A stretch of 64,000 nt of DNA from Pseudoxanthomonas helianthi. GTDB lineage: Bacteria > Pseudomonadota > Gammaproteobacteria > Xanthomonadales > Xanthomonadaceae. Position numbers and translations under genes: made by a program. The DNA lies in NCBI RefSeq assembly GCF_017939625.1, contig NZ_JAGKTC010000002.1, forward strand, positions 62,629-126,628. The letters are read 5' to 3'. Shown in pieces: positions 1-64,000 of this stretch. Under the pieces are notes generated by a model. That model was not told the DNA's origin, ran no database searches, and saw nothing but the letters and a program-made list of their open reading frames with translations. The stretch's first letter is position 1. Every line of letters starts with the position of its first letter.

Positions 1-980
1 CGCTGCGCTGGCCGGGACCGCTGGTGATGGGGCACGAAGGCGCGGGCGTCGTCGAGTCCGTCGGCAGCGGCGTGTCGCACCTGCGCGCCGGCCAGCCGGT
101 GCTGCTGAACTGGGCGATTCCCTGCGGCGATTGCTTCCAGTGCGGTCGCGGCATGCAATCGTTGTGCGAACGCACGCACGGACCGCGCGACGCGGCCGAC
201 GCCAGCAGTCGCGCGCATGCGGGCGGCACGCGCTGGCAGGGCTGGCCGATCGAACGTTCGTTCCATCTCGGCACATTCGCCGAATGGACCCTGGTGCGCG
301 CCGAGGCGGCCACGCCGCTGCCCGAGGCATTGCCGCCGGATCCCGCCTGCATCCTCGGCTGCGCGGTGATGACCGGCGTGGGTTCGGTGCTGAACATCGC
401 CCGGGTCGCGCCCGGCGACAGCGTCGCGGTGCTGGGTTGCGGCGGGGTTGGCCTGAACGTCGTGCAGGGCGCGCGCCTTGCCGGCGCATCGAAGATCATC
501 GCCATCGACCGGGTCGCCGAACGGCTGAAGCGGGCGCGCAAGCTCGGCGCCACCCATGTCCTGCAGCCGCAGGCGAACGACACCGGCCATGCCGGCTTGA
601 TCGCCCAGGTGCGCGCGATGGCGGATGGGCGCGGCGTCGACCATGCCTTCGAAGCGACCGGCGTTCCTGCGCTGGCCTTCCTGCCGTTGCGCCTGGCGCG
701 CAACGGCGGCAATGCGTTGCAGGTCAGCGGCGCGCACGGCGCGGGCAACGTCGAGCTGACCGATTTCTTCTGGAACAAGCGCTACCTGGCACCGCTGTAC
801 GGCGGTTGCGTGCCGTCGCGCGATTTCCCGCGCCTGTTCGACTGGGTGGGCAACGGTTCGCTGGAACTCGCCTCGCTGGTCAGCCATCGTTATCCGCTGG
901 AAGCGCTCGGCGATGCCTTCGCCGATATGCTGGCCGGACGCAGCGCCAAGGGCGTGCTGCGGATCGCGCGGGAGGATTGA
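1..980 (+). CDS. Zinc-dependent alcohol dehydrogenase (5' end outside window)
   Basis: This is a medium-chain dehydrogenase/reductase that oxidises an alcohol or thio-hemiacetal with NAD(P)+. The frame is open from base 3, so the true start and the first catalytic-zinc cysteine lie upstream. The visible part begins just before the GHE motif (catalytic zinc ligand region, bases 30-38). A structural-zinc lobe with four cysteines (pattern CGDCFQC then C eight residues on) follows at about 123-167. The Rossmann motif GCGGVGLN is near 436-460. About 325 residues are visible of the usual 360-380. The closest overall look is to class III / S-(hydroxymethyl)glutathione-type dehydrogenases. The next gene starts directly after the stop codon and is an esterase-D-like hydrolase, so formaldehyde or another aldehyde detoxification is possible. 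Substrate specificity cannot be read from this fragment. Confidence 0.88.
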   Translation, partial: LRWPGPLVMGHEGAGVVESVGSGVSHLRAGQPVLLNWAIPCGDCFQCGRGMQSLCERTHGPRDAADASSRAHAGGTRWQGWPIERSFHLGTFAEWTLVRAEAATPLPEALPPDPACILGCAVMTGVGSVLNIARVAPGDSVAVLGCGGVGLNVVQGARLAGASKIIAIDRVAERLKRARKLGATHVLQPQANDTGHAGLIAQVRAMADGRGVDHAFEATGVPALAFLPLRLARNGGNALQVSGAHGAGNVELTDFFWNKRYLAPLYGGCVPSRDFPRLFDWVGNGSLELASLVSHRYPLEALGDAFADMLAGRSAKGVLRIARED

Positions 981-1811
981 GTGGCGGATTTCCGCACCAT
1001 CGAACTGTCCGATCCGGCGATTCCCGTCGATGGCTTGCGCTTCGCGACGGTGAAAAGCCGCGCGCTGCGGCAGCGTGCCGACGTGACGATGTACGCGACG
1101 CCGGGCGCCGACGGTGCTACCGACCTGCCTATCGTGATCCTGCTGCACGGCGTGTACGGTTCGCACTGGGCCTGGGCGCTGAAGGGCGATGCGCATCGCA
1201 CCGCCGCACGCTTGGTTGCGGAAGGCGCGTTGCCACCGGTGGCGTTGCTGATGCCTTCGGATGGTTTGTGGGGCGACGGTTCCGGCTATCTGCCGCACCA
1301 GGCGCAGGATTTCGAGCGCTGGATCGTCGAGGAAGTACCCACGCTGGCCCTCGAGGCCATTGCGGGCTGCACGCCGCGTTCGCCCTTGCTCATCGCCGGG
1401 CTCAGCATGGGCGGCTTCGGTGCGTTGCGGCTGGTCGGCAAGCATCCGGCGCGCTTCGTCGCTGCCGCGGCGCATTCGACGATGACCGACATCGCGCAGT
1501 TCGATGGCCTGGTCGAAGACGACCGTGCGGGCTGGAGTGGGGCCGAGGCCGACCGCAGCGTCGCCGCCGCACTGCACGCCGCGCGCGGGCAACTGCCGCC
1601 GATCCGCTTCGATTGCGGGCGCGAGGATCCTTTCATCGAAGCCAACCGCACCTTGCACGCCACGCTCGACACGGCAGGCATCCGCCACCGCTATGTCGAG
1701 CGCGATGGCGGGCATGAGTGGTCCTACTGGACCGTTGCGCTCGAAGACACATTGCGCTTCTTCGGCCGCGTGTTGCGCGGCGCCGGCGACGTATACGAGG
1801 AGAAACCATGA
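981..1811 (+). CDS. Alpha/beta hydrolase, esterase-D-like
   Basis: This 276-residue serine esterase has the alpha/beta hydrolase fold of the putative esterase family that includes S-formylglutathione hydrolase. The oxyanion-side motif LLHGVYGSHWAW lies at about residues 53-64. The nucleophile elbow GLSMGGFG is near residue 140, the acid is likely the Asp in DCGREDPF, and the His is in GGHEW near the C-terminus. The GTG start follows the upstream dehydrogenase stop with no gap. The stop overlaps the ATG of the next gene (ATGA at 1808-1811). This makes a translationally coupled three-gene operon. The neighbour suggests an aldehyde-detoxification partner, but co-transcription with an amylase leaves a carbohydrate-ester role open. 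No signal peptide is visible, so it should be cytoplasmic. Confidence 0.85.
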   Translation: MADFRTIELSDPAIPVDGLRFATVKSRALRQRADVTMYATPGADGATDLPIVILLHGVYGSHWAWALKGDAHRTAARLVAEGALPPVALLMPSDGLWGDGSGYLPHQAQDFERWIVEEVPTLALEAIAGCTPRSPLLIAGLSMGGFGALRLVGKHPARFVAAAAHSTMTDIAQFDGLVEDDRAGWSGAEADRSVAAALHAARGQLPPIRFDCGREDPFIEANRTLHATLDTAGIRHRYVERDGGHEWSYWTVALEDTLRFFGRVLRGAGDVYEEKP

Positions 1812-3460
1812 ATCCGATCCGCACGCTCGCCGTCCTGGCGATGGCAATCGCCTGCAACCTTGTGGGAGCGACCTCGGTCGCGAATGCTTCTGCTGGTGTT
1901 GGGCAGGATGGACAAAATTCATTCGCGACCAAGGTCGCTCCCACAAAAGCTGTCCCTGCGAGGGTCACGCCCGCCAAGGCCGGCGAGGAAGTCTTCTACC
2001 ACGTGTTCTTCCGCAGCTTCGCCGACGGCGATGGCGACCGCATCGGCGACCTGAAGGGCATGACCGCGCGGCTGGATTACCTGAAGCAACTGGGCATCAC
2101 CTCGATCCTGCTGACGCCGCTGCAGCCGTCGCCGTTCTACCACAACTATTTCGCCACCGATTTCGAAAGCATCGAGCCGGCCTACGGCACGATGGACGAC
2201 TACCGCGCCTTCCTCCGCGCCGCGCATGCGCGCGGGCTGAAGGTGTATATGGACATGGAAATCCAGTACGTCGGCGAGGGCCATCCGTGGTGGCCGCAAT
2301 CCGTCGGCAAGCCGGATGCGCCGTCCTCCGACTTCCTGTTGTGGCGCGACAAGGCGCGCGGCGAGGCCGAGCCGTTCCTGAACCAGGCGCGCTGGGAAGG
2401 CTACGACGGCCGCATGATCGGCATCGCCATGGTCGATCTGAACTCGCCGAAGGTTCGCGACTATTTCCAGCGCGTGCTGCTGCAATGGGCCGATCCGCAC
2501 GGCGACGGCAGCGGCCGCGATGGCGCGGACGGTTTCCGCATCGATCACATGATGGACGACCTCGACAACAAGCATCTGGCCACGCAGCTGTTCGGGACGT
2601 TCTGGAAACCGATCTTCGATGCCCTGCGCGAACGTCGCCCCGGCTTCCGGATCATGGCCGAGCAGTCGGACTGGGGCTATGGCGCGGATTGGCTGGTGCG
2701 CGGCCATGCCGACATGGTGTTCGCCTTCCCCCTGCGTGGCGCGATCGACAAGCTCGACAAGCGCGAGATCATCAAGGCGCTGCGCGAAACCGAGCGCCTG
2801 ACGCCAGCGGGGAAAAGCCAGATCGTGTTCCTCGAAAACCACGACACCGACCGCTTCATGTCCCTGGTCGGCGGCGACATGGCGAAGGCGCGCGCCGGTG
2901 CCGCGATCATGTTGCTGGCCCAAGGCGAACCGCTGGTCTACTACGGCCAGGAACTGGGCATGCGCGGCATCACCGGCAAGGTCGGCCTGTCCGACGCGAA
3001 CCACATCCCGCTGCGCGAAGCGATGCGCTGGTCGGCCGACCTGAACGCGCGGGGTTCGGCGACCTGGTACCAGGGCGACAAGCCCTGGTGGACGAATCGC
3101 TACAACCGCAGCGACGACGGCGTGTCGGTGCAGGAACAGGACAAGGATCCCGCTTCGCTGCTGAACTGGTATCGCCGGTTGCTGGCGCTGCGCCAGTCGC
3201 GTCCGGAATTGCGGCATGGCGCGCAACGCATCCTCTGCGACGATGCCGGCCAGGTTCTGTGCCTGCTGCGCGAGTCCGGCGGGCAGCGCACATTGCTGCT
3301 CGTCAATCTAGGCAATGCGGCGGCGGCGCCGAGCTTGGGCAGCGAAATCGCGGGCATGCCGTGGTTCGACCTGCTCGACGCGAAAGCCGCACGGCAGCCG
3401 ATCCATCCGGCTTCGTTGTCGTTGCCGCCGATGGGTGTGCGCGTGCTGGGCGCACCCTGA
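1808..3460 (+). CDS. Secreted GH13 alpha-amylase family protein
   Basis: This 550-residue glycoside hydrolase family 13 protein acts on alpha-glucosidic bonds of starch-like glucans. Conserved regions are visible: the nucleophile Asp in GFRIDH (about residue 245), the acid/base Glu in AEQSDW (about 285) and the transition-state Asp in ENHDTDR (about 345). A beta-rich C-terminal domain ends the protein. The ATG at 1808 has a strong AGGAG ribosome site and overlaps the preceding stop. Residues 1-30 look like a signal peptide with a possible cut after ANA. Unusually, residues of about 18-46 are encoded by a dispersed inverted repeat (1861-1945), which contributes the end of the signal peptide and the linker. 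GH13 also contains trehalose and sucrose enzymes, so the exact substrate is inferred only broadly. Confidence 0.88.
   Translation: MNPIRTLAVLAMAIACNLVGATSVANASAGVGQDGQNSFATKVAPTKAVPARVTPAKAGEEVFYHVFFRSFADGDGDRIGDLKGMTARLDYLKQLGITSILLTPLQPSPFYHNYFATDFESIEPAYGTMDDYRAFLRAAHARGLKVYMDMEIQYVGEGHPWWPQSVGKPDAPSSDFLLWRDKARGEAEPFLNQARWEGYDGRMIGIAMVDLNSPKVRDYFQRVLLQWADPHGDGSGRDGADGFRIDHMMDDLDNKHLATQLFGTFWKPIFDALRERRPGFRIMAEQSDWGYGADWLVRGHADMVFAFPLRGAIDKLDKREIIKALRETERLTPAGKSQIVFLENHDTDRFMSLVGGDMAKARAGAAIMLLAQGEPLVYYGQELGMRGITGKVGLSDANHIPLREAMRWSADLNARGSATWYQGDKPWWTNRYNRSDDGVSVQEQDKDPASLLNWYRRLLALRQSRPELRHGAQRILCDDAGQVLCLLRESGGQRTLLLVNLGNAAAAPSLGSEIAGMPWFDLLDAKAARQPIHPASLSLPPMGVRVLGAP
1861..1945. repeat. 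Dispersed inverted repeat inside the amylase coding sequence
   Basis: Two 25-base arms (1861-1885 and 1921-1945) are reverse complements with one mismatch. Each carries the core GTGGGAGCGACC...GGTCGCGAAT seen in the intergenic copies near 3506, 5901 and 11162. The repeat is in frame with the amylase gene and is translated. Confidence 0.9.
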
Positions 3461-3505
3461 ACTCTGGACATAGCCCAAGCCACGATTTTTCCAGGACATC
3501 CCGCC

Positions 3506-3596
3506 GTGGGAGCGACGTAAGTCGCGAAGCTTTACGTCCAGACCATCGCAATCCGTTCGCGACTTACCGGTCACGGCATGCCGTAACCACTCCCAC
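3506..3596. repeat. GTGGGAGCGACG-type inverted repeat with nested palindrome
   Basis: The left arm (3506-3530) starts GTGGGAGCGACGTAAGTCGC. The right arm (from about 3556) reads TTCGCGACTTAC and ends CACTCCCAC. Its expected GTCG core is replaced by the nested near-palindrome GGTCACGGCATGCCGTAACC. It lies between the amylase and the AraC gene. A further half-element of the TAGGAGC type sits at 3619-3639. Nothing else is recognisable in 3461-3647. Confidence 0.85.
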
Positions 3597-3647
3597 ATCG
3601 GGCATCATGGCATCCCTTGGAGTAGGGCCCGCTCCTACAATGACGAC

Positions 3648-4481
3648 ATGATGGTTCCCCATCTCGACCGTCCGATCTGCGAGCCGGTGGAATTGCGCCC
3701 CGGCGCGCGGCTGCGCGTGCGCCACGTGGCCGAAGGGCGCGGCGCCGAGCCGAGCACACCGTTCCCGCATTACCACGACGTCTGCGAGCTGGTGTTGTTC
3801 GGCCAAGTGCGCGGCGAATTCGTCGCCGATGGCGTTCGCTATCCGTTGTCGCGCGGCTGCCTGGTGTTCGTGCCTTCGTTGCGCCAGCACGACTTCACCC
3901 TGGCCGGCGGCGCGCGCGACTGGACCCTGGTCCAGATCGATCCCGGCACCGTCGCCTCGCTGCCCGGCGGCGAATCCCTGCGCAGCGCTTTCTGCGCCCG
4001 GCCCCGCGGCGCATTGGCCCAGCGCATCGGCGTGCTGGTCGAATGGCTGCGCGAAGCCGGGGAAGACGATGTGCTGGCGACGCCGTCGGCGCAGCTCCTG
4101 TTGCTGGCCGCCGCGCAGGCGCCTCGGATCGAGGGCCTGGCCGATGGCGTCGGCGCCGACGCGTTACGCCGCCTGCGTCCGGCGATAGAACGGCTGCGCC
4201 GCGATCCCGCCAACGCGCCCTCGGCGGAACAGGCTGCGGCGCTGTGCGCACTGTCGCCCGCGTACTTCAGCCGCCGTTTCCACCAGCAGCTGGGCATGGC
4301 CTGGAGCGATTACGTGCGCACTCATCGCCTGCACCTGGCCAGCCAGCGCCTGCGCGACGGCGAAGGCAGCGTGGCGGAAATCGCCTATGCGCTCGGTTTC
4401 TCCACGCCTTCGCATTTCGGCGACGTGTTCCAGCGCCACTTCCACGTCACGCCCGCGGAGTACCGCAGGCGCGGACGTTGA
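3648..4481 (+). CDS. AraC family transcriptional regulator (cupin + HTH)
   Basis: This 277-residue regulator has two domains. The N-terminal half is a cupin-like sensing domain (PHYHDVCELVLFG and the following strands, about residues 38-85). The C-terminal half carries the double helix-turn-helix of AraC proteins: SPAYFSRRFHQQLGM, then AEIAYALGFSTPSHFGDVF, about residues 200-270. It presumably binds a small ligand and activates or represses a nearby promoter. The amylase operon upstream, on the same strand, is the nearest candidate target, but no direct operator can be assigned. It converges with pepQ, with only seven bases between the stops. Two consecutive ATG codons exist at the start; the first is used here. 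Confidence 0.85.
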   Translation: MMVPHLDRPICEPVELRPGARLRVRHVAEGRGAEPSTPFPHYHDVCELVLFGQVRGEFVADGVRYPLSRGCLVFVPSLRQHDFTLAGGARDWTLVQIDPGTVASLPGGESLRSAFCARPRGALAQRIGVLVEWLREAGEDDVLATPSAQLLLLAAAQAPRIEGLADGVGADALRRLRPAIERLRRDPANAPSAEQAAALCALSPAYFSRRFHQQLGMAWSDYVRTHRLHLASQRLRDGEGSVAEIAYALGFSTPSHFGDVFQRHFHVTPAEYRRRGR

Positions 4482-4488
4482 GCGCAGC

Positions 4489-5817
4489 TCAGGCCGCTTC
4501 GGCGAACGCCGGACGGGTCAGGTTCTGCGGCTCGCCGTCGGTGCACAGTACCTCGTCCTCGATGCGGATGCCGCCGTAGGGACGGAACGCATCGACGCGC
4601 GCCCAGTCGACGCTGTCGGCGTGGCCGTTCTGCTTCAGTTCGTCCAGCAGCATGTCGATGAAGTAGAGGCCGGGTTCGATGGTCACCACCATGCCCGGTT
4701 CCAGCACGCGGGTCATGCGCAGGTACGGATGGCCGGCGGGACGTTCGATGCGGCCGCCGCGATCGCTGGCGGCGAAGCCGGCCACGTCATGCACCTGCAG
4801 GCCGATAGGATGGCCCAGGCCGTGCGGGAAAAAGGCGGCGCTGACGCCGCTCGCCAGCGCGGCTTCCGGCGACACCTTGATCACGCCGAAATCCTTGAGG
4901 ATCGCCATCAGCTGCAGGTGCGCATCGACGTGCAGCTGCTTGTAGTCGACGCCGGCACGTACCGACTTGCCCATCTTCACCTGAGCCGCGTCGACCGCAT
5001 CGATCAGGGCCTGGAATTCGCCCGAGCGGTCGGCCGCATAGGTGCGGGTGATGTCGCTGGCGTAGCCGCGATGGCTGGCCCCGGCGTCGATCAGGAAGCT
5101 GCGCGATTGCGCCGGCGCGGTGCGGCCCAGGTCCATGTAGTGCAGCACGGCGGCGTGTTCGTTCAGGCCGATGATGTTGCCGTAGGGCAGTTCGTTCGCG
5201 TCCTGGCCGACAGCGCTGCAATAGGCCATGTGGATTTCGAATTCACTGGCGCCGCTGCGGAATGCGGCTTCGGCGGCGCGATGTCCGCGCACGGCCAGGC
5301 GTTGCGCCTCGCGCATCAGCGCGACTTCGTACGGCGTCTTGTACGAACGCTGGTATTCCAGGTAGTTGATGACCGGTTCCGGATTGTTCGGAATGTAGTC
5401 GCCCAGGGCGCTTTGCGGTTCGCCAAGGATCGCGCAACGTCCCGCCGCCTTCGGCAGCAGGCCCAGCGCTTCCTCCGGCTTGCGGATGATGAGGACATCG
5501 AAATGCTCGACCCACCAGCCGTTCGGTGCGTCCGGCACCACGTGCCAGTAATCGTGCGGCTGGTAGTAGATGACCTGCGGACGTTGGCCGGGCGTGTAGA
5601 CCAGCCAGCTGTACGGCAATTTGGTCAGCGGCAGCCAGTGCTTGAATTGCGGGTTGACCGCATAGGGATAGTCGCGATCGTCGAACACCTGCCAGTGCTG
5701 GGTGCCGCTGGGCACGACCAGGTGGTCGAAACCGCCGCGCGCCAGCGCTTCGTCGGCGCGACGCTTGAGTTCGGCCAGGTGGGAGGCGTAGAGGGCGGCG
5801 ATGTCGGGAGCGTTCAT
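4489..5817 (-). CDS. pepQ: Xaa-Pro dipeptidase PepQ
   Basis: This 442-residue cytoplasmic metallopeptidase of family M24B hydrolyses dipeptides with C-terminal proline and should use two Mn2+ ions. The length matches E. coli PepQ (443), and the N-terminal domain shows the PepQ-type DYPYAVNPQFKHWLPLT stretch. Metal ligands are visible in order: two Asp in DAGASHRGYASDITRT, the His in PHGLGHPIGLQVHD, and Glu in TIEPGLYF and GIRIEDEV. The gene appears to be transcribed alone. A dispersed inverted repeat (5901-5977) lies just upstream of its start. PepQ enzymes are also known to hydrolyse organophosphates as a side activity, but nothing here shows that specifically. Confidence 0.93.
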   Translation of the reverse strand: MNAPDIAALYASHLAELKRRADEALARGGFDHLVVPSGTQHWQVFDDRDYPYAVNPQFKHWLPLTKLPYSWLVYTPGQRPQVIYYQPHDYWHVVPDAPNGWWVEHFDVLIIRKPEEALGLLPKAAGRCAILGEPQSALGDYIPNNPEPVINYLEYQRSYKTPYEVALMREAQRLAVRGHRAAEAAFRSGASEFEIHMAYCSAVGQDANELPYGNIIGLNEHAAVLHYMDLGRTAPAQSRSFLIDAGASHRGYASDITRTYAADRSGEFQALIDAVDAAQVKMGKSVRAGVDYKQLHVDAHLQLMAILKDFGVIKVSPEAALASGVSAAFFPHGLGHPIGLQVHDVAGFAASDRGGRIERPAGHPYLRMTRVLEPGMVVTIEPGLYFIDMLLDELKQNGHADSVDWARVDAFRPYGGIRIEDEVLCTDGEPQNLTRPAFAEAA

Positions 5818-5900
5818 GGAAGGGCCTGCGGGATCGAAGACCTACATTTTGCCCCACCTGGCGCGGATCGCGCTGTGACCACGCCTGCCCGGTCACTTTC

Positions 5901-5977
5901 ATTGTGGGAGCGACGTAAGTCGCGATGCCTTTCGGCAGCAACCTCAAAAGCATCGCGACTTACATCGCTCCCACAAT
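5901..5977. repeat. GTGGGAGCGACG-type inverted repeat
   Basis: Twenty-eight-base arms (5901-5928 and 5950-5977) pair with one mismatch around a 21-base loop. It belongs to the same family as the copies at 1861, 3506 and 11162. It lies between the pepQ start and the hemW stop. Confidence 0.9.
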
Positions 5978-5999
5978 GGAGTTCCGCCGCAGGTCGGGG

Positions 6000-7148
6000 C
6001 TACAGGAACAACTCGACCGCGTCATTGGTGAAGCGCCGCCCCAGCTCGGTCGGCACGATGCGGTCGCCATCGCGCTCCAGCCAGCCATTGGCGAAGGCCT
6101 GCTGCAATGGCGCCGCGATGGCGCTCTCCGGCAGGTCCGTGGTCGCCTCGAAGCCGGCCAGCGTGAAGCCCTCGCGCAAGCGCAGCGCGTTGAGCATGAA
6201 TTCGAACGGCCGCCGCGCCGCATCGATGCGGTCGTCGCCGCCGATCGCCTGCGGCGTGCCGGCGGCCGCCAGGTAGGCGGTCGGGTGCTTGATCTTCCAG
6301 CGGCGCAGGATGGTCTGCTCGCTGCCCAGGGTGATCTTGCCGTGCGCGCCGGCGCCGATGCCGAGGTAGTCGCCGAAGCGCCAGTAGTTCAGGTTGTGCG
6401 CGCATTGCCGGCCCGGCCGCGCATACGCACTGACTTCGTACTGCGCATAGCCCGCGTCGGCAAGCAGTGCCTGGCAATGCTCCTGCATGTCCCAAGCCGC
6501 GTCGTCATCGGGGATGCCCTTCGGCGGCCGGGCGAAATACACCGTGTTCGGTTCCAGGGTCAGCTGGTAGTGGCTGATGTGCGCCGGCTGCAGCGCGAAC
6601 GCCCGCTGCAGGTCGTTTTCCGCCATCGCCAGGGTCTGCTGCGGCAGCGCGTACATCAGGTCGAGGTTGAAATTGTCGAAGCCGGCGTCCTGCGCCAGCT
6701 TCACCGCCGCTTCGGCTTCATGGCTGTCATGGATCCGACCCAGCCGTTGCAGGCTGCCATCGTCGAAGCTCTGGATGCCAAAGCTGATCCGGTTGACCCC
6801 GGCCTTGCGGTATTCCTCGAACCGGCCGTGCTCGGCGGTGCCGGGATTGGTTTCCAGGGTGATCTCGCAGCCCGGCGCGAAACGCAGGCGCGCACTGGCT
6901 TCCTGCAGGAAGCGGTCGATGTGCTGGGGCGGGAACAGGCTCGGCGTGCCGCCGCCGAAGAACACCGTCTGCACGGTGCGGCCCCAGACCAGCGGCAGAT
7001 CGAAGTCGAGATCGCGCAGCAACGCGTCGACGTATTCGCCGAACGGCAACTCGCCCTTGCCCTGGTGCGAATTGAAATCGCAGTACGGGCATTTGCGCAC
7101 GCACCAGGGCAGGTGCACGTACAGCGAGAGGGGCGGGGGAATCAACAT
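6000..7148 (-). CDS. hemW: HemW-type radical SAM protein (heme chaperone)
   Basis: This 382-residue radical SAM protein resembles anaerobic coproporphyrinogen oxidase but belongs to the HemW (YggW) branch, which binds haem and delivers it to respiratory proteins. The 4Fe-4S site is C16-x3-C20-x2-C23 in WCVRKCPYCDF. The position where HemN has a fourth Cys is Phe, which favours HemW over HemN. The GGGTPS motif of the family follows at about residues 65-72, and a HemN C-terminal domain is present. It is the last gene of the minus-strand run rph, VOC protein, rdgB, hemW. It is separated from rdgB by a large inverted repeat, so co-transcription is uncertain. The rdgB-hemW neighbourhood is common in gammaproteobacteria. 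Confidence 0.92.
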   Translation of the reverse strand: MLIPPPLSLYVHLPWCVRKCPYCDFNSHQGKGELPFGEYVDALLRDLDFDLPLVWGRTVQTVFFGGGTPSLFPPQHIDRFLQEASARLRFAPGCEITLETNPGTAEHGRFEEYRKAGVNRISFGIQSFDDGSLQRLGRIHDSHEAEAAVKLAQDAGFDNFNLDLMYALPQQTLAMAENDLQRAFALQPAHISHYQLTLEPNTVYFARPPKGIPDDDAAWDMQEHCQALLADAGYAQYEVSAYARPGRQCAHNLNYWRFGDYLGIGAGAHGKITLGSEQTILRRWKIKHPTAYLAAAGTPQAIGGDDRIDAARRPFEFMLNALRLREGFTLAGFEATTDLPESAIAAPLQQAFANGWLERDGDRIVPTELGRRFTNDAVELFL

Positions 7149-7158
7149 ATGCGTATTG

Positions 7159-7257
7159 TGTAGGAGCGCACTTCAGTGCGCGACCGGAGACGATCCGATG
7201 CGGGGAATTTCCACGCGACGCCGACTGTCCGGTCGCGCACTGAAGTGCGCTCCTACA
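7159..7257. repeat. TGTAGGAGCGC-type inverted repeat, 30-bp perfect arms
   Basis: The arms 7159-7188 and 7228-7257 are perfect reverse complements (outer end TGTAGGAGCGCACTTCAGTG) around a 39-base loop. The right arm runs into the end of rdgB and contains its TAG stop codon. The left arm begins 10 bases before the hemW start. Confidence 0.95.
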
Positions 7258-7846
7258 GGGCCGTGAGCAGCCTGCGGCGCAACTCGACCAGCGCCTTGCC
7301 GCGATGGCTCAGCAGGTTCTTCAGCTCCGCCGGCATCTCCGCGGCGGTCTGGCCGCGCTCGACGTCGAGGAACACCGGATCGTAACCATGTCCGCCGTCG
7401 CCGCGCCGCTCGAACGCGATGCGCCCGCGCCATTCGCCCTCGGCGATCAGCGGTTGCGGGTCGTCGGCGTGGCGCACCCATACCAGCACGCAATAGAAAT
7501 GTGCGCCGCGTGCTTCTTCGGGCACGTCACGCAGCTCGTGCAGCAACTTGTCGATGTTGGCTTGTGCATCGCCATGCACGCCGCTGTAACGCGCCGAATA
7601 CAGGCCGGGGGCGCCGTTCAGCGCGTCGACGCACAGGCCGGAATCGTCGGCCAGCGCCGGCAATCCGGTCAGCGCGGCGGCGTGTCGGGCCTTCAGCAAG
7701 GCGTTTTCGACGAAGGTGACCGCGGTTTCGTCCGCGTCGGTGACGCCGAGTTCGGACTGCGCGACCAATTCGACGCCGGCGTCGCCGAGCAGGTGGCGCA
7801 ACTCCTCCAGCTTGCCCTGGTTGGAAGAAGCCAGGACGAGTTTCAT
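7253..7846 (-). CDS. rdgB: Inosine/xanthosine triphosphate pyrophosphatase
   Basis: RdgB/HAM1 removes non-canonical purine nucleotides (ITP, dITP, XTP) from the pool by hydrolysing them to the monophosphate. The protein has 197 residues, normal for the family. It shows the signature SSNQGKLEEL near the N-terminus, ALADDSGLCVDAL, and the GGHGYDPVF and SHRGKAL motifs near the C-terminus. The start at 7846 overlaps the TGA of the upstream VOC gene (ATGA), so the two are translationally coupled. The TAG stop lies within the right arm of a dispersed repeat, so the present 3' end was fixed by that element. Confidence 0.95.
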   Translation of the reverse strand: MKLVLASSNQGKLEELRHLLGDAGVELVAQSELGVTDADETAVTFVENALLKARHAAALTGLPALADDSGLCVDALNGAPGLYSARYSGVHGDAQANIDKLLHELRDVPEEARGAHFYCVLVWVRHADDPQPLIAEGEWRGRIAFERRGDGGHGYDPVFLDVERGQTAAEMPAELKNLLSHRGKALVELRRRLLTAL

Positions 7847-8232
7847 GCTTTCGGCTCCAGCAGGTCCCACTTGTTGCCGTAGCGATCGCGGAACACGGCA
7901 ACGATGCCGTAACTCTCCTCGCGCGGCGCTTCAAGGAATTCGACGCCGCGTTCGCGCATCGCGGCGTAGTCGCGACGGAAGTCGTCGGTATGCAGGAAGA
8001 ACGACACGCGTCCGCCGGTCTGGTCGCCGATCCGCGCCTGTTGCGCGTCGCCGTCGGCGCGGGCCAGCAGCAATGCGGTTTCCGCGCCGCGCGGGGCGAC
8101 ACAGACCCAGCGCTTGCCGCCGCCGCGGTCGCTGTCCTCGCGCAGTTCGAAACCCAGGTCGCCGGTGTAGTGGGCGATCGCGGCGTCGTAGTCGTCGACG
8201 ACCAGGGTGACCAGCGCGATGTGACGCTTCAT
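7843..8232 (-). CDS. VOC family (glyoxalase/bleomycin resistance fold) protein
   Basis: This 129-residue protein has the vicinal-oxygen-chelate fold: paired beta-alpha-beta-beta-beta modules starting HIALVTLVVDDYDAAIAHYTGDLGF and ending FRDRYGNKWDLLEP. Members bind a metal or small molecule and include glyoxalases, dioxygenases and antibiotic-binding proteins. The closest general look is to small 'glyoxalase superfamily' proteins of unknown substrate. It sits between rph and rdgB, seven bases after the rph stop and overlapping the rdgB start, so it is part of that operon. Housekeeping of damaged metabolites is a reasonable guess from the neighbours, but no substrate can be named. Confidence 0.85.
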   Translation of the reverse strand: MKRHIALVTLVVDDYDAAIAHYTGDLGFELREDSDRGGGKRWVCVAPRGAETALLLARADGDAQQARIGDQTGGRVSFFLHTDDFRRDYAAMRERGVEFLEAPREESYGIVAVFRDRYGNKWDLLEPKA

Positions 8233-8239
8233 AGGTCGC

Positions 8240-8983
8240 CTAGCCGGCGGCCAGCGCGGCGCGCTGCGCGGCGAACAGTTCGCCGATGCCCTTCTCGCCC
8301 AGCGCCAGCAGTGCGTCGAGTTCGTCGCGGCGGAAGGCGTGGCCTTCGGCCGTGCCCTGCAGCTCGATGAAGCCGCCGCCGTCGTTCATCACCAGGTTCA
8401 TGTCGGTATCGCAGTCGCTGTCCTCGGCATAGTCGAGGTCCAGCACCGGCACGCCACGATAGACGCCGACCGAGACCGCGGCCACCGCGCCGAGGATCGG
8501 GTCGCGCTTGACCATGCCCTGCTTCTTCAATCCGTTCACCGCGTCGACCAGCGCCACGTAGGCGCCGGTGATCGCCGCGGTGCGGGTGCCGCCGTCGGCC
8601 TGCAGCACGTCGCAATCCAGGGTGATGGTGCATTCGCCCAAGGCGGCGCGGTCGACGCAGGCGCGCAGCGAGCGGCCGATCAGGCGCTGGATTTCCAGGG
8701 TGCGGCCGCCCTGCTTGCCTTTCGCCGCTTCGCGGTCGCCGCGGGTGTGGGTGGCGCGCGGCAGCATGCCGTATTCGGCGGTGACCCAGCCTTCGCCCTT
8801 GCCGCGCAGGAAGCCCGGCACCCGGTTCTCGACGCTGGCGGTGCACAGCACGCGGGTCTCGCCGAAACTGACCAGCACCGAGCCTTCGGCGTGCCTGGTG
8901 AAGCCGCGCTGGATCGAAACCGGGCGCAACTGGTCGGGCGCGCGGCCGCTGGGGCGGAGTGCTCCAGACGGAGACGTACTCAT
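8240..8983 (-). CDS. rph: Ribonuclease PH
   Basis: RNase PH is a phosphate-dependent 3'-5' exoribonuclease that trims tRNA 3' ends. The 247-residue product shows the family pattern throughout: [54 protein letters not shown] and the phosphate-site/active-site [17 protein letters not shown], then [24 protein letters not shown]. The start chosen (8983) gives an N-terminal extension of about eight residues before the usual start at the RPSGR stretch. It is divergent from yicC, 63 bases away. The rph-rdgB-hemW arrangement, with yicC-gmk on the other side, is widely conserved. Confidence 0.96.
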
Positions 8984-9046
8984 GGCGAAATCCGTGGAAA
9001 GGGCAGCATAGGTTACCATTCGCGTCCATTCGCACCGGCCGTTGCC

Positions 9047-9907
9047 ATGATCCGCAGCATGACCGCCTTCGCCACGCTGGAGCGCGCCTTCGAAGGCGGC
9101 GCACTGGTGGCCGAACTGCGCGCGGTCAACCATCGTTTCCTCGAACTGGGCCTGCGCCTGCCCGAGGAACTGCGCGCGCTGGAACCCGCGCTGCGCGAAC
9201 GCATCGCCTCGCGCATCGGCCGCGGCAAGCTCGACTTCGCCCTGCGCCTGCGCGCCGGCGAAAGCGACGGCGAACTGAAGCCCAACCCGCGCGTCGTCGC
9301 CCAGTTGTCGGAGCTGGCGCTGGACTTCGGCGCGCGCTTCCCGGGCCTGCACACCGAACTCGGCGCGTTGCTGCAGTTCCCCGGCGTGCTGCAGAACAAG
9401 GCCTTCGACGCGGACGTGCTGCAGGCCGAGGCGTTGGCCCTGCTCGACGCGCTGCTCGACCAGTTCGTCGCCGCGCGCGAACGCGAAGGCGCCAAGCTGG
9501 CCGCGGTGATCAACGATCGCGTCGACGCCATCGCCGCGCGCGCGGCCGAAGCGCGCGAACTGATGCCGCAGATCCGCGCCGGCCAGCGGCAGAAGCTGGA
9601 GACGCGCCTCGCCGACCTGTCGCAACCCGCCGACCCCGGCCGGCTGGAGCAGGAACTGGTGCTGTGGCTGCAGAAGCTCGACGTGGACGAGGAGCTCGAT
9701 CGCCTCGACAGCCATGTCAAGGAAATCCGCCGCGTACTCAGGCAATCCGAGCCGGTCGGCCGCCGCCTGGATTTCCTGTTGCAGGAATTCAATCGCGAAG
9801 CCAACACCTTCGGCTCCAAGTCGGTCGACGTGCGCACCACCAACCTCGCCGTCGAGCTGAAGGTGCTGATCGACCAGGTGCGCGAACAAGTGCAGAACAT
9901 CGAGTAG
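9047..9907 (+). CDS. yicC: YicC family endoribonuclease
   Basis: This 286-residue member of the YicC/YloC family is a stress-linked endoribonuclease group characterised in E. coli and Bacillus. The N-terminal half begins MIRSMTAFA, and the conserved C-terminal DUF1732 block includes [21 protein letters not shown]. The stop is 12 bases before gmk, so both are probably in one transcript. It is divergent from rph across a short 63-base spacer. No strong consensus promoter could be fixed in that spacer. Confidence 0.92.
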
Positions 9908-9919
9908 GGAAGCGGACGG

Positions 9920-10540
9920 ATGAGCATGCGCGGCACCCTGTACATCGTCGCGGCGCCTTCGGGTGCCGGAAAGTCCAGCATCGTCAACGCGGTGCTGGCG
10001 CGCGACCCGCAGATCTCGCTGTCGATTTCGTTCACCTCGCGCCAGCCGCGCCCGGGCGAACGCCACGCCGAGCACTACAACTTCGTCGGCGCGGAGGAAT
10101 TCCAGCGCATGATCGACGCCGGCGATTTCTTCGAACACGCGCGGGTCCACAACGACTGGAAGGGCACCGCCCGGCAGTCGGTGGAACCGCAGTTGAGCGC
10201 GGGCCAGGACGTGCTGCTGGAAATCGACTGGCAGGGCGCGCGCCAGGTGCGGGCCAAGGTGCCGGACGCGGTCAGCGTATTCATCCTGCCGCCGTCGCGC
10301 GCCGCGCTCGAGGACCGCATGCGCAAGCGCGCGCAGGACAGCGAGGCGGTGATCCAGCAGCGCCTCGCCGCCGCGCGCGAGGAGATGTCGCATTACGGCG
10401 AGTTCGACTACGTGATCGTCAACGACGTGTTCGAGCGCGCGGTCGACGAGATGCACGCCATCTTCACCGCCAGCCGCCTGCGTCGCGACCGCCAGGTCGC
10501 CCGCCACGGCAAGCTGATTTCGGCGCTTCTGGCGGAATAA
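9920..10540 (+). CDS. gmk: Guanylate kinase
   Basis: Gmk phosphorylates GMP to GDP with ATP, feeding GTP, dGTP and (p)ppGpp synthesis. The 206-residue product has the P-loop APSGAGKS (residues 12-19), the GMP-binding [11 protein letters not shown] and [14 protein letters not shown] segments, and the lid-containing C-terminal half. It follows yicC by 12 bases and precedes rpoZ and spoT, an order shared with E. coli (gmk-rpoZ-spoT). The start was chosen at the ATG at 9920; another ATG two codons later is possible. Confidence 0.97.
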
Positions 10541-10671
10541 CCTTGGGCCGGGGCACATCCCGTGCGTGCTTTTTGCCGGGCTGCGGCCGGGGACGGTACC
10601 CCGACCTATGGCGAATCCGCCGGAAATATCGGCCAATTCTTCCTGTAACTGGTTGATTTGCAAGAAAAGAG

Positions 10672-10700
10672 TTGCGTTCCGGCGGTATTGCCCATAGAAT
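10672..10700 (+). promoter_or_regulatory. Sigma-70-type promoter for rpoZ
   Basis: A -35 box TTGCGT (10672-10677) and a -10 box TAGAAT (10695-10700) are separated by 17 bases, about 50 bases before the rpoZ start. This gives rpoZ its own promoter downstream of gmk. Confidence 0.65.
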
Positions 10701-10752
10701 CGCCGCCCCTTTCTCTTTTGATCGCGCGGCCCCCGGGTCGCCGGGAGCCCCC

Positions 10753-11052
10753 ATGGCCCGCATCACCGTCGAAGATTGCCTGGAAGTCGTCAACAACCGT
10801 TTCGAGCTGGTCATGATGGCTGCCAAGCGCGCCCGCCAGCTGGCCAACGGCGTGGAGCCGACCATCGACAACAGCGAAGCCGGCGACAAGCCGACCGTGC
10901 TGGCGCTGCGCGAGATCGCCGCGCGCAGCATCGACAACAGCCTGATCGACCAGGTCGACAAGGCCGAGCGCGAGCGCAAGGAGCGCGAGGCGCTGGAATG
11001 GGCCGCGGCCGAAGTGGTCGCCGACGACGACATGTCGAAGGGCGACGACTGA
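10753..11052 (+). CDS. rpoZ: RNA polymerase omega subunit
   Basis: Omega binds the beta' subunit, helps RNA polymerase assembly and forms part of one ppGpp site. The 99-residue product starts [22 protein letters not shown] and contains the ARQL...DNKPT-like segment (here [16 protein letters not shown]), which define the family. The acidic C-terminal tail ends DDDMSKGDD. The ATG at 10753 lies after a well-spaced promoter, and a hairpin terminator follows the stop. Its location between gmk and spoT matches the enterobacterial order and ties it to (p)ppGpp control. Confidence 0.96.
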
Positions 11053-11081
11053 GTTCCGGTCTGCCCGCAAGCGTTTCCCGG

Positions 11082-11112
11082 ACGGCTCGCCTCGTGCGGG
11101 CCGTTTGCTTTT
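11082..11112 (+). terminator. Rho-independent terminator after rpoZ
   Basis: A 9-bp stem ACGGCTCGC / GCGGGCCGT (one G-U pair) with loop CTCGT is followed by TTGCTTTT. It lies 30 bases beyond the rpoZ stop and would separate rpoZ from spoT. Confidence 0.75.
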
Positions 11113-11161
11113 CCGGACTCCCAATGGCGGCGCCGATTCACGGCGATTCGCGACGATATTC

Positions 11162-11303
11162 GGCGTGGGAGCGACGTCAGTCGCGAATGCCGAAGCCAGG
11201 AAAGTGCCCGTTCGCCGCATCAAGCGGAACTCCGGCATCTCCATGCCCGCGGCTTCGAAGTTCGCGACTTACCGGTTACGGCATGCCGTAACCACTCCCA
11301 CGC
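11162..11303. repeat. GTGGGAGCGACG-type inverted repeat with nested 20-bp palindrome
   Basis: The left arm starts at 11162 (GGCGTGGGAGCGACGTCAGT) and the right arm ends at about 11303 with CACTCCCACGCC. As in the copy at 3506, the right arm contains an inserted palindrome, here the perfect GGTTACGGCATGCCGTAACC (about 11273-11292). The repeat and the rpoZ terminator fill the 304-base rpoZ-spoT gap. Confidence 0.85.
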
Positions 11304-11356
11304 CGGAAAACATGGCCGAATTTGCCGGATTCCCGCCGCTGGCATAGGCTTCCGGC

Positions 11357-13534
11357 ATGAGTCCCGCGCGTACCGCCAAAGCCAAGGCAAAAGCCGCCGT
11401 CGAGCCGTCCAACGGCGACGACACGCCGGATTACGTGCGCAAGCTGTTGCAGGCCGCTTCCTATCTGCCCAAGGAACAGCTGCCGCTGCTGCGCCGTGCG
11501 TGGGAGGTCGGCGCGGCCGCGCACGAAGGGCAGATGCGCAAGTCCGGCGAGCCCTACATCACCCATCCGGTCGCGGTGGCCGGGGTACTGGCCGACATGG
11601 GCCTGGATGCGGAAACGCTGATCGCGGCGATCCTGCACGACACCATCGAGGACACACCGCTGGGCCGCGAGGAGATCGCCGCCGAGTTCGGCGAAGCGGT
11701 GGCCGAACTGGTCGACGGCGTCACCAAGCTGGACAAGCTGAAGTTCCGCGATCGCCAGGAAGCGGCGGCGGAGAGCTTCCGCAAGATGCTGCTGGCGATG
11801 TCGCGCGACCTGCGCGTGATCATGATCAAGCTGGCCGATCGCCTGCACAACATGCGCACGCTCGGCGCGCAGAGCGCCGAGGCGCGCAAGCGCATCGCCC
11901 GCGAGACCCTGGACATCTACGCGCCCATCGCCCAGCGCCTGGGCATGAACCTGATCAAGTCGGAGCTGCAGGACCTCAGCTTCCGCGCGATGTATCCGTT
12001 GCGCCACGCGATCATCGAGCGGCACATCCGCAGCCAGCCGGTGATGCGGCGCGAGGCGATGGCGCAGATCGAGGCGCACCTGTCGCAGCGCCTGCACAAG
12101 GAAGGCATCGCCCATCGCCTGGTCAGCCGGATCAAGACCCCGTGGAGCATCTACACGAAGATGCGCGGGGAGAACAAGAGCTTCGACCGGGTGATGGACG
12201 TATTCGGCTTCCGCGTGGTGGTGCAGTCGGTGCCGGCCTGCTACCACGCGCTCGGCGCGGTGCATGCGGTGTACAAGCCGCTGGATGGGCGCTTCCGCGA
12301 TTTCATCGCCATTCCCAAGGCCAACGGCTACCAGTCGCTGCACACGGTGTTGTTCGGTCCCTACGGTTCGCCGATCGAGGTGCAGATCCGCACCGAGGAA
12401 ATGGATCTGGTCGCCGAACGCGGCGTCGCCGCGCACTGGAGCTACAAGTTCGGCAGCGAAGCGCCGAACAGCGCGCAGAGCCGCGCGCACGCGTGGATCG
12501 TCGAGCTGATCGAGAACCAGCGCGCCGCCGGCTCGTCGCTGGAGTTCCTCGACAACGTCAAGGTCGACCTGTTCCCCGACGAGGTCTACCTGTTCACCCC
12601 GAAGGGCAAGATCCTGTCGCTGCCGCGCAACGCCACCGCGCTGGATTTCGCCTACGCGGTGCACACCGATATCGGCAACCACGCGGTCGCTTCGCGCGTG
12701 GACAAGAAGCTGGTGCCGCTGCGCACCAAGCTGACCAGCGGCCAGACCGTGGAAATAATTACTGCCAAGTCCGCGACGCCAAAGCCGCAGTGGCTGGAAT
12801 TCGTCGTCACCAGCAAGGCACGCACGGCGATCCGCCACCAGCTCAAGCAGTTGGAGCACGAGGATGCGGTGCAGCTGGGCCATCGCATGCTCGACAATGC
12901 GCTGGAACAGCTGGACAGTTCTTTGGAACGCCTGCCGCAGCAGCGCCTGGAGGCCTTCCTCGCCGAGCACCGCTACCCGCGCCTGGAGGCGTTCCTTGCC
13001 GACGTGGCTCTGGGCAACTGGATGCCGGCGCAGGCGGCGCAGGCGCTGACCGCGTACGCCGAGCTGCGCGGCGGTGGCCACAACCGGCACGTGCAGGAGA
13101 AGATCCTGATCACCGGCAGCGAGCGCGGCGTGGTCAGTTTCGCCAATTGCTGCCAGCCGATCCCGGGCGACGACATCATGGGTTACCACACCGCCGGCAA
13201 GGGCATCGTGGTGCACCGGCTGGATTGCCCGAACGTGGTCGAGTTCCGCAAGTCGCCGGAGCGTTGGGTGCCGATCGATTGGGATTCGAAGGTCTCGGGC
13301 GATTTCGATGCTTCGTTGCTGGTCGACGTGGAGAACCGGCCCGGCGTGCTGGCGCAGGTCGCGGCGGCGATGGCGCAGGGACAGTCGAACATCGACCGGG
13401 TCGAGTACCTGGAGCGCGATTTCAATGCGGCGGTATTGCGGTTCCAGATCCAGGTGCGGGACCGCACGCATCTGGCCGAGGTGATGCGGCGGTTGCGGCG
13501 ATTGAATGTGGTGAATGGCGTGCGTCGGCAGTAG
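11357..13534 (+). CDS. spoT: Bifunctional (p)ppGpp synthetase/hydrolase
   Basis: This 725-residue long RelA/SpoT homologue controls the stringent response. Domains in order are an HD hydrolase domain with the intact H94-D95 pair in ILHDTIED, a synthetase domain with RFRDFIAIPKANGYQSLHT and EVQIRTEEM, a TGS domain (VYLFTPKGKILSLP...), a helical/zinc-finger-like region with the conserved NCCQPIPGDDI, and a C-terminal ACT domain. Both catalytic halves look complete, so it should both make and degrade (p)ppGpp. The start is the ATG at 11357. It follows rpoZ but is separated from it by a terminator and a repeat, so it probably has its own promoter. RidA follows after a long structured repeat. Confidence 0.96.
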   Translation: MSPARTAKAKAKAAVEPSNGDDTPDYVRKLLQAASYLPKEQLPLLRRAWEVGAAAHEGQMRKSGEPYITHPVAVAGVLADMGLDAETLIAAILHDTIEDTPLGREEIAAEFGEAVAELVDGVTKLDKLKFRDRQEAAAESFRKMLLAMSRDLRVIMIKLADRLHNMRTLGAQSAEARKRIARETLDIYAPIAQRLGMNLIKSELQDLSFRAMYPLRHAIIERHIRSQPVMRREAMAQIEAHLSQRLHKEGIAHRLVSRIKTPWSIYTKMRGENKSFDRVMDVFGFRVVVQSVPACYHALGAVHAVYKPLDGRFRDFIAIPKANGYQSLHTVLFGPYGSPIEVQIRTEEMDLVAERGVAAHWSYKFGSEAPNSAQSRAHAWIVELIENQRAAGSSLEFLDNVKVDLFPDEVYLFTPKGKILSLPRNATALDFAYAVHTDIGNHAVASRVDKKLVPLRTKLTSGQTVEIITAKSATPKPQWLEFVVTSKARTAIRHQLKQLEHEDAVQLGHRMLDNALEQLDSSLERLPQQRLEAFLAEHRYPRLEAFLADVALGNWMPAQAAQALTAYAELRGGGHNRHVQEKILITGSERGVVSFANCCQPIPGDDIMGYHTAGKGIVVHRLDCPNVVEFRKSPERWVPIDWDSKVSGDFDASLLVDVENRPGVLAQVAAAMAQGQSNIDRVEYLERDFNAAVLRFQIQVRDRTHLAEVMRRLRRLNVVNGVRRQ

Positions 13535-13628
13535 CTTTTTTTGCTCGTCATGACCCGACATACGTCGGTTGAAAGCCCCGCGAAGGCGGGAATCCAGTGG
13601 CTTGGCTCTTGCTTTTGCAGCAAAAGCA

Positions 13629-13896
13629 TTTCGCGCTGACGCGCGAGTCACTGTCTTTGCTTGTGCAAAGAGGCGCTTTTCAACAGCCCGAAGGGCTGGT
13701 CAAGTAACCAAAGAGGCGCTTTTTCAACAGACGAATGTCTGGTCAAGCACACCTGCCTCGCCCTTCGCGCTGCGCGCGAAGGGTTCGCAGAGCAGGCGGG
13801 AATTTCCGGAAGCAACATCCTGTTGCTCCGGAAACGGCGCACATCCCTGTGCGCCGCCCCCTGCGGGGGCTTACCCACCGGCTCCGCCGCTGCGGA
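13629..13896 (+). repeat. Long multi-hairpin dispersed element, copy 1
   Basis: This element shares its backbone with the one at 37575-37780, on the same strand. Successive hairpins include CCCTTCGCGC-TGC-GCGCGAAGGG (13761-13783), a stem with loop TCC (13803-13834), GGCGCACA-TCCC-TGTGCGCC, GCCCCC-TGC-GGGGGC (13856-13870) and TCCGC-CGCT-GCGGA. Several stems differ in sequence between the copies but keep pairing. Copy 1 also has a 43-base tandem duplication (13666-13708 and 13709-13750). The rest of the 440-base spoT-ridA gap holds only a CGAAGGCGGGAATC-type repeat fragment near 13573-13600. Confidence 0.85.
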
Positions 13897-13974
13897 GGGA
13901 ACTTGCAGGGCCAACGGCAAAGGCAACGGCATGCTTCGGTTTAGAATTGCGGCTGCCACTGCAGGAATTTCCTT

Positions 13975-14358
13975 ATGACCCGCCAGATCATCAACACCGA
14001 AAAAGCTCCCGCCGCCATCGGTCCGTATTCGCAGGCCGTGCGCGCCGGCAACACCGTGTACTTCTCCGGCCAGATCCCGCTCGACCCTGCCACCGGCAAC
14101 GTAGTCGAAGGCGGCATCGAGGTGCAGGCGCGGCGTGCGTTCGACAACCTCAAGGCGGTGGCCGAAGCGGCCGGCGGTTCGCTCGACAAGATCGTTCGCC
14201 TCGGTCTGTTCCTGACCGACCTGTCCGAGTTCGCCGCGGTCAACGCAGTGATGCAGGAATATTTCAAGGCGCCGTTCCCGGCGCGTTCGACCGTGCAGGT
14301 TGCCGCGCTGCCGAAGGGCGTGGGCTTCGAAGTCGAAGCGACGATGATCCTGGACTGA
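13975..14358 (+). CDS. ridA: RidA family reactive-imine deaminase
   Basis: RidA hydrolyses reactive 2-aminoacrylate-type enamines/imines released by PLP enzymes such as threonine dehydratase, protecting cellular enzymes. The 127-residue product shows the canonical N-terminus (IINTEKAPAAIGPYSQAV), the YFSGQIPLDP strand, the VRLGLFLTDLSEFAAVN segment, and the substrate-binding Arg in FPARSTVQVAALPKG. Archetypal RidA length is 124-129. It lies downstream of spoT, a neighbourhood common in beta- and gammaproteobacteria. Here it is separated from spoT by a structured repeat, so it may be transcribed separately. Confidence 0.95.
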   Translation: MTRQIINTEKAPAAIGPYSQAVRAGNTVYFSGQIPLDPATGNVVEGGIEVQARRAFDNLKAVAEAAGGSLDKIVRLGLFLTDLSEFAAVNAVMQEYFKAPFPARSTVQVAALPKGVGFEVEATMILD

Positions 14359-14392
14359 GCGCGTCGCCAGGAATCCGCTCGGCGCCTCGAGA

Positions 14393-14497
14393 TTTGCTCG
14401 TCGTCCCGGCGCAAGCCGGGATCCAGCTCCGGCTCCTGTGGTTGCCTGCCGAGCGGAAAGCAAAGGCTGGGTCCCGGCTTGCGCCGGGATGACGACG
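14393..14497. repeat. Inverted repeat of the CCCGGCGCAAGCCGGGATCC type
   Basis: The left arm near 14399-14427 and the right arm near 14466-14497 pair imperfectly around a loop of about 40 bases. Each arm is itself palindromic (CCCGGCGCAAGCCGGG). The element lies between ridA and the convergent AraC-type gene and could act as a bidirectional transcription barrier. Confidence 0.8.
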
Positions 14498-14520
14498 CCC
14501 TTTGGACTGTGATTGGGCGG

Positions 14521-15558
14521 TCAGCCGAAATGGTGCCGGGCTTCGCTCGGCGCTTGCCCGGTCCAGCGCTTGAAGGCGCGACGGAATTCGCGCACGTCGT
14601 TGAAGCCGATCTGGCCGCCGATCCAGGCGATGGTCAGCGCCGGGTCCTGCAGCAGTTCCAGCGCGCGTTCGGTGCGGACGCGATCGTGCACCGCGCTGAA
14701 GCTGGTGCCTTCTTCGGCGAGCTGGCGGCGCAAGGTGCGTTCGCTCAGGTGCAGGGCCGTCGCGATGTCGGTCATTTGCGGGTTCTCGCGCAGGCGCGGT
14801 CGCAACTGGCGCTCGACCGCCGCGGTGGTTTCGCCGCGCGGCGATATCGCCGCCAGTTGCGCCTGGCACAAGGCCAGCGCCTGCTGCGAAGTCACCGGGT
14901 TGTAGCTGGCGAACGGCAACGCCAGCCAGCGGCGATCCACCACCATCGCATGCTGCGGCTGGTCGAAACGCACTTCGCAGCCGAACAGGTCGTGGTAACG
15001 CGCGGCATAGCGTGGCGCGGGGTAACCCAGCTCGAGCCGCAACGGGCGGAATTCCGGGCCGGCCAGTTCGCGCGCCAGCATCAATGTGCTGGCGAACATC
15101 TCTTCGCATAGGAAGGGCAGCAGGTCGGCGGCCTCCTCGGGCGCGGTGGCGGTCACGGCAAGGCCGCCGTCGTCGCGGTCCTGCAATTCCAGTTCCATCA
15201 GCGGCCCGAGGTTGCGCTGGTACTCGAGCCCGATCAGCACGGCGTCGCCGAAGGTGGGGGCGGTCTTCATCGCCAATCCGAGCACGCCGAAATTGCCTCC
15301 GTTCTGGGTTCCGCCGATGGCAAGGCCGGTGCCTTCGATCGGCAGCGTCGGCAATGCGCGACGGATCACTTCGCACGCCTGACGATAGGAGACGCGTGCC
15401 TGGGGGTCGTGGATCTCCTGCACGTTCAAGCGCATGCCCGCGAACCAGCTCTCGGTGTTGACGCCGAACTCGCCGGCCAGCAGCACCAGGCTGCACAGCA
15501 TGTTGGTGGGAAGGTTGGCAATCGAAAGACGGCTGCCCAGTCCGGTTTTCCATTGCAT
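14521..15558 (-). CDS. AraC-type regulator with arabinose-binding-like domain
   Basis: This 345-residue regulator has an N-terminal ligand-binding domain like those of OruR/ArgR-type AraC proteins (about residues 20-200) and a C-terminal AraC helix-turn-helix pair (LHLSERTLRRQLAEEGTSFSAV, then AWIGGQIGFNDVREFRRAFKRWTGQAPSEAR). The ATG at 15558 has a strong GGAGGGG ribosome site. It is divergent from the beta-helix / diheme cytochrome / TonB receptor genes, with 118 bases between starts, so it very likely controls that transcript. Regulators of this shape usually respond to small organic ligands. The identity of the ligand is not visible here. Confidence 0.85.
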   Translation of the reverse strand: MQWKTGLGSRLSIANLPTNMLCSLVLLAGEFGVNTESWFAGMRLNVQEIHDPQARVSYRQACEVIRRALPTLPIEGTGLAIGGTQNGGNFGVLGLAMKTAPTFGDAVLIGLEYQRNLGPLMELELQDRDDGGLAVTATAPEEAADLLPFLCEEMFASTLMLARELAGPEFRPLRLELGYPAPRYAARYHDLFGCEVRFDQPQHAMVVDRRWLALPFASYNPVTSQQALALCQAQLAAISPRGETTAAVERQLRPRLRENPQMTDIATALHLSERTLRRQLAEEGTSFSAVHDRVRTERALELLQDPALTIAWIGGQIGFNDVREFRRAFKRWTGQAPSEARHHFG

Positions 15559-15676
15559 CGAAGCCCCTCCAGCTTGTCCGCTTTCCCCCCCGTAGTATGC
15601 CGTTCCTGCCCTCCGCGTGGCGCGAGCCAGCACACAGACTGCGCGACATCATTCGCAGGCGTATGGAGGGGATTTC

Positions 15677-16903
15677 ATGCAGCGCACCATTTCCGTAGCC
15701 GTGGCTGGCGCCTTGGCGCTGTCGCTCGCGGCTTGCCAGCAGAAGGCACCCGAAACCCCCTCGGCGGCGGTACCGGCCGGCGACGCCGCCTTCGCCGCCA
15801 GGTTCCAGGAACAGTTGCTGGACGCCAAGCCGGGCGATGTCATCGAGATTCCGGCGGGCAAGTTCTCCTTCGATCGCAGCCTGACCCTGCGCGCGGACGG
15901 CGTGACCATCCGTGGCGCGGGCATGGACAAGAGCGTGCTCAGCTTCAAGGGCCAGAAGGCCGGCGCCGAAGGCCTGCTGGTCAACGGCGATGATTTCACC
16001 ATCGAAGACCTGACCATCGAGGATTCGAAAGGCGACGGCCTGAAGGTCAGCGAGTCGCAGAACATCACCATCCGCAAGGTCAAGGTGCAGTGGACCGGCG
16101 GGCCGAGCACCAAGAACGGCGGCTACGGCCTGTATCCGGTGCTGACCCGGAACGTGCTGATCGAGGATTCGGTGGCGATCGGCGCTTCCGACGCCGGCAT
16201 CTACGTCGGCCAGTCCAGGGGCGTGATCGTGCGCCGCAGCCGCGCCGAGCAGAACGTGGCCGGCATCGAGATCGAGAACACCATCGACGCCGACGTGTAC
16301 GAGAACGTGGCCACCGGCAACACCGGCGGCATCCTGGTGTTCAACATGCCGGGCCTGTCGCAGCAGGGGGGCAACATCCGCGTGTTCAACAACCAGGTCA
16401 TCGCCAACAACCACGAGAACTTCGGCGCCAAGGGCACGCCGGTGGCCAGCGTGCCGGCCGGCTCGGGCATCGTTGTCAATTCCAACGACGACATCGAGAT
16501 CTTCGCCAACAAGGTCGCCGACAACGCCAGCGCCAACCTGATCCTGTCCAGCGTGTATTCCACCGGATACAAGGACCAGAGCATGTCGAAGGAATTCGAT
16601 CCGTACCCGGAACGCATCTACGTGCACGACAACCAGTTCAGCGGCGGCGGCGATTCGCCCGACCGGCTCGACTTCAAGGCGCTGAAACTGGCCCTGTACG
16701 GCATCGGCGGCAGCCTGCCGGACGTGCTGTTCGATGGTTACGTCAATCCGGCGCGCAAGGAAGGCCCGCAGCTGTGCCTGCGCGGGGTCAGTGGCGTGGT
16801 CAACGTCGACGGACCCAACGGCAACAAGAATCCGAGCAAGGACATGAAGCCGTTCGAATGCGATCTGCCGCGCCTGCCCGCGGTCGACCTGAAGCGGGGT
16901 TGA
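15677..16903 (+). CDS. Parallel beta-helix repeat lipoprotein
   Basis: This 408-residue lipoprotein has a signal peptide ending in the lipobox LAAC (lipidated Cys20). It has a right-handed parallel beta-helix made of short repeats such as VTIRGAGMDKSVL, FTIEDLTIEDSKGDGLKV, ITIRKVKVQWTGG, VLIEDSVAIGASDAGIYVG and VIVRRSRAEQNVAGIEIEN. It resembles a family (I recall TIGR03805) that regularly pairs with the diheme cytochrome family encoded next door. Beta-helix proteins often bind or cleave polysaccharides, but no lyase or hydrolase active site is evident. The start at 15677 has a TGGAGGGG ribosome site, and the next gene begins 8 bases after the stop. An envelope location is clear; the function is unknown. 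Confidence 0.85.
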   Translation: MQRTISVAVAGALALSLAACQQKAPETPSAAVPAGDAAFAARFQEQLLDAKPGDVIEIPAGKFSFDRSLTLRADGVTIRGAGMDKSVLSFKGQKAGAEGLLVNGDDFTIEDLTIEDSKGDGLKVSESQNITIRKVKVQWTGGPSTKNGGYGLYPVLTRNVLIEDSVAIGASDAGIYVGQSRGVIVRRSRAEQNVAGIEIENTIDADVYENVATGNTGGILVFNMPGLSQQGGNIRVFNNQVIANNHENFGAKGTPVASVPAGSGIVVNSNDDIEIFANKVADNASANLILSSVYSTGYKDQSMSKEFDPYPERIYVHDNQFSGGGDSPDRLDFKALKLALYGIGGSLPDVLFDGYVNPARKEGPQLCLRGVSGVVNVDGPNGNKNPSKDMKPFECDLPRLPAVDLKRG

Positions 16904-16911
16904 GCCGCACG

Positions 16912-18075
16912 ATGCCCCGCGTTGTCCTGCTGTTGGTTCTGTCGTTGCTGTTGGCAGCCTGTCGCGGCGCGCAGCCGGTGCATTACTTCGCCGAGGGCCA
17001 GCCGGCCTCGCTCGACGACTGGCATCTGTTGCGCGTCGAAGGCGGCAAGTTGCGCTTGAACGAAGGCGTGGTGCCTTACGATCTCAACACGCCGCTGTTC
17101 AGCGACTACGCGCATAAGCTGCGCACCGTGTGGATGCCGAAGGGCCAGGCCGCGCACTACGACGCCAATGCGGCGTTCGATTTCCCGGTCGGCACCATCC
17201 TCAGCAAGACGTTCTATTACCCGCTCCCGGAAAACGGCAAATGGGACGGCAAATCGGTGGCCCGCACGCCGCCTTCGCTGTCGATGATGGAAGGCGAAAC
17301 GCTGGACCTGGGCAAGGTCCGGTTGATCGAGACCCGGTTGCTGGTCCATCGCGCCGAGGGATGGGTCGCACTGCCGTACGTGTGGAACGACGCGCAGACC
17401 GAGGCCACGCTGAAACGCACCGGCGAGCTGGTGTCGCTGGAACTGGTCGATGCGAACGGCGCGCGCGAGGCCGTGGATTACCAGGTGCCCGACCAGAACC
17501 AGTGTGGTGGTTGCCACCTCACCAACAACCATTCGCGCAAGCTGTTGCCGATCGGGCCGAAGGCGCGGCACCTGAATCGCGAACTCGATTACGCGGCCGG
17601 CCGCGAGAACCAGTTGGCCCACTGGACACGGGTCGGCTATCTACAAGGCGCGCCGGATGCCGCGTCCGCGCCGCGCGCGGTCGATGCCACCGATCCAAAC
17701 GCACCGCTCGACGCGCGCGCCCGGGCTTATCTCGACGTCAACTGCGGCCACTGCCACAGCGCGACCGGTCCGGCGATCACTTCTGGCCTGCATCTGGACG
17801 CATCGCCTGCCACACGCCTGCAGAACGGCTTTTGCAAGCAGCCGGTGGCGGCGGGCAAGGGCACCGGCGACCGCCTGTACGACATCCAGCCCGGTCGCGC
17901 GGACGGTTCGGTCCTGCTGTTCCGCATGGACAGCGACGATCCGTCGGTGATGATGCCGGAAGTGGGGCGCTCGGTCGTGCATCGCGAAGGCGTCGAGCTG
18001 ATCCGGCAATGGATAGACGCGCAGCACGGCAGTTGCGCTGCCGAGGCGGACGTTCCTGCCGCCGCCGGCGGTTGA
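16912..18075 (+). CDS. SO2930-type diheme c-type cytochrome lipoprotein
   Basis: This 387-residue lipoprotein has a lipobox LAAC (Cys17) and two c-type haem sites: C198-GG-C201-H202 (QCGGCH) and C278-GH-C281-H282 (NCGHCH). The MMPEVGR segment near the C-terminus carries a likely axial Met. The N-terminal part (VPYDLNTPLFSDYAHKLRTVWMP) matches a conserved family that I recall as SO2930 / TIGR03806, typically encoded next to the beta-helix lipoprotein. It should be a periplasm-facing, membrane-anchored electron carrier or oxidase. The partner that donates or accepts electrons is not encoded nearby. A TonB receptor follows 49 bases on, so the three genes probably form one operon. Confidence 0.87.
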   Translation: MPRVVLLLVLSLLLAACRGAQPVHYFAEGQPASLDDWHLLRVEGGKLRLNEGVVPYDLNTPLFSDYAHKLRTVWMPKGQAAHYDANAAFDFPVGTILSKTFYYPLPENGKWDGKSVARTPPSLSMMEGETLDLGKVRLIETRLLVHRAEGWVALPYVWNDAQTEATLKRTGELVSLELVDANGAREAVDYQVPDQNQCGGCHLTNNHSRKLLPIGPKARHLNRELDYAAGRENQLAHWTRVGYLQGAPDAASAPRAVDATDPNAPLDARARAYLDVNCGHCHSATGPAITSGLHLDASPATRLQNGFCKQPVAAGKGTGDRLYDIQPGRADGSVLLFRMDSDDPSVMMPEVGRSVVHREGVELIRQWIDAQHGSCAAEADVPAAAGG

Positions 18076-18124
18076 ACGCGCTCTATTGAAACAGGCTTTC
18101 GTACACCACCTGGGAGAGGGAGTG

Positions 18125-20599
18125 ATGAGAACGAAACAACGCAATCTGGTGATCGGGCTGCGTCGCGCCATGATGGGCTGCATGGCGCTGGGCGCCAGCG
18201 GCACGGCATGGGCGCAACAGGCGTCCGCGCCCGCCACGGGGGACGCGGCGACCACGCTGGATCGCATCGTCGTCACCGCGCAGAGCCGCGAGCAGGAGCT
18301 CAAGGACGTGCCCATCGCGTTGCAGGTGGTGGGCGAGGACGTGATGGAGCAGACCGCGGCGGAAAACCTCGGCGATCTCGACAGCTTCGTGCCCGGCCTG
18401 TCGGTCAGCGACGACCAGCCGACCCAGGCCGGCTTCAAGCTGCGCGGCCTGAGCACCGGCGACTTCGGCATCGGTACCGACCCGACCGTCGGCGTGTACG
18501 TCGACGGCGTCTACGCCGGCCGCGGCGGCGGCACCGTGTTGCCGTTTCTCGACGTGGAACGCATCGAGGTACTGAAAGGCCCGCAAGGCACGCTGTTCGG
18601 CCGCAACACCGCCGCCGGCGCCGTGTCGATCATCACCAAGCGGCCCAGCGACCACCTCGAAGGCCGCGCGCGAGTGCGCGTGGGCAACTACGGCAAGCAG
18701 TATTTCGACGGCATGCTCAACCTGCCGGCCGGCGAAGACATGGCCTTCCGCATCAACGCGTTGTACAACCGGACCGACGGCTGGCTGGACGATGCGGCCA
18801 CCGGCGAACCGCTCAACGACGGCAAGAACTGGGCCACGCGCGCGGCGTTCCGCTGGGACATCAGCGACAACACGCAGATGCTGCTGAGCTGGGACCACGA
18901 GGACCTCGACCAGCGCTCGCACCCGACCATCGGCATCGTTGACCTGCCGGCGGCGCCGGGCGTGCCGCCGGTACCGGCCGACCCGGCCGGATACGAGGAT
19001 CCGATCGGCCGTCCCGCCTACACCGACGTGCCCGGCAACGACGAAACCCGCAAGTTCGACGGCGCGACGCTGATCCTCGACCACGCCTTCGAATGGGGCC
19101 ACCTCAGCTCGATGACCGCGTGGCGCAACTTCGACACCTACAACCGCGCCGAGGAAGACGGCACCAACCGCAGCGACCTGTACCTCGACACGATCAACAT
19201 CGAGGACAACACCACCTGGTACCAGGAATTCAAGTTCAGCGGCAACACCGGCTCCCTGGACTGGGTCGCCGGCGCCAGCTGGTTCCAGGAGAAGGCCAAG
19301 CAGTCCAGCGTGGTCGACCTGACCAGCGACAGCATCAATACCGCCGCCGCGGGCCTGTATGGGTTGCCATTGTTCAGCCTGCTGCAGGGTGCCGCGGACG
19401 AATTCGGCATACCGGTGCAACTGTTCGGCAATCCGTGGCGCGAGTCCTACGACAACACCGTGGATTCCACCGCCTACGCGGCGTTCGGCGACGTGATCTG
19501 GCACGCCACCGACAAGTTGAACGTGACTTTCGGCCTGCGCTACACCCGCGACCAGAAGAAGTTCAGCTGGTTCAACGATTACCATCGCGCCGACGCGCTG
19601 AACCAGGGACTGCAGGTGCTGGAGCAGTACGGCGTGCTGCCGCAGCAGGTGCCCTGCTCGATGCTGGGCCTGTGCGCGCCGGGCGGCGAAGACGCGATGA
19701 TCGACATCGATGCCGCCTTCCTCGCCGCGTTCGACCTGGCCTTCAGCGACCCGATCTCGATGGCCAACAAGGGCGTGACCAACCGCGCGAAGCATTCGTG
19801 GAGCGACTGGAGCCCGCGTTTCGTCGTCGACTACCACCCGTCCGAGGACACCATGGTGTTCGCCTCGCTGGCCAAGGGCTACAAGGCCGGCGGCTACAAC
19901 GCGTTCTCGCCCGGCGCCACGTTCGACAACGAAGACGTGTGGAACTTCGAGACCGGCATCAAGCGCGACCTGCGCGACTTGCGCATGCAGTACGAAGCCT
20001 CGGCGTTCTACTACGTCTACGACAACCGCCAGGCGATCCGCCTGGATACGTCGGAAGGCATCCCGCGCTACGTGGTCAGCACCAGCGACCTGACCGCCTG
20101 GGGCCTGGACTTCAGCGCGCGCTGGCATCCCACCGACCAGCTAAGCTTCGACTTCGCCACCGAGTGGATCGACTCGACCTACAAGGACTTCATCACCCCG
20201 GACGGTCGCGACCTGAGCGGCGAACCGACCGGCGAGGCGAACTGGTCGTTCGCCGCCGGCGTCGCCTACACCGTGCCGCTGGCCGCGAACGGCGACCTGC
20301 TGTTCTCGCTGCGCCATTCCTACAACGGCCGCGGCCGCTGCAATTCGGGCTCGGCCAGCCAGGGCAATTGCGGGCGTTACGCCAACTTCACCATCGGCGA
20401 GGAACGCAACCGCACCGATGTGTACGTGCGCTGGCGTTCGCCGTCGACGCAGTGGAGCGTGGCTGCCTACGCCAACAACGTGTTCGACAACCGTTACGTG
20501 AACGGCCTGAACACCTACGGCACCACGGTGATCGGCACCACCGGCGCCGGCATCAGCGAGCCGCGTTTCTACGGCATGGAAGTGCAATACCAGTTCTGA
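18125..20599 (+). CDS. TonB-dependent outer membrane receptor
   Basis: This 824-residue outer-membrane transporter has a signal peptide (cut after AWA, about residue 30) and a plug domain starting LDRIVVTAQSREQELKDVPIALQVV. Its beta-barrel ends GMEVQYQF, with the terminal Phe used by the BAM machinery. It takes up a ligand with energy from TonB-ExbBD. The plug style (VTAQ...ELKDVPIAL) is that of the large family of receptors for carbohydrates and other organics, not a clear siderophore receptor. The ATG at 18125 follows a GGGAGAGGGAG ribosome site; an upstream TTG (18086) is less likely. It closes the beta-helix / cytochrome operon, so its ligand is probably the substrate of that system. Confidence 0.9.
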   Translation: MRTKQRNLVIGLRRAMMGCMALGASGTAWAQQASAPATGDAATTLDRIVVTAQSREQELKDVPIALQVVGEDVMEQTAAENLGDLDSFVPGLSVSDDQPTQAGFKLRGLSTGDFGIGTDPTVGVYVDGVYAGRGGGTVLPFLDVERIEVLKGPQGTLFGRNTAAGAVSIITKRPSDHLEGRARVRVGNYGKQYFDGMLNLPAGEDMAFRINALYNRTDGWLDDAATGEPLNDGKNWATRAAFRWDISDNTQMLLSWDHEDLDQRSHPTIGIVDLPAAPGVPPVPADPAGYEDPIGRPAYTDVPGNDETRKFDGATLILDHAFEWGHLSSMTAWRNFDTYNRAEEDGTNRSDLYLDTINIEDNTTWYQEFKFSGNTGSLDWVAGASWFQEKAKQSSVVDLTSDSINTAAAGLYGLPLFSLLQGAADEFGIPVQLFGNPWRESYDNTVDSTAYAAFGDVIWHATDKLNVTFGLRYTRDQKKFSWFNDYHRADALNQGLQVLEQYGVLPQQVPCSMLGLCAPGGEDAMIDIDAAFLAAFDLAFSDPISMANKGVTNRAKHSWSDWSPRFVVDYHPSEDTMVFASLAKGYKAGGYNAFSPGATFDNEDVWNFETGIKRDLRDLRMQYEASAFYYVYDNRQAIRLDTSEGIPRYVVSTSDLTAWGLDFSARWHPTDQLSFDFATEWIDSTYKDFITPDGRDLSGEPTGEANWSFAAGVAYTVPLAANGDLLFSLRHSYNGRGRCNSGSASQGNCGRYANFTIGEERNRTDVYVRWRSPSTQWSVAAYANNVFDNRYVNGLNTYGTTVIGTTGAGISEPRFYGMEVQYQF

Positions 20600-20638
20600 C
20601 CCCGCGGCGCGGGGAAATCCGACTGGCGCGGCGCGCGC

Positions 20639-20669
20639 GCTGCCGGCATGCTTAGTCCATGCCGGCAGC
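20639..20669 (+). promoter_or_regulatory. Perfect hairpin over the recG start codon
   Basis: Twelve-base arms GCTGCCGGCATG (20639-20650) and CATGCCGGCAGC (20658-20669) pair perfectly around the loop CTTAGTC, and the recG ATG (20659) lies in the right arm. It may end the receptor transcript or limit recG translation. Confidence 0.7.
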
Positions 20670-22773
20670 AGCAAGCCCAGCGAAAGATTCCGCGGTTTCC
20701 GCGTTCGACCAACCCATCGCCCGCCTGACGGGCGCGGGCCCGCGCGTGCTCGAAAAGCTCGCCGCGCGCGGCTTGTCGACCTTGCAGGACCTGTGGCTGC
20801 ACCTGCCGCTGCGCTACGAGGACCGCACCACGTTGACCCCGATCCGCGCGCTGCAAGCCGGCGTGGCGGCGCAGGTGGAAGGCACGGTGGAAGCGGTGGA
20901 GCGCGGCTTCCGCTACCGGCCGATGCTGCGGGTGGCCATCGGCGACGACTCGCAGGCCACCCTGGTGCTGCGCTTCTTCCATTTCCGCTCGCAGCAGGTC
21001 AACCAGTTCCGGGTCGGCGCGCGCGTGCGCTGCTACGGCACGCCGCGTGCCGGCCAACATGGGTTGGAGATCGTCCACCCCAGCTATCGCGTGCTCGAGG
21101 AAAGCGATGCCGGCGAACTCGGCGAGCAGCTCGACCCGGTCTACCCGGCGATCGAGGGAATCGGTCCGGCGACGCTGCGCAAGCTGATCGTGCAGGCGCT
21201 GGACCGATTGCCCGACGAGGCGTCGCTGGAATTGCTGCCCTCCGAATGGCTGCAGGGCCTGGGCCTGCCTTCGCTGCGCACCGCGCTGCTGGCGATGCAT
21301 CGGCCCGCGCGCGATGCCGACCTGGCCGCGCTGGCTGCCGGCACCCATCCCGCGCAGCGTCGGCTGGCGCTGGAAGAACTGCTCGCCCATCACCTCAGCC
21401 TGCGGCGCCAGCGCATCGCCTTGCAACGGCATCGTGCACCCGCGTTGAAGGGGCAGGGTGCGCTGGCGAAGCGGTTGCAGGACGCGCTGCCATTCGAGCT
21501 GACCGGCGCGCAGCAGCGGGTGTTCGCCCAGGTCCGCCACGACCTGGCCCAGCCTTCGCCGATGCTGCGGCTAGTGCAGGGCGATGTCGGTTCCGGCAAA
21601 ACCGTGGTCGCGGCGCTGGCCGCGATGCTGGCGGTCGAAGCCGGCAAACAGGCCGCACTGGCCGCGCCGACCGAATTGCTGGCCGAGCAGCACCTCGCCA
21701 ACCTGCGCGCATGGCTGGAACCGCTGGGCGTGCGCGTCGCCTGGCTGGCCGGCAAGGTCACCGGCAAGGCGCGCGCGACGGTGCTGGCCGACGTCGCCAG
21801 CGGCGCGGCGCAGGTCGTGGTTGGCACCCACGCGTTGATGCAGGAGGGCGTGGCCTTCCACGACCTGGCCCTCGCCATCGTCGACGAGCAGCATCGCTTC
21901 GGCGTGCACCAGCGCCTGGCGCTGCGCGAGAAAGGCGCCAGCGACGACGCGGTTCCACACCAGCTGGTGATGACCGCGACGCCGATCCCGCGCACGCTGG
22001 CAATGGCCGCCTACGCCGACCTGGACGTGTCCGCCATCGACGAGCTCCCGCCCGGACGCACGCCGGTGCAGACCATCGCGTTGAGCGGCGAACGGCGGCC
22101 GGAGCTGGTCGAGCGCATCCGCGCCGCCTGCGCCGAAGGCCGGCAGGCGTACTGGGTATGCACCCTGATCGACGACAGCGATGAAGTCGTCGCCCAGGCC
22201 GCGCAGACCACGTTCGAACAACTGTCGGCGGCGATGCCCGAACTGCGTATCGCCCTGGTGCATGGACGGATGAAGGCGGGCGACAAGCAGGCGACGATGC
22301 GCGCGTTCAAGCAGGGCGATGTCGACCTGCTGGTCGCGACCACGGTCATAGAGGTGGGCGTCGACGTGCCCAATGCCTCGCTGATGATCGTCGAGAACGC
22401 CGAACGCCTCGGCCTGGCCCAGTTGCACCAGTTGCGTGGACGCGTCGGGCGCGGCGCCACCGCTTCAACCTGCGTGCTGCTGTACCAGCCGCCGCTGTCG
22501 CAGATGGCCAAGCAACGGCTCGCCACGTTGCGCGAAACCAACGACGGCTTCGTCATTGCCGAGAAGGACCTGGAACTGCGCGGCCCCGGCGAACTGCTCG
22601 GCACCCGCCAGACCGGCCTGGCGAACTTCCGCGTCGCCGATCTCGCCCGCGATGCCGCATTGCTGCCGCAGGTGCGCGAATTGGCCGAACGGCTGCTGCA
22701 CGAGTCGCCCGCGCTCGCGGACCGCATCATCGGCCGCTGGGTCGGCGGCGCGGCGAGGTATGCTTCGGCCTAG
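20659..22773 (+). CDS. recG: ATP-dependent DNA helicase RecG
   Basis: RecG reverses stalled replication forks and migrates branched DNA. The 704-residue protein has an N-terminal wedge/OB domain (LWLHLPLRYEDRTTLTPIRAL...), Walker A GDVGSGKT (about residues 308-315), the helicase box DEQHRFGVHQR, the TATPIPRTLAM motif and the C-terminal TRG-type region with LGTRQTGLANFRVADL. E. coli RecG has 693 residues. The start codon sits inside a 12-bp hairpin (20639-20669), and no good ribosome site is visible. In many gammaproteobacteria recG lies near spoT; here the receptor cassette lies between. Confidence 0.95.
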   Translation: MPAAASPAKDSAVSAFDQPIARLTGAGPRVLEKLAARGLSTLQDLWLHLPLRYEDRTTLTPIRALQAGVAAQVEGTVEAVERGFRYRPMLRVAIGDDSQATLVLRFFHFRSQQVNQFRVGARVRCYGTPRAGQHGLEIVHPSYRVLEESDAGELGEQLDPVYPAIEGIGPATLRKLIVQALDRLPDEASLELLPSEWLQGLGLPSLRTALLAMHRPARDADLAALAAGTHPAQRRLALEELLAHHLSLRRQRIALQRHRAPALKGQGALAKRLQDALPFELTGAQQRVFAQVRHDLAQPSPMLRLVQGDVGSGKTVVAALAAMLAVEAGKQAALAAPTELLAEQHLANLRAWLEPLGVRVAWLAGKVTGKARATVLADVASGAAQVVVGTHALMQEGVAFHDLALAIVDEQHRFGVHQRLALREKGASDDAVPHQLVMTATPIPRTLAMAAYADLDVSAIDELPPGRTPVQTIALSGERRPELVERIRAACAEGRQAYWVCTLIDDSDEVVAQAAQTTFEQLSAAMPELRIALVHGRMKAGDKQATMRAFKQGDVDLLVATTVIEVGVDVPNASLMIVENAERLGLAQLHQLRGRVGRGATASTCVLLYQPPLSQMAKQRLATLRETNDGFVIAEKDLELRGPGELLGTRQTGLANFRVADLARDAALLPQVRELAERLLHESPALADRIIGRWVGGAARYASA

Positions 22774-22775
22774 CC

Positions 22776-22851
22776 TGTCGTTCCGAGCGAAGCGAGGGAT
22801 CCGCTTTGCGCAGGCCGTGAAAGCGGATCCCTCACTGCGTTCGGGATGACA
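22776..22851. repeat. Inverted repeat of the CGAGCG/GAGGGATC type
   Basis: Imperfect arms at 22776-22807 and 22820-22851 carry the core GAGCGAAGCGAGGGATCCGC. It is the same family as the copies at 49524 and 62103. It fills the recG-nucleoside hydrolase gap. Confidence 0.8.
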
Positions 22852-22877
22852 TCGTTTGTCATCCCTGGAGAAATCGA

Positions 22878-23819
22878 GTGACGAAGAAGATCCCCCTGCT
22901 GATCGACACCGACCCGGGCGTCGATGATGCGCTGGCCATCCTGATGGCATTCAACGACGCGGACCACGAAGTGGTCGGCCTGAGCATCGCCGCCGGCAAC
23001 GTCGGCCTCGAGTACACCGTGCGCAACGCGCTGAAGCTGTGCGAGGTTGCCGGTCGCGACGACATTCCGGTGTTCGCCGGCTGCGATTCGCCGCTGGTGC
23101 TGGCGCCGCGCGAGGACGCGGCGCACGTCCATGGCCGCGATGGCTTCGGCGATTCCGGATTCGAACCGGCCGCGCGCGAGGCGGAAAGCGAGCATGCGGC
23201 GCTGGCGATCCTGCGCCTGTCGCACGAACACGCGGGCCGCCTGTTGCTGGTCGCACTGGGGCCGCTGACCAACATCGCCCTGGCGCTGAAGCTGGATCCG
23301 ACCCTGCCGCAGCGCGTCGCGCGCTTCGTGGTCATGGGCGGCGCGGTCAGCGCCCACGGCAACATCACCGCGGCCGCCGAATTCAACGTCGCCTTCGACC
23401 CGGAGGCGGCGCACGTGGTGTTCGAGGCCTTCCCGCATTTCGACCTGGCCGATTGGGAAGCGACCATCGCCCACGGCTTCCACCACCAGAAGGCCGAACG
23501 CTGGCTGCAGGCCGCATCGCCGCGCGCCCGTTTCTATGACCGCATCTCGCTGCAGACCCGCAAGTGGTCGGCCGACCGCCGCGGCGAGCTGTGGCATAGC
23601 GCCGACGCGCTGGCGATGGCCTTTGCCCTGCAGCCGGACGGCGCGACCCGGCTGGCCGAGCGCCCCGTGCAGGTCGAACTGGCCGGCGCCCTGACCCGCG
23701 GCGCCACCGTCACCGACTGGAACCGGCAGACCGGTCGGCCGGACAACGCCCGGATCCTGCTGGGCTACGACCAGGCCCGGTTCGAGGCGCTGGTCGAGGC
23801 GGCGCTGGCGGCGGGGTAG
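22878..23819 (+). CDS. Inosine-uridine preferring nucleoside hydrolase family protein
   Basis: This 313-residue enzyme cleaves the N-glycosidic bond of ribonucleosides to free base and ribose (salvage). The calcium-binding signature [16 protein letters not shown] is at residues 10-25. The [13 protein letters not shown] segment, the [19 protein letters not shown] segment with AFDPEAA, and a late HSADALAMA Asp complete the active site. The GTG start at 22878 has a CTGGAG ribosome site eight bases upstream. It appears to be a single gene between recG and the L31 gene. The specific substrate (purine or pyrimidine) is not evident. Confidence 0.92.
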
Positions 23820-23826
23820 GGCGGGC

Positions 23827-23856
23827 TTGCGGCGAGACTGCCGGAGCGGGTAAAAT
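23827..23856 (+). promoter_or_regulatory. Candidate promoter for rpmE2
   Basis: TTGCGG (23827-23832) and TAAAAT (23851-23856) are separated by 18 bases and lie 77 bases before the L31 start. Confidence 0.5.
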
Positions 23857-23932
23857 GCCCGGCTCGCTCTGCCCGGATTCGAGCCGACTCGGCCGGCAGT
23901 TTGCTTCCTCAACTACCGCAAAAGGTGCCGCC

Positions 23933-24178
23933 ATGAAGGCCGACATCCATCCGAACTACCGCGCCGTGGTTTTCCACGACGTCACCTCCGACTTCAAGAT
24001 CCTGACCAAGTCGACCATTCCCACCAAGGAAACGGTCAAGTGGGAAGACGGCCAGGAGTACCCGCTGGTCAAGGTCGAAATTTCCTCGGCTTCGCACCCG
24101 TTCTACACCGGCAAGCACAAGGTCGTGGACACCGGCGGCCGCATCGACAAGTTCCAGAAGCGCTACCAGAAGCAGTAA
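23933..24178 (+). CDS. rpmE2: Ribosomal protein L31 type B (zinc-free)
   Basis: This 81-residue large-subunit protein forms part of the bridge to the 30S head. The sequence ([23 protein letters not shown]..., ending KFQKRYQKQ) is type B. It lacks the zinc-binding cysteines of type A L31 and has no Cys at all. In bacteria with both forms, the type B gene is often repressed by Zur and used under zinc shortage; where it is the only copy it is constitutive. No clear Zur box is seen upstream, and the promoter looks ordinary. The ATG at 23933 has an AAAGGTG ribosome site. Confidence 0.95.
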
Positions 24179-24201
24179 TCGCCGCTTCCACGTGGTGCCC
24201 G

Positions 24202-24223
24202 ACGGCCGCGCTTGCGCGGCCGT
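24202..24223 (+). terminator. Hairpin after rpmE2
   Basis: A 9-bp GC-rich stem ACGGCCGCG / CGCGGCCGT with loop CTTG lies 24 bases after the L31 stop. It is followed only by TCGCGTTT, so termination may be partial. Confidence 0.55.
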
Positions 24224-24406
24224 TCGCGTTTCCGGGTTCCGCCTCGCGGGCACGCCTCCGTGCCGCCCGGCTGGTCCGACTTTGGTCGCGTTTCGAGCGA
24301 CGGCTCAAGGTCGCTATGCGATAATTCGCGTTCCTCGCGGTTCGCGACGCGGACCGATGGCGCAAGCCATTCCCTCCCCCGGGACATACTTACGAAGGAG
24401 CATGTT

Positions 24407-25696
24407 GTGTCCGAACTCGACCATGTCACGTTGAATGCAGGCGACAAGAGCGTCGACCTGCCGGTTCTGAAACCGACGCTGGGCAACGATTGCATCGACA
24501 TCGCCAAGCTGACCAAGGAAACCGGGCTTTTCACCTACGACTCCGGCTTCACCGCCACCGCCAGCTGCAAGTCGGCGATCACCTACATCGACGGCGACAA
24601 GGGCGTGCTGCTGTACCGCGGCTACCCGATCGAGCAGCTCGCGGCGAAGTCCAGCTTCCTCGAAGTGGCCTACCTGCTGATGAACGGCGAACTGCCGACC
24701 GCGGCGGAGTTCACCAAGTTCGAGGACGAGGTCACCCACCACACGATGATGCACGAGTCGCTGAAGAACTTCCTCGGCGGCTTCCACTACGACGCGCACC
24801 CGATGGCCATGCTGGCCGGCACGGTCGCTTCGCTTTCGGCGTTCTACCACGACACGCTGGACCTCGAGGATCCGGAACAGCGCCGCCTCGCCGCGATCCG
24901 CCTGCTGGCGAAGATGCCGACCCTGGCCGCTGCCGCATACCGCTATTCGATCGGCTGGCCGATCCGCTATCCGCGCAACAACCTCGAGTACGTCAATCGC
25001 TTCCTGCACATGATGTTCGAAGTGCCGAGCGAGCCGCTGGACCTCAACCCGGTGGTGGCCAAGGCGCTGGACCTGCTGTTCATCCTGCACGCCGACCACG
25101 AGCAGAACGCGTCCACCAGCACCGTGCGCATGGTCGGCTCGACCGGTGCCAATCCGTACGCCTCGGTCGCTGCCGGCATCACCGCGCTGTGGGGCCCCGC
25201 GCATGGCGGCGCCAACGAGGCGGTGCTGAAGATGCTGGAAGAGATCGGTACCCCGGACAAGGTCGAGAGCGCCGTGGCCAAGGCCAAGGACAAGGAATCG
25301 GGTTTCCGCCTGATGGGCTTCGGCCACCGCGTGTACAAGAACTTCGACCCGCGCGCCAAGATCATCCGCGAAATGACCCACAAGGTACTGGGCGAGCTGG
25401 GCGTCAACGATCCGCTGCTGGAAGTGGCGATGAAGCTGGAAGAGGCCGCACTGAAGGACGACTACTTCATCCAGCGCAAGCTGTACCCGAACGTCGACTT
25501 CTACAGCGGCATCATCTACAAGGCGCTGAAGATCCCGACCGAGATGTTCACGGTGATGTTCGCCATTGGCCGCACCGCCGGCTGGGTCTCGCACTGGCTG
25601 GAACAGCAGGTCGACCCGGAAGCCAAGATCGGCCGTCCGCGCCAGATCTATACCGGCTACGACGTGCGCGACTACAAGGACATCGGCGGGCGCTGA
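24407..25696 (+). CDS. gltA: Citrate synthase
   Basis: This 429-residue enzyme condenses acetyl-CoA and oxaloacetate to citrate at the entry of the TCA cycle. Length and N-terminal beta domain match the hexameric gammaproteobacterial type (E. coli 427). Catalytic regions are visible in [41 protein letters not shown] and [14 protein letters not shown]. The start is a GTG at 24407 with a strong AAGGAG ribosome site. The N-terminus then reads [16 protein letters not shown], which starts like E. coli-type enzymes. It is preceded by rpmE2 and followed by a strong bidirectional hairpin. Confidence 0.96.
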
Positions 25697-25719
25697 TCGC
25701 CGCATCCGCGAACCGCAAG

Positions 25720-25753
25720 AACGAAAAAGGCTCCGCGAGGGGCCTTCTTCGTT
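25720..25753 (+). terminator. Bidirectional hairpin between gltA and the isochorismatase gene
   Basis: Fifteen-base arms (25720-25734 and 25739-25753) pair with two non-Watson-Crick positions around loop GCGA. It lies between two converging genes and has A- and T-rich stem ends. Confidence 0.7.
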
Positions 25754-25765
25754 CCTGCCGGCCTC

Positions 25766-26275
25766 TCAGGCGGCTTCGGCATCGGCCACCAGCGCCACGC
25801 GCGTGGACAACGCATTCAGCGCGAAGCGATGGATGGCCGGGTCGACGGTCGTCGTGCAATCGCTCAGCACGCTGACCCGATAGGGGTCGGCTCCGCGCGA
25901 AAGCGCGGTATGGGCGATGCAGTTCTGGGTCATCATGCCGGCGATGCGCAGGTGGTCCACGCCACGGCCGGCCAGCACTTCGCCGAGCCCGGTCTGGTGG
26001 AAGCTGTCGGCGAATCGCTTGACCACCACCGGTGCGTCCGGCGCCGCGGCGAGGATGCGCGGATGGATCTCCGCACCCGGCGTGCCCGCCTTCAGCAACG
26101 GACTGTCGGACGTGGCGGCCAGGTGCTGGACCAGTACGACCGGTTCGCCGCGTTGGCGCGCGCGCCCGATGGCAGCCACGGTGGCGTCGAGGGTGGCGGC
26201 GGTGTTCCAGAGTGGGAACGCGCCATCGGGGAAGTAATCGTTCTGGACGTCGATGACGAGCAGTGCGGCGGTCAT
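25766..26275 (-). CDS. Isochorismatase-family cysteine hydrolase
   Basis: This 169-residue cytoplasmic hydrolase has the isochorismatase fold. The triad is visible: Asp9 in VIDVQNDYF, Lys86 in VVVKRFADSF and Cys119 in AGMMTQNCIAHTA. Members cleave amides or enol ethers (nicotinamidase, ureidoacrylate, isochorismate), and this small single-domain form cannot be assigned to one. It is divergent from an Lrp/AsnC-type regulator, which suggests control by that protein and possibly an amino-acid- or pyridine-related substrate. The start at 26275 is an ATG. The stop lies 13 bases from the gltA hairpin. Confidence 0.87.
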   Translation of the reverse strand: MTAALLVIDVQNDYFPDGAFPLWNTAATLDATVAAIGRARQRGEPVVLVQHLAATSDSPLLKAGTPGAEIHPRILAAAPDAPVVVKRFADSFHQTGLGEVLAGRGVDHLRIAGMMTQNCIAHTALSRGADPYRVSVLSDCTTTVDPAIHRFALNALSTRVALVADAEAA

Positions 26276-26333
26276 GGTTGTCTCGGTGTCTTGGGTTGCG
26301 GACTATCCTAGTGAGGCACCCGCGGCCGCGACA

Positions 26334-26346
26334 TTGCGATCCGCAA
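26334..26346. promoter_or_regulatory. Palindromic operator candidate in the isochorismatase/Lrp divergent region
   Basis: TTGCG-ATC-CGCAA is a perfect 5-3-5 palindrome between the divergent starts. A related TTGCGGA lies about 40 bases to the left. It could be a site for the adjacent Lrp-type regulator. Confidence 0.35.
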
Positions 26347-26381
26347 GATTTCGCGCCGTTCCGCTTGAACCCTGAAAGAAG

Positions 26382-26786
26382 ATGACGATGGACAAGATCG
26401 GCCGCGCCATCCTGGCGCACCTGGCGCGCGATGCGCGCCTCACCTGGCAGGAACTCGGGCGACAGGTGCACCTGTCCGGCCAGGCGGTGGCCACGCGCGT
26501 GCAGCAGATGGTGGACGCCGGCACGATCCGCCGCTTCACCGTGCTGCGCGGCGACCTGCGCCGCCATTTCGTCACCGTGTTCATGGACACCAACCGCTTC
26601 GACGAATTCGAATCGTTCCTGCAGGCGCGCGAAGAAGTGGAGAGCGCAAGCAAGGTGGTGGGCGAAGGCTGCTACTTCCTCACCCTGGCCTGCGAAGACG
26701 ACGCGGCGCTCGAGGGCTTTACCCGGGACCTGCTGCGCTACGGCCGCTACAAGGTGTCCAGCGAGATGCGGCGGACGAAGGGCTAG
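26382..26786 (+). CDS. Lrp/AsnC family transcriptional regulator
   Basis: This 134-residue regulator has an N-terminal winged helix (DKIGRAILAHLARDARLTWQELGRQVHLSGQAVATRVQQMVDAGTIRRF). The AsnC/RAM-type ligand domain (VFMDTNRFDEFESFLQ..., GEGCYFLTLACEDDAALEGF) is somewhat shorter than in full Lrp. Such proteins sense amino acids. The divergent neighbour encodes an isochorismatase-like hydrolase, the likely target, and a small palindrome lies between them. Two ATG codons are close together (26382 and 26388), with a GAAAGAAG ribosome site before the first. Confidence 0.87.
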   Translation: MTMDKIGRAILAHLARDARLTWQELGRQVHLSGQAVATRVQQMVDAGTIRRFTVLRGDLRRHFVTVFMDTNRFDEFESFLQAREEVESASKVVGEGCYFLTLACEDDAALEGFTRDLLRYGRYKVSSEMRRTKG

Positions 26787-26816
26787 CGCGCGTCGATTCC
26801 CGGCGCCTCCGGGAAT

Positions 26817-26839
26817 GCCGCGCATCGCGCGGCGTTTTT
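26817..26839 (+). terminator. Rho-independent terminator after the Lrp-type gene
   Basis: The stem GCCGCGC / GCGCGGC with loop ATC is followed by GTTTTT. It lies 30 bases beyond the stop codon and abuts the stop of the convergent methyltransferase gene. Confidence 0.75.
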
Positions 26840-27717
26840 CATTCGCCCGAGCCGTCGGATTCGCGGGTGAAATAGAAACCGTAATAACGGTCGATTCCAT
26901 AGCCCGGATGGAAGGGTACGTGCAATTGCCGCTCGTGCAGGGACCAACGATCGCGCTCGGTATAGCCCAGATCGCGCATGGCGGCCAGCAACTGCGGGAT
27001 TCCTTCGACGCGATAGGGGCATATCGCGATGCGCAGATTCTGCAGGGTGAAATAGCCGCGGGTGGGATGCAGCGGCGTCAGGTTGAACAGCACGTGGCGC
27101 GGCGGTCGCCGCAGGCGCTGCAGCAGCTGCGGCAGGCTGTAGTCGAGGTATTGCAGGGCGCCGCTGCTGATCAGCAGGTCGCAACCGTCGGCCTGCGCCG
27201 GATCGCCGGCGAAATGCAGGGCGCCGCGGAGGTCGTGGTCGCGGGCCCAATCGCGTCCTGCCTGCATCACCTGCGGCACGTCGTGCACGCACCAGTCCGT
27301 GCCGCGCGGCAGGTCGAGGTAACGACCGAAGCCGTAGTAGGCCAGGCCGATGTGTCCGCCCAGGTCGAAGACCTTGCGTGCTCCCCCGGCCAGCGCGCGC
27401 TCGAGCCAGAACATCGCCGCGTAATCGCAGCTGCGCACCTGTTGCAGTTGCGCACGGTATTTCCGCGCCGCCTCGGCGAGGTCGTAGGTGGCCGGCAGGC
27501 GCGCGGTGGACAGCGCCTCCGCAGCCCGTCGCGCTTCGTCGTGGCTGCCGTAGATTCCGTAGTACAGGTTGTCGACGCGCGCGGGCCGACGGAAAAGGCG
27601 CAGGTACAGCGGGCGGGCCAGCATGGCGATAACGGGCAGTTCCATCGCATCCAGGGCCAGGCGCAGCAGGCGCGTGCGATGGCCCTCGTTAAGCAGTCCC
27701 TCGGTGCTCTCGCTCAT
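26839..27717 (-). CDS. TIGR04325-type putative methyltransferase
   Basis: This 292-residue protein has a class I SAM-methyltransferase core. FDLGGHIGLAYYGFGRYL is the SAM-binding motif I region, followed by WCVHDVPQVM and LLISSGALQYLDYSLPQLLQRL. It matches the pattern I recall as the TIGR04325 (LIC12133) family, often found in surface-polysaccharide loci. Here it stands alone, convergent with the Lrp-type gene and 107 bases beyond the start of the next minus-strand gene's stop, with no glycan genes around it. The substrate is unknown. The ATG at 27717 begins MSESTEGLL. Confidence 0.75.
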   Translation of the reverse strand: MSESTEGLLNEGHRTRLLRLALDAMELPVIAMLARPLYLRLFRRPARVDNLYYGIYGSHDEARRAAEALSTARLPATYDLAEAARKYRAQLQQVRSCDYAAMFWLERALAGGARKVFDLGGHIGLAYYGFGRYLDLPRGTDWCVHDVPQVMQAGRDWARDHDLRGALHFAGDPAQADGCDLLISSGALQYLDYSLPQLLQRLRRPPRHVLFNLTPLHPTRGYFTLQNLRIAICPYRVEGIPQLLAAMRDLGYTERDRWSLHERQLHVPFHPGYGIDRYYGFYFTRESDGSGE

Positions 27718-27824
27718 GTCCGCGCGTGTTCGCTGGGTCCGACCCGTTCGGAGAATCAACGTCGGACCGGGCGGCGGCCGGACACGAGGAACCCGCCAAC
27801 CAGGGCGGCCGCCGGGCGCAGCGC

Positions 27825-28490
27825 CTACTCGGGAGAACCGGTTTCGTAGCCGGCGATCTCGTCTTCCGCAAGCAACTGCCGCAATTGCGCGATGGAGGCG
27901 CGGCGCATCGGCTTCTCGTCCACCGACGACAGCGGCGCCTGGCGCAGCGCGTCCAGCGGCAGCACGGTGGCGTCGAAGGTCAGGCCTTCCGCGCCGAACA
28001 CCCAGACCGGCGCGTCGAGATTGCGTTCGCGATCCATGCGCAGCCGGCGCACGCGCGATTCGGCGGGAATGCCGTTTTCCTCCAGGAAGCGCGTGACCGC
28101 GTCGGGATCGTCTACGTGGAGGTGCAACATCACTGCGGCACCGGCATCGGCGGTGCCGTCCAGCACCGGGCCGACCAGGCGCGGCGAAAAATCGCGGAAG
28201 AAATCCAGCGCGCGCAGCGCGGCCTCGCGGCGCGTGCGCAGCGCCTGCGCATGGCCGGGACCGGCGAACAGGCGCTGGTATTCGCGCAGCGCGTCTTCGA
28301 TCTCGCGGTTCCGCGGCAACGAAGCGTCGTCGAAGATGCCCAGCCGGCTGGCGGCCTTCAGCTTGGCCTGGTGGAAGTCGCGGATGCCGCCCTCGGCCAT
28401 CAGTCGCGCGGCCTCGTGGGCGAGGCGGTGGCGGCGTTCGCGGGTGCGGGTCAACGCGTGTTCGTGGGCGTGACGGCGGGCTTGGTGCAT
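27825..28490 (-). CDS. Conserved protein of unknown function
   Basis: I do not recognise a named function for this 221-residue protein. The N-terminus is strongly basic and helical (HQARRHAHEHALTRTRERRHRLAHEAARLMAEGGIRDFHQAKLKAASRLG). A mixed alpha/beta part follows with the striking stretch SPRLVGPVLDGTADAGAAVMLHLHVDDPDAV. That glycine/TAD layout faintly recalls small nucleotidyltransferase-like folds, but this is only an impression. The ATG at 28490 is chosen to exclude repeat-like sequence upstream. It is downstream of mrcA on the same strand, and a 24-bp palindrome separates them. Confidence 0.7.
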   Translation of the reverse strand: MHQARRHAHEHALTRTRERRHRLAHEAARLMAEGGIRDFHQAKLKAASRLGIFDDASLPRNREIEDALREYQRLFAGPGHAQALRTRREAALRALDFFRDFSPRLVGPVLDGTADAGAAVMLHLHVDDPDAVTRFLEENGIPAESRVRRLRMDRERNLDAPVWVFGAEGLTFDATVLPLDALRQAPLSSVDEKPMRRASIAQLRQLLAEDEIAGYETGSPE

Positions 28491-28537
28491 GGCAGGCCTC
28501 CGCGTGGACCGTTTCGACTGTACACGATCCCGCTGAA

Positions 28538-28561
28538 CCGCGGATGGCATGCCATCCGCGG
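28538..28561. repeat. 24-bp perfect palindrome after mrcA
   Basis: Twelve bases CCGCGGATGGCA are followed directly by their reverse complement. It lies 10 bases beyond the mrcA stop, on the downstream side, and may be a weak terminator or a protein-binding site. Confidence 0.7.
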
Positions 28562-28571
28562 CCTGCTCCGA

Positions 28572-31004
28572 TCAGAAGATGTCGAACGCCTCTTCGTCCG
28601 GCACCGCATCCTGCGGGCCGAAGTCGTCGAAGTTCTGGATGCGGTCCAGATCCTCGGCCTTGACCCATTCGGTCGCACCGTTGAGGTTGAGCTGGACCAT
28701 GCCGTCGGGCGGCTCGTTCTGCGCGACCGGCTGGTCCTTCAGCGCGACGCGCATGTAGTCGATCCAGATCGGCAACGCGGCACGGCCACCGTATTCGCCA
28801 CGGCCGAGGCTGCGGAAATCGTCGCGGCCGACCCAGACCACGGTCGCATATGGGCCGCCGAAACCGCCGAACCATGCGTCGCGGTAATCGTTGGTCGAGC
28901 CGGTCTTGCCGCCGACGTCCTCGCGGTTGAGCACGCGCGCCGCGGTCGCGGTGCCGCGCAGCACCACGTCGCGCATCATCGACACCAGCTGGTAGGCGGT
29001 GCGTTCGTCGATGGCGCGCGGTGCGCTGGTCGCATCCGGGTCGATCGGCTTCGCCGGCGCGACCGGTTTCGGCTTGGCCGCGTCGGCGGCAGGCTTGGGC
29101 TTGGCCGAGCCCGCGGGGCCCAGGTCGAAGCCATCGACGACGTTGCTGACCGGCGCGACCGTGCCGTTGATGGCGAGGCCGCAACTGCGGCAGGCCAGCG
29201 CGGGCTTCTCCTTGAAGATCACGTTGCCTTCGCGATCCTTCACCTCGGCGATGAACCAAGGCGTGATCCGCGAGCCCCCGTTGGCGAAGGTGGCGTAGCC
29301 GCGCGCCATCGATATCGGGGTCAGCGAGGCGGTGCCCAGCGACATCGACAGGTTCGGCGGCAACTCGTTCTCGGCGAAGCCGAACTGGCTGATGTACTTG
29401 CGGGCGAAATCCACGCCGATGCTGTCGAGCAGGCGCACCGAAACCAGGTTCTTCGAACGCACCAGCGCTTCGCGAAGGCGCATCGGCCCGGAGAAACCGC
29501 CGCCGTCGTTCTGCGGCCGCCACATGTGGCCGCGGCGGTCGCGGAACACCACCGGCGCGTCCAGCACGATCGACGCGGGGTTGAAGCCCTTGTCGAACGC
29601 CGCCGCGTACACGAACGGCTTGAAGCTGGAGCCCGGCTGGCGTCGCGCCTGGGTCGCGCGGTTGAACTTGTTGCCGGCGAAGCTGTAGCCACCGATGATC
29701 GCCTTCAATGCGCCGCTGTTGGCGTCCAGCGACACCAGCGCGGCCTGGGCCTGCGGTACCTGGTCGATGGTGAATTCGCCGGGCTGGGCCCCGGCCTCGA
29801 TCCGTACCAGATCGCCGCGCTTGAGCAGGGCGGCCGGAGTCTTGCCGGTCCACTTGCTGGCCGAAGCGGGGAGGGCGATCTCGCGCGCGTCGGCGGTGAC
29901 CACAGTCGCGCCGCCGTCGGCGTTGACCTTCGCCACGATGCTGGGCAACAGGCCGGCCTGCGGCGGGATGCCGATCAGCTTCTCCGCCAGTGCCTTGGCG
30001 TCCGCGTCCGCCGGCAGGTCGAAATGCTGCTCGACGCCATGCCAGCCGTGGCGGTGGTCGTACAGGCTGAGGCCGTCGCGCACCGCCTTGTCGGCGGCCT
30101 GCTGTGCCACCGGGTCGATCGTGGTGGTGACGTGGTAGCCCTTGGTCAGCACGTCGCCGCCGAAGCGGGCGACCATTTCCTGGCGGACCATTTCCGCCAC
30201 GTACGGCGCATAGACCTCGACCGGCCGCTCGTGCGGCGCGGCGTGCATCGGCTCGGCCTTGGCCAGGGCGGCTTCGGCCGGGGTGATGTAGCGGTCCTCG
30301 ACCATGCGGTCCAGCACGTAGACCACGCGTTCGTGGTTGCGGTCCGGGTTGCTTATCGGATTGCCGCTGGAAGGGAACTTGAGCGAGCTGACCAGGGTGG
30401 CGGTTTCCGCCAGGGTGAGCTGGTCCAGGGGCTTGCCGTAGTAGAACTCGGCCGCGGCGGCCACGCCGTAAGCGCGGTTACCGAAGAAACTCTTGTTCAG
30501 GTACAGCTCGAAGATCTCGTCCTTGCTCAGCATCTTTTCGATGCGGATGGCCAGCAGCATGTCCTGCAGCTTGCGGGTATAGCTGTATTCGCCGCTGAGG
30601 AAGACCTGCTTGGCCACCTGCTGGGTGATGGTGCTGCCGCCGGCCACGCGGCCTTCCTTGCCGGTGACGATCTGCCAGATCGCGCGGCTGATGCCCTTGG
30701 GCGAGACCCCGTTGTGCTTGTAGAAATCGGCGTCTTCGGCCGCGATGAAGGCCTGCTTGACCCGCGCCGGCACGTTGGCGATGGCCACGGGATAACGCCT
30801 GGTTTCGCCGAACAGGCCGATCAGGCGGCCGTCGCTGGCGTAGATGTAAAGGGGCTCCTGCAGCTCCACGTTGCGCAGGGTGCGCGCGTCGGGAAGCTTG
30901 GAAGACACTGCGTAGTAGATGGCCCCAAGCCCGATGGCCGCGATCAGGATCAGAGCGAGTCCGGCGTAGATTGCCCAGCGCAGCAGGCGTCGGAGACGGG
31001 GCAT
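28572..31004 (-). CDS. mrcA: Penicillin-binding protein 1A
   Basis: This 810-residue bifunctional peptidoglycan synthase is anchored in the inner membrane by an N-terminal helix (about residues 9-32). The GT51 glycosyltransferase domain has its catalytic Glu90 in [12 protein letters not shown] and the [12 protein letters not shown] motif. An OB-like insert follows. The transpeptidase domain has S459-x2-K462 (SSFKPF), SKN in VRSKNL and K700-TGS. A Pro/Lys/Ala-rich linker precedes the KTGS half. It is divergent from pilMNOPQ, the classical gammaproteobacterial arrangement, with 227 bases between starts. A TATACT-like -10 (31034-31039, minus strand) may belong to its promoter. Confidence 0.96.
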
Positions 31005-31180
31005 GGATGAGCTTTTCGTTCTCAGGACAAGAGAGTATAAATTAGGGAAGATAGGGGCGGAGTGCTCGAGCGGGGACGGCGGGCGGCGGGGTTTCGCGCT
31101 ATTGATGTTCGTTTTTGTGACCGATGGTGGCGTTGCGCAGCGTTTGAGTGATTGCCAGAGTTCAGCGGGCCGTTATGTAA

Positions 31181-32289
<1,109 letters not shown>

Positions 32290-32290
<1 letters not shown>

Positions 32291-33012
32291 TGGCCAGGAT
32301 CAACCTGTTGCCCTGGCGCGCAGAGCGCCGCCAGCAACGCCAACGCGAGTTCTACGGCTGGCTGGGCATGGCGGCGCTGGCGGGCGTGGCACTGTCCTTG
32401 CTGATCTGGCTGTATTACGGCGCCCAGATCAGCGGCCAGAACGACCGCAACGAATACCTGCGCGGCGAGATCGCCAAGGTCGACAAGGACATCGAGCAGA
32501 TCAAGGAACTGGACAAGCAGAAGGACCGGCTGCTGGCGCGCAAGAAGGTGATCGAGGAACTGCAGGCCAACCGCTCGCAGATGGTCCACCTGTTCGATTC
32601 GCTGGTCCGCACCATTCCGGACGGAGTGGCGCTGACCAGCCTGAAGCAGGAAGGCGACATCCTGACCCTGGAAGGACGTGCGCAGTCCAATGCGCGGGTC
32701 AGCGACTACATGCGCACCCTGGAGCGTTCGGGCTGGATGACCAATCCCGACCTGTCGATCATCGAGGCCAAGGCCATCGAAGGGCCGGCCGCGGCGCTGA
32801 CCCGCCCGGGCCAGGCGTTGCCCTACATGTTCAACCTGAAGGTCAAGCTGGCCAATCCCAGCGAAGCCGATCCTGAAGCGGCAGCGGGTACCCCGGCCGC
32901 CGATGGCAGCAGCGCGCCGGCGCCTGCCGCGAACCCGGCGGCAACCGCGGCGCCTGCCCCCGCCAATCCGCCGGCCCCGGCCGCGCCCGCCTCGGGGGAG
33001 AAGAAGCCATGA
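32290..33012 (+). CDS. pilN: Type IV pilus assembly protein PilN
   Basis: PilN is a bitopic inner-membrane protein linking PilM in the cytoplasm to PilO in the periplasm. The 240-residue product starts with the PilM-binding motif INLLPWR, then one membrane helix (about residues 25-45), a coiled coil (DKDIEQIKELDKQKDRLLARKKVIEEL) and a ferredoxin-like domain. The C-terminus carries an unusually long Pro/Ala-rich tail (APAPAANPAATAAPAPANPP, about residues 200-240). It overlaps both neighbours in the operon. The tail probably spans the periplasm as a flexible arm. Confidence 0.94.
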
Positions 33013-33704
33013 GCCAGAAGAAATTCCGCCTGAGCGACCTGGACTTTAACAACATCGGCGGCTGGCCGAAGCAGGCCAAGATCGTGTTCTGCGTACTGGT
33101 CGGCCTGTTCATCCTGGTCATGGCCTGGCTGCTGCTGATCAAGGGCAAGCGCGAGGAGCTGCAGGGGCTGGAGCGGCAGGAAGCCGACCTGCGGATGGAA
33201 TTCGAAACCAAGCAGGGCCGTGCCGCCAACCTGCAGCCGCTGAAACAGCAGCTGGCGCAGATGGAGCAGGTGCTGCAGCAGATGTTGCGGCAGCTGCCCA
33301 GCAAGACCGAAATGCCGGACCTGATCGTCGACATCTCGCAGACCGCGCTGTCCACGGGCCTGTCCAACCAGTTGTTCCAGCCGGGTGCGGAGACGCCGCG
33401 CGAGTTCTATGCCGAGCGGCCGATCGCCTTGCGAATGGTTGGCAGCTACCACCAGTTCGGTGCGTTCGTCAGTGGCGTGGCCTCCTTGCCGCGCGTGGTG
33501 ATCCTGACCATGCACGACATCTCGCTGAAGCCCAAGGCCGGCAACAGGATCACCGGCAATACGCCGCTGGAACTCGCCGGCACGGTCAAGACCTACCGTT
33601 ACCTGGATGAAGAAGAAACCGCCGCGCAGGCACAGGCGCAGCCGAAGCCGGGCGAGGCGGCGCCCGCCGCAGCGGCGCCGGCCGGCAAGCAGGGGGGCGC
33701 GTGA
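33009..33704 (+). CDS. pilO: Type IV pilus assembly protein PilO
   Basis: PilO is a bitopic inner-membrane protein that dimerises with PilN and connects to the lipoprotein PilP. The 231-residue product has a short cytoplasmic start, a membrane helix (FCVLVGLFILVMAWLLLI), a coiled-coil segment with the LQPLKQQLAQMEQVLQQMLRQL pattern, and the PilO domain (RPIALRMVGSYHQFGAFVSGVASLPRVV). A Pro/Ala tail ends the protein. ATGA overlaps pilN, and GTGA at the end overlaps the pilP start. Confidence 0.95.
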   Translation: MSQKKFRLSDLDFNNIGGWPKQAKIVFCVLVGLFILVMAWLLLIKGKREELQGLERQEADLRMEFETKQGRAANLQPLKQQLAQMEQVLQQMLRQLPSKTEMPDLIVDISQTALSTGLSNQLFQPGAETPREFYAERPIALRMVGSYHQFGAFVSGVASLPRVVILTMHDISLKPKAGNRITGNTPLELAGTVKTYRYLDEEETAAQAQAQPKPGEAAPAAAAPAGKQGGA

Positions 33705-34249
33705 GCATGCAGGCGAATAACCTCCGTTCCATGGCGCGTGTCGCGGGCTTCGCCGCGCTGGCCATCGGCCTGGCGGCCTGTACCCGCAGCCTCACCAGCG
33801 GGCCGGATCCGGCGTCGAACCTCGAGAAATGGGTGGCAGAAGTGCGTGCGCGACCGGCGCCGCCGCTGGATCCGTTGCCGGTGATGCGCCAGTTCGAGAC
33901 TTTCGAATACTCCGCGCAGAACATGCGCGACCCGTTCAGCGACGAATGGCAGGAACGCGACACCGGCGGCCTGCGCCCGGATCCGAACCGGCGCAAGGAA
34001 GCCCTGGAATCGTATCCGCTGGATAGCCTGGACATGGTCGGCACCATCGGCAAGGGGGCCGGGCTGGTGGCACTGGTGATGGCGCCCGACAAGGTGACCT
34101 ACCGGGTGCGGCCGGGATCGTATCTGGGGCAGAGCGACGGTCGCGCCACGGGCGTGTACGAAGACCGTATCGAGCTGGTGGAATTGGTGCCCGATGGCGC
34201 AGGCGGCTGGCTGGAACGCCCGGCCTCGATCGCACTGGAAGATCAATGA
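33701..34249 (+). CDS. pilP: Type IV pilus lipoprotein PilP
   Basis: PilP is a periplasmic lipoprotein bridging the PilN/PilO pair to the secretin PilQ. The 182-residue product has a signal peptide with lipobox LAAC (Cys27 from the GTG start). The family motif (SAQNMRDPFSDEW) and the beta-sandwich domain (LDSLDMVGTIGKGAGLVALVMAPDKVTYRVRPGSYLGQSDGRATGV) follow. The start is either GTG 33701, overlapping the pilO stop, or ATG 33707. The stop overlaps an ATG that could begin pilQ. Confidence 0.95.
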   Translation: MSMQANNLRSMARVAGFAALAIGLAACTRSLTSGPDPASNLEKWVAEVRARPAPPLDPLPVMRQFETFEYSAQNMRDPFSDEWQERDTGGLRPDPNRRKEALESYPLDSLDMVGTIGKGAGLVALVMAPDKVTYRVRPGSYLGQSDGRATGVYEDRIELVELVPDGAGGWLERPASIALEDQ

Positions 34250-34263
34250 CTGGGGGTAGCACG

Positions 34264-36267
34264 ATGACTGTTTTCCTGACCGAAACCCCGCGAGGCGGCC
34301 GACGCAACAGGGCGATCATGCGGGCCTGCGGGCTGGGCATCGCGCTGGCCCTGTCGCTGGCCGGCACGGCCATCGCCGCCACGCCGGGAACTGCGCCGAT
34401 ATCGAAGGGCGACCCGACCAAGCAGGTCGCAGGTACCGTTTCGGTGGCCGGCATCGACTTCAAGCGCGGCGATGGCGGCTCCGGCCGGTTGATCCTGAAG
34501 TTCAACGGCAGCGGCGCCGCCCCCGACCTGCGCAACCAGGAATCGGGCGTGGTCGTCGACATCGGCAACGCCAGCCTGCCGGCTGAACTGCAACGTCCGC
34601 TCAACGTGACCGATTTCGCCACCCCGGTGCAGCGCATCGACGCGCACAACGCCGGCAAGGGCGCGCAACTGGTGCTGAGCGTGCGGGGGCCGTACGAATC
34701 GCTGGCCTACCAGACCGGCAACGAGTACGTGGTGGAAATCGCGCCGCGCGCTTCGGCACCGGCTACGGGCGCCGCCTCCACGGCGGGCGCCAAGGCCTCT
34801 GGCCAGACGGGTTACCGCGGCAAGCCGGTGACGTTCAACTTCCAGGACGTGCCGGTGCGCACCGTGCTGCAGCTGATCGCCGAGGAGTCGAACCTCAACA
34901 TCGTCGCCTCCGACACCGTGCAGGGCAACGTGACCCTGCGCCTGGTGAACGTGCCGTGGGACCAGGCGCTGGACATCGTGTTGCGCGCCAAGGGCCTGGA
35001 CAAGCGGCGCGATGGCGGCGTGGTCTGGGTCGCTCCGCAGGCGGAGCTGGCCAAGTTCGAGCAGGACAAGGAAGACGCGCGCATCGCGATCGAGAACCGC
35101 GAAGAGCTGGTGACCGACTACATCCAGATCAACTACCACAGCGCCAACGCGATCTACAAGGCGCTGACCGAGGCCAAGGGCATCGGCGGCAGCGGAGGCA
35201 GCGGCAGCAATAGCAACGACAATGGCTTCCTCTCGCCGCGTGGCCGTCTGGTCGCGGACGAGCGTACCAATACCCTGATGATCAGCGACACGCCGAAGAA
35301 GGTCGCGCAGATGCGCGAACTGGTCAGCGTGATCGACCGTCCGGTCGACCAGGTGCTGATCGAGGGCCGCATCGTCATCGCCAACGACACCTTTGCCCGC
35401 GAACTGGGTGCCAAGTTCGGTATCAGCGGCTCCAAGGACAACGTCAGTTTCGGCGGCAACCTCGATGCGGCTCATGCCAACCGCAATTCGATCATCAGTA
35501 CGGACATCGCCAACGCCAATTCGATCCGCAGCTGGGAAATTGCCCGTGACGCGGCCCTTGCTGCCGGCACTCCTGTGCCACCGCGCCCCGTCCTGGCCAA
35601 CTCGACGATCACTACCACGCCGTCCAACTTCAACCTCCCGGCGGCGGTGGGCAGCTTCATCGGCAACAGTCCCGCGGCGTTGGCCTTCACCATCCTCAAT
35701 GCCGGCTACTACCTCGACGTTGAACTGTCGGCGCTGCAGGAAGAAGGCCGCGGCGAAGTGATCAGCAATCCGCGCATCGTCACCAGCAACCAGCGCGAAG
35801 CGGTGATCCGCCAAGGCTCGCAGGTCGGCTATGTGACCCAGACGGGTACCGGTGCGGCCGGCGGCCAGGCGCTGCCCAGCGTGCAGTTCAAGGACGTGGT
35901 GCTGGAACTGAAGGTCACCCCGACCATCACCAACGACAACCGCGTGTTCCTGAACCTGGCGGTGAAGAAGGACGAGATCGAGGGCTTCGTCGATACCTCG
36001 ATCGGCAGCGTGCCGCAGATCGCCACCCGCGAGATCAACACCGCAGTGCTGATCGACGACGGCCAGACCGTGGTCATCGGCGGCGTGTACGAGTTCAAGG
36101 ACCAGCAGAGCCTGTCCAAGGTCCCGTTCCTGGGCGATATCCCGATCCTCGGCAACCTGTTCAAGAAGCGTGGCCGCAGCAAGGACAAGGCCGAACTGCT
36201 GATCTTCGTCACCCCGAAGATCATGCGCGTGGCCCAGACCGCCGGCGCCGACCGCGTGCGTCGCTGA
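34264..36267 (+). CDS. pilQ: Type IV pilus secretin PilQ
   Basis: PilQ forms the outer-membrane gated ring through which the pilus passes. The 667-residue product has a signal peptide (about residues 1-38), one AMIN domain, a secretin/TonB short N-terminal domain (YRGKPVTFNFQDVPVRTVLQLIAEESNLNIVASDTV) and N1-type repeats with a Gly/Ser-rich insert (GIGGSGGSGSNSNDNG). The C-terminal secretin domain includes VPFLGDIPILGNLFK. The start was set at the ATG 34264, which has a GGGGG ribosome site. An ATG at 34246 overlapping the pilP stop is an alternative. It ends the operon before a strong terminator. Confidence 0.95.
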   Translation: MTVFLTETPRGGRRNRAIMRACGLGIALALSLAGTAIAATPGTAPISKGDPTKQVAGTVSVAGIDFKRGDGGSGRLILKFNGSGAAPDLRNQESGVVVDIGNASLPAELQRPLNVTDFATPVQRIDAHNAGKGAQLVLSVRGPYESLAYQTGNEYVVEIAPRASAPATGAASTAGAKASGQTGYRGKPVTFNFQDVPVRTVLQLIAEESNLNIVASDTVQGNVTLRLVNVPWDQALDIVLRAKGLDKRRDGGVVWVAPQAELAKFEQDKEDARIAIENREELVTDYIQINYHSANAIYKALTEAKGIGGSGGSGSNSNDNGFLSPRGRLVADERTNTLMISDTPKKVAQMRELVSVIDRPVDQVLIEGRIVIANDTFARELGAKFGISGSKDNVSFGGNLDAAHANRNSIISTDIANANSIRSWEIARDAALAAGTPVPPRPVLANSTITTTPSNFNLPAAVGSFIGNSPAALAFTILNAGYYLDVELSALQEEGRGEVISNPRIVTSNQREAVIRQGSQVGYVTQTGTGAAGGQALPSVQFKDVVLELKVTPTITNDNRVFLNLAVKKDEIEGFVDTSIGSVPQIATREINTAVLIDDGQTVVIGGVYEFKDQQSLSKVPFLGDIPILGNLFKKRGRSKDKAELLIFVTPKIMRVAQTAGADRVRR

Positions 36268-36291
36268 GCGGAAAACGTGAAAGCTGCAACG

Positions 36292-36321
36292 AAACGGGGC
36301 CGCATGGCCCCGTTTCTTTTT
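36292..36321 (+). terminator. Rho-independent terminator after pilQ
   Basis: A perfect 10-bp stem AAACGGGGCC / GGCCCCGTTT with loop GCAT is followed by CTTTTT. It closes the pilMNOPQ transcript. Confidence 0.92.
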
Positions 36322-36416
36322 GCTCGGTGGCTTGAAGCTGAATCCGCCGTGCCGTATGTCGAACCAATCCGGCGCGCTTCGGTCAAAATCGGCCTGTCTC
36401 CCCCCGATGGATCGCC

Positions 36417-37424
36417 GTGGACACGTCGACGCCCCCCGAATTGCCTGTTGCCTCCCGCCTGCACGGACGTTTCCAGGAACTCCGCGACAGCCTCTCGCAG
36501 ACGATCGTCGGCCAGTCCGCGCTGGTCGAGCGCCTCCTGATCGCCCTGCTGGCCGATGGCCACCTGTTGGTCGAAGGCGCGCCGGGGTTGGCCAAGACCA
36601 CCGCGATCCGCGCCCTGGCCTCGCACCTGCACGCCGATTTCGCCCGGGTGCAGTTCACTCCCGACCTGCTGCCGGCCGACCTGACCGGCACCGAAGTCTG
36701 GCGCCCGCAGGACGGACGTTTCGAATTCCAGCCCGGACCGATCTTCCATCCGATCCTGCTGGCCGACGAGATCAACCGCGCACCGGCCAAGGTGCAGTCG
36801 GCCTTGCTCGAGGCAATGGGCGAACGCCAGGTCACCGTCGGCCGCCACACCTATCCATTGCCGCAGCTGTTCCTGGTGATGGCCACGCAGAACCCGATCG
36901 AACAGGAAGGCACGTTCCCGTTGCCGGAAGCGCAACTCGACCGCTTCCTGATGCACGTGCGCATCGGCTACCCGGAAGCCGCGGCGGAAACCGAGATCCT
37001 GCGCCTGGCCCGCGAACGCGCTCGCGAATCGCTGCAATCCGGTGCCGCGACCGTCGCCGACAAGCTGACTCCTGACGACGTTTTCGCCGCGCGGCGGGAA
37101 GTGCTCGATCTGCACGTGGCGCCGCAGCTGGAGCGCTACCTGGTCGAGCTGGTGCTGGCTTCGCGCGACGCGAAGCGCTACGACCCGCAACTGGCGCGGC
37201 GCATCGCCTGGGGTGCGAGTCCGCGCGGCTCCATCGCGCTGGAGCGCTGCGCGCGTGCGCGGGCGTGGCTGGCGGGGCGCGATTACGCGACGCCGGAGGA
37301 CGTGCGTGCGATCGCGCCGGACGTGCTGCGCCATCGCGTGCTGCCGAGCTACGAGGCGACGGCCGAGGGCTGGGATGGCGACAGGTTGGTCGAAGCGCTG
37401 GTCGAGAAAGTGCCGCTGCCGTGA
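36417..37424 (+). CDS. MoxR family AAA+ ATPase
   Basis: This 335-residue chaperone-like ATPase has Walker A GAPGLAKTT (about residues 54-62), Walker B LLADEIN, a sensor-1-type Asn in MATQNPIEQEGTFPLPEAQLDRF, and the C-terminal helical lid. MoxR proteins act with VWA-domain partners in metal insertion or complex maturation. The GTG start at 36417 encodes MDTSTPPEL. It is the first gene of the DUF58/DUF4381/VWA/BatD set. A 414-base stretch with a structured repeat lies before the next gene, so the operon may be interrupted or processed there. Confidence 0.93.
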   Translation: MDTSTPPELPVASRLHGRFQELRDSLSQTIVGQSALVERLLIALLADGHLLVEGAPGLAKTTAIRALASHLHADFARVQFTPDLLPADLTGTEVWRPQDGRFEFQPGPIFHPILLADEINRAPAKVQSALLEAMGERQVTVGRHTYPLPQLFLVMATQNPIEQEGTFPLPEAQLDRFLMHVRIGYPEAAAETEILRLARERARESLQSGAATVADKLTPDDVFAARREVLDLHVAPQLERYLVELVLASRDAKRYDPQLARRIAWGASPRGSIALERCARARAWLAGRDYATPEDVRAIAPDVLRHRVLPSYEATAEGWDGDRLVEALVEKVPLP

Positions 37425-37455
37425 ATCCGGTGGCCTTTCGCGCTTTTGTTTTCGC

Positions 37456-37520
37456 TCGTCGTTCCCGCGAAGGCGGGAATCGCTCTTCGCTTGCCGTTCC
37501 GAACGTAGTGAGGGATCGGC
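37456..37520. repeat. Dispersed repeat fragments after the MoxR gene
   Basis: A CGTTCCCGCGAAGGCGGGAA element (about 37460-37480) is followed by a half copy of the GAACGTAGTGAGGGATCGGC family (about 37499-37517). These and the long element that follows fill the MoxR-DUF58 gap. Confidence 0.6.
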
Positions 37521-37574
37521 TTTTGCCCTGGCATGAAGCGAAAGTGTTGACTAGCCTACGGCTGTTGAAGAGCT

Positions 37575-37780
37575 TTCGCGCTTACGCGCGAGTTACTTTC
37601 TTTGCTTGTGCAAAGAAAGTAACCAAAGAAAGCACACCCTGCCTCTCGCCCTTCGCTGCGCGAAGGGTTCGCGGAGCCGGCGGGAATTTTCGGACGGGGC
37701 ATCCTGCCCCTTCCGAAAACGGCGCACATCCCTGTGCGCCGCCCCTGCGGGGTTTACCCACCGGCTCCGCCGCTGCGGAC
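37575..37780 (+). repeat. Long multi-hairpin dispersed element, copy 2
   Basis: This is the second copy of the element at 13629-13896, in the same orientation. Hairpins are CCCTTCGC-TGC-GCGAAGGG, a stem with loop TCC (37687-37719; inner arms GGGGCA/TGCCCC), GGCGCACA-TCCC-TGTGCGCC and CCCC-TGC-GGGG. Relative to copy 1 the stems changed on both sides together. It lies inside the MoxR-Bat gene set, 59 bases before the DUF58 start, so it is probably in the mRNA. Confidence 0.85.
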
Positions 37781-37838
37781 GGGGCCCTAAATCAGGAGCA
37801 AAACAGCAACAGCGACAGCACGTGCGTTGGAGCAGTCC

Positions 37839-38735
37839 ATGCCTGAGGGCATCACCCCAACTCTGGCCGAACTGGTTGCGTTGCGCGCAGTCGCGCAGCG
37901 GCCGCGGCCTGCGCGCAAGGGACGGCATGGGGTGGCGGGGCCGGCGGCGTCGAACCTGCGCGGGCGCGGCATGGAATACGCGGAGTCGCGCGAGTACGTT
38001 CCGGGCGACGACGTGCGCCACATCGACTGGCGCCTCACCGCACGCAGCGGGCGTACGCATACCAAGCTGTTCCAGGCCGAACGCGAGCGCCTGACCCTGA
38101 TCGTCGCGGACACGTCGCCGATGTTGTATTTCGGCACCCGCGTGCGTTTCAAGTCGGTGCAGGCGGCGCGCGCCGGTGCGGTTGCGGCGTGGGCCGCGGT
38201 GCGCGATGGCGATCGCGTCGCGACGTTGCGCGGCACGCGCGCGGAAGCACCGGTGCCGCCGGCCGCGGGCGCGCGCGGTGCCTTGCGCGTACTCGATGCG
38301 CTGGTGCGCTGGTATGCGCGCCAGCCGGCGGACGACGCCGGCCTTGCGACGGCGCTGGAAAACGCTGGTCGCCTGCTGCGGCCGGGATCGCGGCTGGTCG
38401 TGCTGGCCGATCCGCGCAGCATCGCGGCGATTCCCGAATCGCGCTGGCCGCAACTGGCTGCGCATCATGAAGTGGTGGTATTGCTGTTGACCGATGCGCT
38501 GGAACGGGAACCGCCGAAGTCGGTGCTGCCGTTCGCCAGCGGAGGCCATCGGGTCGAACTCGACCTCGGCAACGCCGCGCAGCGGCAGAAATGGCGCAAC
38601 GAATTCGTCGTACCGATGGAACGCGCGTTGGAGACCCTGCCGTCGCGCGGCGTCCGCGTGTTCGCGTTGTCGACCGACGCGAACAGCGAGGCATGGTTGC
38701 CCTTGCTCGGTCGCGCGCCGGCACAGGTGGCGTGA
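37839..38735 (+). CDS. DUF58 domain protein
   Basis: This 298-residue protein has the DUF58 signature REYVPGDDVRHIDWRLTARSGRTHTKLFQAERE (about residues 55-87), followed by a VWA-like Rossmann part (LTLIVADTSPMLYFG). Such proteins occur next to MoxR ATPases in nearly all bacteria, and their molecular role is not established. The ATG at 37839 has a GGAG ribosome site six bases upstream. The stop overlaps the next start (TGATG). No membrane helix is predicted by eye, so it is probably cytoplasmic. Confidence 0.88.
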   Translation: MPEGITPTLAELVALRAVAQRPRPARKGRHGVAGPAASNLRGRGMEYAESREYVPGDDVRHIDWRLTARSGRTHTKLFQAERERLTLIVADTSPMLYFGTRVRFKSVQAARAGAVAAWAAVRDGDRVATLRGTRAEAPVPPAAGARGALRVLDALVRWYARQPADDAGLATALENAGRLLRPGSRLVVLADPRSIAAIPESRWPQLAAHHEVVVLLLTDALEREPPKSVLPFASGGHRVELDLGNAAQRQKWRNEFVVPMERALETLPSRGVRVFALSTDANSEAWLPLLGRAPAQVA

Positions 38736-39205
38736 TGGCGCAGCCCGACCAACTCGTCCTGCGCGACGTTCATGTGCCGGCGGCGCCCCCGTGGTGGCCG
38801 CCTGCACCCGGTTGGTGGATCGTCTTGGCTGCGGTATTCGCGGCCGCACTGGTCCTGTTGGCGTGGTCGCATCGTCGTCGCAAGCGGTTGCAGGCGTGGC
38901 AGAAGCTGTTCGACGAAGCCTGCGCCCTGCCACTGGCCAGTGCGCAGGTCGCCGCGATGTCCGAATTGCTGCGCCGCGCCGCGCGCAAGGTCGATCCGCA
39001 TGCCGACACGCTGGAAGGCGAGGCCTGGTTGCGTTTCCTCGATGGCGATGCTTCGAGGAAAAAACCGCGCAGCGATTTCACCGAGGGCGCCGGCCGCCGG
39101 TTGCTCGATGGCGGCTATCGCCGCGACGTCGACGAAAACCAACTTGCCATCGTGAAGTCCGTGGCGCGCACGCGCTTCCTCGAGCTGATGGCGGGGCAGC
39201 GATGA
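38735..39205 (+). CDS. DUF4381 single-pass membrane protein
   Basis: This 156-residue protein has one strong membrane helix (GWWIVLAAVFAAALVLLAW, about residues 26-44) after a WP-rich start (PAAPPWWPPAP). A soluble helical tail follows with the conserved EGEAWLRFLDG pattern, typical of DUF4381 members in Bat/MoxR operons. It overlaps both neighbours (TGATG before, ATGA after), so it is translationally coupled to the VWA protein that follows. The role is unknown; it is probably a scaffold for the membrane VWA complex. Confidence 0.85.
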   Translation: MAQPDQLVLRDVHVPAAPPWWPPAPGWWIVLAAVFAAALVLLAWSHRRRKRLQAWQKLFDEACALPLASAQVAAMSELLRRAARKVDPHADTLEGEAWLRFLDGDASRKKPRSDFTEGAGRRLLDGGYRRDVDENQLAIVKSVARTRFLELMAGQR

Positions 39206-40218
39206 TCCCCGACTGGCTGCAGGCGCTGCGCGATCTGTTCGGCGGTTTCGCCTGGCCTTGGATGTGGCTGGCCTTCCCGTTGCCGTGGCTCGCCGCCTGG
39301 TTGTTGCCGGCGCGCTCCAGCGGCTCCGCTGCGTTGAAGGTGCCTTACGGCAACAAGCTCGACGGCATCGCCGGAGCCGGCGTGCGCGGTTACCGGATGC
39401 GGGTGCGGTGGTTGGCGTGGCTCGCGTGGTTCCTGCTGTGTTTCGGCGCTGCGCGGCCGCAGGAACTGAGCGAAGCGGTGGCGCCACCGCAGAGCGGGCG
39501 CGACCTGATGCTGGCGGTGGACCTGTCCGGCAGCATGAACGAGCCGGACATGGAACTGGGCGCCGAAGTAGTCGATCGCCTGACCGCCGCGAAGGCGGTG
39601 CTGGCCGATTTCCTCGACCGCCGCGTCGGCGACCGCGTCGGCCTGCTGGTGTTCGGGCAGCGTGCCTACGCGATGACGCCGTTGACCCTGGACCGCGACT
39701 CGGTGCGCGAACAGTTGCGCGACAGCGTGGTCGGCCTGGCGGGACAGGAAACCGCGATCGGCGATGCCATCGGCCTGGCGGTGAAACGCCTGCACGCGCA
39801 GCCGGAAGGCCAGCGCGTGCTGATCCTGCTGACCGACGGTGTGAACACCGCCGGCCTGCTCGATCCGGTCAAGGCCGCCGAAGTCGCCGCGCAGCAGGGC
39901 ATCCGCATCCACACCATCGCCTTCGGCGGGCGCGGCGGCGACATGTCGCTGTTCGGTTTTCGCCTGCCGGTGCCGGGAGGCGACGATGAAATCGACGAAG
40001 CCACGCTGCAGCAGATCGCCAAGCTGACCGGCGGCCGCTTCTTCCGCGCCGGGGACACCGAGGAACTGGCGGGTATCTATGGCGAACTCGACCGCATCGA
40101 ACCGGTGCGGCAGGAAGGCCAGAAGGTGCGCCCGCGGATCGAGCGCTACTGGTGGCCGCTGGCAGGCGCGATGCTGGCGGCATTGCTGGCCCTCGCATTG
40201 CCGGGGCGACGCGCATGA
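39202..40218 (+). CDS. BatA-like VWA domain membrane protein
   Basis: This 338-residue protein has N-terminal membrane helices, a von Willebrand A domain and a C-terminal helix. The metal-ion-dependent adhesion site looks complete: D107-L-S109-G-S111 (DLSGS), the Thr of AMTPLTLD and the Asp in LLTDGVNT. MoxR partners of this type bind Mg2+ and a protein ligand. The C-terminal WWPLAGAMLAALLALALPG is membrane spanning. It overlaps DUF4381 (ATGA) and the following VWA-TPR gene (ATGA). Confidence 0.9.
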   Translation: MIPDWLQALRDLFGGFAWPWMWLAFPLPWLAAWLLPARSSGSAALKVPYGNKLDGIAGAGVRGYRMRVRWLAWLAWFLLCFGAARPQELSEAVAPPQSGRDLMLAVDLSGSMNEPDMELGAEVVDRLTAAKAVLADFLDRRVGDRVGLLVFGQRAYAMTPLTLDRDSVREQLRDSVVGLAGQETAIGDAIGLAVKRLHAQPEGQRVLILLTDGVNTAGLLDPVKAAEVAAQQGIRIHTIAFGGRGGDMSLFGFRLPVPGGDDEIDEATLQQIAKLTGGRFFRAGDTEELAGIYGELDRIEPVRQEGQKVRPRIERYWWPLAGAMLAALLALALPGRRA

Positions 40219-42014
40219 ATGCGCTGCTCGCCGGCCTGCATTTCCTGCGTCCGCACTGGTTGTGGGCGTTGCTGGCGCTGCCCGCCTTGTGGTGGCTGTG
40301 GCGCTTGCGCCAACGGCGCGACAACGTCTGGCGCGAAAGCGTGGATCCGCACCTGTTGCCGCATCTGCTGCAGCGTGGCGATGGGACCGCGCGCGGACTG
40401 TTTGGAACCGGCGCGCCATGGCTGGGCCTGCTCGGTTACGTGCTGGGCGTGCTGGCGTGGGCCGGGCCCAGCTGGCGACAGGGCGAACAGCCGTTGTGGC
40501 AATCGCAGACGCCATTGGTCGTCGCGCTGGACATGTCGCCGCGGATCGGCGCGGCCGACCTGCCGCCCTCGCGACTGCTGCAGGTGCGCGCCAAGCTGGC
40601 GACGTTGTTGAACGAACGCGCCGGCGGTCAGGTTGCGCTGGTCGCGTATGCGGGCGAGGCGTTCACGGTAGCGCCGCTGACCGACGATGCGTCGAACGTC
40701 GCGCTGTTCCTCGACGCGCTCGAGCCCGACGTGATGCCGGTGGACGGACAGGATGCCGCAGCGGCGCTCGACCATTCCGCGCGCTTGCTGAAACAGGCCG
40801 GCTTCGATCGCGGCGACATCCTGCTGGTCGGCGACCACGCCGACGCCTCGGCGCTCGCCGCCGCGACCAAGCTGCGCCTGCAGGGTTATCGCGTGTCGGC
40901 GTTGGGCGTCGGTACCGCGCTCGGCGCGGCCTATCGCGACCTGGAGGGACGTTTCCAGCACGCCAGCCTCGATGCCGCTTCGCTGCGCGCGCTGGCGTCG
41001 GCCGGGGGCGGCGCATACGCGACGCTGGTGCCCGGCGATGCGGACCTGCGTGCGCTGGGTGTGCTCGATCCGCAGGCGGGCGAAGCCGCATCCGCGCGCG
41101 GGCAGAAGGGCCTGGCCTGGCTCGACGAAGGGTACTGGCTGCTGCCGCCCCTGTTGCTGCTGGGCCTGTTTGCGTTCCGTCGCAACGGTGTCGCCGCCGT
41201 GCTGGTGCTCGGTCTGATGATGCCGCTGGCGCCGACGGCGCGTGCGGCCGACACCGATTGGTGGCGACGTGCCGACCAGCGACAGCATGCGCGAATCGAG
41301 CAGGGCGCGCAGGCGTACCGCAAGGGCGATTTCGCTTCGGCCGAAAAGGCGTTTTCGGACATGCAGGGCGCCGACGGCGCGTACAACCGCGGCAACGCAT
41401 TGGCCAAGCAGGGTCGTTACGACGAGGCGATCGCAGCCTACGACGAAGCGCTGAGGCAGCAGCCGGGCATGGACGACGCCATCGCCAACAGGAAGGCGGT
41501 CGAGGCGGCGAGGAGGCGTCAGCAGCAGAACGGGCAAGGCAAGAACAAGCAGCAGAATCAAAGCGGCCGGGGTAAACAGCAACAGAATTCGCAGCAGCAA
41601 AAGCCAGGACAGCAGCAGAACCCATCAGCGCAGCAGAATCAGCCGGGCCAACGGGAATCGAAATCGCCATCGGGTTCCGGCAACCAGCAGGCGGGCCCAC
41701 AGAGCAAATCACAGCAGGACCGCGACGGCGGGCAGCCTGCGGACAAACCCGTGCAAGCTGAGAACGAGAAAGCGCAGCGCGAAGCCGATGCGGCACAGAA
41801 GCAGCGCATGCAGCAGGCGATGGCGCAGGCCACGAAGCCGGGCGAGAAGAAGAACGCCAATGGCGATACAGCCGCGCCCGTGGAAACGGCCGAGCAGCGC
41901 GAGCGTCGGCAGGCGGTCGAAGCCTGGTTGCGCCGCGTGCCCGACGATCCGGGTGGCTTGCTGCGGGCCAAGTTCCGGTTGGAATACGAACGCCGGCAGA
42001 GGGAAGGAAGATGA
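40215..42014 (+). CDS. BatB/BatC-like VWA-TPR fusion protein
   Basis: This 599-residue membrane protein joins a VWA domain (about residues 90-290) to a membrane helix and a periplasm- or cytoplasm-facing tetratricopeptide segment (AYRKGDFASAEKAFSDMQGADGAYNRGNALAKQGRYDEAIAAYDEALRQQPG). It is thus a fusion of the BatB and BatC types. A low-complexity Gln/Asn/Lys-rich stretch (about residues 433-545) follows, then a conserved C-terminus. The MIDAS first motif is D106-M-S108-P-R110, so the last Ser is replaced by Arg and metal binding may be lost. The gene overlaps the VWA gene before it and the BatD gene after it. Confidence 0.88.
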   Translation: MNALLAGLHFLRPHWLWALLALPALWWLWRLRQRRDNVWRESVDPHLLPHLLQRGDGTARGLFGTGAPWLGLLGYVLGVLAWAGPSWRQGEQPLWQSQTPLVVALDMSPRIGAADLPPSRLLQVRAKLATLLNERAGGQVALVAYAGEAFTVAPLTDDASNVALFLDALEPDVMPVDGQDAAAALDHSARLLKQAGFDRGDILLVGDHADASALAAATKLRLQGYRVSALGVGTALGAAYRDLEGRFQHASLDAASLRALASAGGGAYATLVPGDADLRALGVLDPQAGEAASARGQKGLAWLDEGYWLLPPLLLLGLFAFRRNGVAAVLVLGLMMPLAPTARAADTDWWRRADQRQHARIEQGAQAYRKGDFASAEKAFSDMQGADGAYNRGNALAKQGRYDEAIAAYDEALRQQPGMDDAIANRKAVEAARRRQQQNGQGKNKQQNQSGRGKQQQNSQQQKPGQQQNPSAQQNQPGQRESKSPSGSGNQQAGPQSKSQQDRDGGQPADKPVQAENEKAQREADAAQKQRMQQAMAQATKPGEKKNANGDTAAPVETAEQRERRQAVEAWLRRVPDDPGGLLRAKFRLEYERRQREGR

Positions 42015-43678
42015 TGCGACGGTTGTTTCTGATGTTCGCGATCGCGCTTGCGGCTGTCGCCACGGCGCAGGCCGAAACCCGTGCATGGGTCGACGGCGGG
42101 CGCGGCAGCGTCGGCGAAGAGCTGGTGTTGAACATCGAAACCGACCAGGCCACGGCCGCGCCCGACCTGTCGCCGCTGATGCGCGACTTCACCTTGGCCG
42201 ACCAGTCCAGCAGCCGCTCGGTGCAGTGGGTCAATGGCAGCGTCAAGGCGAAGACGACTTATGCGATCGCCCTGGTGCCGCGGCGTGAGGGCCAGGTGAC
42301 GATTCCGGCGATCCGCGTCGGCAACGAATTCTCCCGCCCGGTGGTGGTGCAGGTCAGTGCGGCGGGGGCCGGCTCGCAGCCGGCGTCGCAGGACCGCTCG
42401 GTTGCTTTCTTCGAAACCCTGGTCGACGACACGCAGCCCTACGTGCAGCAGAGTGTCGGCCTGACCGTGCGTTTCAACTACACCGACGCCATCGCCAGCG
42501 GCAGTTTCGGCATCGATACGCCGGATGGTGCGTCGATGCAGCAGGTCGGCCAGGACCGATTCTCGGCGCGGATCGTCGGCGGACGCGAATACAAGGTCGC
42601 CGAGCGCCAGTACGTGCTGGTCCCCGAACGCAGCGGGCGCCTGGTGATCCCCGCGCCGCAGTTCCAGGGGCGCAGCAACGGCGACCTGTTCGGCGCGTTC
42701 TTCGGTGGCGGCGGCGAGCCGGTGCGCATCGGCGGGCAGGCGCGCGTGCTCGACGTGCAGGCGCAACCGGCCCATGCGCCGCAACCGTGGCTGCCGTTGC
42801 GCGACCTGCGCCTGCGTTACGCCGGCGCCGCGCAGGCCGCGCGCACCGGCGAAGCGGCGACGTTGACCGTCGAAGCCGTGGCCGAAGGCGCGACCCAGGC
42901 GCAGATGCCGGAACTGCCGGCGCCGTCGGTGCCAGGCGCACAGGTGTTCGCCGACACGCCGCAGTTCGACGAAACCTTCGTCGATGGCGTGCCGCGGGTG
43001 AAGGCGACCCGGCGCTTCTCCATCGTGCCGTCGCGCCCGGGCAACCTGCGCGTGCCGGGCATGCGCCTGTCGTGGTGGGATGTGCGCGCGGACGCGGCGA
43101 AGGTCGCGTCGCTGCCGGACCTCACCCTCGCGGTGGCGCCTGGCGGCGGGATGTCCACGGCCGGACTGCCGCCTGCGCAGGATTCGTCCGCGCCGGAATC
43201 CGAGGATGCGGCGACGCTTCCGCCGCGCGTGCCGGCGCAGGTGTGGCCATGGCTCGCGGCGGGCTTCGCCTTGCTGTGGTTGCTGACCCTGTTGTGGGCA
43301 TTGTCGCGCCGTCGCCATCCAGCCCCGGTGCGGGCGTTGCCTCTTGGCGCGTCGGCGGAGACGGATGCCGTGGTCGCGCCGTGGTATGCGGCCAGCGACC
43401 TGAAACGCGCGCTGGATACCGGCACCCTGGATGAAATCGGCGGGGTGCTGCGCGGCATGCACGCGCCGCCGCTGGCCGACCTGGATGCGGTGCTGGCCGA
43501 ACTGGCTGAACCCTCGCAGCGCGAGGCGGTCGAGCAGTTGCGCCGCGCGCGCTGGGCCGACGGCGACGGTCCGCTGGCTCGCGCCGCGTTGCGTACCGCG
43601 TTCCGCAACGGACCTGTGTGGCGGGCGGCGAAAGTCGCAAAACCGGGACCGTTGCCGCCGCTGTATCCGGAGCGCTGA
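42011..43678 (+). CDS. BatD-like protein
   Basis: This 555-residue protein has a signal peptide (MFAIALAAVATAQA, cut after AQA), beta-sandwich domains in the periplasm (ETRAWVDGGRGSVGEELVLNIETD..., PAPQFQGRS), one membrane helix near residue 415 (WPWLAAGFALLWLLTLLWAL) and a cytoplasmic tail. It is the last gene of the MoxR-DUF58-DUF4381-VWA-VWA/TPR-BatD set, and the start overlaps the preceding stop (ATGATG). BatD homologues were linked to oxygen tolerance in Bacteroides, but the biochemical role is unclear. Confidence 0.87.
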   Translation: MMRRLFLMFAIALAAVATAQAETRAWVDGGRGSVGEELVLNIETDQATAAPDLSPLMRDFTLADQSSSRSVQWVNGSVKAKTTYAIALVPRREGQVTIPAIRVGNEFSRPVVVQVSAAGAGSQPASQDRSVAFFETLVDDTQPYVQQSVGLTVRFNYTDAIASGSFGIDTPDGASMQQVGQDRFSARIVGGREYKVAERQYVLVPERSGRLVIPAPQFQGRSNGDLFGAFFGGGGEPVRIGGQARVLDVQAQPAHAPQPWLPLRDLRLRYAGAAQAARTGEAATLTVEAVAEGATQAQMPELPAPSVPGAQVFADTPQFDETFVDGVPRVKATRRFSIVPSRPGNLRVPGMRLSWWDVRADAAKVASLPDLTLAVAPGGGMSTAGLPPAQDSSAPESEDAATLPPRVPAQVWPWLAAGFALLWLLTLLWALSRRRHPAPVRALPLGASAETDAVVAPWYAASDLKRALDTGTLDEIGGVLRGMHAPPLADLDAVLAELAEPSQREAVEQLRRARWADGDGPLARAALRTAFRNGPVWRAAKVAKPGPLPPLYPER

Positions 43679-43795
43679 AACTCGTCGTTCTCCACCGGGT
43701 CGAAGCTGCCTCAGCGGCTGAGGGGTGGCGCGTAGCGCCGATGAAGGCGGGAGCCTGCGGACGCGGGACTGGCTGCATGGCAAGCGGGTCTTCAG

Positions 43796-43842
43796 CCCTC
43801 ATCCGCCGTTCGGGCACCTTCGCCCGGTGGGAGAAGGGGAAA
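43796..43842. repeat. Possible dispersed repeat fragment
   Basis: The stretch CCCTCATCCGCCGTTCGGGC... ending GGGAGAAGGGG resembles a common intergenic repeat of related genomes. Only one copy is in the window. The rest of the 214-base gap shows nothing else recognisable. Confidence 0.35.
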
Positions 43843-43892
43843 AGCCCCCGATTTGCTAAGCTGCCGCGTCTTTTTGCCCGCGAGAACGCCGC

Positions 43893-45212
43893 ATGCATAC
43901 CGCTCCCGAACCGAAGAAGCCTGGCCTGCCGTTGCACATCAAGGTGCTGCTGGGCTTCGTGCTGGGCACGGTGGTGGGCCTGGTCGTGCACGCCACGGCC
44001 GCGGATGCGGTCTGGGTGCAATCGCTGACCGAATACCTGACCCGGCCGTTCGGCCAGATCTTCCTCAACCTGCTGTTCATGCTGGTGGTGCCGCTGATGT
44101 TCTCGGCGCTGGTGCTGGGCGTGGGCGAACTGGGCGACATCGCCTCGCTCGGGCGGCTCGGCTGGAAGACCCTGATCTACACCGCCGTGGTGACGGCGGC
44201 GGCCGTGCTCATCGGCCTGGTCTGCGTCAACCTGTTCCAGCCCGGTACGCACATGGACGCCTCGCTGGTCGAGCGCGCGATGAGCAATGCGAAGACCGGC
44301 GAAATCATCAGCAAGGGCAACGAATTGCGCTTGATGGACCTGCTGGTCAACATCGTGCCGCACAACATCGTCGGCGCGATGGGCGACGACAGCAAGAAGC
44401 TGGGCATCGTGTTCTTCGCGCTGATGATCGGCATCGGCCTGGTGATGAAGCCGACGCCGGCGACCCATGCGTTCAAGAACGCGCTGCAGGGCCTGTTCGA
44501 AATCTGCATGCACCTGATCGGCCTGTTCATCCGCCTGGCGCCGTATGCGGTGGCCGCGTTCATGTTCAACCTGACCTCGCAGCTGGGCTGGGACGTGATC
44601 CAGAGCCTGCTGTGGTTCGTGGTCACCGTGCTGCTGGCGCTGGCGATCCACGGCTTCGTGGTGCTGCCGCTGTGGGTGAAGTTCATGGGCGGCATGGGTC
44701 CGCGCGAGTTCTTCCGCGGTACCCAGGAAGCCTCGCTGACCGCATTCGCCACCGCGTCGTCGACCGCGACCCTGCCGGTGACCCTTCGTGTGGCAGAAGA
44801 GAACCTGAAGCTGCCGCGCAAGGTCTCGCGTTTCGTGCTGACCGTCGGCGCCTCGGCCAACCATCACGGCACCGCGCTGTTCGAAGGCATCACCGTGCTG
44901 TTCCTGGCCCAGGTCTACGGCTTGCACCTGGGCCTGCCGCAGCAGTTGATGGTGCTGGTGCTGTGCATCCTCGGCGGCATCGGAACCGCGGGCATCCCGT
45001 CCGGTTCGCTGCCGGTGATCGCGATGATCTGCGGGATCATCGGCATCAAGCCGGAAGGCATCGGCATCGTCCTCGGCGTCAACACCTTCCTCGACATGTG
45101 TCGCACTTCGCTGAACGTCACCGGCGACTTGGCCACCGCGGTGGTGGTATCCAACCGCAGCGGCGTGGCCGATGAGGACGTACCGGAAGTGCCGGATACG
45201 GCCGGGCATTGA
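43893..45212 (+). CDS. Dicarboxylate/amino acid:cation symporter (DAACS)
   Basis: This 439-residue transporter of the glutamate/aspartate and C4-dicarboxylate family has about eight helices and two re-entrant loops. The serine-rich HP1 tip reads TASSTATLPVT and the HP2 loop GTAGIPSGSLPV. The TM7 motif, usually NMDGT, is NHHGT here (about residues 322-326), so the sodium-coordinating Asp is replaced by His. The ATG at 43893 begins MHTAPEPKKPG. It stands alone between the Bat operon and tkt. The substrate cannot be decided from sequence alone. Confidence 0.9.
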   Translation: MHTAPEPKKPGLPLHIKVLLGFVLGTVVGLVVHATAADAVWVQSLTEYLTRPFGQIFLNLLFMLVVPLMFSALVLGVGELGDIASLGRLGWKTLIYTAVVTAAAVLIGLVCVNLFQPGTHMDASLVERAMSNAKTGEIISKGNELRLMDLLVNIVPHNIVGAMGDDSKKLGIVFFALMIGIGLVMKPTPATHAFKNALQGLFEICMHLIGLFIRLAPYAVAAFMFNLTSQLGWDVIQSLLWFVVTVLLALAIHGFVVLPLWVKFMGGMGPREFFRGTQEASLTAFATASSTATLPVTLRVAEENLKLPRKVSRFVLTVGASANHHGTALFEGITVLFLAQVYGLHLGLPQQLMVLVLCILGGIGTAGIPSGSLPVIAMICGIIGIKPEGIGIVLGVNTFLDMCRTSLNVTGDLATAVVVSNRSGVADEDVPEVPDTAGH

Positions 45213-45223
45213 GGTCGGTGAAG

Positions 45224-45295
45224 GGTAGGGCGGGTCTTGACCCGCCTCGCAAGACGTCGAGTTGCTGCTGAAGGCGGGTCAAGACCCGCCCTACC
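45224..45295. repeat. Inverted repeat of the GGCGGGTCTTGACCCGCC type
   Basis: Perfect 24-base arms (45224-45247 and 45272-45295) surround a 24-base loop. Each arm contains the palindrome GGCGGGTC-TT-GACCCGCC. It lies between the symporter and tkt. Confidence 0.9.
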
Positions 45296-45373
45296 GGGAT
45301 TCGCATCTATTGGGCGGCAGGGCCGGGCAGGCGTGTGGGACAATAGGCGCTTCCGCCGCCCACCCCCGCCCCC

Positions 45374-47374
45374 ATGACGACGCCCACCCGCCGCCAGCTC
45401 GCCAACGCCATCCGTTTCCTCGCCGCCGACGCGGTGCAGGCCGCCAACTCCGGCCATCCCGGCATGCCCATGGGCATGGCCGACATCGCCGAAGTGCTGT
45501 GGAACGACTACTACAAGCACAATCCGGCCAACCCGCACTGGGTCGACCGCGACCGCTTCGTGCTGTCCAACGGCCATGGCTCGATGCTGCAGTACGCCAC
45601 CCTGCACCTGAGCGGCTACGACCTGCCGCTGGAAGAGCTGAAGCATTTCCGCCAACTGCACAGCAAGACCGCCGGCCATCCGGAGCGCAGCGAAACCCCC
45701 GGCGTCGAAACCACCACCGGTCCGCTGGGCCAGGGCTTCGCCAACGCGGTCGGCTTCGCCCTCGCCGAAAAGCTGCTGGCCCAGCGCTACAACCGCGACG
45801 ACCTGACCCTGGTCGACCATCGCACCTGGGTGTTCATGGGCGATGGCTGCCTGATGGAAGGCGTGTCCCACGAGGCCGCCTCGCTGGCCGGCACCTGGGG
45901 CCTGCACAAGCTGGTCGCGTTCTGGGACAACAACCACATCTCCATCGACGGCAACACCGACGGCTGGTTCACCGACGATACGCCGATGCGTTTCGAAGCC
46001 TATGGCTGGCAGGTGATCCGCAACGTCGACGGCCACGATCCGGTCGAGATCAAGAAGGCCATCGACACCGCGCTGAAGTCGACCGACAAGCCCACCCTGA
46101 TCTGCTGCCGCACCACGATCGGCTTCGGTTCGCCGAACAAGGCCGGCAAGGAATCCAGCCACGGCGCGCCGCTGGGCAAGGAAGAGCTGCAGGCCACCCG
46201 CGAGGCGCTGGAGTGGCCGTATGGGCCGTTCGAGATTCCCGACGAAATCTACGCCGCGTGGAACGCCAGGGCCGCCGGTGCGCAGCGCGAGACCGAGTGG
46301 AACCAGCGCTTCGACCAGTATGCCGCCCAGTATCCGGAGCAGGCCGCCGAGTTCACCCGCCGCACGCGCGGCGAGCTGCCGGCCGATTTCGTCGCGCAGG
46401 CCGACGCCTTCATCGCCAAGGTGCAGGCCGACGGCCAGACCATCGCATCGCGCAAGGCTTCGCAGAACACCATCGAGGCGTTCGCGCCGCTGTTGCCGGA
46501 AATCGTCGGCGGTTCGGCCGACCTGGCCCATTCCAACCTGACCCTGTGGAAGGCCAGCAAGTCGGTCGCCAGCGACGACGCCAACGCCAACTATGTCTAC
46601 TACGGCGTGCGCGAGTTCGGCATGACCGCCATCGCCAATGGACTGGCCCTGCACGGCGGTTTCATTCCGTTCGACGCCACCTTCCTGGTGTTCAGCGACT
46701 ACGCGCGCAACGGCGTGCGCATGAGCGCGCTGATCCCGGCGCATTCGATCCACGTCTACACCCACGACTCCATCGGCCTCGGCGAAGACGGCCCGACCCA
46801 CCAGCCGGTCGAACACCTCGCCGCGTTGCGCTACATCCCCAACAACGACGTGTGGCGTCCCTGCGACGCGGTCGAGTCGGCTGCGGCGTGGAAGGCCGCG
46901 ATCACCCGCAGCGGAGGTCCGAGCTGCCTGGTGTTCTCGCGCCAGAACCTGCCGCACCAGCCGCGCAGCGCGCAGCAGGTGGCCTTGATCGAACGCGGCG
47001 GCTACGTGCTGGCCGATGCCGAAGGCGGTGCCCCCGACGTGATCCTGATCGGCACCGGCTCGGAAGTCGGCCTGGCCGTGCAGGCCAAGGCGACGCTGGA
47101 TGCGGCCGGGATCCGGACACGCGTGGTGTCGATGCCCTCGACCGACGTGTTCGATCGCCAGGACGCGGTCTACCGCGAATCGGTGTTGCCGTCGGCAGTG
47201 CGCAAGCGCGTGTCGGTCGAAGCCGGCGTGACCGGCTTCTGGCGCAAGTACGTCGGCCTCGACGGCGCGACCATCGGCATCGACACTTTCGGTGCCTCGG
47301 CGCCGGCCGAGGTGCTGTTCCCGCACTTCGGCATCACCGCCGAGCACGTGGTCGACGCGGCGAAGTCGCTTTGA
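45374..47374 (+). CDS. tkt: Transketolase
   Basis: This 666-residue thiamine-diphosphate enzyme moves two-carbon units between ketoses and aldoses in the pentose phosphate pathway. Visible regions are the N-terminal [10 protein letters not shown] and [20 protein letters not shown], the ThDP motif [22 protein letters not shown]...WDNN, the middle domain [19 protein letters not shown] and the C-terminal domain. Length is normal (about 660). It is the first of the carbon-metabolism genes that recur to 62073. It probably has its own promoter after the inverted repeat at 45224. The N-terminus [22 protein letters not shown] is typical of gammaproteobacteria. Confidence 0.96.
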
Positions 47375-47408
47375 TGGCCCCGGGCCCTTCCCCGCGCAGG
47401 GGAAGGGC

Positions 47409-47966
47409 TCATTCGTCCAGCATTTCCGGCTTGAACAGGCGTCGCCGCGAGACTTCCTCGCCCGACAGCATGAAGCGTCCGCCGCCACGGTAATGCACGG
47501 TCCTCGGCAGCTTCGGCGAAGTCGCCACATGCGCCTTCACCACCTGCCAGACGAACAGGTTGTACAGGTCGGTGTTGCGCATCTCGTGCAGCACGCATTC
47601 GAAGTTCGCGTGGCACGCGTCGATCAGCGGCGCCGAGACTTTTTCGCCGGCCGTCGTCTTCAGCCCGAAGCGTTCGAACTTGTCGCCTTCGCGTCCGCTG
47701 CAATTGCCGATGCGGACCACGGTATCCAGCAGGTCCGCCGTCGGCAGGTTGATCACGCATTCGCGGCTCTTGCGGACCAGGTGGTGGGTGCGGTTCGCGT
47801 CCCAGATGTAGGTGCCGACCAGGTCCCAGCCCAGCATCATGTGCCAGCCCATCGTCATGACATCGCGCTCGCCGTTCCAGGCCGAACTGACCAGCACGAC
47901 CGGGCCGGGTTCGAGGAAACGGCGGACCTGATCGACCGGGAAATCGCGCTTGCGTCGGGACGGCAT
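47409..47966 (-). CDS. Flavin reductase-like (FMN-binding split barrel) protein
   Basis: This 185-residue protein resembles flavin reductase/DIM6-type split-barrel proteins that bind FMN and often supply reduced flavin. The start SRRKRDFPVDQVRRFLEPGPVVLVSSAWNGERDVMTMGWHMMLGWDLVGTYI is typical, and the chain ends near the FMN pocket (LFKPEMLDE). It is the only minus-strand gene in the tkt-pirin interval, 34 bases from the convergent tkt stop. A partner monooxygenase is not encoded nearby. The precise activity is unassigned. Confidence 0.87.
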   Translation of the reverse strand: MPSRRKRDFPVDQVRRFLEPGPVVLVSSAWNGERDVMTMGWHMMLGWDLVGTYIWDANRTHHLVRKSRECVINLPTADLLDTVVRIGNCSGREGDKFERFGLKTTAGEKVSAPLIDACHANFECVLHEMRNTDLYNLFVWQVVKAHVATSPKLPRTVHYRGGGRFMLSGEEVSRRRLFKPEMLDE

Positions 47967-48077
47967 CGGAAGTCTCCGGCAGAGTTGTTGGGCCCTGGAT
48001 AGGTCGGAGTGCGTTACTGCGGCGTGTTGTCGGAGGGTTTCATCGAGTGTTCCGGAGGAAGCCGAAATTCCGTACTA

Positions 48078-48103
48078 TCCCTAATATTGTTCCGAATATG
48101 GGA
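48078..48103. promoter_or_regulatory. Operator-like inverted repeat upstream of pirin
   Basis: Imperfect arms TCCCTAATATT and AATATGGGA flank GTTCCG. The AT-rich dyad lies in the 229-base divergent region between the flavin reductase and pirin genes. It may bind a regulator of the pirin-OsmC pair. Confidence 0.4.
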
Positions 48104-48195
48104 CGGTTCGGCATGCGCGCAGGGCTGGTTCCGGCAACACCGCGGGCGCATCTTGTCGTCCGGCGGCCGATCCGGCCGGAAGAGTGGAGGCAACC

Positions 48196-49062
48196 ATGAA
48201 GAAGATCATCGAGATCGGCTCGGCGCCCGGCCGGCATTGGGTCGGCGACGGATTCCCGGTGCACGGAATGTTCGGTTACAGCGGTCCGGGCGTGCCCGCG
48301 CGCAGTCCGTTCCTCATGCTGGATTACGCAGCGCCGACCACGTTCGAGCCGACCACGCAGCGGCGCGGCGTCGGCCAGCATCCGCACCGCGGCTTCGAGA
48401 CCGTCACCATCGTCTACGAAGGCGAAGTCGAGCATCGCGACTCGACCGGCAAGGGCGGGGTGATCGGCCGCGGCGACGTGCAGTGGATGACCGCCGGCGG
48501 CGGCATCCTGCACGAGGAATTCCATTCGACCGAATACGCCAAGCGCGGCGGCCCGTTCGAGATGGTGCAGCTGTGGGTCAACCTGCCGAAGAAGCACAAG
48601 ATGACCGCACCGGGCTACCAGGGCATCCTCGACGCCGACATCCCCGCGGTAGCGCTGCCGGAAGGCGCGGGCACGCTGCGCGTGATCGCCGGCGACTACA
48701 ACGGCAAGCTCGGTCCGGCCAGCACCTTCAGCCCGATCAATGTCTGGGACGTGCGCCTGGGCGCCGGCAAGTCGGTCGAATTGCCGCAACCGGAAGGCTG
48801 GACCACGCTGCTGGTGGTGCTGGCCGGCACGGTGATGGTCAATGGCGCCGAAGTGCTGCGCGAAAAGCAGATGGCCACGCTGTCCACCGAGGGCACCGGC
48901 GTGAGCATCGAAGCCAACAGCGATGCCAAACTGCTGCTGCTCGCTGGCGAACCGATCGACGAGCCGGTGGTCGGCTATGGTCCGTTCGTGATGAACAGTC
49001 CGCAGGAAATCAGCCAGGCGATCAGCGACTTCAACAACGGCAAGTTCGGCCGGATGGACTGA
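48196..49062 (+). CDS. Pirin family protein
   Basis: This 288-residue bicupin protein has the Pirin N-terminal metal site (GVGQHPHRGFETVTIVYEGEVEHRDSTG... GGGILHEEFHS, with His and Glu ligands) and a second cupin (INVWDVRLGAGKSVELP...). Bacterial pirins bind Fe2+ and can have quercetinase activity. The ATG at 48196 has a GTGGAGG ribosome site. An OsmC-family gene follows 14 bases after the stop, so the two are co-transcribed and probably linked to oxidative or electrophile stress. Metal-ligand residues look complete. Confidence 0.9.
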   Translation: MKKIIEIGSAPGRHWVGDGFPVHGMFGYSGPGVPARSPFLMLDYAAPTTFEPTTQRRGVGQHPHRGFETVTIVYEGEVEHRDSTGKGGVIGRGDVQWMTAGGGILHEEFHSTEYAKRGGPFEMVQLWVNLPKKHKMTAPGYQGILDADIPAVALPEGAGTLRVIAGDYNGKLGPASTFSPINVWDVRLGAGKSVELPQPEGWTTLLVVLAGTVMVNGAEVLREKQMATLSTEGTGVSIEANSDAKLLLLAGEPIDEPVVGYGPFVMNSPQEISQAISDFNNGKFGRMD

Positions 49063-49076
49063 CAGGGAGATTGGGG

Positions 49077-49481
49077 ATGGCCGTTTCCACGGTACGCGCA
49101 AGCATCGGCACCACGCCTTACGCCGTCGAACTGGAAGACAACCACGGCCATCGCTGGCTGGCGGACGAGCCGCTGGAGGCCGGCGGCGGAAACGTCGGTC
49201 CGGCCCCGGAGCAGTTGCTGCTGGCCTCGCTCGGCACCTGCACCGCGGTCACCGTGACGATGTACGCGCAACGCAAGCAATGGCCGCTGTCCGGCGTGCG
49301 GGTGGAGCTGGAGTTCAACCCCGACGGCAAGCCCGCGGCGGGCAGCGATATCCGCCGTCGCGTGGAACTGATCGGCGAGCTCGACGGCGCGCAGCGCGAA
49401 CGCCTGCTGCAGGTCGCCAATGCGTGCCCGATCCACAAGGTGTTGACCGGGGAAATCCGCATCGACACGGCGCTGGCTTAA
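49077..49481 (+). CDS. OsmC family peroxiredoxin-like protein
   Basis: This 134-residue protein of the OsmC/Ohr family reduces organic hydroperoxides using two cysteines. Cys55 (LASLGTCTAVTVTMYA) and Cys117 (VANACPIHKVLTGEI) are at the expected positions. The ATG at 49077 follows the pirin stop by 14 bases. The protein belongs to the small YhfA-like branch, with a reduced N-terminal segment compared with Ohr. It probably works with the pirin-type partner in stress response. No thiol reductase is encoded beside it. Confidence 0.88.
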   Translation: MAVSTVRASIGTTPYAVELEDNHGHRWLADEPLEAGGGNVGPAPEQLLLASLGTCTAVTVTMYAQRKQWPLSGVRVELEFNPDGKPAAGSDIRRRVELIGELDGAQRERLLQVANACPIHKVLTGEIRIDTALA

Positions 49482-49523
49482 AGCGATACGGTTTCTTGCG
49501 AGTCCGCAGGAACACTCGCGATT

Positions 49524-49586
49524 GTCATCCCGAGCGTAGCGAGGGATCTGCTTTCAAAACAGATCCCTCGCTACGCTCGGGATGAC
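49524..49586. repeat. Inverted repeat of the CGAGCGTAGCGAGGGATC type
   Basis: Perfect 27-base arms (49524-49550 and 49560-49586) surround a 9-base loop CTTTCAAAA. It is the same family as the copies at 22776 and 62103, and lies between converging genes. Confidence 0.95.
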
Positions 49587-49613
49587 GAAAACGGATAGTC
49601 CGGATCCTCGCGC

Positions 49614-50480
49614 TCAGAACCGATCCAGCGGCAGCTTGAGATAGCGCACGCCATTCTCTTCCGCTTCCGGCAACGCGCCGGCGCGGATGTTCACCTGCAC
49701 CGCCGGCAGCATCAGCGCCGGCATCGCCAGGGTCGCGTCGCGCGTTTCGCGCACCTGCACGAATTGCGCTTCCTCCGTGTCCGCGCGGACATGGATGTTG
49801 TCGCGTTTCTGCGCGCCGATGGTCGTTTCGCAGGCGACGGCGCGTCCGCCCGGACCGTAGTCGTGGCAGACGAACACCCGGGTCGCGTCGGGCAGCGCGT
49901 ACATGCGCCGGATCGAACGGTACAGCGTCGCCGCGCTGCCGCCGGGAAAGTCGCAGCGCGCGGTGCCGCCGTCGGGCATGAACAGCGAATCGCCGGTAAA
50001 CAAGGCATCGCCGACCAGGTAGGCGCAACTGTCGCTGGTGTGTCCCGGCACGGCGATGACCTGTGCCTGCAATGCGCCGATGGCGAAGGCCTCGCCGTCG
50101 GCGAACAAGTGGTCGAACTGCGAACCGTCGACCGGGAAACCATCGCCGAGATGGTAGACATCGCGGAACGTCCGCTGCACCTGGCGAATGCCTTCGCCGA
50201 TGGCCAGGCGCGCATCCGGCAATTGCCGCTTCAGCCAGTGCCCGGCGCTGAGGTGGTCCGCATGCGCGTGCGTTTCCACGATCCATGCCACGTCCAGCGC
50301 CTGTGTGCGGACGAAGTCCAGCAACGCCTGCGCCGAAGCGGTGGACGTCCGTCCGCTGGCCGGTTCGAAGTCGAGCACCGGATCGACGATCGCGGCGGCC
50401 TGCGTAGCGGCATCGGCGACGACGTAACTCCAGGTGTTGCTGGCCGCATGGAAGAACGGCGTGACCCGCGGCGCGTTCAT
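49614..50480 (-). CDS. MBL-fold hydrolase, persulfide-dioxygenase-like
   Basis: This 288-residue metallo-beta-lactamase-fold protein has the metal motif H71-A-H73-A-D75-H76 (ETHAHADHLSAG), the VPGHTSDSCAYLVGD and GDSLFMPDGGTARCDFPGGSA segments, and the late His in VFVCHDYGPGG. The whole pattern is that of ETHE1/Blh-like persulfide dioxygenases or glyoxalase-II-like enzymes. It uses one non-haem Fe or two Zn; which one is not certain. It overlaps the preceding S1/P1 nuclease gene (ATGA), so translation is coupled. A rhodanese domain is absent. Confidence 0.86.
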   Translation of the reverse strand: MNAPRVTPFFHAASNTWSYVVADAATQAAAIVDPVLDFEPASGRTSTASAQALLDFVRTQALDVAWIVETHAHADHLSAGHWLKRQLPDARLAIGEGIRQVQRTFRDVYHLGDGFPVDGSQFDHLFADGEAFAIGALQAQVIAVPGHTSDSCAYLVGDALFTGDSLFMPDGGTARCDFPGGSAATLYRSIRRMYALPDATRVFVCHDYGPGGRAVACETTIGAQKRDNIHVRADTEEAQFVQVRETRDATLAMPALMLPAVQVNIRAGALPEAEENGVRYLKLPLDRF

Positions 50481-51322
50481 TTCGCGCCGGGATCGAGCGT
50501 CTGGTTCAACAGCTGGGCAAGATGCAGGCCGGCTTCGCGGACGCGTTGTTCGGCCAGCGGCCGCATCGCGTCGAGGTAGCCGCGGTCCATCTTGTGTTCC
50601 GCCGGATACAGCTGGCGCTGATCGATGAGCTGGCAGGAGGTTTCGGCCCAGTCCAGCGGCGTATTGCCGCCGGTGGCCGGCGCCGGTTGCGCGGCCAGCA
50701 GCTTCGCATAGCGCTTCGCCGAAAGGCCGCGCGAGGCGAGGATGTAGTAATCCCACACCGAATGCAGGTTGGTGCCCATCACGCCGTCGACGTAATTGTT
50801 GCGCGCATAGGCTTCCGGCGGGATGTCGGTGCGCAGGCTGACCTGGAACTTGTTGCCGCCGGCGTCGGTGCGGTTGCCCGCATGCATCGGCTGGTGCACG
50901 TCGCCGACCAGGTGGACGATGAACTTCAGCGCATCGCGGCGTGCGGCCTGCGGCTGGCTGCGATCGGCCAGGATCTTGCGTTGCGCCTCGATCGCCGCGA
51001 CCACGCAGTTGCCGTCGGGGCAGTCGCGGGCGACGTCGAAGGCGCAGCCGCCGCCCTTGGCGTTGATGTAATGCCAGCGCGAGGTTGCCTTGAAACGCTC
51101 CGGATCGGTGTTGCGCAGGTCGTCGGCCCAGTTGGCCACGCCACCGAGCGTCGGTTCCGGTTCGCCGGCCAGCAGGCGGGCCACTTCGGCACGTGCGGCC
51201 GGCGTCAGCTGGCGCGCGGCCAGGTCGCCGACCATGCGATGGCCCAGGTCGCCCCAGGCCAGCGCGGCGGGCGCCAGCGTCAGCAACACGGCCAATGAGA
51301 ACAGCAGTACGAAACGGGTCAT
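50477..51322 (-). CDS. S1/P1-type secreted nuclease
   Basis: This 281-residue nuclease of the phospholipase C/P1 fold has a signal peptide (residues 1-22) and a mature N-terminal Trp23, which is itself a zinc ligand in this family. Other ligands are visible: His28 (GHRMVGD), Asp in WADD, His in RWHYINAK and the HLVGDVHQPMHAG cluster, which supply three zinc ions. It acts in the periplasm or outside on single-stranded DNA/RNA and nucleotides. It shares an overlapping junction with the MBL-fold gene. Cysteines (AFDVARDCPDGNCVV) may form a disulphide. Confidence 0.92.
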   Translation of the reverse strand: MTRFVLLFSLAVLLTLAPAALAWGDLGHRMVGDLAARQLTPAARAEVARLLAGEPEPTLGGVANWADDLRNTDPERFKATSRWHYINAKGGGCAFDVARDCPDGNCVVAAIEAQRKILADRSQPQAARRDALKFIVHLVGDVHQPMHAGNRTDAGGNKFQVSLRTDIPPEAYARNNYVDGVMGTNLHSVWDYYILASRGLSAKRYAKLLAAQPAPATGGNTPLDWAETSCQLIDQRQLYPAEHKMDRGYLDAMRPLAEQRVREAGLHLAQLLNQTLDPGAK

Positions 51323-51368
51323 GCCGGCATTCTAGCCGGCACGACCCGTACCTGTCGGCGGACCGCGG

Positions 51369-52007
51369 TCAGAACTTGACCACGAGGGCGGCGCCATAGA
51401 CCAGCGGGTCGATTTCCGCCTTGCCGACGGCGACGCCATTGACCGAGACATCCGTGTCGATGTCGGCCCAGCGGGCGTCGAGGCGCAGCGAGCTGCGTTC
51501 GCTGAGGGCGAAATCGACGCCGACGTGGGCCGCTGCGCCCCACGAATCATCGAGCTTGAGTTCGGTGCCGGCCAGCGCGCCGCGGGTGTCTTCGCCGAAG
51601 AAGGTGGTGTAGTTGAGGCCCACGCCGACGAAGGGGGTGAGCTTGCTGCCATTGGCGAAGTGGTACTGCAGCGAGACCACCGGCGGAAGCTGTTTCGCGC
51701 TGCCGACGCGGCCGACGCCCTGGATGGCGATGTCGTGTTCGAACGGCAGCGCGGCCAGCACTTCGATGCCGAGGTTGTCCCGCAGGAAGTACTCGTAGGT
51801 GAAGGTCGGCCGCACGCTGCCCCCTACCTCCGTCGGCGGAAGCCGGCCGAGGCCGAGCGCGGTGGCGTCCAGGCGGCCGTTGTCCGACTTTGGGTCGACA
51901 TGGTGCAGGCCGACGCCCAGCGTCCAATCGCCCTTCGACTGGGCGAACGCGGAGGGCGAAGCGGCCATGGCCAGCACGAGGGCGGCAAGGGTCAGGGGCT
52001 TGTTCAT
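51369..52007 (-). CDS. ompW: OmpW family outer membrane protein
   Basis: This 212-residue small outer-membrane beta-barrel has a signal peptide (MNKPLTLAALVLAMAASPSAFA). The barrel begins QSKGDWTLGVGLHHVDPKSDNG, carries PTFTYEYFLRDNLGIEVLAALPFEHDI and ends YGAALVVKF with terminal Phe. OmpW family members let hydrophobic molecules cross the outer membrane. An ATG three codons upstream (52016) is a possible alternative start. It is divergent from gapA, and an FNR-like box lies between (52067-52080). In E. coli ompW responds to FNR and oxygen, so the box is relevant. Confidence 0.92.
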   Translation of the reverse strand: MNKPLTLAALVLAMAASPSAFAQSKGDWTLGVGLHHVDPKSDNGRLDATALGLGRLPPTEVGGSVRPTFTYEYFLRDNLGIEVLAALPFEHDIAIQGVGRVGSAKQLPPVVSLQYHFANGSKLTPFVGVGLNYTTFFGEDTRGALAGTELKLDDSWGAAAHVGVDFALSERSSLRLDARWADIDTDVSVNGVAVGKAEIDPLVYGAALVVKF

Positions 52008-52066
52008 CGTTGGCATCTCTACTGTGGGGAATGGCGCCAGTTTCCGCGTGCGGACCCGGGCGCACC

Positions 52067-52080
52067 TTGATCGGAGTCAA
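52067..52080. promoter_or_regulatory. FNR/ANR-like box between ompW and gapA
   Basis: TTGATCGGAGTCAA matches the FNR consensus TTGAT-N4-ATCAA at nine of ten defined positions. It is 60 bases before the ompW start. It is centred about 61 bases before the likely gapA transcription start if TAAAAT (52123-52128) is the -10 box. Confidence 0.5.
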
Positions 52081-52122
52081 GGCGCCGCGAGGCCCGTGCA
52101 CGGCCGCCCCGCGCATCCCTGC

Positions 52123-53184
<1,062 letters not shown>

Positions 53185-53208
53185 GCCGCCGGTCCATCTC
53201 GTTTCCGT

Positions 53209-53241
53209 CGACACGGGCGCCTCGGGGCGCCCGTGTCGTTT
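53209..53241 (+). terminator. Rho-independent terminator after gapA
   Basis: A perfect 13-bp stem (53209-53221 with 53226-53238, outer end CGACACGGGC) with tetraloop TCGG is followed by TTT. Confidence 0.88.
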
Positions 53242-53409
53242 CCGGGGATCGCCGGACGATACCGGACGGGTCGTCCGTTGCCGCTCGCGGATCGGAATCT
53301 TGCAAATCGCGGGGTCATGCCCGAGGCTGCGGGCGCGGCTGCATGGACGGCCGGAAGGCGGGGCATTCCCCGTCCTTGAACCGGAACACGCACAGGGCGA
53401 GGTCGGGGA

Positions 53410-56130
53410 ATGGATGATGTGGCGGGGTTGTTGGCGCTGGTGGGCCTGGTCGTACTGGCCATGCCGGTGTTGCTCATCGTCGCACTGGTGTCGGTCAGCG
53501 GCCTGAAGCGCCGCGTGGCGACGCTCGAGGAGCAGGTCGAGCAGTTGCGTGCCCTGCGCGTTGCCGCGCCTGCGCCCGAGCGACCGGCGGTGCAGGACGT
53601 CGAGGCGGATTTCGGTCCCACGCTGGCGGAATTGGTCCGCGAGCCTGCGCCCGCGCCGGGCCCCATTCCCGCGCCCGCAGCTTCCGCTCGTTCCGCAGTG
53701 CCGCCGCCGATTCCGCCGATTCCGCCGAGGATGGAACGGCCCGCCGAACCGGCGTCGCCGATGCCGCCACGTGAGCCCCGCTCGGCCCGGCCCTCGCGCC
53801 CGGATTTCGCCACCACCGCCCTCCGTGCCGTGCAACGCTGGTTCACCGTGGGCAACGTGCCGGTGAAGATCGGCATGCTGGTGCTGTTCGCCGGCGTGGC
53901 CGCCCTGCTGAAGTACGGCGCCGACCAGGGCTGGTTCACCTTGCCGCCGGAACTGCGCCTGGCCGGCATCGCCGCCGCTGCGCTGGGAGCGCTGGTATTC
54001 GCCTGGCGCAAGCGCGAAAGCAACCGCACCTTCGCCCTGAGCCTGCAGGGCGGCGCAATCGGCGTGCTGCTGCTGGTGGTGTTCGCGGCCTTCAAGATAT
54101 TCACGCTGATGCCGGTGGGCGCGGCATTCGCATTGAGCGTGGCGCTGGTGGCCGGCGCCGGCATGCTGGCGGTGCTGCAGGATGCGAAGGCGCTGGCCGT
54201 GTTCGCGCTGCTCGCGGGTTTCCTCGCGCCGATCTGGCTGTCCACCGGCAGCGGCAACCATGTCGCACTGTTCTCGTATTACGCGGTGTTGAACGCCGCC
54301 ATCGTCGGCATCGCCTGGTACAAGTCGTGGCGCGTGCTCAACCTGCTGGGCTTCGCCTTCACCTTCGGCATCGGCACGGTCTGGGGCGCGCTGGATTACG
54401 CGCCGGAGAAATACGCGAGCACGCAGCCGTTCCTGGCGCTGTTCTTCGTGTTCTACCTGCTGATTCCCTTGTTGTTCGCGCGCCGCCAGCCGGCCAGTCG
54501 ACGCGATTTCATCGATGGTTGCCTGGTGTTCGGCGCGCCGCTGGTGGCGTTCTCGTTGCAGGCGGGATTGATGCAGGGCGGCAGCTTCGAAGCGAATCGC
54601 CTGCCGCTGGCGTTCTGTGCGCTGGGGTTGGGTGTGTTGTACGCGGCGTTGTCCTGGTGGCTGCGCCGGCACAAGGATTACGACGCGCTTACCCAGGCGT
54701 ACGCCCTGCTGGCGGTCGGCTTCGCCACGCTTGCGGTGCCGCTGGCGTTGTCGGCGCGCGCCACCGCGTCGGTATTCGCGCTGGAGGGAGCGGCCTTGGC
54801 ATGGCTGGGTTTGCGCCAGCGGCGCTGGTTGCCGCAGGTCAGCGGCGCCGGCCTGCAATTGGCGGCGGCGGTCGCGTTGCTGGTGGCGGTGGATGTGTGG
54901 CGCTTCGATGCGGTGGCGGTGGCCAATCCGACCTTCATGGGCGCGCTGCTGATCGCCGTGGCCGGATTCGCCAGCGCGTGGACCTATCGTGCGGCCGGCC
55001 AGGCGCAATTCGCGCTGGTGTATTACCTGTGGGGATTGGCGTGGTGGTGCGGCGCCGCGTTGCGCGAGTTCGACCGGTTTCTGCCGCCAGCATGGCATGC
55101 CGAAGCCGATGCGATCCTGATGTTCGCGGCGCTGAGCGGTTGGTTGGCCGCGGAAGTGCATCGTCGTCGTCCTGCTTCCGCGCTTGTCTGGACGACGCTG
55201 GTCGCGCTGGCATTGGCGGTGCCGTTGGCGCTCTGGCAAACGGCGGCGCACCAGCAACCGTTCGCCGGCCCGCTCGGCGCGTGGGCATGGCTGGTTTATC
55301 TGGCGCTGGGCATCCGCAGTTTGTTGTGCCTGCGGGACAGCGAACATCGCCTGGCCGGAGCCGCGCAATTCGTATGGTGGCTGGTGTGGCCGCTGGCGGC
55401 GAGCCTGCTGTTGGGGTGGTTGCCCGATCGCATCGGCGGCATGGGCCAAGGCTGGCAATTCGCGTTGCTGGCATTGCCATGGCTGGCGGTCGCGGCGATG
55501 GCGCTGTTCCGCTGGCGCTGGATTGCCGCGCCGCTGGGCGAACGTTTTGCCGTATGGAAGGCCTCGTTGCTGCGCGCGCTGTTCCTGGTGCTGGCGTTGT
55601 GGTGGCTGTGTACGTTGTTCGTGGCTGGCGCCGCATCGCCGTTGCCATGGATACCGGTGCTGAATCCGATGGAACTGGCGCAACTCGGTGTGCTGGTGCT
55701 CGCAGCCTGCTGGCGGCTGCCCAGCCTTCGCGACAGCAAGGCATCGTCGGTATGGGTCGTCACGCTCTCGCTGGTGGCGTTCGCCTGGGTGACTTCGGTG
55801 GTGCTGCATGCCGTGCATCATTGGGGTGGCGAGCCTTGGGATGGCGGGTTGGTGGCCACCAGCCTCGCGCAGACCAGCCTGACCATCGTGTGGAGCGTGC
55901 TGGGCGTGTTGGGGTGGGTGATCGGTTCGCGTCGCGGCCAGCGCATGCTGTGGCTGGCCGGCGCGGTGCTGATGGGCGTGGTGCTGGCGAAGCTGGTGCT
56001 GGTCGACCGCCAGCACCTGGGCAACCTGTTGGGCATCGGCTCGTTCATCGGCTACGGCCTGTTGTGCACGGTGGTCGGCTACCTGGCGCCGGCGCCGCCC
56101 CGTGTCGTTTCCGAGGAAAAACCCGCATGA
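53410..56130 (+). CDS. DUF2339 multi-pass membrane protein
   Basis: This 906-residue inner-membrane protein has an N-terminal helix and a short coiled coil (VSGLKRRVATLEEQVEQLRAL). A Pro-rich linker (about residues 75-130) follows, then a long run of some twenty or more hydrophobic helices with the family stretch WFTVGNVPVKIGMLVLFAGVAALLKYGADQGWFTLP. DUF2339 proteins are widespread and uncharacterised. The next gene, a DUF3999 protein, overlaps the stop (ATGA), and this pair recurs in proteobacteria. No enzymatic motif is visible. It could be a cell-envelope sensor or flippase-like protein, but that is a guess. Confidence 0.88.
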   Translation: MDDVAGLLALVGLVVLAMPVLLIVALVSVSGLKRRVATLEEQVEQLRALRVAAPAPERPAVQDVEADFGPTLAELVREPAPAPGPIPAPAASARSAVPPPIPPIPPRMERPAEPASPMPPREPRSARPSRPDFATTALRAVQRWFTVGNVPVKIGMLVLFAGVAALLKYGADQGWFTLPPELRLAGIAAAALGALVFAWRKRESNRTFALSLQGGAIGVLLLVVFAAFKIFTLMPVGAAFALSVALVAGAGMLAVLQDAKALAVFALLAGFLAPIWLSTGSGNHVALFSYYAVLNAAIVGIAWYKSWRVLNLLGFAFTFGIGTVWGALDYAPEKYASTQPFLALFFVFYLLIPLLFARRQPASRRDFIDGCLVFGAPLVAFSLQAGLMQGGSFEANRLPLAFCALGLGVLYAALSWWLRRHKDYDALTQAYALLAVGFATLAVPLALSARATASVFALEGAALAWLGLRQRRWLPQVSGAGLQLAAAVALLVAVDVWRFDAVAVANPTFMGALLIAVAGFASAWTYRAAGQAQFALVYYLWGLAWWCGAALREFDRFLPPAWHAEADAILMFAALSGWLAAEVHRRRPASALVWTTLVALALAVPLALWQTAAHQQPFAGPLGAWAWLVYLALGIRSLLCLRDSEHRLAGAAQFVWWLVWPLAASLLLGWLPDRIGGMGQGWQFALLALPWLAVAAMALFRWRWIAAPLGERFAVWKASLLRALFLVLALWWLCTLFVAGAASPLPWIPVLNPMELAQLGVLVLAACWRLPSLRDSKASSVWVVTLSLVAFAWVTSVVLHAVHHWGGEPWDGGLVATSLAQTSLTIVWSVLGVLGWVIGSRRGQRMLWLAGAVLMGVVLAKLVLVDRQHLGNLLGIGSFIGYGLLCTVVGYLAPAPPRVVSEEKPA

Positions 56131-57500
56131 AGCAGATGAAACGTTGGCTCTGGCTGGCCCTGCTGCCGCTGGCGGTATTCGCTGGCGTGCGCGAGGACTT
56201 CGTGCAGCAATGGCCCCTGGTGCTTTCCAGCGCTGACGCCGGCGCCTATCGGGTCATCCTGACACCGCAGGTCTATCAACGGATGCAATCGCCCGCGGCG
56301 AAGGACCTGGTGGTGGCCAACGCCGACGCCGTGCCGGTGGCGTCGGCGTTGTTCCGGGCCGACCAGCCGTTGGCGCAATCCGCGCCGGCGTTGGAGGTGC
56401 CGTGGTTTCCGTTGCCTCGTGCGGGCACTTCGCTTTCGCGCGACGTGGCTGCGATCAGCGAAATCGCCACCGATGGCAGCCTGCGCCGGGTGGAAATGCG
56501 CCCCGACGCGACTGCGACCGATGGCGTCGCCGGGGAATACCTGATCGACACCAGCCGGGTGAAGCAACCCATCACCGCCTTGCGGCTCGATTGGGCGCCG
56601 GGACAGGCGCCGTTCGAGCTGCGTTTCCGGCTGGCGGCCTCGGACGAGCTGAAGAGCTGGCAGGAAGTGCAGGACGACGCGCGCCTGATCGACCTGGAAA
56701 ACAACGGCCAGCGACTGGCCGAGCACCGCATCGTCCTGTCCAGGCCGGTACAGGCACGCTACCTGCGCTTGGTGCCGATGCAGGACGACCAGCGCCCGTT
56801 GCGCATCGCTTCCGTGCACGTCGAAACCGCTGCCCACGCCAATGCAGTGGATTGGCAATGGCTGGAGCTGGCACCGCAGCGCGTCGTCGAGAACGGTACC
56901 GAGGCCTTCGTGTACCGGCTGGACGGCCGCTTCCCGGTCGAAGTGGCCGACGTCGCGATACCCGGCAACAGCACGAACCATTGGGTGCTGAAATCGCGCG
57001 ACATCGAAGATGGACCATGGGAGCTCGCCGCCGAGCCGTGGATGTCCTATCGCGTGGACAGCGCCGGCAAGTCCAGCCGTTCGCCGCCTCAGCCATTGCA
57101 GGAGGTTGCGCGCGACCGTTACTGGCGCCTGTCGCCGCGCGAAGCCATCGCCGGCGATCCACCGCGCCTGCGCCTGGGCTACCGTCCCGAAGTGCTGGTG
57201 TTCCTGGCCGAAGGCAAAGGACCATACGCCTTGCTGGCAGGCAGTGCACGCGCACAGCGTACGGATGCGCCCATCCCCCAGCTGGTCGATGCCTTGCGCC
57301 AGCAGCGCGGGCCCGATTGGCAACCTGCCGAAGCCACGCTCGGCACGATGCAGCTCCTCGCAGGCGAGCGGGCGCTGACGCCGGCACCGAAGCAGCGCGA
57401 CTGGAAATCCTGGCTGCTGTGGGCGCTGCTGGTGGGTGGCGCGCTGCTCGTGGCGGGGTTCGCCTTCAGCCTGCTGAAGAAGCCCGGCAGCGACGCCTGA
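56127..57500 (+). CDS. DUF3999 protein with signal peptide and C-terminal membrane helix
   Basis: This 457-residue protein has a signal peptide (MKRWLWLALLPLAVFA, mature start about residue 20), a large predicted beta-rich periplasmic part and a C-terminal membrane helix (WLLWALLVGGALLVAGFAFSLL). It is the usual DUF3999 partner of DUF2339, and the two genes overlap. Discoidin-like sandwich patterns (ITALRLDWAPGQAPFELRFRLAASDELKSWQEV) suggest carbohydrate or protein binding, though this is inference. No active-site motif is seen. The periplasmic domain probably docks on the DUF2339 membrane protein. Confidence 0.83.
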   Translation: MKQMKRWLWLALLPLAVFAGVREDFVQQWPLVLSSADAGAYRVILTPQVYQRMQSPAAKDLVVANADAVPVASALFRADQPLAQSAPALEVPWFPLPRAGTSLSRDVAAISEIATDGSLRRVEMRPDATATDGVAGEYLIDTSRVKQPITALRLDWAPGQAPFELRFRLAASDELKSWQEVQDDARLIDLENNGQRLAEHRIVLSRPVQARYLRLVPMQDDQRPLRIASVHVETAAHANAVDWQWLELAPQRVVENGTEAFVYRLDGRFPVEVADVAIPGNSTNHWVLKSRDIEDGPWELAAEPWMSYRVDSAGKSSRSPPQPLQEVARDRYWRLSPREAIAGDPPRLRLGYRPEVLVFLAEGKGPYALLAGSARAQRTDAPIPQLVDALRQQRGPDWQPAEATLGTMQLLAGERALTPAPKQRDWKSWLLWALLVGGALLVAGFAFSLLKKPGSDA

Positions 57501-57546
57501 GCTCGTTGCGCATGCGTGTTGCGGCGCCTGGGCGCAAAATACGCGC

Positions 57547-57957
57547 ATGACAGCAGAGCCATTACCGGAACGCGGCGACATCGTCCGCCTGGTCGACGCG
57601 TTCTACGACAAGGTCCGGCGCGATGCGGTGCTCGGCCCGGTGTTCAACCCCATCGTGCACGACTGGGACGAACACAAGGCGGCCCTGGTGCGGTTCTGGG
57701 CCTCGGTGACGCTGGGCGTGCGGGAATATCGCGGCAATCCGATGGCCGTGCACCGGCCGCTGCCGATCACCGACGAGCATTTCGGCCGCTGGCTGGGCCT
57801 GTGGCGGCTCACCGTGCATGAAGTGCTGCCGCCGGCGCAGGCCGAGCTGATGTACGAGCACGCCATGCACATCGGCGCCAGCCTGCGCTATGGAATGGGC
57901 CTGGACCGCTCGCGGCCGAAGCCGCTGAAACTGCCGATCCTCGGCGTGGACGCATGA
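57547..57957 (+). CDS. Group III truncated haemoglobin
   Basis: This 136-residue haem protein has the 2-on-2 globin fold of the group III branch. The proximal His78 lies in LPITDEHFGRWLGLW. The B-helix FYDKVRRDAVLGPVFNPIVHDW holds the B10 Tyr pair, and the FWASVTLGVREYRGNP E-F region with a Trp-rich G helix follows. These proteins bind O2/NO and may detoxify reactive nitrogen or carry electrons. It sits between DUF3999 and pgk on the same strand, 46 bases after DUF3999, so it may share a transcript. Confidence 0.92.
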   Translation: MTAEPLPERGDIVRLVDAFYDKVRRDAVLGPVFNPIVHDWDEHKAALVRFWASVTLGVREYRGNPMAVHRPLPITDEHFGRWLGLWRLTVHEVLPPAQAELMYEHAMHIGASLRYGMGLDRSRPKPLKLPILGVDA

Positions 57958-57973
57958 GCGCCCGCCGCGTGAT

Positions 57974-58001
57974 TTGAAGGTGCGGCGGCGGCGGCGGACA
58001 A
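57974..58001 (+). promoter_or_regulatory. Candidate promoter for pgk
   Basis: TTGAAG (57974-57979) and CAATAC (57996-58001) are separated by 16 bases, 31 bases before the pgk start. Confidence 0.4.
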
Positions 58002-58032
58002 TACCGCTCCCCATTCCAGGAGTTCCCCGCGC

Positions 58033-59208
58033 ATGTCCATCGTCCGCATGACCGACCTCGACCTGACCGGCAAGCGCGTGCTGATCCGGCAGGACCTGAA
58101 CGTGCCGATCGACAATGGCCGGATCACTTCCGAACAGCGCATCGTAGCTTCGCTGCCGACCTTGAAGCTGGCCCTGCAGAAGGGCGCGGCGGTGATGGTC
58201 ACCTCGCACCTGGGCCGGCCGAAGGAAGGCACCTGGACCGAGGAAGACTCGCTGGCGCCGGTGGCTGCGCGCCTGTCGGAACTGCTCGGCGTCGACGTGC
58301 CGCTGGTGAAGGACTGGGTCGACGGCGTGGAGGTGAAGCCCGGCCAGCTGGTGCTGCTGGAAAACTGCCGCATGAACATCGGCGAGGGCAAGGACGACGA
58401 AGCGCTGTCGAAGAAGTACGCGGCGCTGTGCGACGTGTTCGTGATGGACGCATTCGGCACCGCTCATCGTGCGCAGGCTTCGACCCATGGCGCGATCCGT
58501 TTCGCCCCGGTCGCGGCCGGCGGCCCGCTGCTGATGGCCGAACTCGACGCGCTGGCCAAGGCGCTCGACAACCCGGCGCGCCCGCTGCTGGCCATCGTCG
58601 CCGGCAGCAAGGTCAGCACCAAGCTGGAGCTGCTGGCGAACCTGGTCGGCAAGGTCGACCAGCTGATCGTCGGCGGCGGCATCGCCAACACCTTCATTGC
58701 CGCGGAGGGCTACGACGTCGGCAAGTCGCTGGTCGAGATGGACCTGATCGACACCGCGAAGAAGATCATGGCCGACGCCAAGGCGCGCGGCGCCGAGATC
58801 CCGGTGCCGACCGACGTCGTCGTGGCCCCGGCCTTCGCCGCCGACGCGCCAGCCACGATGAAGGCGGTCGATGCGGTCGAAGCCGGTGACATGATCCTGG
58901 ATATCGGCCCCGAGACCGCGACGCGCTATGCGCAGATGATCGGCAAGGCCGGTACCGTGGTCTGGAACGGTCCGGTCGGCGTGTTCGAGTTCAAGGCCTT
59001 CGAACGCGGCACCGAAACCGTCGCCCATGCCATCGCCGAATCCGCTGCGTTCTCCATCGCCGGCGGCGGCGACACCCTCGCGGCGGTGGACAAGTTCGGC
59101 ATCGAGAAGGACGTGTCGTACATCTCCACCGGCGGCGGCGCCTTCCTCGAGTTCCTTGAAGGCAAGATCTTGCCGGCGGTCGCCGCGCTGCAGGCGCGCG
59201 CCGGCTGA
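58033..59208 (+). CDS. pgk: Phosphoglycerate kinase
   Basis: This 391-residue kinase transfers phosphate from 1,3-bisphosphoglycerate to ADP. Visible motifs are the N-terminal [21 protein letters not shown], the inter-domain [12 protein letters not shown], the nucleotide-binding GGGIANTF and WNGPVGVFE, and GGGDTLAAV near the C-terminus. The ATG at 58033 has an AGGAG ribosome site. A hairpin terminator ends the transcript, and a 26-bp palindrome lies just beyond, before pyk. Its glycolytic neighbours gapA and pyk are on the same strand. Confidence 0.97.
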
Positions 59209-59297
59209 CCGGTTGCGCAACGGGCTGTGCGGCTGCAACAAGTTCGCGCGGTCCCGAGACCAAAAAAATACCATTGCGCGAATGCGGCGTTTGCTGG

Positions 59298-59324
59298 AAA
59301 AGGCCTTGAATCAAGGCCTTTTTC
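59298..59324 (+). terminator. Rho-independent terminator after pgk
   Basis: An 11-bp stem AAAAGGCCTTG / CAAGGCCTTTT with loop AAT runs into TTTTTC, about 90 bases after the pgk stop. Confidence 0.85.
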
Positions 59325-59340
59325 ATTTGCCGCGGCGATG

Positions 59341-59366
59341 CGCGCGGTGCACATGTGCACCGCGCG
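59341..59366. promoter_or_regulatory. 26-bp perfect palindrome upstream of pyk
   Basis: Thirteen bases CGCGCGGTGCACA are followed by their exact reverse complement, with the centre at GTGCACATGTGCAC. It lies 76 bases before the pyk ATG. It could be an operator for a dimeric regulator or a second terminator arm. Confidence 0.45.
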
Positions 59367-59441
59367 TCGCATGCGTTTGTCCACTCCGTCGCGGGAGCGG
59401 AGCATTGTGTTAGCGTTCCGCCGCCTTCAGGAACCTCCGCA

Positions 59442-60914
59442 ATGACCATCGAACACGCGCGTCGCACCAAGATTCTCGCCACCCTCGGCCCCGCCACCGA
59501 CCCGCCCGGCGTGCTCGAGGACCTGTTCCGCGCCGGCGTCAACGTGGTGCGCCTGAACTTCTCCCACGGCGATCCCTCGGGACAGGCCAAGCGCGCCGCC
59601 GCCGTGCGCCTGGCCGCACAGCGCGTCGGTGCCGAAGTCGGCATCCTCGCCGACCTGCCGGGACCGAAGATCCGCATCGAGCGCTTCGCCGACGGCAAGG
59701 TGACGCTGAAGGCCGGCGAGCGTTTCGATCTGGTCGCCAGCCCCGATGCGCCTCCCGGCGACGCCTCGCAGGTCGGCGTCAGCTACCTCGGCCTGCCCGG
59801 CGACGTGGCGCACGGCGACGTGCTGCTGCTCGACGACGGCCTGATGCAGTTGCGCGTGGAAAGCGTCGAAGGCGAGCGCGTGGTCTGCTCGGTCCTCAAC
59901 GACGGCGTGCTGTCCGACCGCAAGGGCCTGAACAAGCAGGGCGGCGGCCTGTCGCTGGGTGCGCTGACCGAGCGCGACAAGGAAATCATCGCCTATGTCG
60001 CCAGCAACATCGGCGTCGATTTCATCGCGGTGTCGTTCTGCCGCAACGCCGAGGACATGAACGAGGCCCGCCGCATTGCCCGCGCGAACGGCAGCGATGC
60101 GGCGCTGGTGTCGAAGATCGAACGTACCGAGGCGATCGAGAACCTCGCCGAGATCATCGAAGCCAGCGACGTGGTGATGGTCGCGCGCGGCGACTTGGGC
60201 GTGGAGATCGGCGACGCCGAGCTGCCGGGCCTGCAGAAGAAGATCATCCGCGAATCGCTGGCGCGCAACCGCGTGGTGATCACCGCGACGCAGATGCTGC
60301 AGTCGATGGTCGAAAGCCCGATCCCGACCCGCGCCGAAGTGCTGGACGTGGCCAACGCGGTGATCGACGGCACCGATGCGGTGATGCTTTCGGCCGAGAC
60401 CGCGGCCGGCGCATGGCCAGTCAAGGCGGTCGAGGCGATGGCGCGCATCTGCGTCGGCGCGGAAAAACAGTTCCATGCCGACACCGACTTCGAGAAGGCG
60501 CCGCGCGACTTGGAGCGCGCCGACCAGGCCATCGCCATGGCGACGATGTTCCTCAGCGAGCACATCGGCGTGCGCGCGATCGTGGCGATGACCGAATCGG
60601 GCGGCACCGCGCGCTACCTGACGCGGTTCCGTTCGGGCGCACCGGTGTACGCGTTCTCGCGCCACGACGGCGCGCGCCGCCGCATGGCGCTGATGCGCGA
60701 CGTGTTCCCCATCGCCTTCGACAGCCGCGGCCTGGCCCCGCGCGAGGCCGCGCGCGATTCGCTGGCCATGCTGTTCGACCGCGGCCTGCTGGCGACCGGC
60801 GACCGGGTCGTCTTCACCAGCGGCGACACCATGCAGCAGCACGGCGCCACCAACACCCTGCGGTTGTTGCAGTTGGGAGAAAGCGGCAAGGCCGAGGGGT
60901 TGGGCGAGTTGTAG
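59442..60914 (+). CDS. pyk: Pyruvate kinase
   Basis: This 490-residue enzyme converts phosphoenolpyruvate and ADP to pyruvate and ATP. Visible motifs are the N-terminal TKILATLGPAT and NVVRLNFSHG, the K+/Mg2+ and PEP site SKIERTEAIENLAEI and ARGDLGVEIG, TQMLQSMVESPIPTRAEVLDVANAV, and a C-terminal allosteric domain. The ATG at 59442 follows CAGGA. Its TAG stop is inside the outer end (TTGTAGG) of a dispersed inverted repeat. A 26-bp palindrome lies upstream. Confidence 0.96.
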   Translation: MTIEHARRTKILATLGPATDPPGVLEDLFRAGVNVVRLNFSHGDPSGQAKRAAAVRLAAQRVGAEVGILADLPGPKIRIERFADGKVTLKAGERFDLVASPDAPPGDASQVGVSYLGLPGDVAHGDVLLLDDGLMQLRVESVEGERVVCSVLNDGVLSDRKGLNKQGGGLSLGALTERDKEIIAYVASNIGVDFIAVSFCRNAEDMNEARRIARANGSDAALVSKIERTEAIENLAEIIEASDVVMVARGDLGVEIGDAELPGLQKKIIRESLARNRVVITATQMLQSMVESPIPTRAEVLDVANAVIDGTDAVMLSAETAAGAWPVKAVEAMARICVGAEKQFHADTDFEKAPRDLERADQAIAMATMFLSEHIGVRAIVAMTESGGTARYLTRFRSGAPVYAFSRHDGARRRMALMRDVFPIAFDSRGLAPREAARDSLAMLFDRGLLATGDRVVFTSGDTMQQHGATNTLRLLQLGESGKAEGLGEL

Positions 60915-61008
60915 GCGCCCTCTTGGGCGCGACCACAGACTTCCTGCCCTCGGAACTGTCCGCGCAGCACCACGCTTCTGGTCGCGCCCTAAGGGACGCT
61001 CCTACAGA
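60910..61008. repeat. TGTAGGAGCG-type inverted repeat over the pyk 3' end
   Basis: The left arm starts TGTAGGCGCCCTCTTGGGCG and the right arm ends GGGACGCTCCTACA, with short internal differences. It is a diverged member of the family at 7159-7257. The left end supplies the pyk stop and the right end overlaps the expected -35 position of the fba promoter. Confidence 0.85.
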
Positions 61009-61029
61009 AGCCGGGGTGTGGTCTATAAT
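61001..61029 (+). promoter_or_regulatory. Promoter for fba
   Basis: A consensus -10 TATAAT (61024-61029) lies 40 bases before the start codon. At 17 bases upstream the only -35 candidate is CCTACA (61001-61006), which belongs to the repeat. A strong -10 with weak -35 is therefore present. Confidence 0.6.
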
Positions 61030-61068
61030 TGGTATTTTCCCCTCGCGCAGACTTCAAAGGATCCCCCC

Positions 61069-62073
61069 ATGAGCATCGAACAGCTTGCCGAAACTGCCCA
61101 GGCCATGGTGGCCGCCGGCAAGGGCATCATCGCCATCGACGAATCGAGCAGCACCTGCGCCAAGCGCTTCGCTGGCGTCGGCATCGACAACACCGAAGAG
61201 AACCGCCGCCGCTACCGCGAACTGCTGCTGACCACGCCGAAGCTGTCCGACTACATCTCGGGCGCGATCCTGTTCGACGAAACCATCCGCCAGTCGACCA
61301 GCGATGGCGTGCCGTTCGCCAAGTACATGAGCCAGAACGGCATGATCCCCGGCATCAAGGTCGACAAGGGCACGCACGCCCTGGCCGGCTGCCCGGGCGA
61401 AGTGGTGACCGAAGGCCTCGACGGCCTGCGCGATCGCCTCAAGGAGTACTACGGCCTGGGCGCGCGCTTCGCCAAGTGGCGTGCGGTGATCAACATCGGC
61501 GAAGACATCCCCACCGGCACCTGCATCGAGGCCAATGCGCACGCGCTGGCGCGCTATGCCGCGCTGTGCCAGGAGCAGGGCCTGGTGCCGATGGTCGAGC
61601 CGGAAGTGCTGATGGACGGCAACCACGACATCGAGACCTGCTACGACGTCACCGAAGCCACGCTGCGCGCGCTGTTCAACGCGCTGTACGAACAGAACGT
61701 GCTGCTGGAAGGCACCATCCTGAAGGCATCGATGGTCATCGCCGGCAAGGATTGCCCGGACCAGGCGGATGTCGACGAAGTCGCCGAATCCACGGTGATG
61801 TGCCTGAAGAGCACGGTGCCGTCGATCCTGCCGGGCGTCGTGTTCCTGTCCGGCGGCCAGACCGACGAGCAATCCACCGCCCATCTCAACGCGATGAACC
61901 AGCTCGGCAACCTGCCGTGGCCGCTGAGTTTCTCTTACGGCCGCGCGATGCAGCAGGCCGCGCTGAAGCTGTGGTCGCAGGACCTGGTCGGCAATTTCGC
62001 CAAGGCGCAGGCCATCGTATACGAACGCGCGAAGGAAAACGGTCTCGCCGCGCTGGGCAAGTGGGAAGGCTGA
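61069..62073 (+). CDS. fba: Class I fructose-bisphosphate aldolase
   Basis: This 334-residue Schiff-base aldolase splits fructose-1,6-bisphosphate to the triose phosphates. It is of the eukaryote-like class I type, not the metal-dependent class II. The Schiff-base Lys219 is in EGTILKASMVI. The N-terminal GKGIIAIDESSSTCAKRF and SGAILFDETIRQST segments, the KWRAVINIGEDIPTGTCIE and VPSILPGVVFLSGGQTDEQ motifs and the LPWPLSFSYGRAMQQ stretch are all typical. The ATG at 61069 follows AAAGGATC. It ends at a terminator. Class I aldolases of this kind are regular in xanthomonads. Confidence 0.96.
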   Translation: MSIEQLAETAQAMVAAGKGIIAIDESSSTCAKRFAGVGIDNTEENRRRYRELLLTTPKLSDYISGAILFDETIRQSTSDGVPFAKYMSQNGMIPGIKVDKGTHALAGCPGEVVTEGLDGLRDRLKEYYGLGARFAKWRAVINIGEDIPTGTCIEANAHALARYAALCQEQGLVPMVEPEVLMDGNHDIETCYDVTEATLRALFNALYEQNVLLEGTILKASMVIAGKDCPDQADVDEVAESTVMCLKSTVPSILPGVVFLSGGQTDEQSTAHLNAMNQLGNLPWPLSFSYGRAMQQAALKLWSQDLVGNFAKAQAIVYERAKENGLAALGKWEG

Positions 62074-62102
62074 TTCTTTCGTTTCCTTTCCGACCCTCCG
62101 CT

Positions 62103-62184
62103 TGTCGTCCCGAACGCAGTGAGGGATCTGCTTTCTCACAGGCATCCGAAGAAAACAGATCCTCGGCTTCGCCTCGGAATGACA
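62103..62184. repeat. Inverted repeat of the GAACGCAGTGAGGGATC type
   Basis: Imperfect arms surround a loop of about 20 bases, with the core GAACGCAGTGAGGGATCTGC in the left arm. It is the same family as the copies at 22776 and 49524. Confidence 0.8.
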
Positions 62185-62192
62185 GTCGAAAC

Positions 62193-62222
62193 AACGCCGG
62201 CGCGAGCCGGCGTTTTCTTTTC
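62193..62222 (+). terminator. Terminator after fba
   Basis: A 9-bp stem AACGCCGGC / GCCGGCGTT with loop GCGA is followed by TTCTTTT. It also faces the 3' end of the convergent acyltransferase gene. Confidence 0.82.
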
Positions 62223-62252
62223 TGGAAACGGAATCGGCAACCGGATGCGATG

Positions 62253-64000
62253 TCAATTACGAACAGGACTACCGTCTGGCCCGGGAGGCTGGGCGAGCTC
62301 GACGATCTCCCGATACTTGGCCGTGCGCAGGAATCCATCCGCACTCGCCTTTGCCCCATGGATGCTGATGTGCCCGCTGTCCAGCGAGAAGGGGATCCCC
62401 CCGGCATCCAGACCGGACATCCTGCCGTCGACCGTGAACAGGTCCGATCGGTCGATGTAGACGGCGTTGGGCCATTTCGCGGCGGCGCTGCGCATGGTCT
62501 CGTTGGCCTTGCGGGCGGCGTCATCGCGATGGCTGCCGATCGTCGACATCGAGAACGGCCGGTCGAACATGATGCTCTTCTTGTAGGCCGACAGCGGGCT
62601 GAGGTCGTACAGCTTCGGACTGGGCATGACGATCACCGGTTTGCCGGTCGCCGCGATTTCGTTCAGGGCATCGATGACGTCCTGCAAATGCCCTTGCTCG
62701 GCGATTTGCGTCCAGTGACCCGCGAGCACCACGAAATCGTAGGTGTCGAGGTGGTCTTTCACGTATTTCCGGTTGTACAGGCACTGCCGGTAGGCCGGGC
62801 TACCCGTGGGGCCGGTAAAGCCGTCCGAGAAGCCGGGGTAGCACCAATTGGTGGTGATGGCGTTCAACCTGAGCCGCGCATGCGAGCCCACCACACCCCA
62901 GAATGGCTCGTACTGGCCTGCGAAAGAATCGCCGAACAGCACGCCGGAAGCCGTAGGCTCGCCGCTTGTGTCTCCGAGCCAGCACTTGGTCCCTTCTGGC
63001 CCGATCCGCAGGCTGCCGATCGTGTCCACGCTGTAGAAGCACCAGCCGTTGTTGATGGCCGCGAGCTTGAATTCCCGGGCATGCTCGATCTTCTGCAGGC
63101 GTTGCGGAAACCCGCCACGCATATGCCCATACAGCCCCAGCAGGGCGAAGCCCGCGATGCCCACGAAGGAAAGCGCGAAGATGCGCTTCCGGTCGACCCG
63201 CGATTTGTCCCGGAACGGGTTTTCGACGAAACGCCAGCTCAAGTAGGCCAATGCCAGGGACAGCGCGGCCAGGCCGGCGTATTCGAGTTGGGTCGGCGGC
63301 CTGATCAGCCTATGCCGGGCGAAGGCGAAGATCGGCTGGTGCCACAGGTAGGCGCTGTAGCTGATCAGGCCGATCCCGACCAGCATCTTGTTCGACAGCA
63401 GGCGGTGCGCCAGCGTGCCAGGTTGCGCGGACATGATGATCAGCACGCTGCCCAGCACCGGGAGCAGGGTGTATGCGCTGGGGAAGGGCGTCTTCTCGGT
63501 GAAGAAGAAGATCGAAGCCATGACCATGCCCAATCCGGCCAGGCTGAGGGCCTGATGGGTCGATGGCGCGAGGTCGATCTTGGATTTGAAGGTCAGTACG
63601 GCGAGGATGCCGCCGGCCAGCAGTTCCCAGGCCCGCGTATGCAACAGGTAGAAGGTCGCGGCCGGGTAGCGGTCGACCAGCACGACCGCGGCCGCGAAAC
63701 TGGCCACGACCATGACCGTGAATACCGGAACGATCATCCGCCGTGCGTAGCGCCACGCCAGCCACATGATCAGCGGGATCGCCAGGTAATACTGTTCCTC
63801 GACGCCGAGGCTCCACGTATGCAGCAGGGGCCACAGTTCCGCGTTGGCCGCGAAGTAGTCGGTCTTGATCCAGAACAGGATGTTCGACGAAAAGAACGAC
63901 ACCGCCACCAGGCTCTGCGAGAAATCCTTGAGCTCTTCTTCGTCCAGCCACATCCAGGCGAACGGCAGGCAGACCAGCAGGACCACGAACAGCGCCGGCA
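62253..64000 (-). CDS. OafA-type membrane O-acyltransferase with SGNH domain (5' end outside window)
   Basis: This protein of the acyltransferase 3 family transfers acyl groups to surface carbohydrates. About 580 residues are visible; the frame is open to the edge, so the N-terminal catalytic His helix (R/H...FH) is not seen. Membrane helices run through the first 260 or so residues (LWPLLHTWSLGVEEQYYLAIPLIMWLAW, YSAYLWHQPIFAFARH). The C-terminal SGNH-like domain has Ser in LFGDSFAGQY and the Asp-His pair in LDSGHISIHGA. The arrangement matches proteins that O-acetylate peptidoglycan or lipopolysaccharide sugars. The substrate is unknown. It converges with fba. Confidence 0.88.
   Translation of the reverse strand, partial: PALFVVLLVCLPFAWMWLDEEELKDFSQSLVAVSFFSSNILFWIKTDYFAANAELWPLLHTWSLGVEEQYYLAIPLIMWLAWRYARRMIVPVFTVMVVASFAAAVVLVDRYPAATFYLLHTRAWELLAGGILAVLTFKSKIDLAPSTHQALSLAGLGMVMASIFFFTEKTPFPSAYTLLPVLGSVLIIMSAQPGTLAHRLLSNKMLVGIGLISYSAYLWHQPIFAFARHRLIRPPTQLEYAGLAALSLALAYLSWRFVENPFRDKSRVDRKRIFALSFVGIAGFALLGLYGHMRGGFPQRLQKIEHAREFKLAAINNGWCFYSVDTIGSLRIGPEGTKCWLGDTSGEPTASGVLFGDSFAGQYEPFWGVVGSHARLRLNAITTNWCYPGFSDGFTGPTGSPAYRQCLYNRKYVKDHLDTYDFVVLAGHWTQIAEQGHLQDVIDALNEIAATGKPVIVMPSPKLYDLSPLSAYKKSIMFDRPFSMSTIGSHRDDAARKANETMRSAAAKWPNAVYIDRSDLFTVDGRMSGLDAGGIPFSLDSGHISIHGAKASADGFLRTAKYREIVELAQPPGPDGSPVRN

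Follow-up and report, generated by a model that had tools for sequence, protein, structure and literature searches.

A distant cytochrome P460 relative predicted in the diheme cytochrome of a beta-helix/cytochrome lipoprotein pair

The first haem domain of the diheme cytochrome lipoprotein TIGR03806 appears to be distantly related to cytochrome P460: the predicted fold, a profile comparison and weak Pfam matches agree. An invariant lysine and an invariant arginine fall on the positions of the haem cross-link lysine and the capping arginine of P460, and a cross-link is predicted in the cytochrome. We studied it in a 64,000-nucleotide stretch of Pseudoxanthomonas helianthi (assembly GCF_017939625.1, contig NZ_JAGKTC010000002.1, positions 62,629-126,628, forward strand), referred to here as the window. 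The locus has the following features:

14402..14491, no strand assigned: REP-like elements, an inverted pair, in the ridA-araC interval, at the boundary of the cassette and outside the proposed mechanism
14521..15558, minus strand: AraC-family regulator (Arabinose_bd and HTH_18 domains, both over Pfam cut-offs)
15574..15611, plus strand: probable AraC operator, from conservation, with direct half-sites TTGTCCGCTTTCCCCC and TATGCCGTTCCTGCCC, 22 bases apart
15677..16903, plus strand: right-handed beta-helix lipoprotein, TIGR03805 (NCBIfam match)
16912..18075, plus strand: diheme cytochrome lipoprotein P0003, TIGR03806 (NCBIfam match, predicted fold)
18125..20599, plus strand: TonB-dependent receptor P0004 (Plug and beta-barrel domains, both over Pfam cut-offs)

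The coordinates and strands bear out the first-pass annotation, which had described a divergent AraC regulator and three co-directional genes between ridA and recG. The gaps of 8 bases (helix to cytochrome) and 49 bases (cytochrome to receptor) that it gave can be read off the sequence, and the lipidation it proposed for both lipoproteins is matched by a LAAC lipobox in each. Pfam matches confirm the flanking gmk, rpoZ, spoT, ridA and recG. The comparison of gene order that it called for places the cassette within an otherwise tight ridA-recG order: the alignment ends of the two genes lie 14-691 bases apart in 11 relatives without the pair, against a distance of 6.1-7.2 kb in 32 cassette-bearing loci. 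The cassette thus does interrupt a tight order. A recent insertion was rejected, since loci of Pseudoxanthomonas, Stenotrophomonas, Lysobacter and Luteimonas carry the cassette at one and the same position, and it is therefore old there. The cytochrome is absent from 10 of 36 genomes of the same genus.

The two lipoproteins form a tight pair. The helix protein matches TIGR03805 (beta_helix_1) with 434.5 bits against a cut-off of 141.5, and the cytochrome matches TIGR03806 (SO2930 family diheme cytochrome) with 404.2 bits against 313.3. The helix gene lies directly upstream of the cytochrome gene in 80 of 80 loci, and in 6 of 120 the two are naturally fused into one protein. In a phylum sample of 398 genomes, TIGR03806 exceeds its cut-off in 37, all of which also hold TIGR03805, and the pairing given in the first-pass annotation is right. 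The converse holds less strictly: of 45 genomes with the helix, 39 also match TIGR03806 and six do not. The P. helianthi proteins share with the family pair the curated cut-offs passed, the adjacency, the lipoprotein signals and the occasional fusion; to these are added here the P460-like domain, the probable operator, and a regulator and a receptor particular to the lineage. The library names of the two families carry no function, and the portions of the literature searched yielded no functional study of the pair, no function for the TIGR03806 cytochrome and no work tying the pair to P460.

The two haem sites expected in the cytochrome were found as CxxCH motifs at residues 198-202 and 278-282, and the homologues have exactly two such motifs in every one of 120 reading frames. 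The predicted model (pLDDT 93.8, pTM 0.91) consists of a P460-like beta-sheet haem domain at about residues 28-243, with the first CxxCH near its end, followed by a cytochrome c domain with the second CxxCH and a conserved Met348. A structure comparison against the PDB (VIA-align) returned cytochromes P460 and c'-beta in all of rows 1-7, with Z of 7.0-5.6 and rmsd of 3.9-5.0 over 118-138 residues; the next row has a Z of 4.0. These Z values are moderate and can be compatible with a merely common arrangement, and Foldseek alone is non-significant (best match E 0.054). A PDB sequence search with the cytochrome gave no match.

The profile of the cytochrome matched that of 26 Pfam P460-family members with E 1.4e-4 and a probability of 52%. 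As controls, six column shuffles gave E 0.065-0.49, and comparisons with three unrelated families gave E 0.16-0.26. On their own, E values of this kind are weak evidence: the match falls to E 0.0019 once divergent relatives are included, and the cytochrome's second half reaches E 0.0015 against P460 through a match of nine columns, all at the haem motif. Profile matches to small cytochromes are likewise confined to a haem motif. Of 56 homologues, 31 match the P460 family PF16694 at E up to 1 (best E 1.9e-4), all of them under its cut-off. The window cytochrome itself scores 13.3 bits against a gathering score of 27, over residues 66-127, a stretch without a haem motif; we therefore call it P460-like and not a member of PF16694.

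In a joint alignment of 15 cytochromes with the 26 P460-family members, run in three modes, R71, P92, G94, K99, W151 and the CxxCH fall on P460 columns, as does W37 less strictly. K99 lies on the column of McP460 Lys78 in hhalign and in all three joint alignments; Lys78 is the haem cross-link named in PMC6427953, and 14 of the 26 P460-family members have lysine in this column. The spacing is 28 residues both from Arg50 to Lys78 in McP460 and from R71 to K99 in the cytochrome. R71, K99 and E140 are invariant in 56 of 56 sequences. E140 aligns two residues ahead of the distal carboxylate of P460 (Asp102/Glu96). The cytochrome thus shares with P460/c'-beta proteins the predicted fold, the profile match and the positions of the lysine, the arginine, the PxG, the tryptophan and the CxxCH. 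It differs in scoring under the Pfam cut-off, in having extra residues and strands before the CxxCH, and in being a lipoprotein with a second cytochrome c domain and a beta-helix partner; its cross-link, moreover, is predicted. The first-pass annotation had suggested a ligand that is oxidised or reduced at the envelope; a P460-like haem domain would make such redox chemistry likelier.

In seven of the eight divergent relatives scanned, the same cytochrome module is preceded by a GSDH domain, from a family of PQQ-dependent (sugar) dehydrogenases, in the place of the helix. In these proteins of other Gammaproteobacteria the cytochrome is C-terminal to its partner domain and scores under the TIGR03806 cut-off, and its K99 and haem motifs are conserved; K99 is retained in 21 of 21 divergent relatives with data. 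The beta-helix protein has the right-handed fold common to the mannuronan C5-epimerases AlgE and AlgG and to NosD. In the model of a fused relative, as distinct from the window protein, the helix is closest to alginate C5-epimerases and polysaccharide lyases (Z 31-32; 31.4-31.6 to AlgE4 and AlgE6). That model, with a pTM of 0.57 and a disordered linker, is uninformative on the helix-cytochrome interface. The sequence match to NosD is weak, and no AlgE chain is among the six sequence matches. The helix of the ped cluster, as described in PMC12997753, is a pentapeptide-repeat protein unrelated to TIGR03805.

The exchange of helix for GSDH and the likeness to epimerases and lyases would also suit a helix that is itself a sugar- or polymer-active enzyme with the cytochrome as its electron acceptor, as perhaps for GSDH; haem 1, on a scaffold resembling P460/c'-beta, would then serve only to transfer electrons or to bind a gas. 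The helix is also the more conserved of the two proteins (in 27 loci with the window its mean identity is 80%, that of the cytochrome 71%). We hold this reading to be rather unlikely, as Pfam and NCBIfam recognise no redox cofactor family in the helix protein and the P460 pocket positions K99 and R71 are invariant.

The retained lysine and arginine positions could also point to a classic P460 role, in which the cytochrome oxidises or removes hydroxylamine or NO at the surface and the receptor is unrelated. Against this stand the uncertain register of the distal carboxylate at E140, the substrate-type regulator and receptor that adjoin the pair in Lysobacterales, and the lack of any nitrogen-cycle family among 50 neighbour proteins, a chosen sample scanned with Pfam. 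We regard this role as improbable. In some other lineages the neighbours include an aldehyde dehydrogenase, FadL, an acyl-CoA ligase, a lipase or a PQQ alcohol dehydrogenase, which leans towards an organic substrate and away from hydroxylamine.

Least probable, and very much so, is surface electron transfer to metals or electrodes, as assumed for Shewanella SO2931. PMC4837345 and PMC5357785 count SO2930 and SO2931 among outer-membrane cytochromes, and SO2931 is one of the genes removed where every outer-membrane multihaem cytochrome was deleted (PMC5829830). The TIGR03806 protein has only two haems, however; the same 50 neighbour proteins include no MtrAB-type conduit, and the helix partner and the regulator would be left unexplained. 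Hydrazine synthase alpha has a similar propeller-haem-cytochrome layout (PMC12758564). Its family PF18582 (HZS_alpha) exceeds the cut-off in 8 of 16 genomes, never at a TIGR03806 locus, and was rejected.

The regulator and the receptor are additions to the pair, near-constant in Lysobacterales and patchy elsewhere. Of 120 loci, ten without a cytochrome label were left out; among the other 110, 38 carry an AraC homologue no more than 5 kb from the pair, 34 of them grouped with Lysobacterales and four elsewhere. Upstream of the helix gene, direct-repeat half-sites score above 99% of 600 base shuffles in 49 of 57 Lysobacterales loci, the window included, and in none of 63 others. The site occurs once in its own genome at up to three mismatches. 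This conserved repeat is likely the AraC operator, a candidate that the divergent regulator would recognise, and it supports the dedicated regulator proposed earlier. The divergence of the regulator correlates with that of the pair (r 0.86-0.90), against r 0.29-0.57 between recG and the cassette genes, a control in which some recG frames looked cut. The regulator scores below the NCBIfam equivalog cut-offs of QhpR (139.5 of 250 bits), GliR (121.1 of 570) and CypR (109.1 of 500).

The receptor follows the pair less closely (r 0.62-0.64). Of 32 other genomes, seven have a receptor no more than 5 kb from the pair, where receptor density would predict 3.0, and 25 have none nearby. The first-pass annotation had counted the receptor as a member of the unit and named its co-occurrence with the pair as one of the points on which this could fail. 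Membership is supported in Lysobacterales and some Brevundimonas loci; elsewhere the association weakens, and the objection partly applies. A TonB receptor is induced by long-chain alkane in Thalassolituus (PMC6304351). P0004 scores 59.9 of 645 bits against the family of that receptor (TOL_0244), and alkane uptake is a lead only.

We consider the chances about even that the two lipoproteins form a single redox enzyme in P. helianthi, anchored in the outer membrane. The beta-helix protein would bind or present the substrate. Haem 1 would likely be the catalytic or ligand-binding haem, since its domain keeps the P460 cross-link lysine and capping arginine positions, and haem 2, in the class-I-like cytochrome c domain, would pass electrons on to the periplasmic chain. 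In Lysobacterales the local AraC regulator would switch this enzyme together with the TonB receptor, which probably imports the substrate or takes up the product.

A broader proposal, which we put forward tentatively and at somewhat less than even likelihood, is that TIGR03806 represents a widespread, unrecognised heme-lysine cross-linked branch of P460 outside the nitrogen cycle. In this outer-membrane enzyme a catalytic P460 haem would be wired to its own cytochrome c, and interchangeable beta-helix or PQQ dehydrogenase partners would aim the enzyme at organic ligands. What is new is what looks like a P460-like haem domain in a cytochrome that passes its family cut-off in 37 of the 398 sampled genomes and is named from a model organism's protein, SO2930. 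Together with the invariant lysine, it gives the widespread pair a concrete and testable chemistry: whether the haem is cross-linked, what ligand it takes and whether it oxidises it. Catalysis by the P460 haem is linked to hydroxylamine in the review PMC11928373, so a role elsewhere would widen the range of this cofactor.

Within the window, the genes gmk, rpoZ, spoT and ridA are followed by a minus-strand AraC-type regulator gene, three plus-strand genes and recG. The layout described in the first-pass annotation was borne out, with spacers of 8 and 49 bases between the three plus-strand genes:

14402-14491, two REP-like elements in inverted orientation, between ridA and araC
14521-15558, minus strand, AraC-type regulator
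15677-16903, plus strand, beta-helix lipoprotein
16912-18075, plus strand, diheme cytochrome lipoprotein
18125-20599, plus strand, TonB-dependent receptor

The helix protein belongs to TIGR03805 (434.5 bits, cut-off 141.5) and the cytochrome to TIGR03806 (404.2 bits, cut-off 313.3). Each has an N-terminal signal peptide with LAAC at its end, and a simple motif rule finds a lipobox in 76 of the 120 helix homologues and in 90 of the 120 cytochrome homologues. Under the E. coli lipoprotein sorting rule, the residue after the cysteine bears on outer-membrane delivery; the residues found here, Q in the helix and R in the cytochrome, are compatible with such delivery of both proteins.

A contig scan recovered 231 stretches related to the cytochrome. 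In all of the best 80, which we analysed, the helix gene lies directly upstream, confirming that the two families travel as a pair. Three pooled homologue searches found the two as a single reading frame of 885-1026 residues, helix N-terminal, in 6 of 120 loci. In an evenly drawn phylum sample of 398 genomes, the TIGR03806 cut-off is exceeded in 37, every one of which also contains a TIGR03805 match (sets matched by hand). TIGR03805 itself occurs at E up to 1e-30 in 45 genomes of this sample; six of them (G537, G642, G724, G726, G733 and G754) have no TIGR03806 match, and their lower-scoring helix proteins of 509-580 residues possibly form a stand-alone branch. Of 369 genomes of the class, 39 match TIGR03806, and just 7 of these exceed the cut-off; among the 32 below it, 21 have the match in an open frame of at least 700 residues. 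Three loci with fused proteins (L101, L102 and L103) have an AraC gene close by, and two of the three, L101 and L102, carry an extra TIGR03806 cytochrome. These fusions are possibly Shewanella SO2931/SO2930. By fold, the modelled helix of L103 is closest to alginate epimerases/lyases (Z 31-32).

The cytochrome was modelled from a 56-sequence alignment (pLDDT 93.8, pTM 0.91). Foldseek alone found nothing significant for this model. Among 998 chains compared with VIA-align, the top seven rows consist entirely of cytochrome P460 or c'-beta structures, with moderate Z scores of 7.0 to 5.6 and an eighth row at 4.0; the alignments lie inside model residues 23-252 (rmsd 3.9-5.0). Aligning the family with 26 proteins of PF16694 (cytochrome P460) by hhalign gave E 1.4e-4 and a probability of 52%, against E 0.065-0.49 for six column shuffles, 0.16-0.26 for three other families and 0.0031, via the signal peptide, for the helix family. 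Two results count against the match: an alignment widened by divergent relatives was weaker (E 0.0019) in an unchanged register, and the second half of the cytochrome reached E 0.0015 over nine columns at its own haem motif. Below its cut-off, PF16694 matches 31 of the 56 members, the best at E 1.9e-4. Other cytochrome models match more of them, but the PF16694 stretch in the window protein, residues 66-127, is free of haem motifs. On balance, the sequence comparison agrees with the predicted P460/c'-beta fold.

Residue correspondence was obtained by aligning the P460 profile to McP460 (6hiu) and counting positions by hand. On this count, the ILxK-strand lysine corresponds to McP460 Lys78 and the LR arginine to Arg50, which PMC6427953 gives as the cross-link and a pocket residue; Table 2 of PMC11928373 lists Lys70/Lys78, Glu96/Asp102 and Arg50. 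Three joint alignments of 15 cytochromes and 26 P460-family proteins place K99, R71, P92, G94 and W151 on matching columns; for W37 this holds in 10 of the 15 cytochromes. In the P460 family, the cross-link column is K in 14 of 26 members and F, M or V in the remainder. K99 and R71 are invariant in 56/56 members (conservation 1.00 among 112 aligned sequences). E140 is likewise invariant in the 56 but aligns at Gln100, two residues ahead of the distal carboxylate Asp102, for which it is an uncertain counterpart. Pfam Cytochrom_C matches the second half weakly in 51 of 56 members; with Met348-Pro conserved ahead of a C-terminal helix, this half probably resembles class I cytochrome c.

Among the divergent relatives (22 proteins in 20 loci), K99 is present in all 21 that have data, while 18 of 21 retain R71 and 21 of 22 retain E140. 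In seven of the eight scanned with Pfam, a GSDH domain precedes the cytochrome, occupying the position of the pair's helix. Another locus (L167, 64-4275) carries three TIGR03806-like proteins of 467-480 residues in tandem; GSDH was absent from the one scanned. HZS_alpha frames of 890-1219 residues pass the Pfam cut-off in gammaproteobacterial genomes G105, G191, G335, G427, G596, G654, G227 and G774, each also holding large TIGR03806-like proteins.

The receptor's membership in the cassette held for Lysobacterales and not as a constant elsewhere. It is the next gene downstream of the cytochrome in 54 of the best 80 loci (L078 left out of the count): 53 grouped as Lysobacterales, including MAGs L026 and L054 labelled just Proteobacteria, and L066. 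AraC adjoins the cassette in 51 of these 53. Outside the group, a receptor lies within 5 kb of the pair in 8 of 27 loci, six of them Brevundimonas-like (an 89-residue fragment in L085 is counted apart), and in 7 of 32 genomes of other groups versus 3.0 expected from receptor density. The receptor is therefore an addition. Pairwise identities were compared over 27 loci, the window among them: those of AraC, helix and cytochrome correlate with one another at 0.86-0.92, and those of the receptor with these three at 0.60-0.64. The window receptor has its nearest relative in L037 (80% identity), where AraC identity is just 55%; in L021 the receptor is 59% and AraC 88% identical. Discordance between receptor and AraC similarities in L037 and L042 suggests exchange of single cassette genes.

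Upstream of the helix gene lie two direct half-sites resembling TTGKCCGNTTTNCCCCC, mostly spaced 22-23 bases. Their direct orientation and spacing of two helical turns suit AraC-type binding at a candidate operator. The half-sites outscore 99% of shuffles in 49 of the 57 regions from Lysobacterales and in 0 of the 63 from elsewhere, a descriptive result rather than an independent test, the consensus being derived from these same sequences. They accompany both divergent and co-directional AraC genes (the latter in Dyella and Rhodanobacter), and a scan of the window's genome allowing as many as 3 mismatches finds the full site once.

The cassette had been read as interrupting a tight gene order. 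The tightness stands: in 11 relatives without the pair, ridA and recG alignments end 14-691 bases apart with no cassette match. The cytochrome is present in 26 of 36 same-genus genomes. Because the same site is occupied in Lysobacter, Luteimonas, Pseudoxanthomonas and Stenotrophomonas loci, loss would be a simpler account than repeated insertion. With as many as 2 mismatches allowed, the REP-like element has 37 copies in the window's genome, several as inverted pairs; a reversed control pattern has 0.

Of the 110 called loci, 16 have an aldehyde dehydrogenase downstream on the same strand: 10 are of Dyella/Rhodanobacter type, five are Brevundimonas-like and one is L066. For two scanned, the top score, below cut-off, was benzaldehyde dehydrogenase MdlD. 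Nine Dyella/Rhodanobacter-type loci have a FadL homologue no more than 6 kb away (one scanned), and in L132 the frame immediately before the fused protein is FadL-like (25% identity). Single loci have a VolA-type phospholipase (L102, near the fusion), a long-chain acyl-CoA ligase (L066), an AMP-binding enzyme (L083) or a PQQ alcohol dehydrogenase (L096) near the pair. Many of the remaining scanned neighbours are housekeeping genes. These neighbourhoods lean towards a lipid- or alcohol-like organic substrate, the receptor being the sole neighbour compared with background. The pair is best accounted for as a putative envelope redox enzyme, in which the helix would bind the substrate, the P460-like haem would be the acting site and the cytochrome c domain would serve as a relay. 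In the lineage of P. helianthi, the receptor and regulator would couple this enzyme to a ligand.
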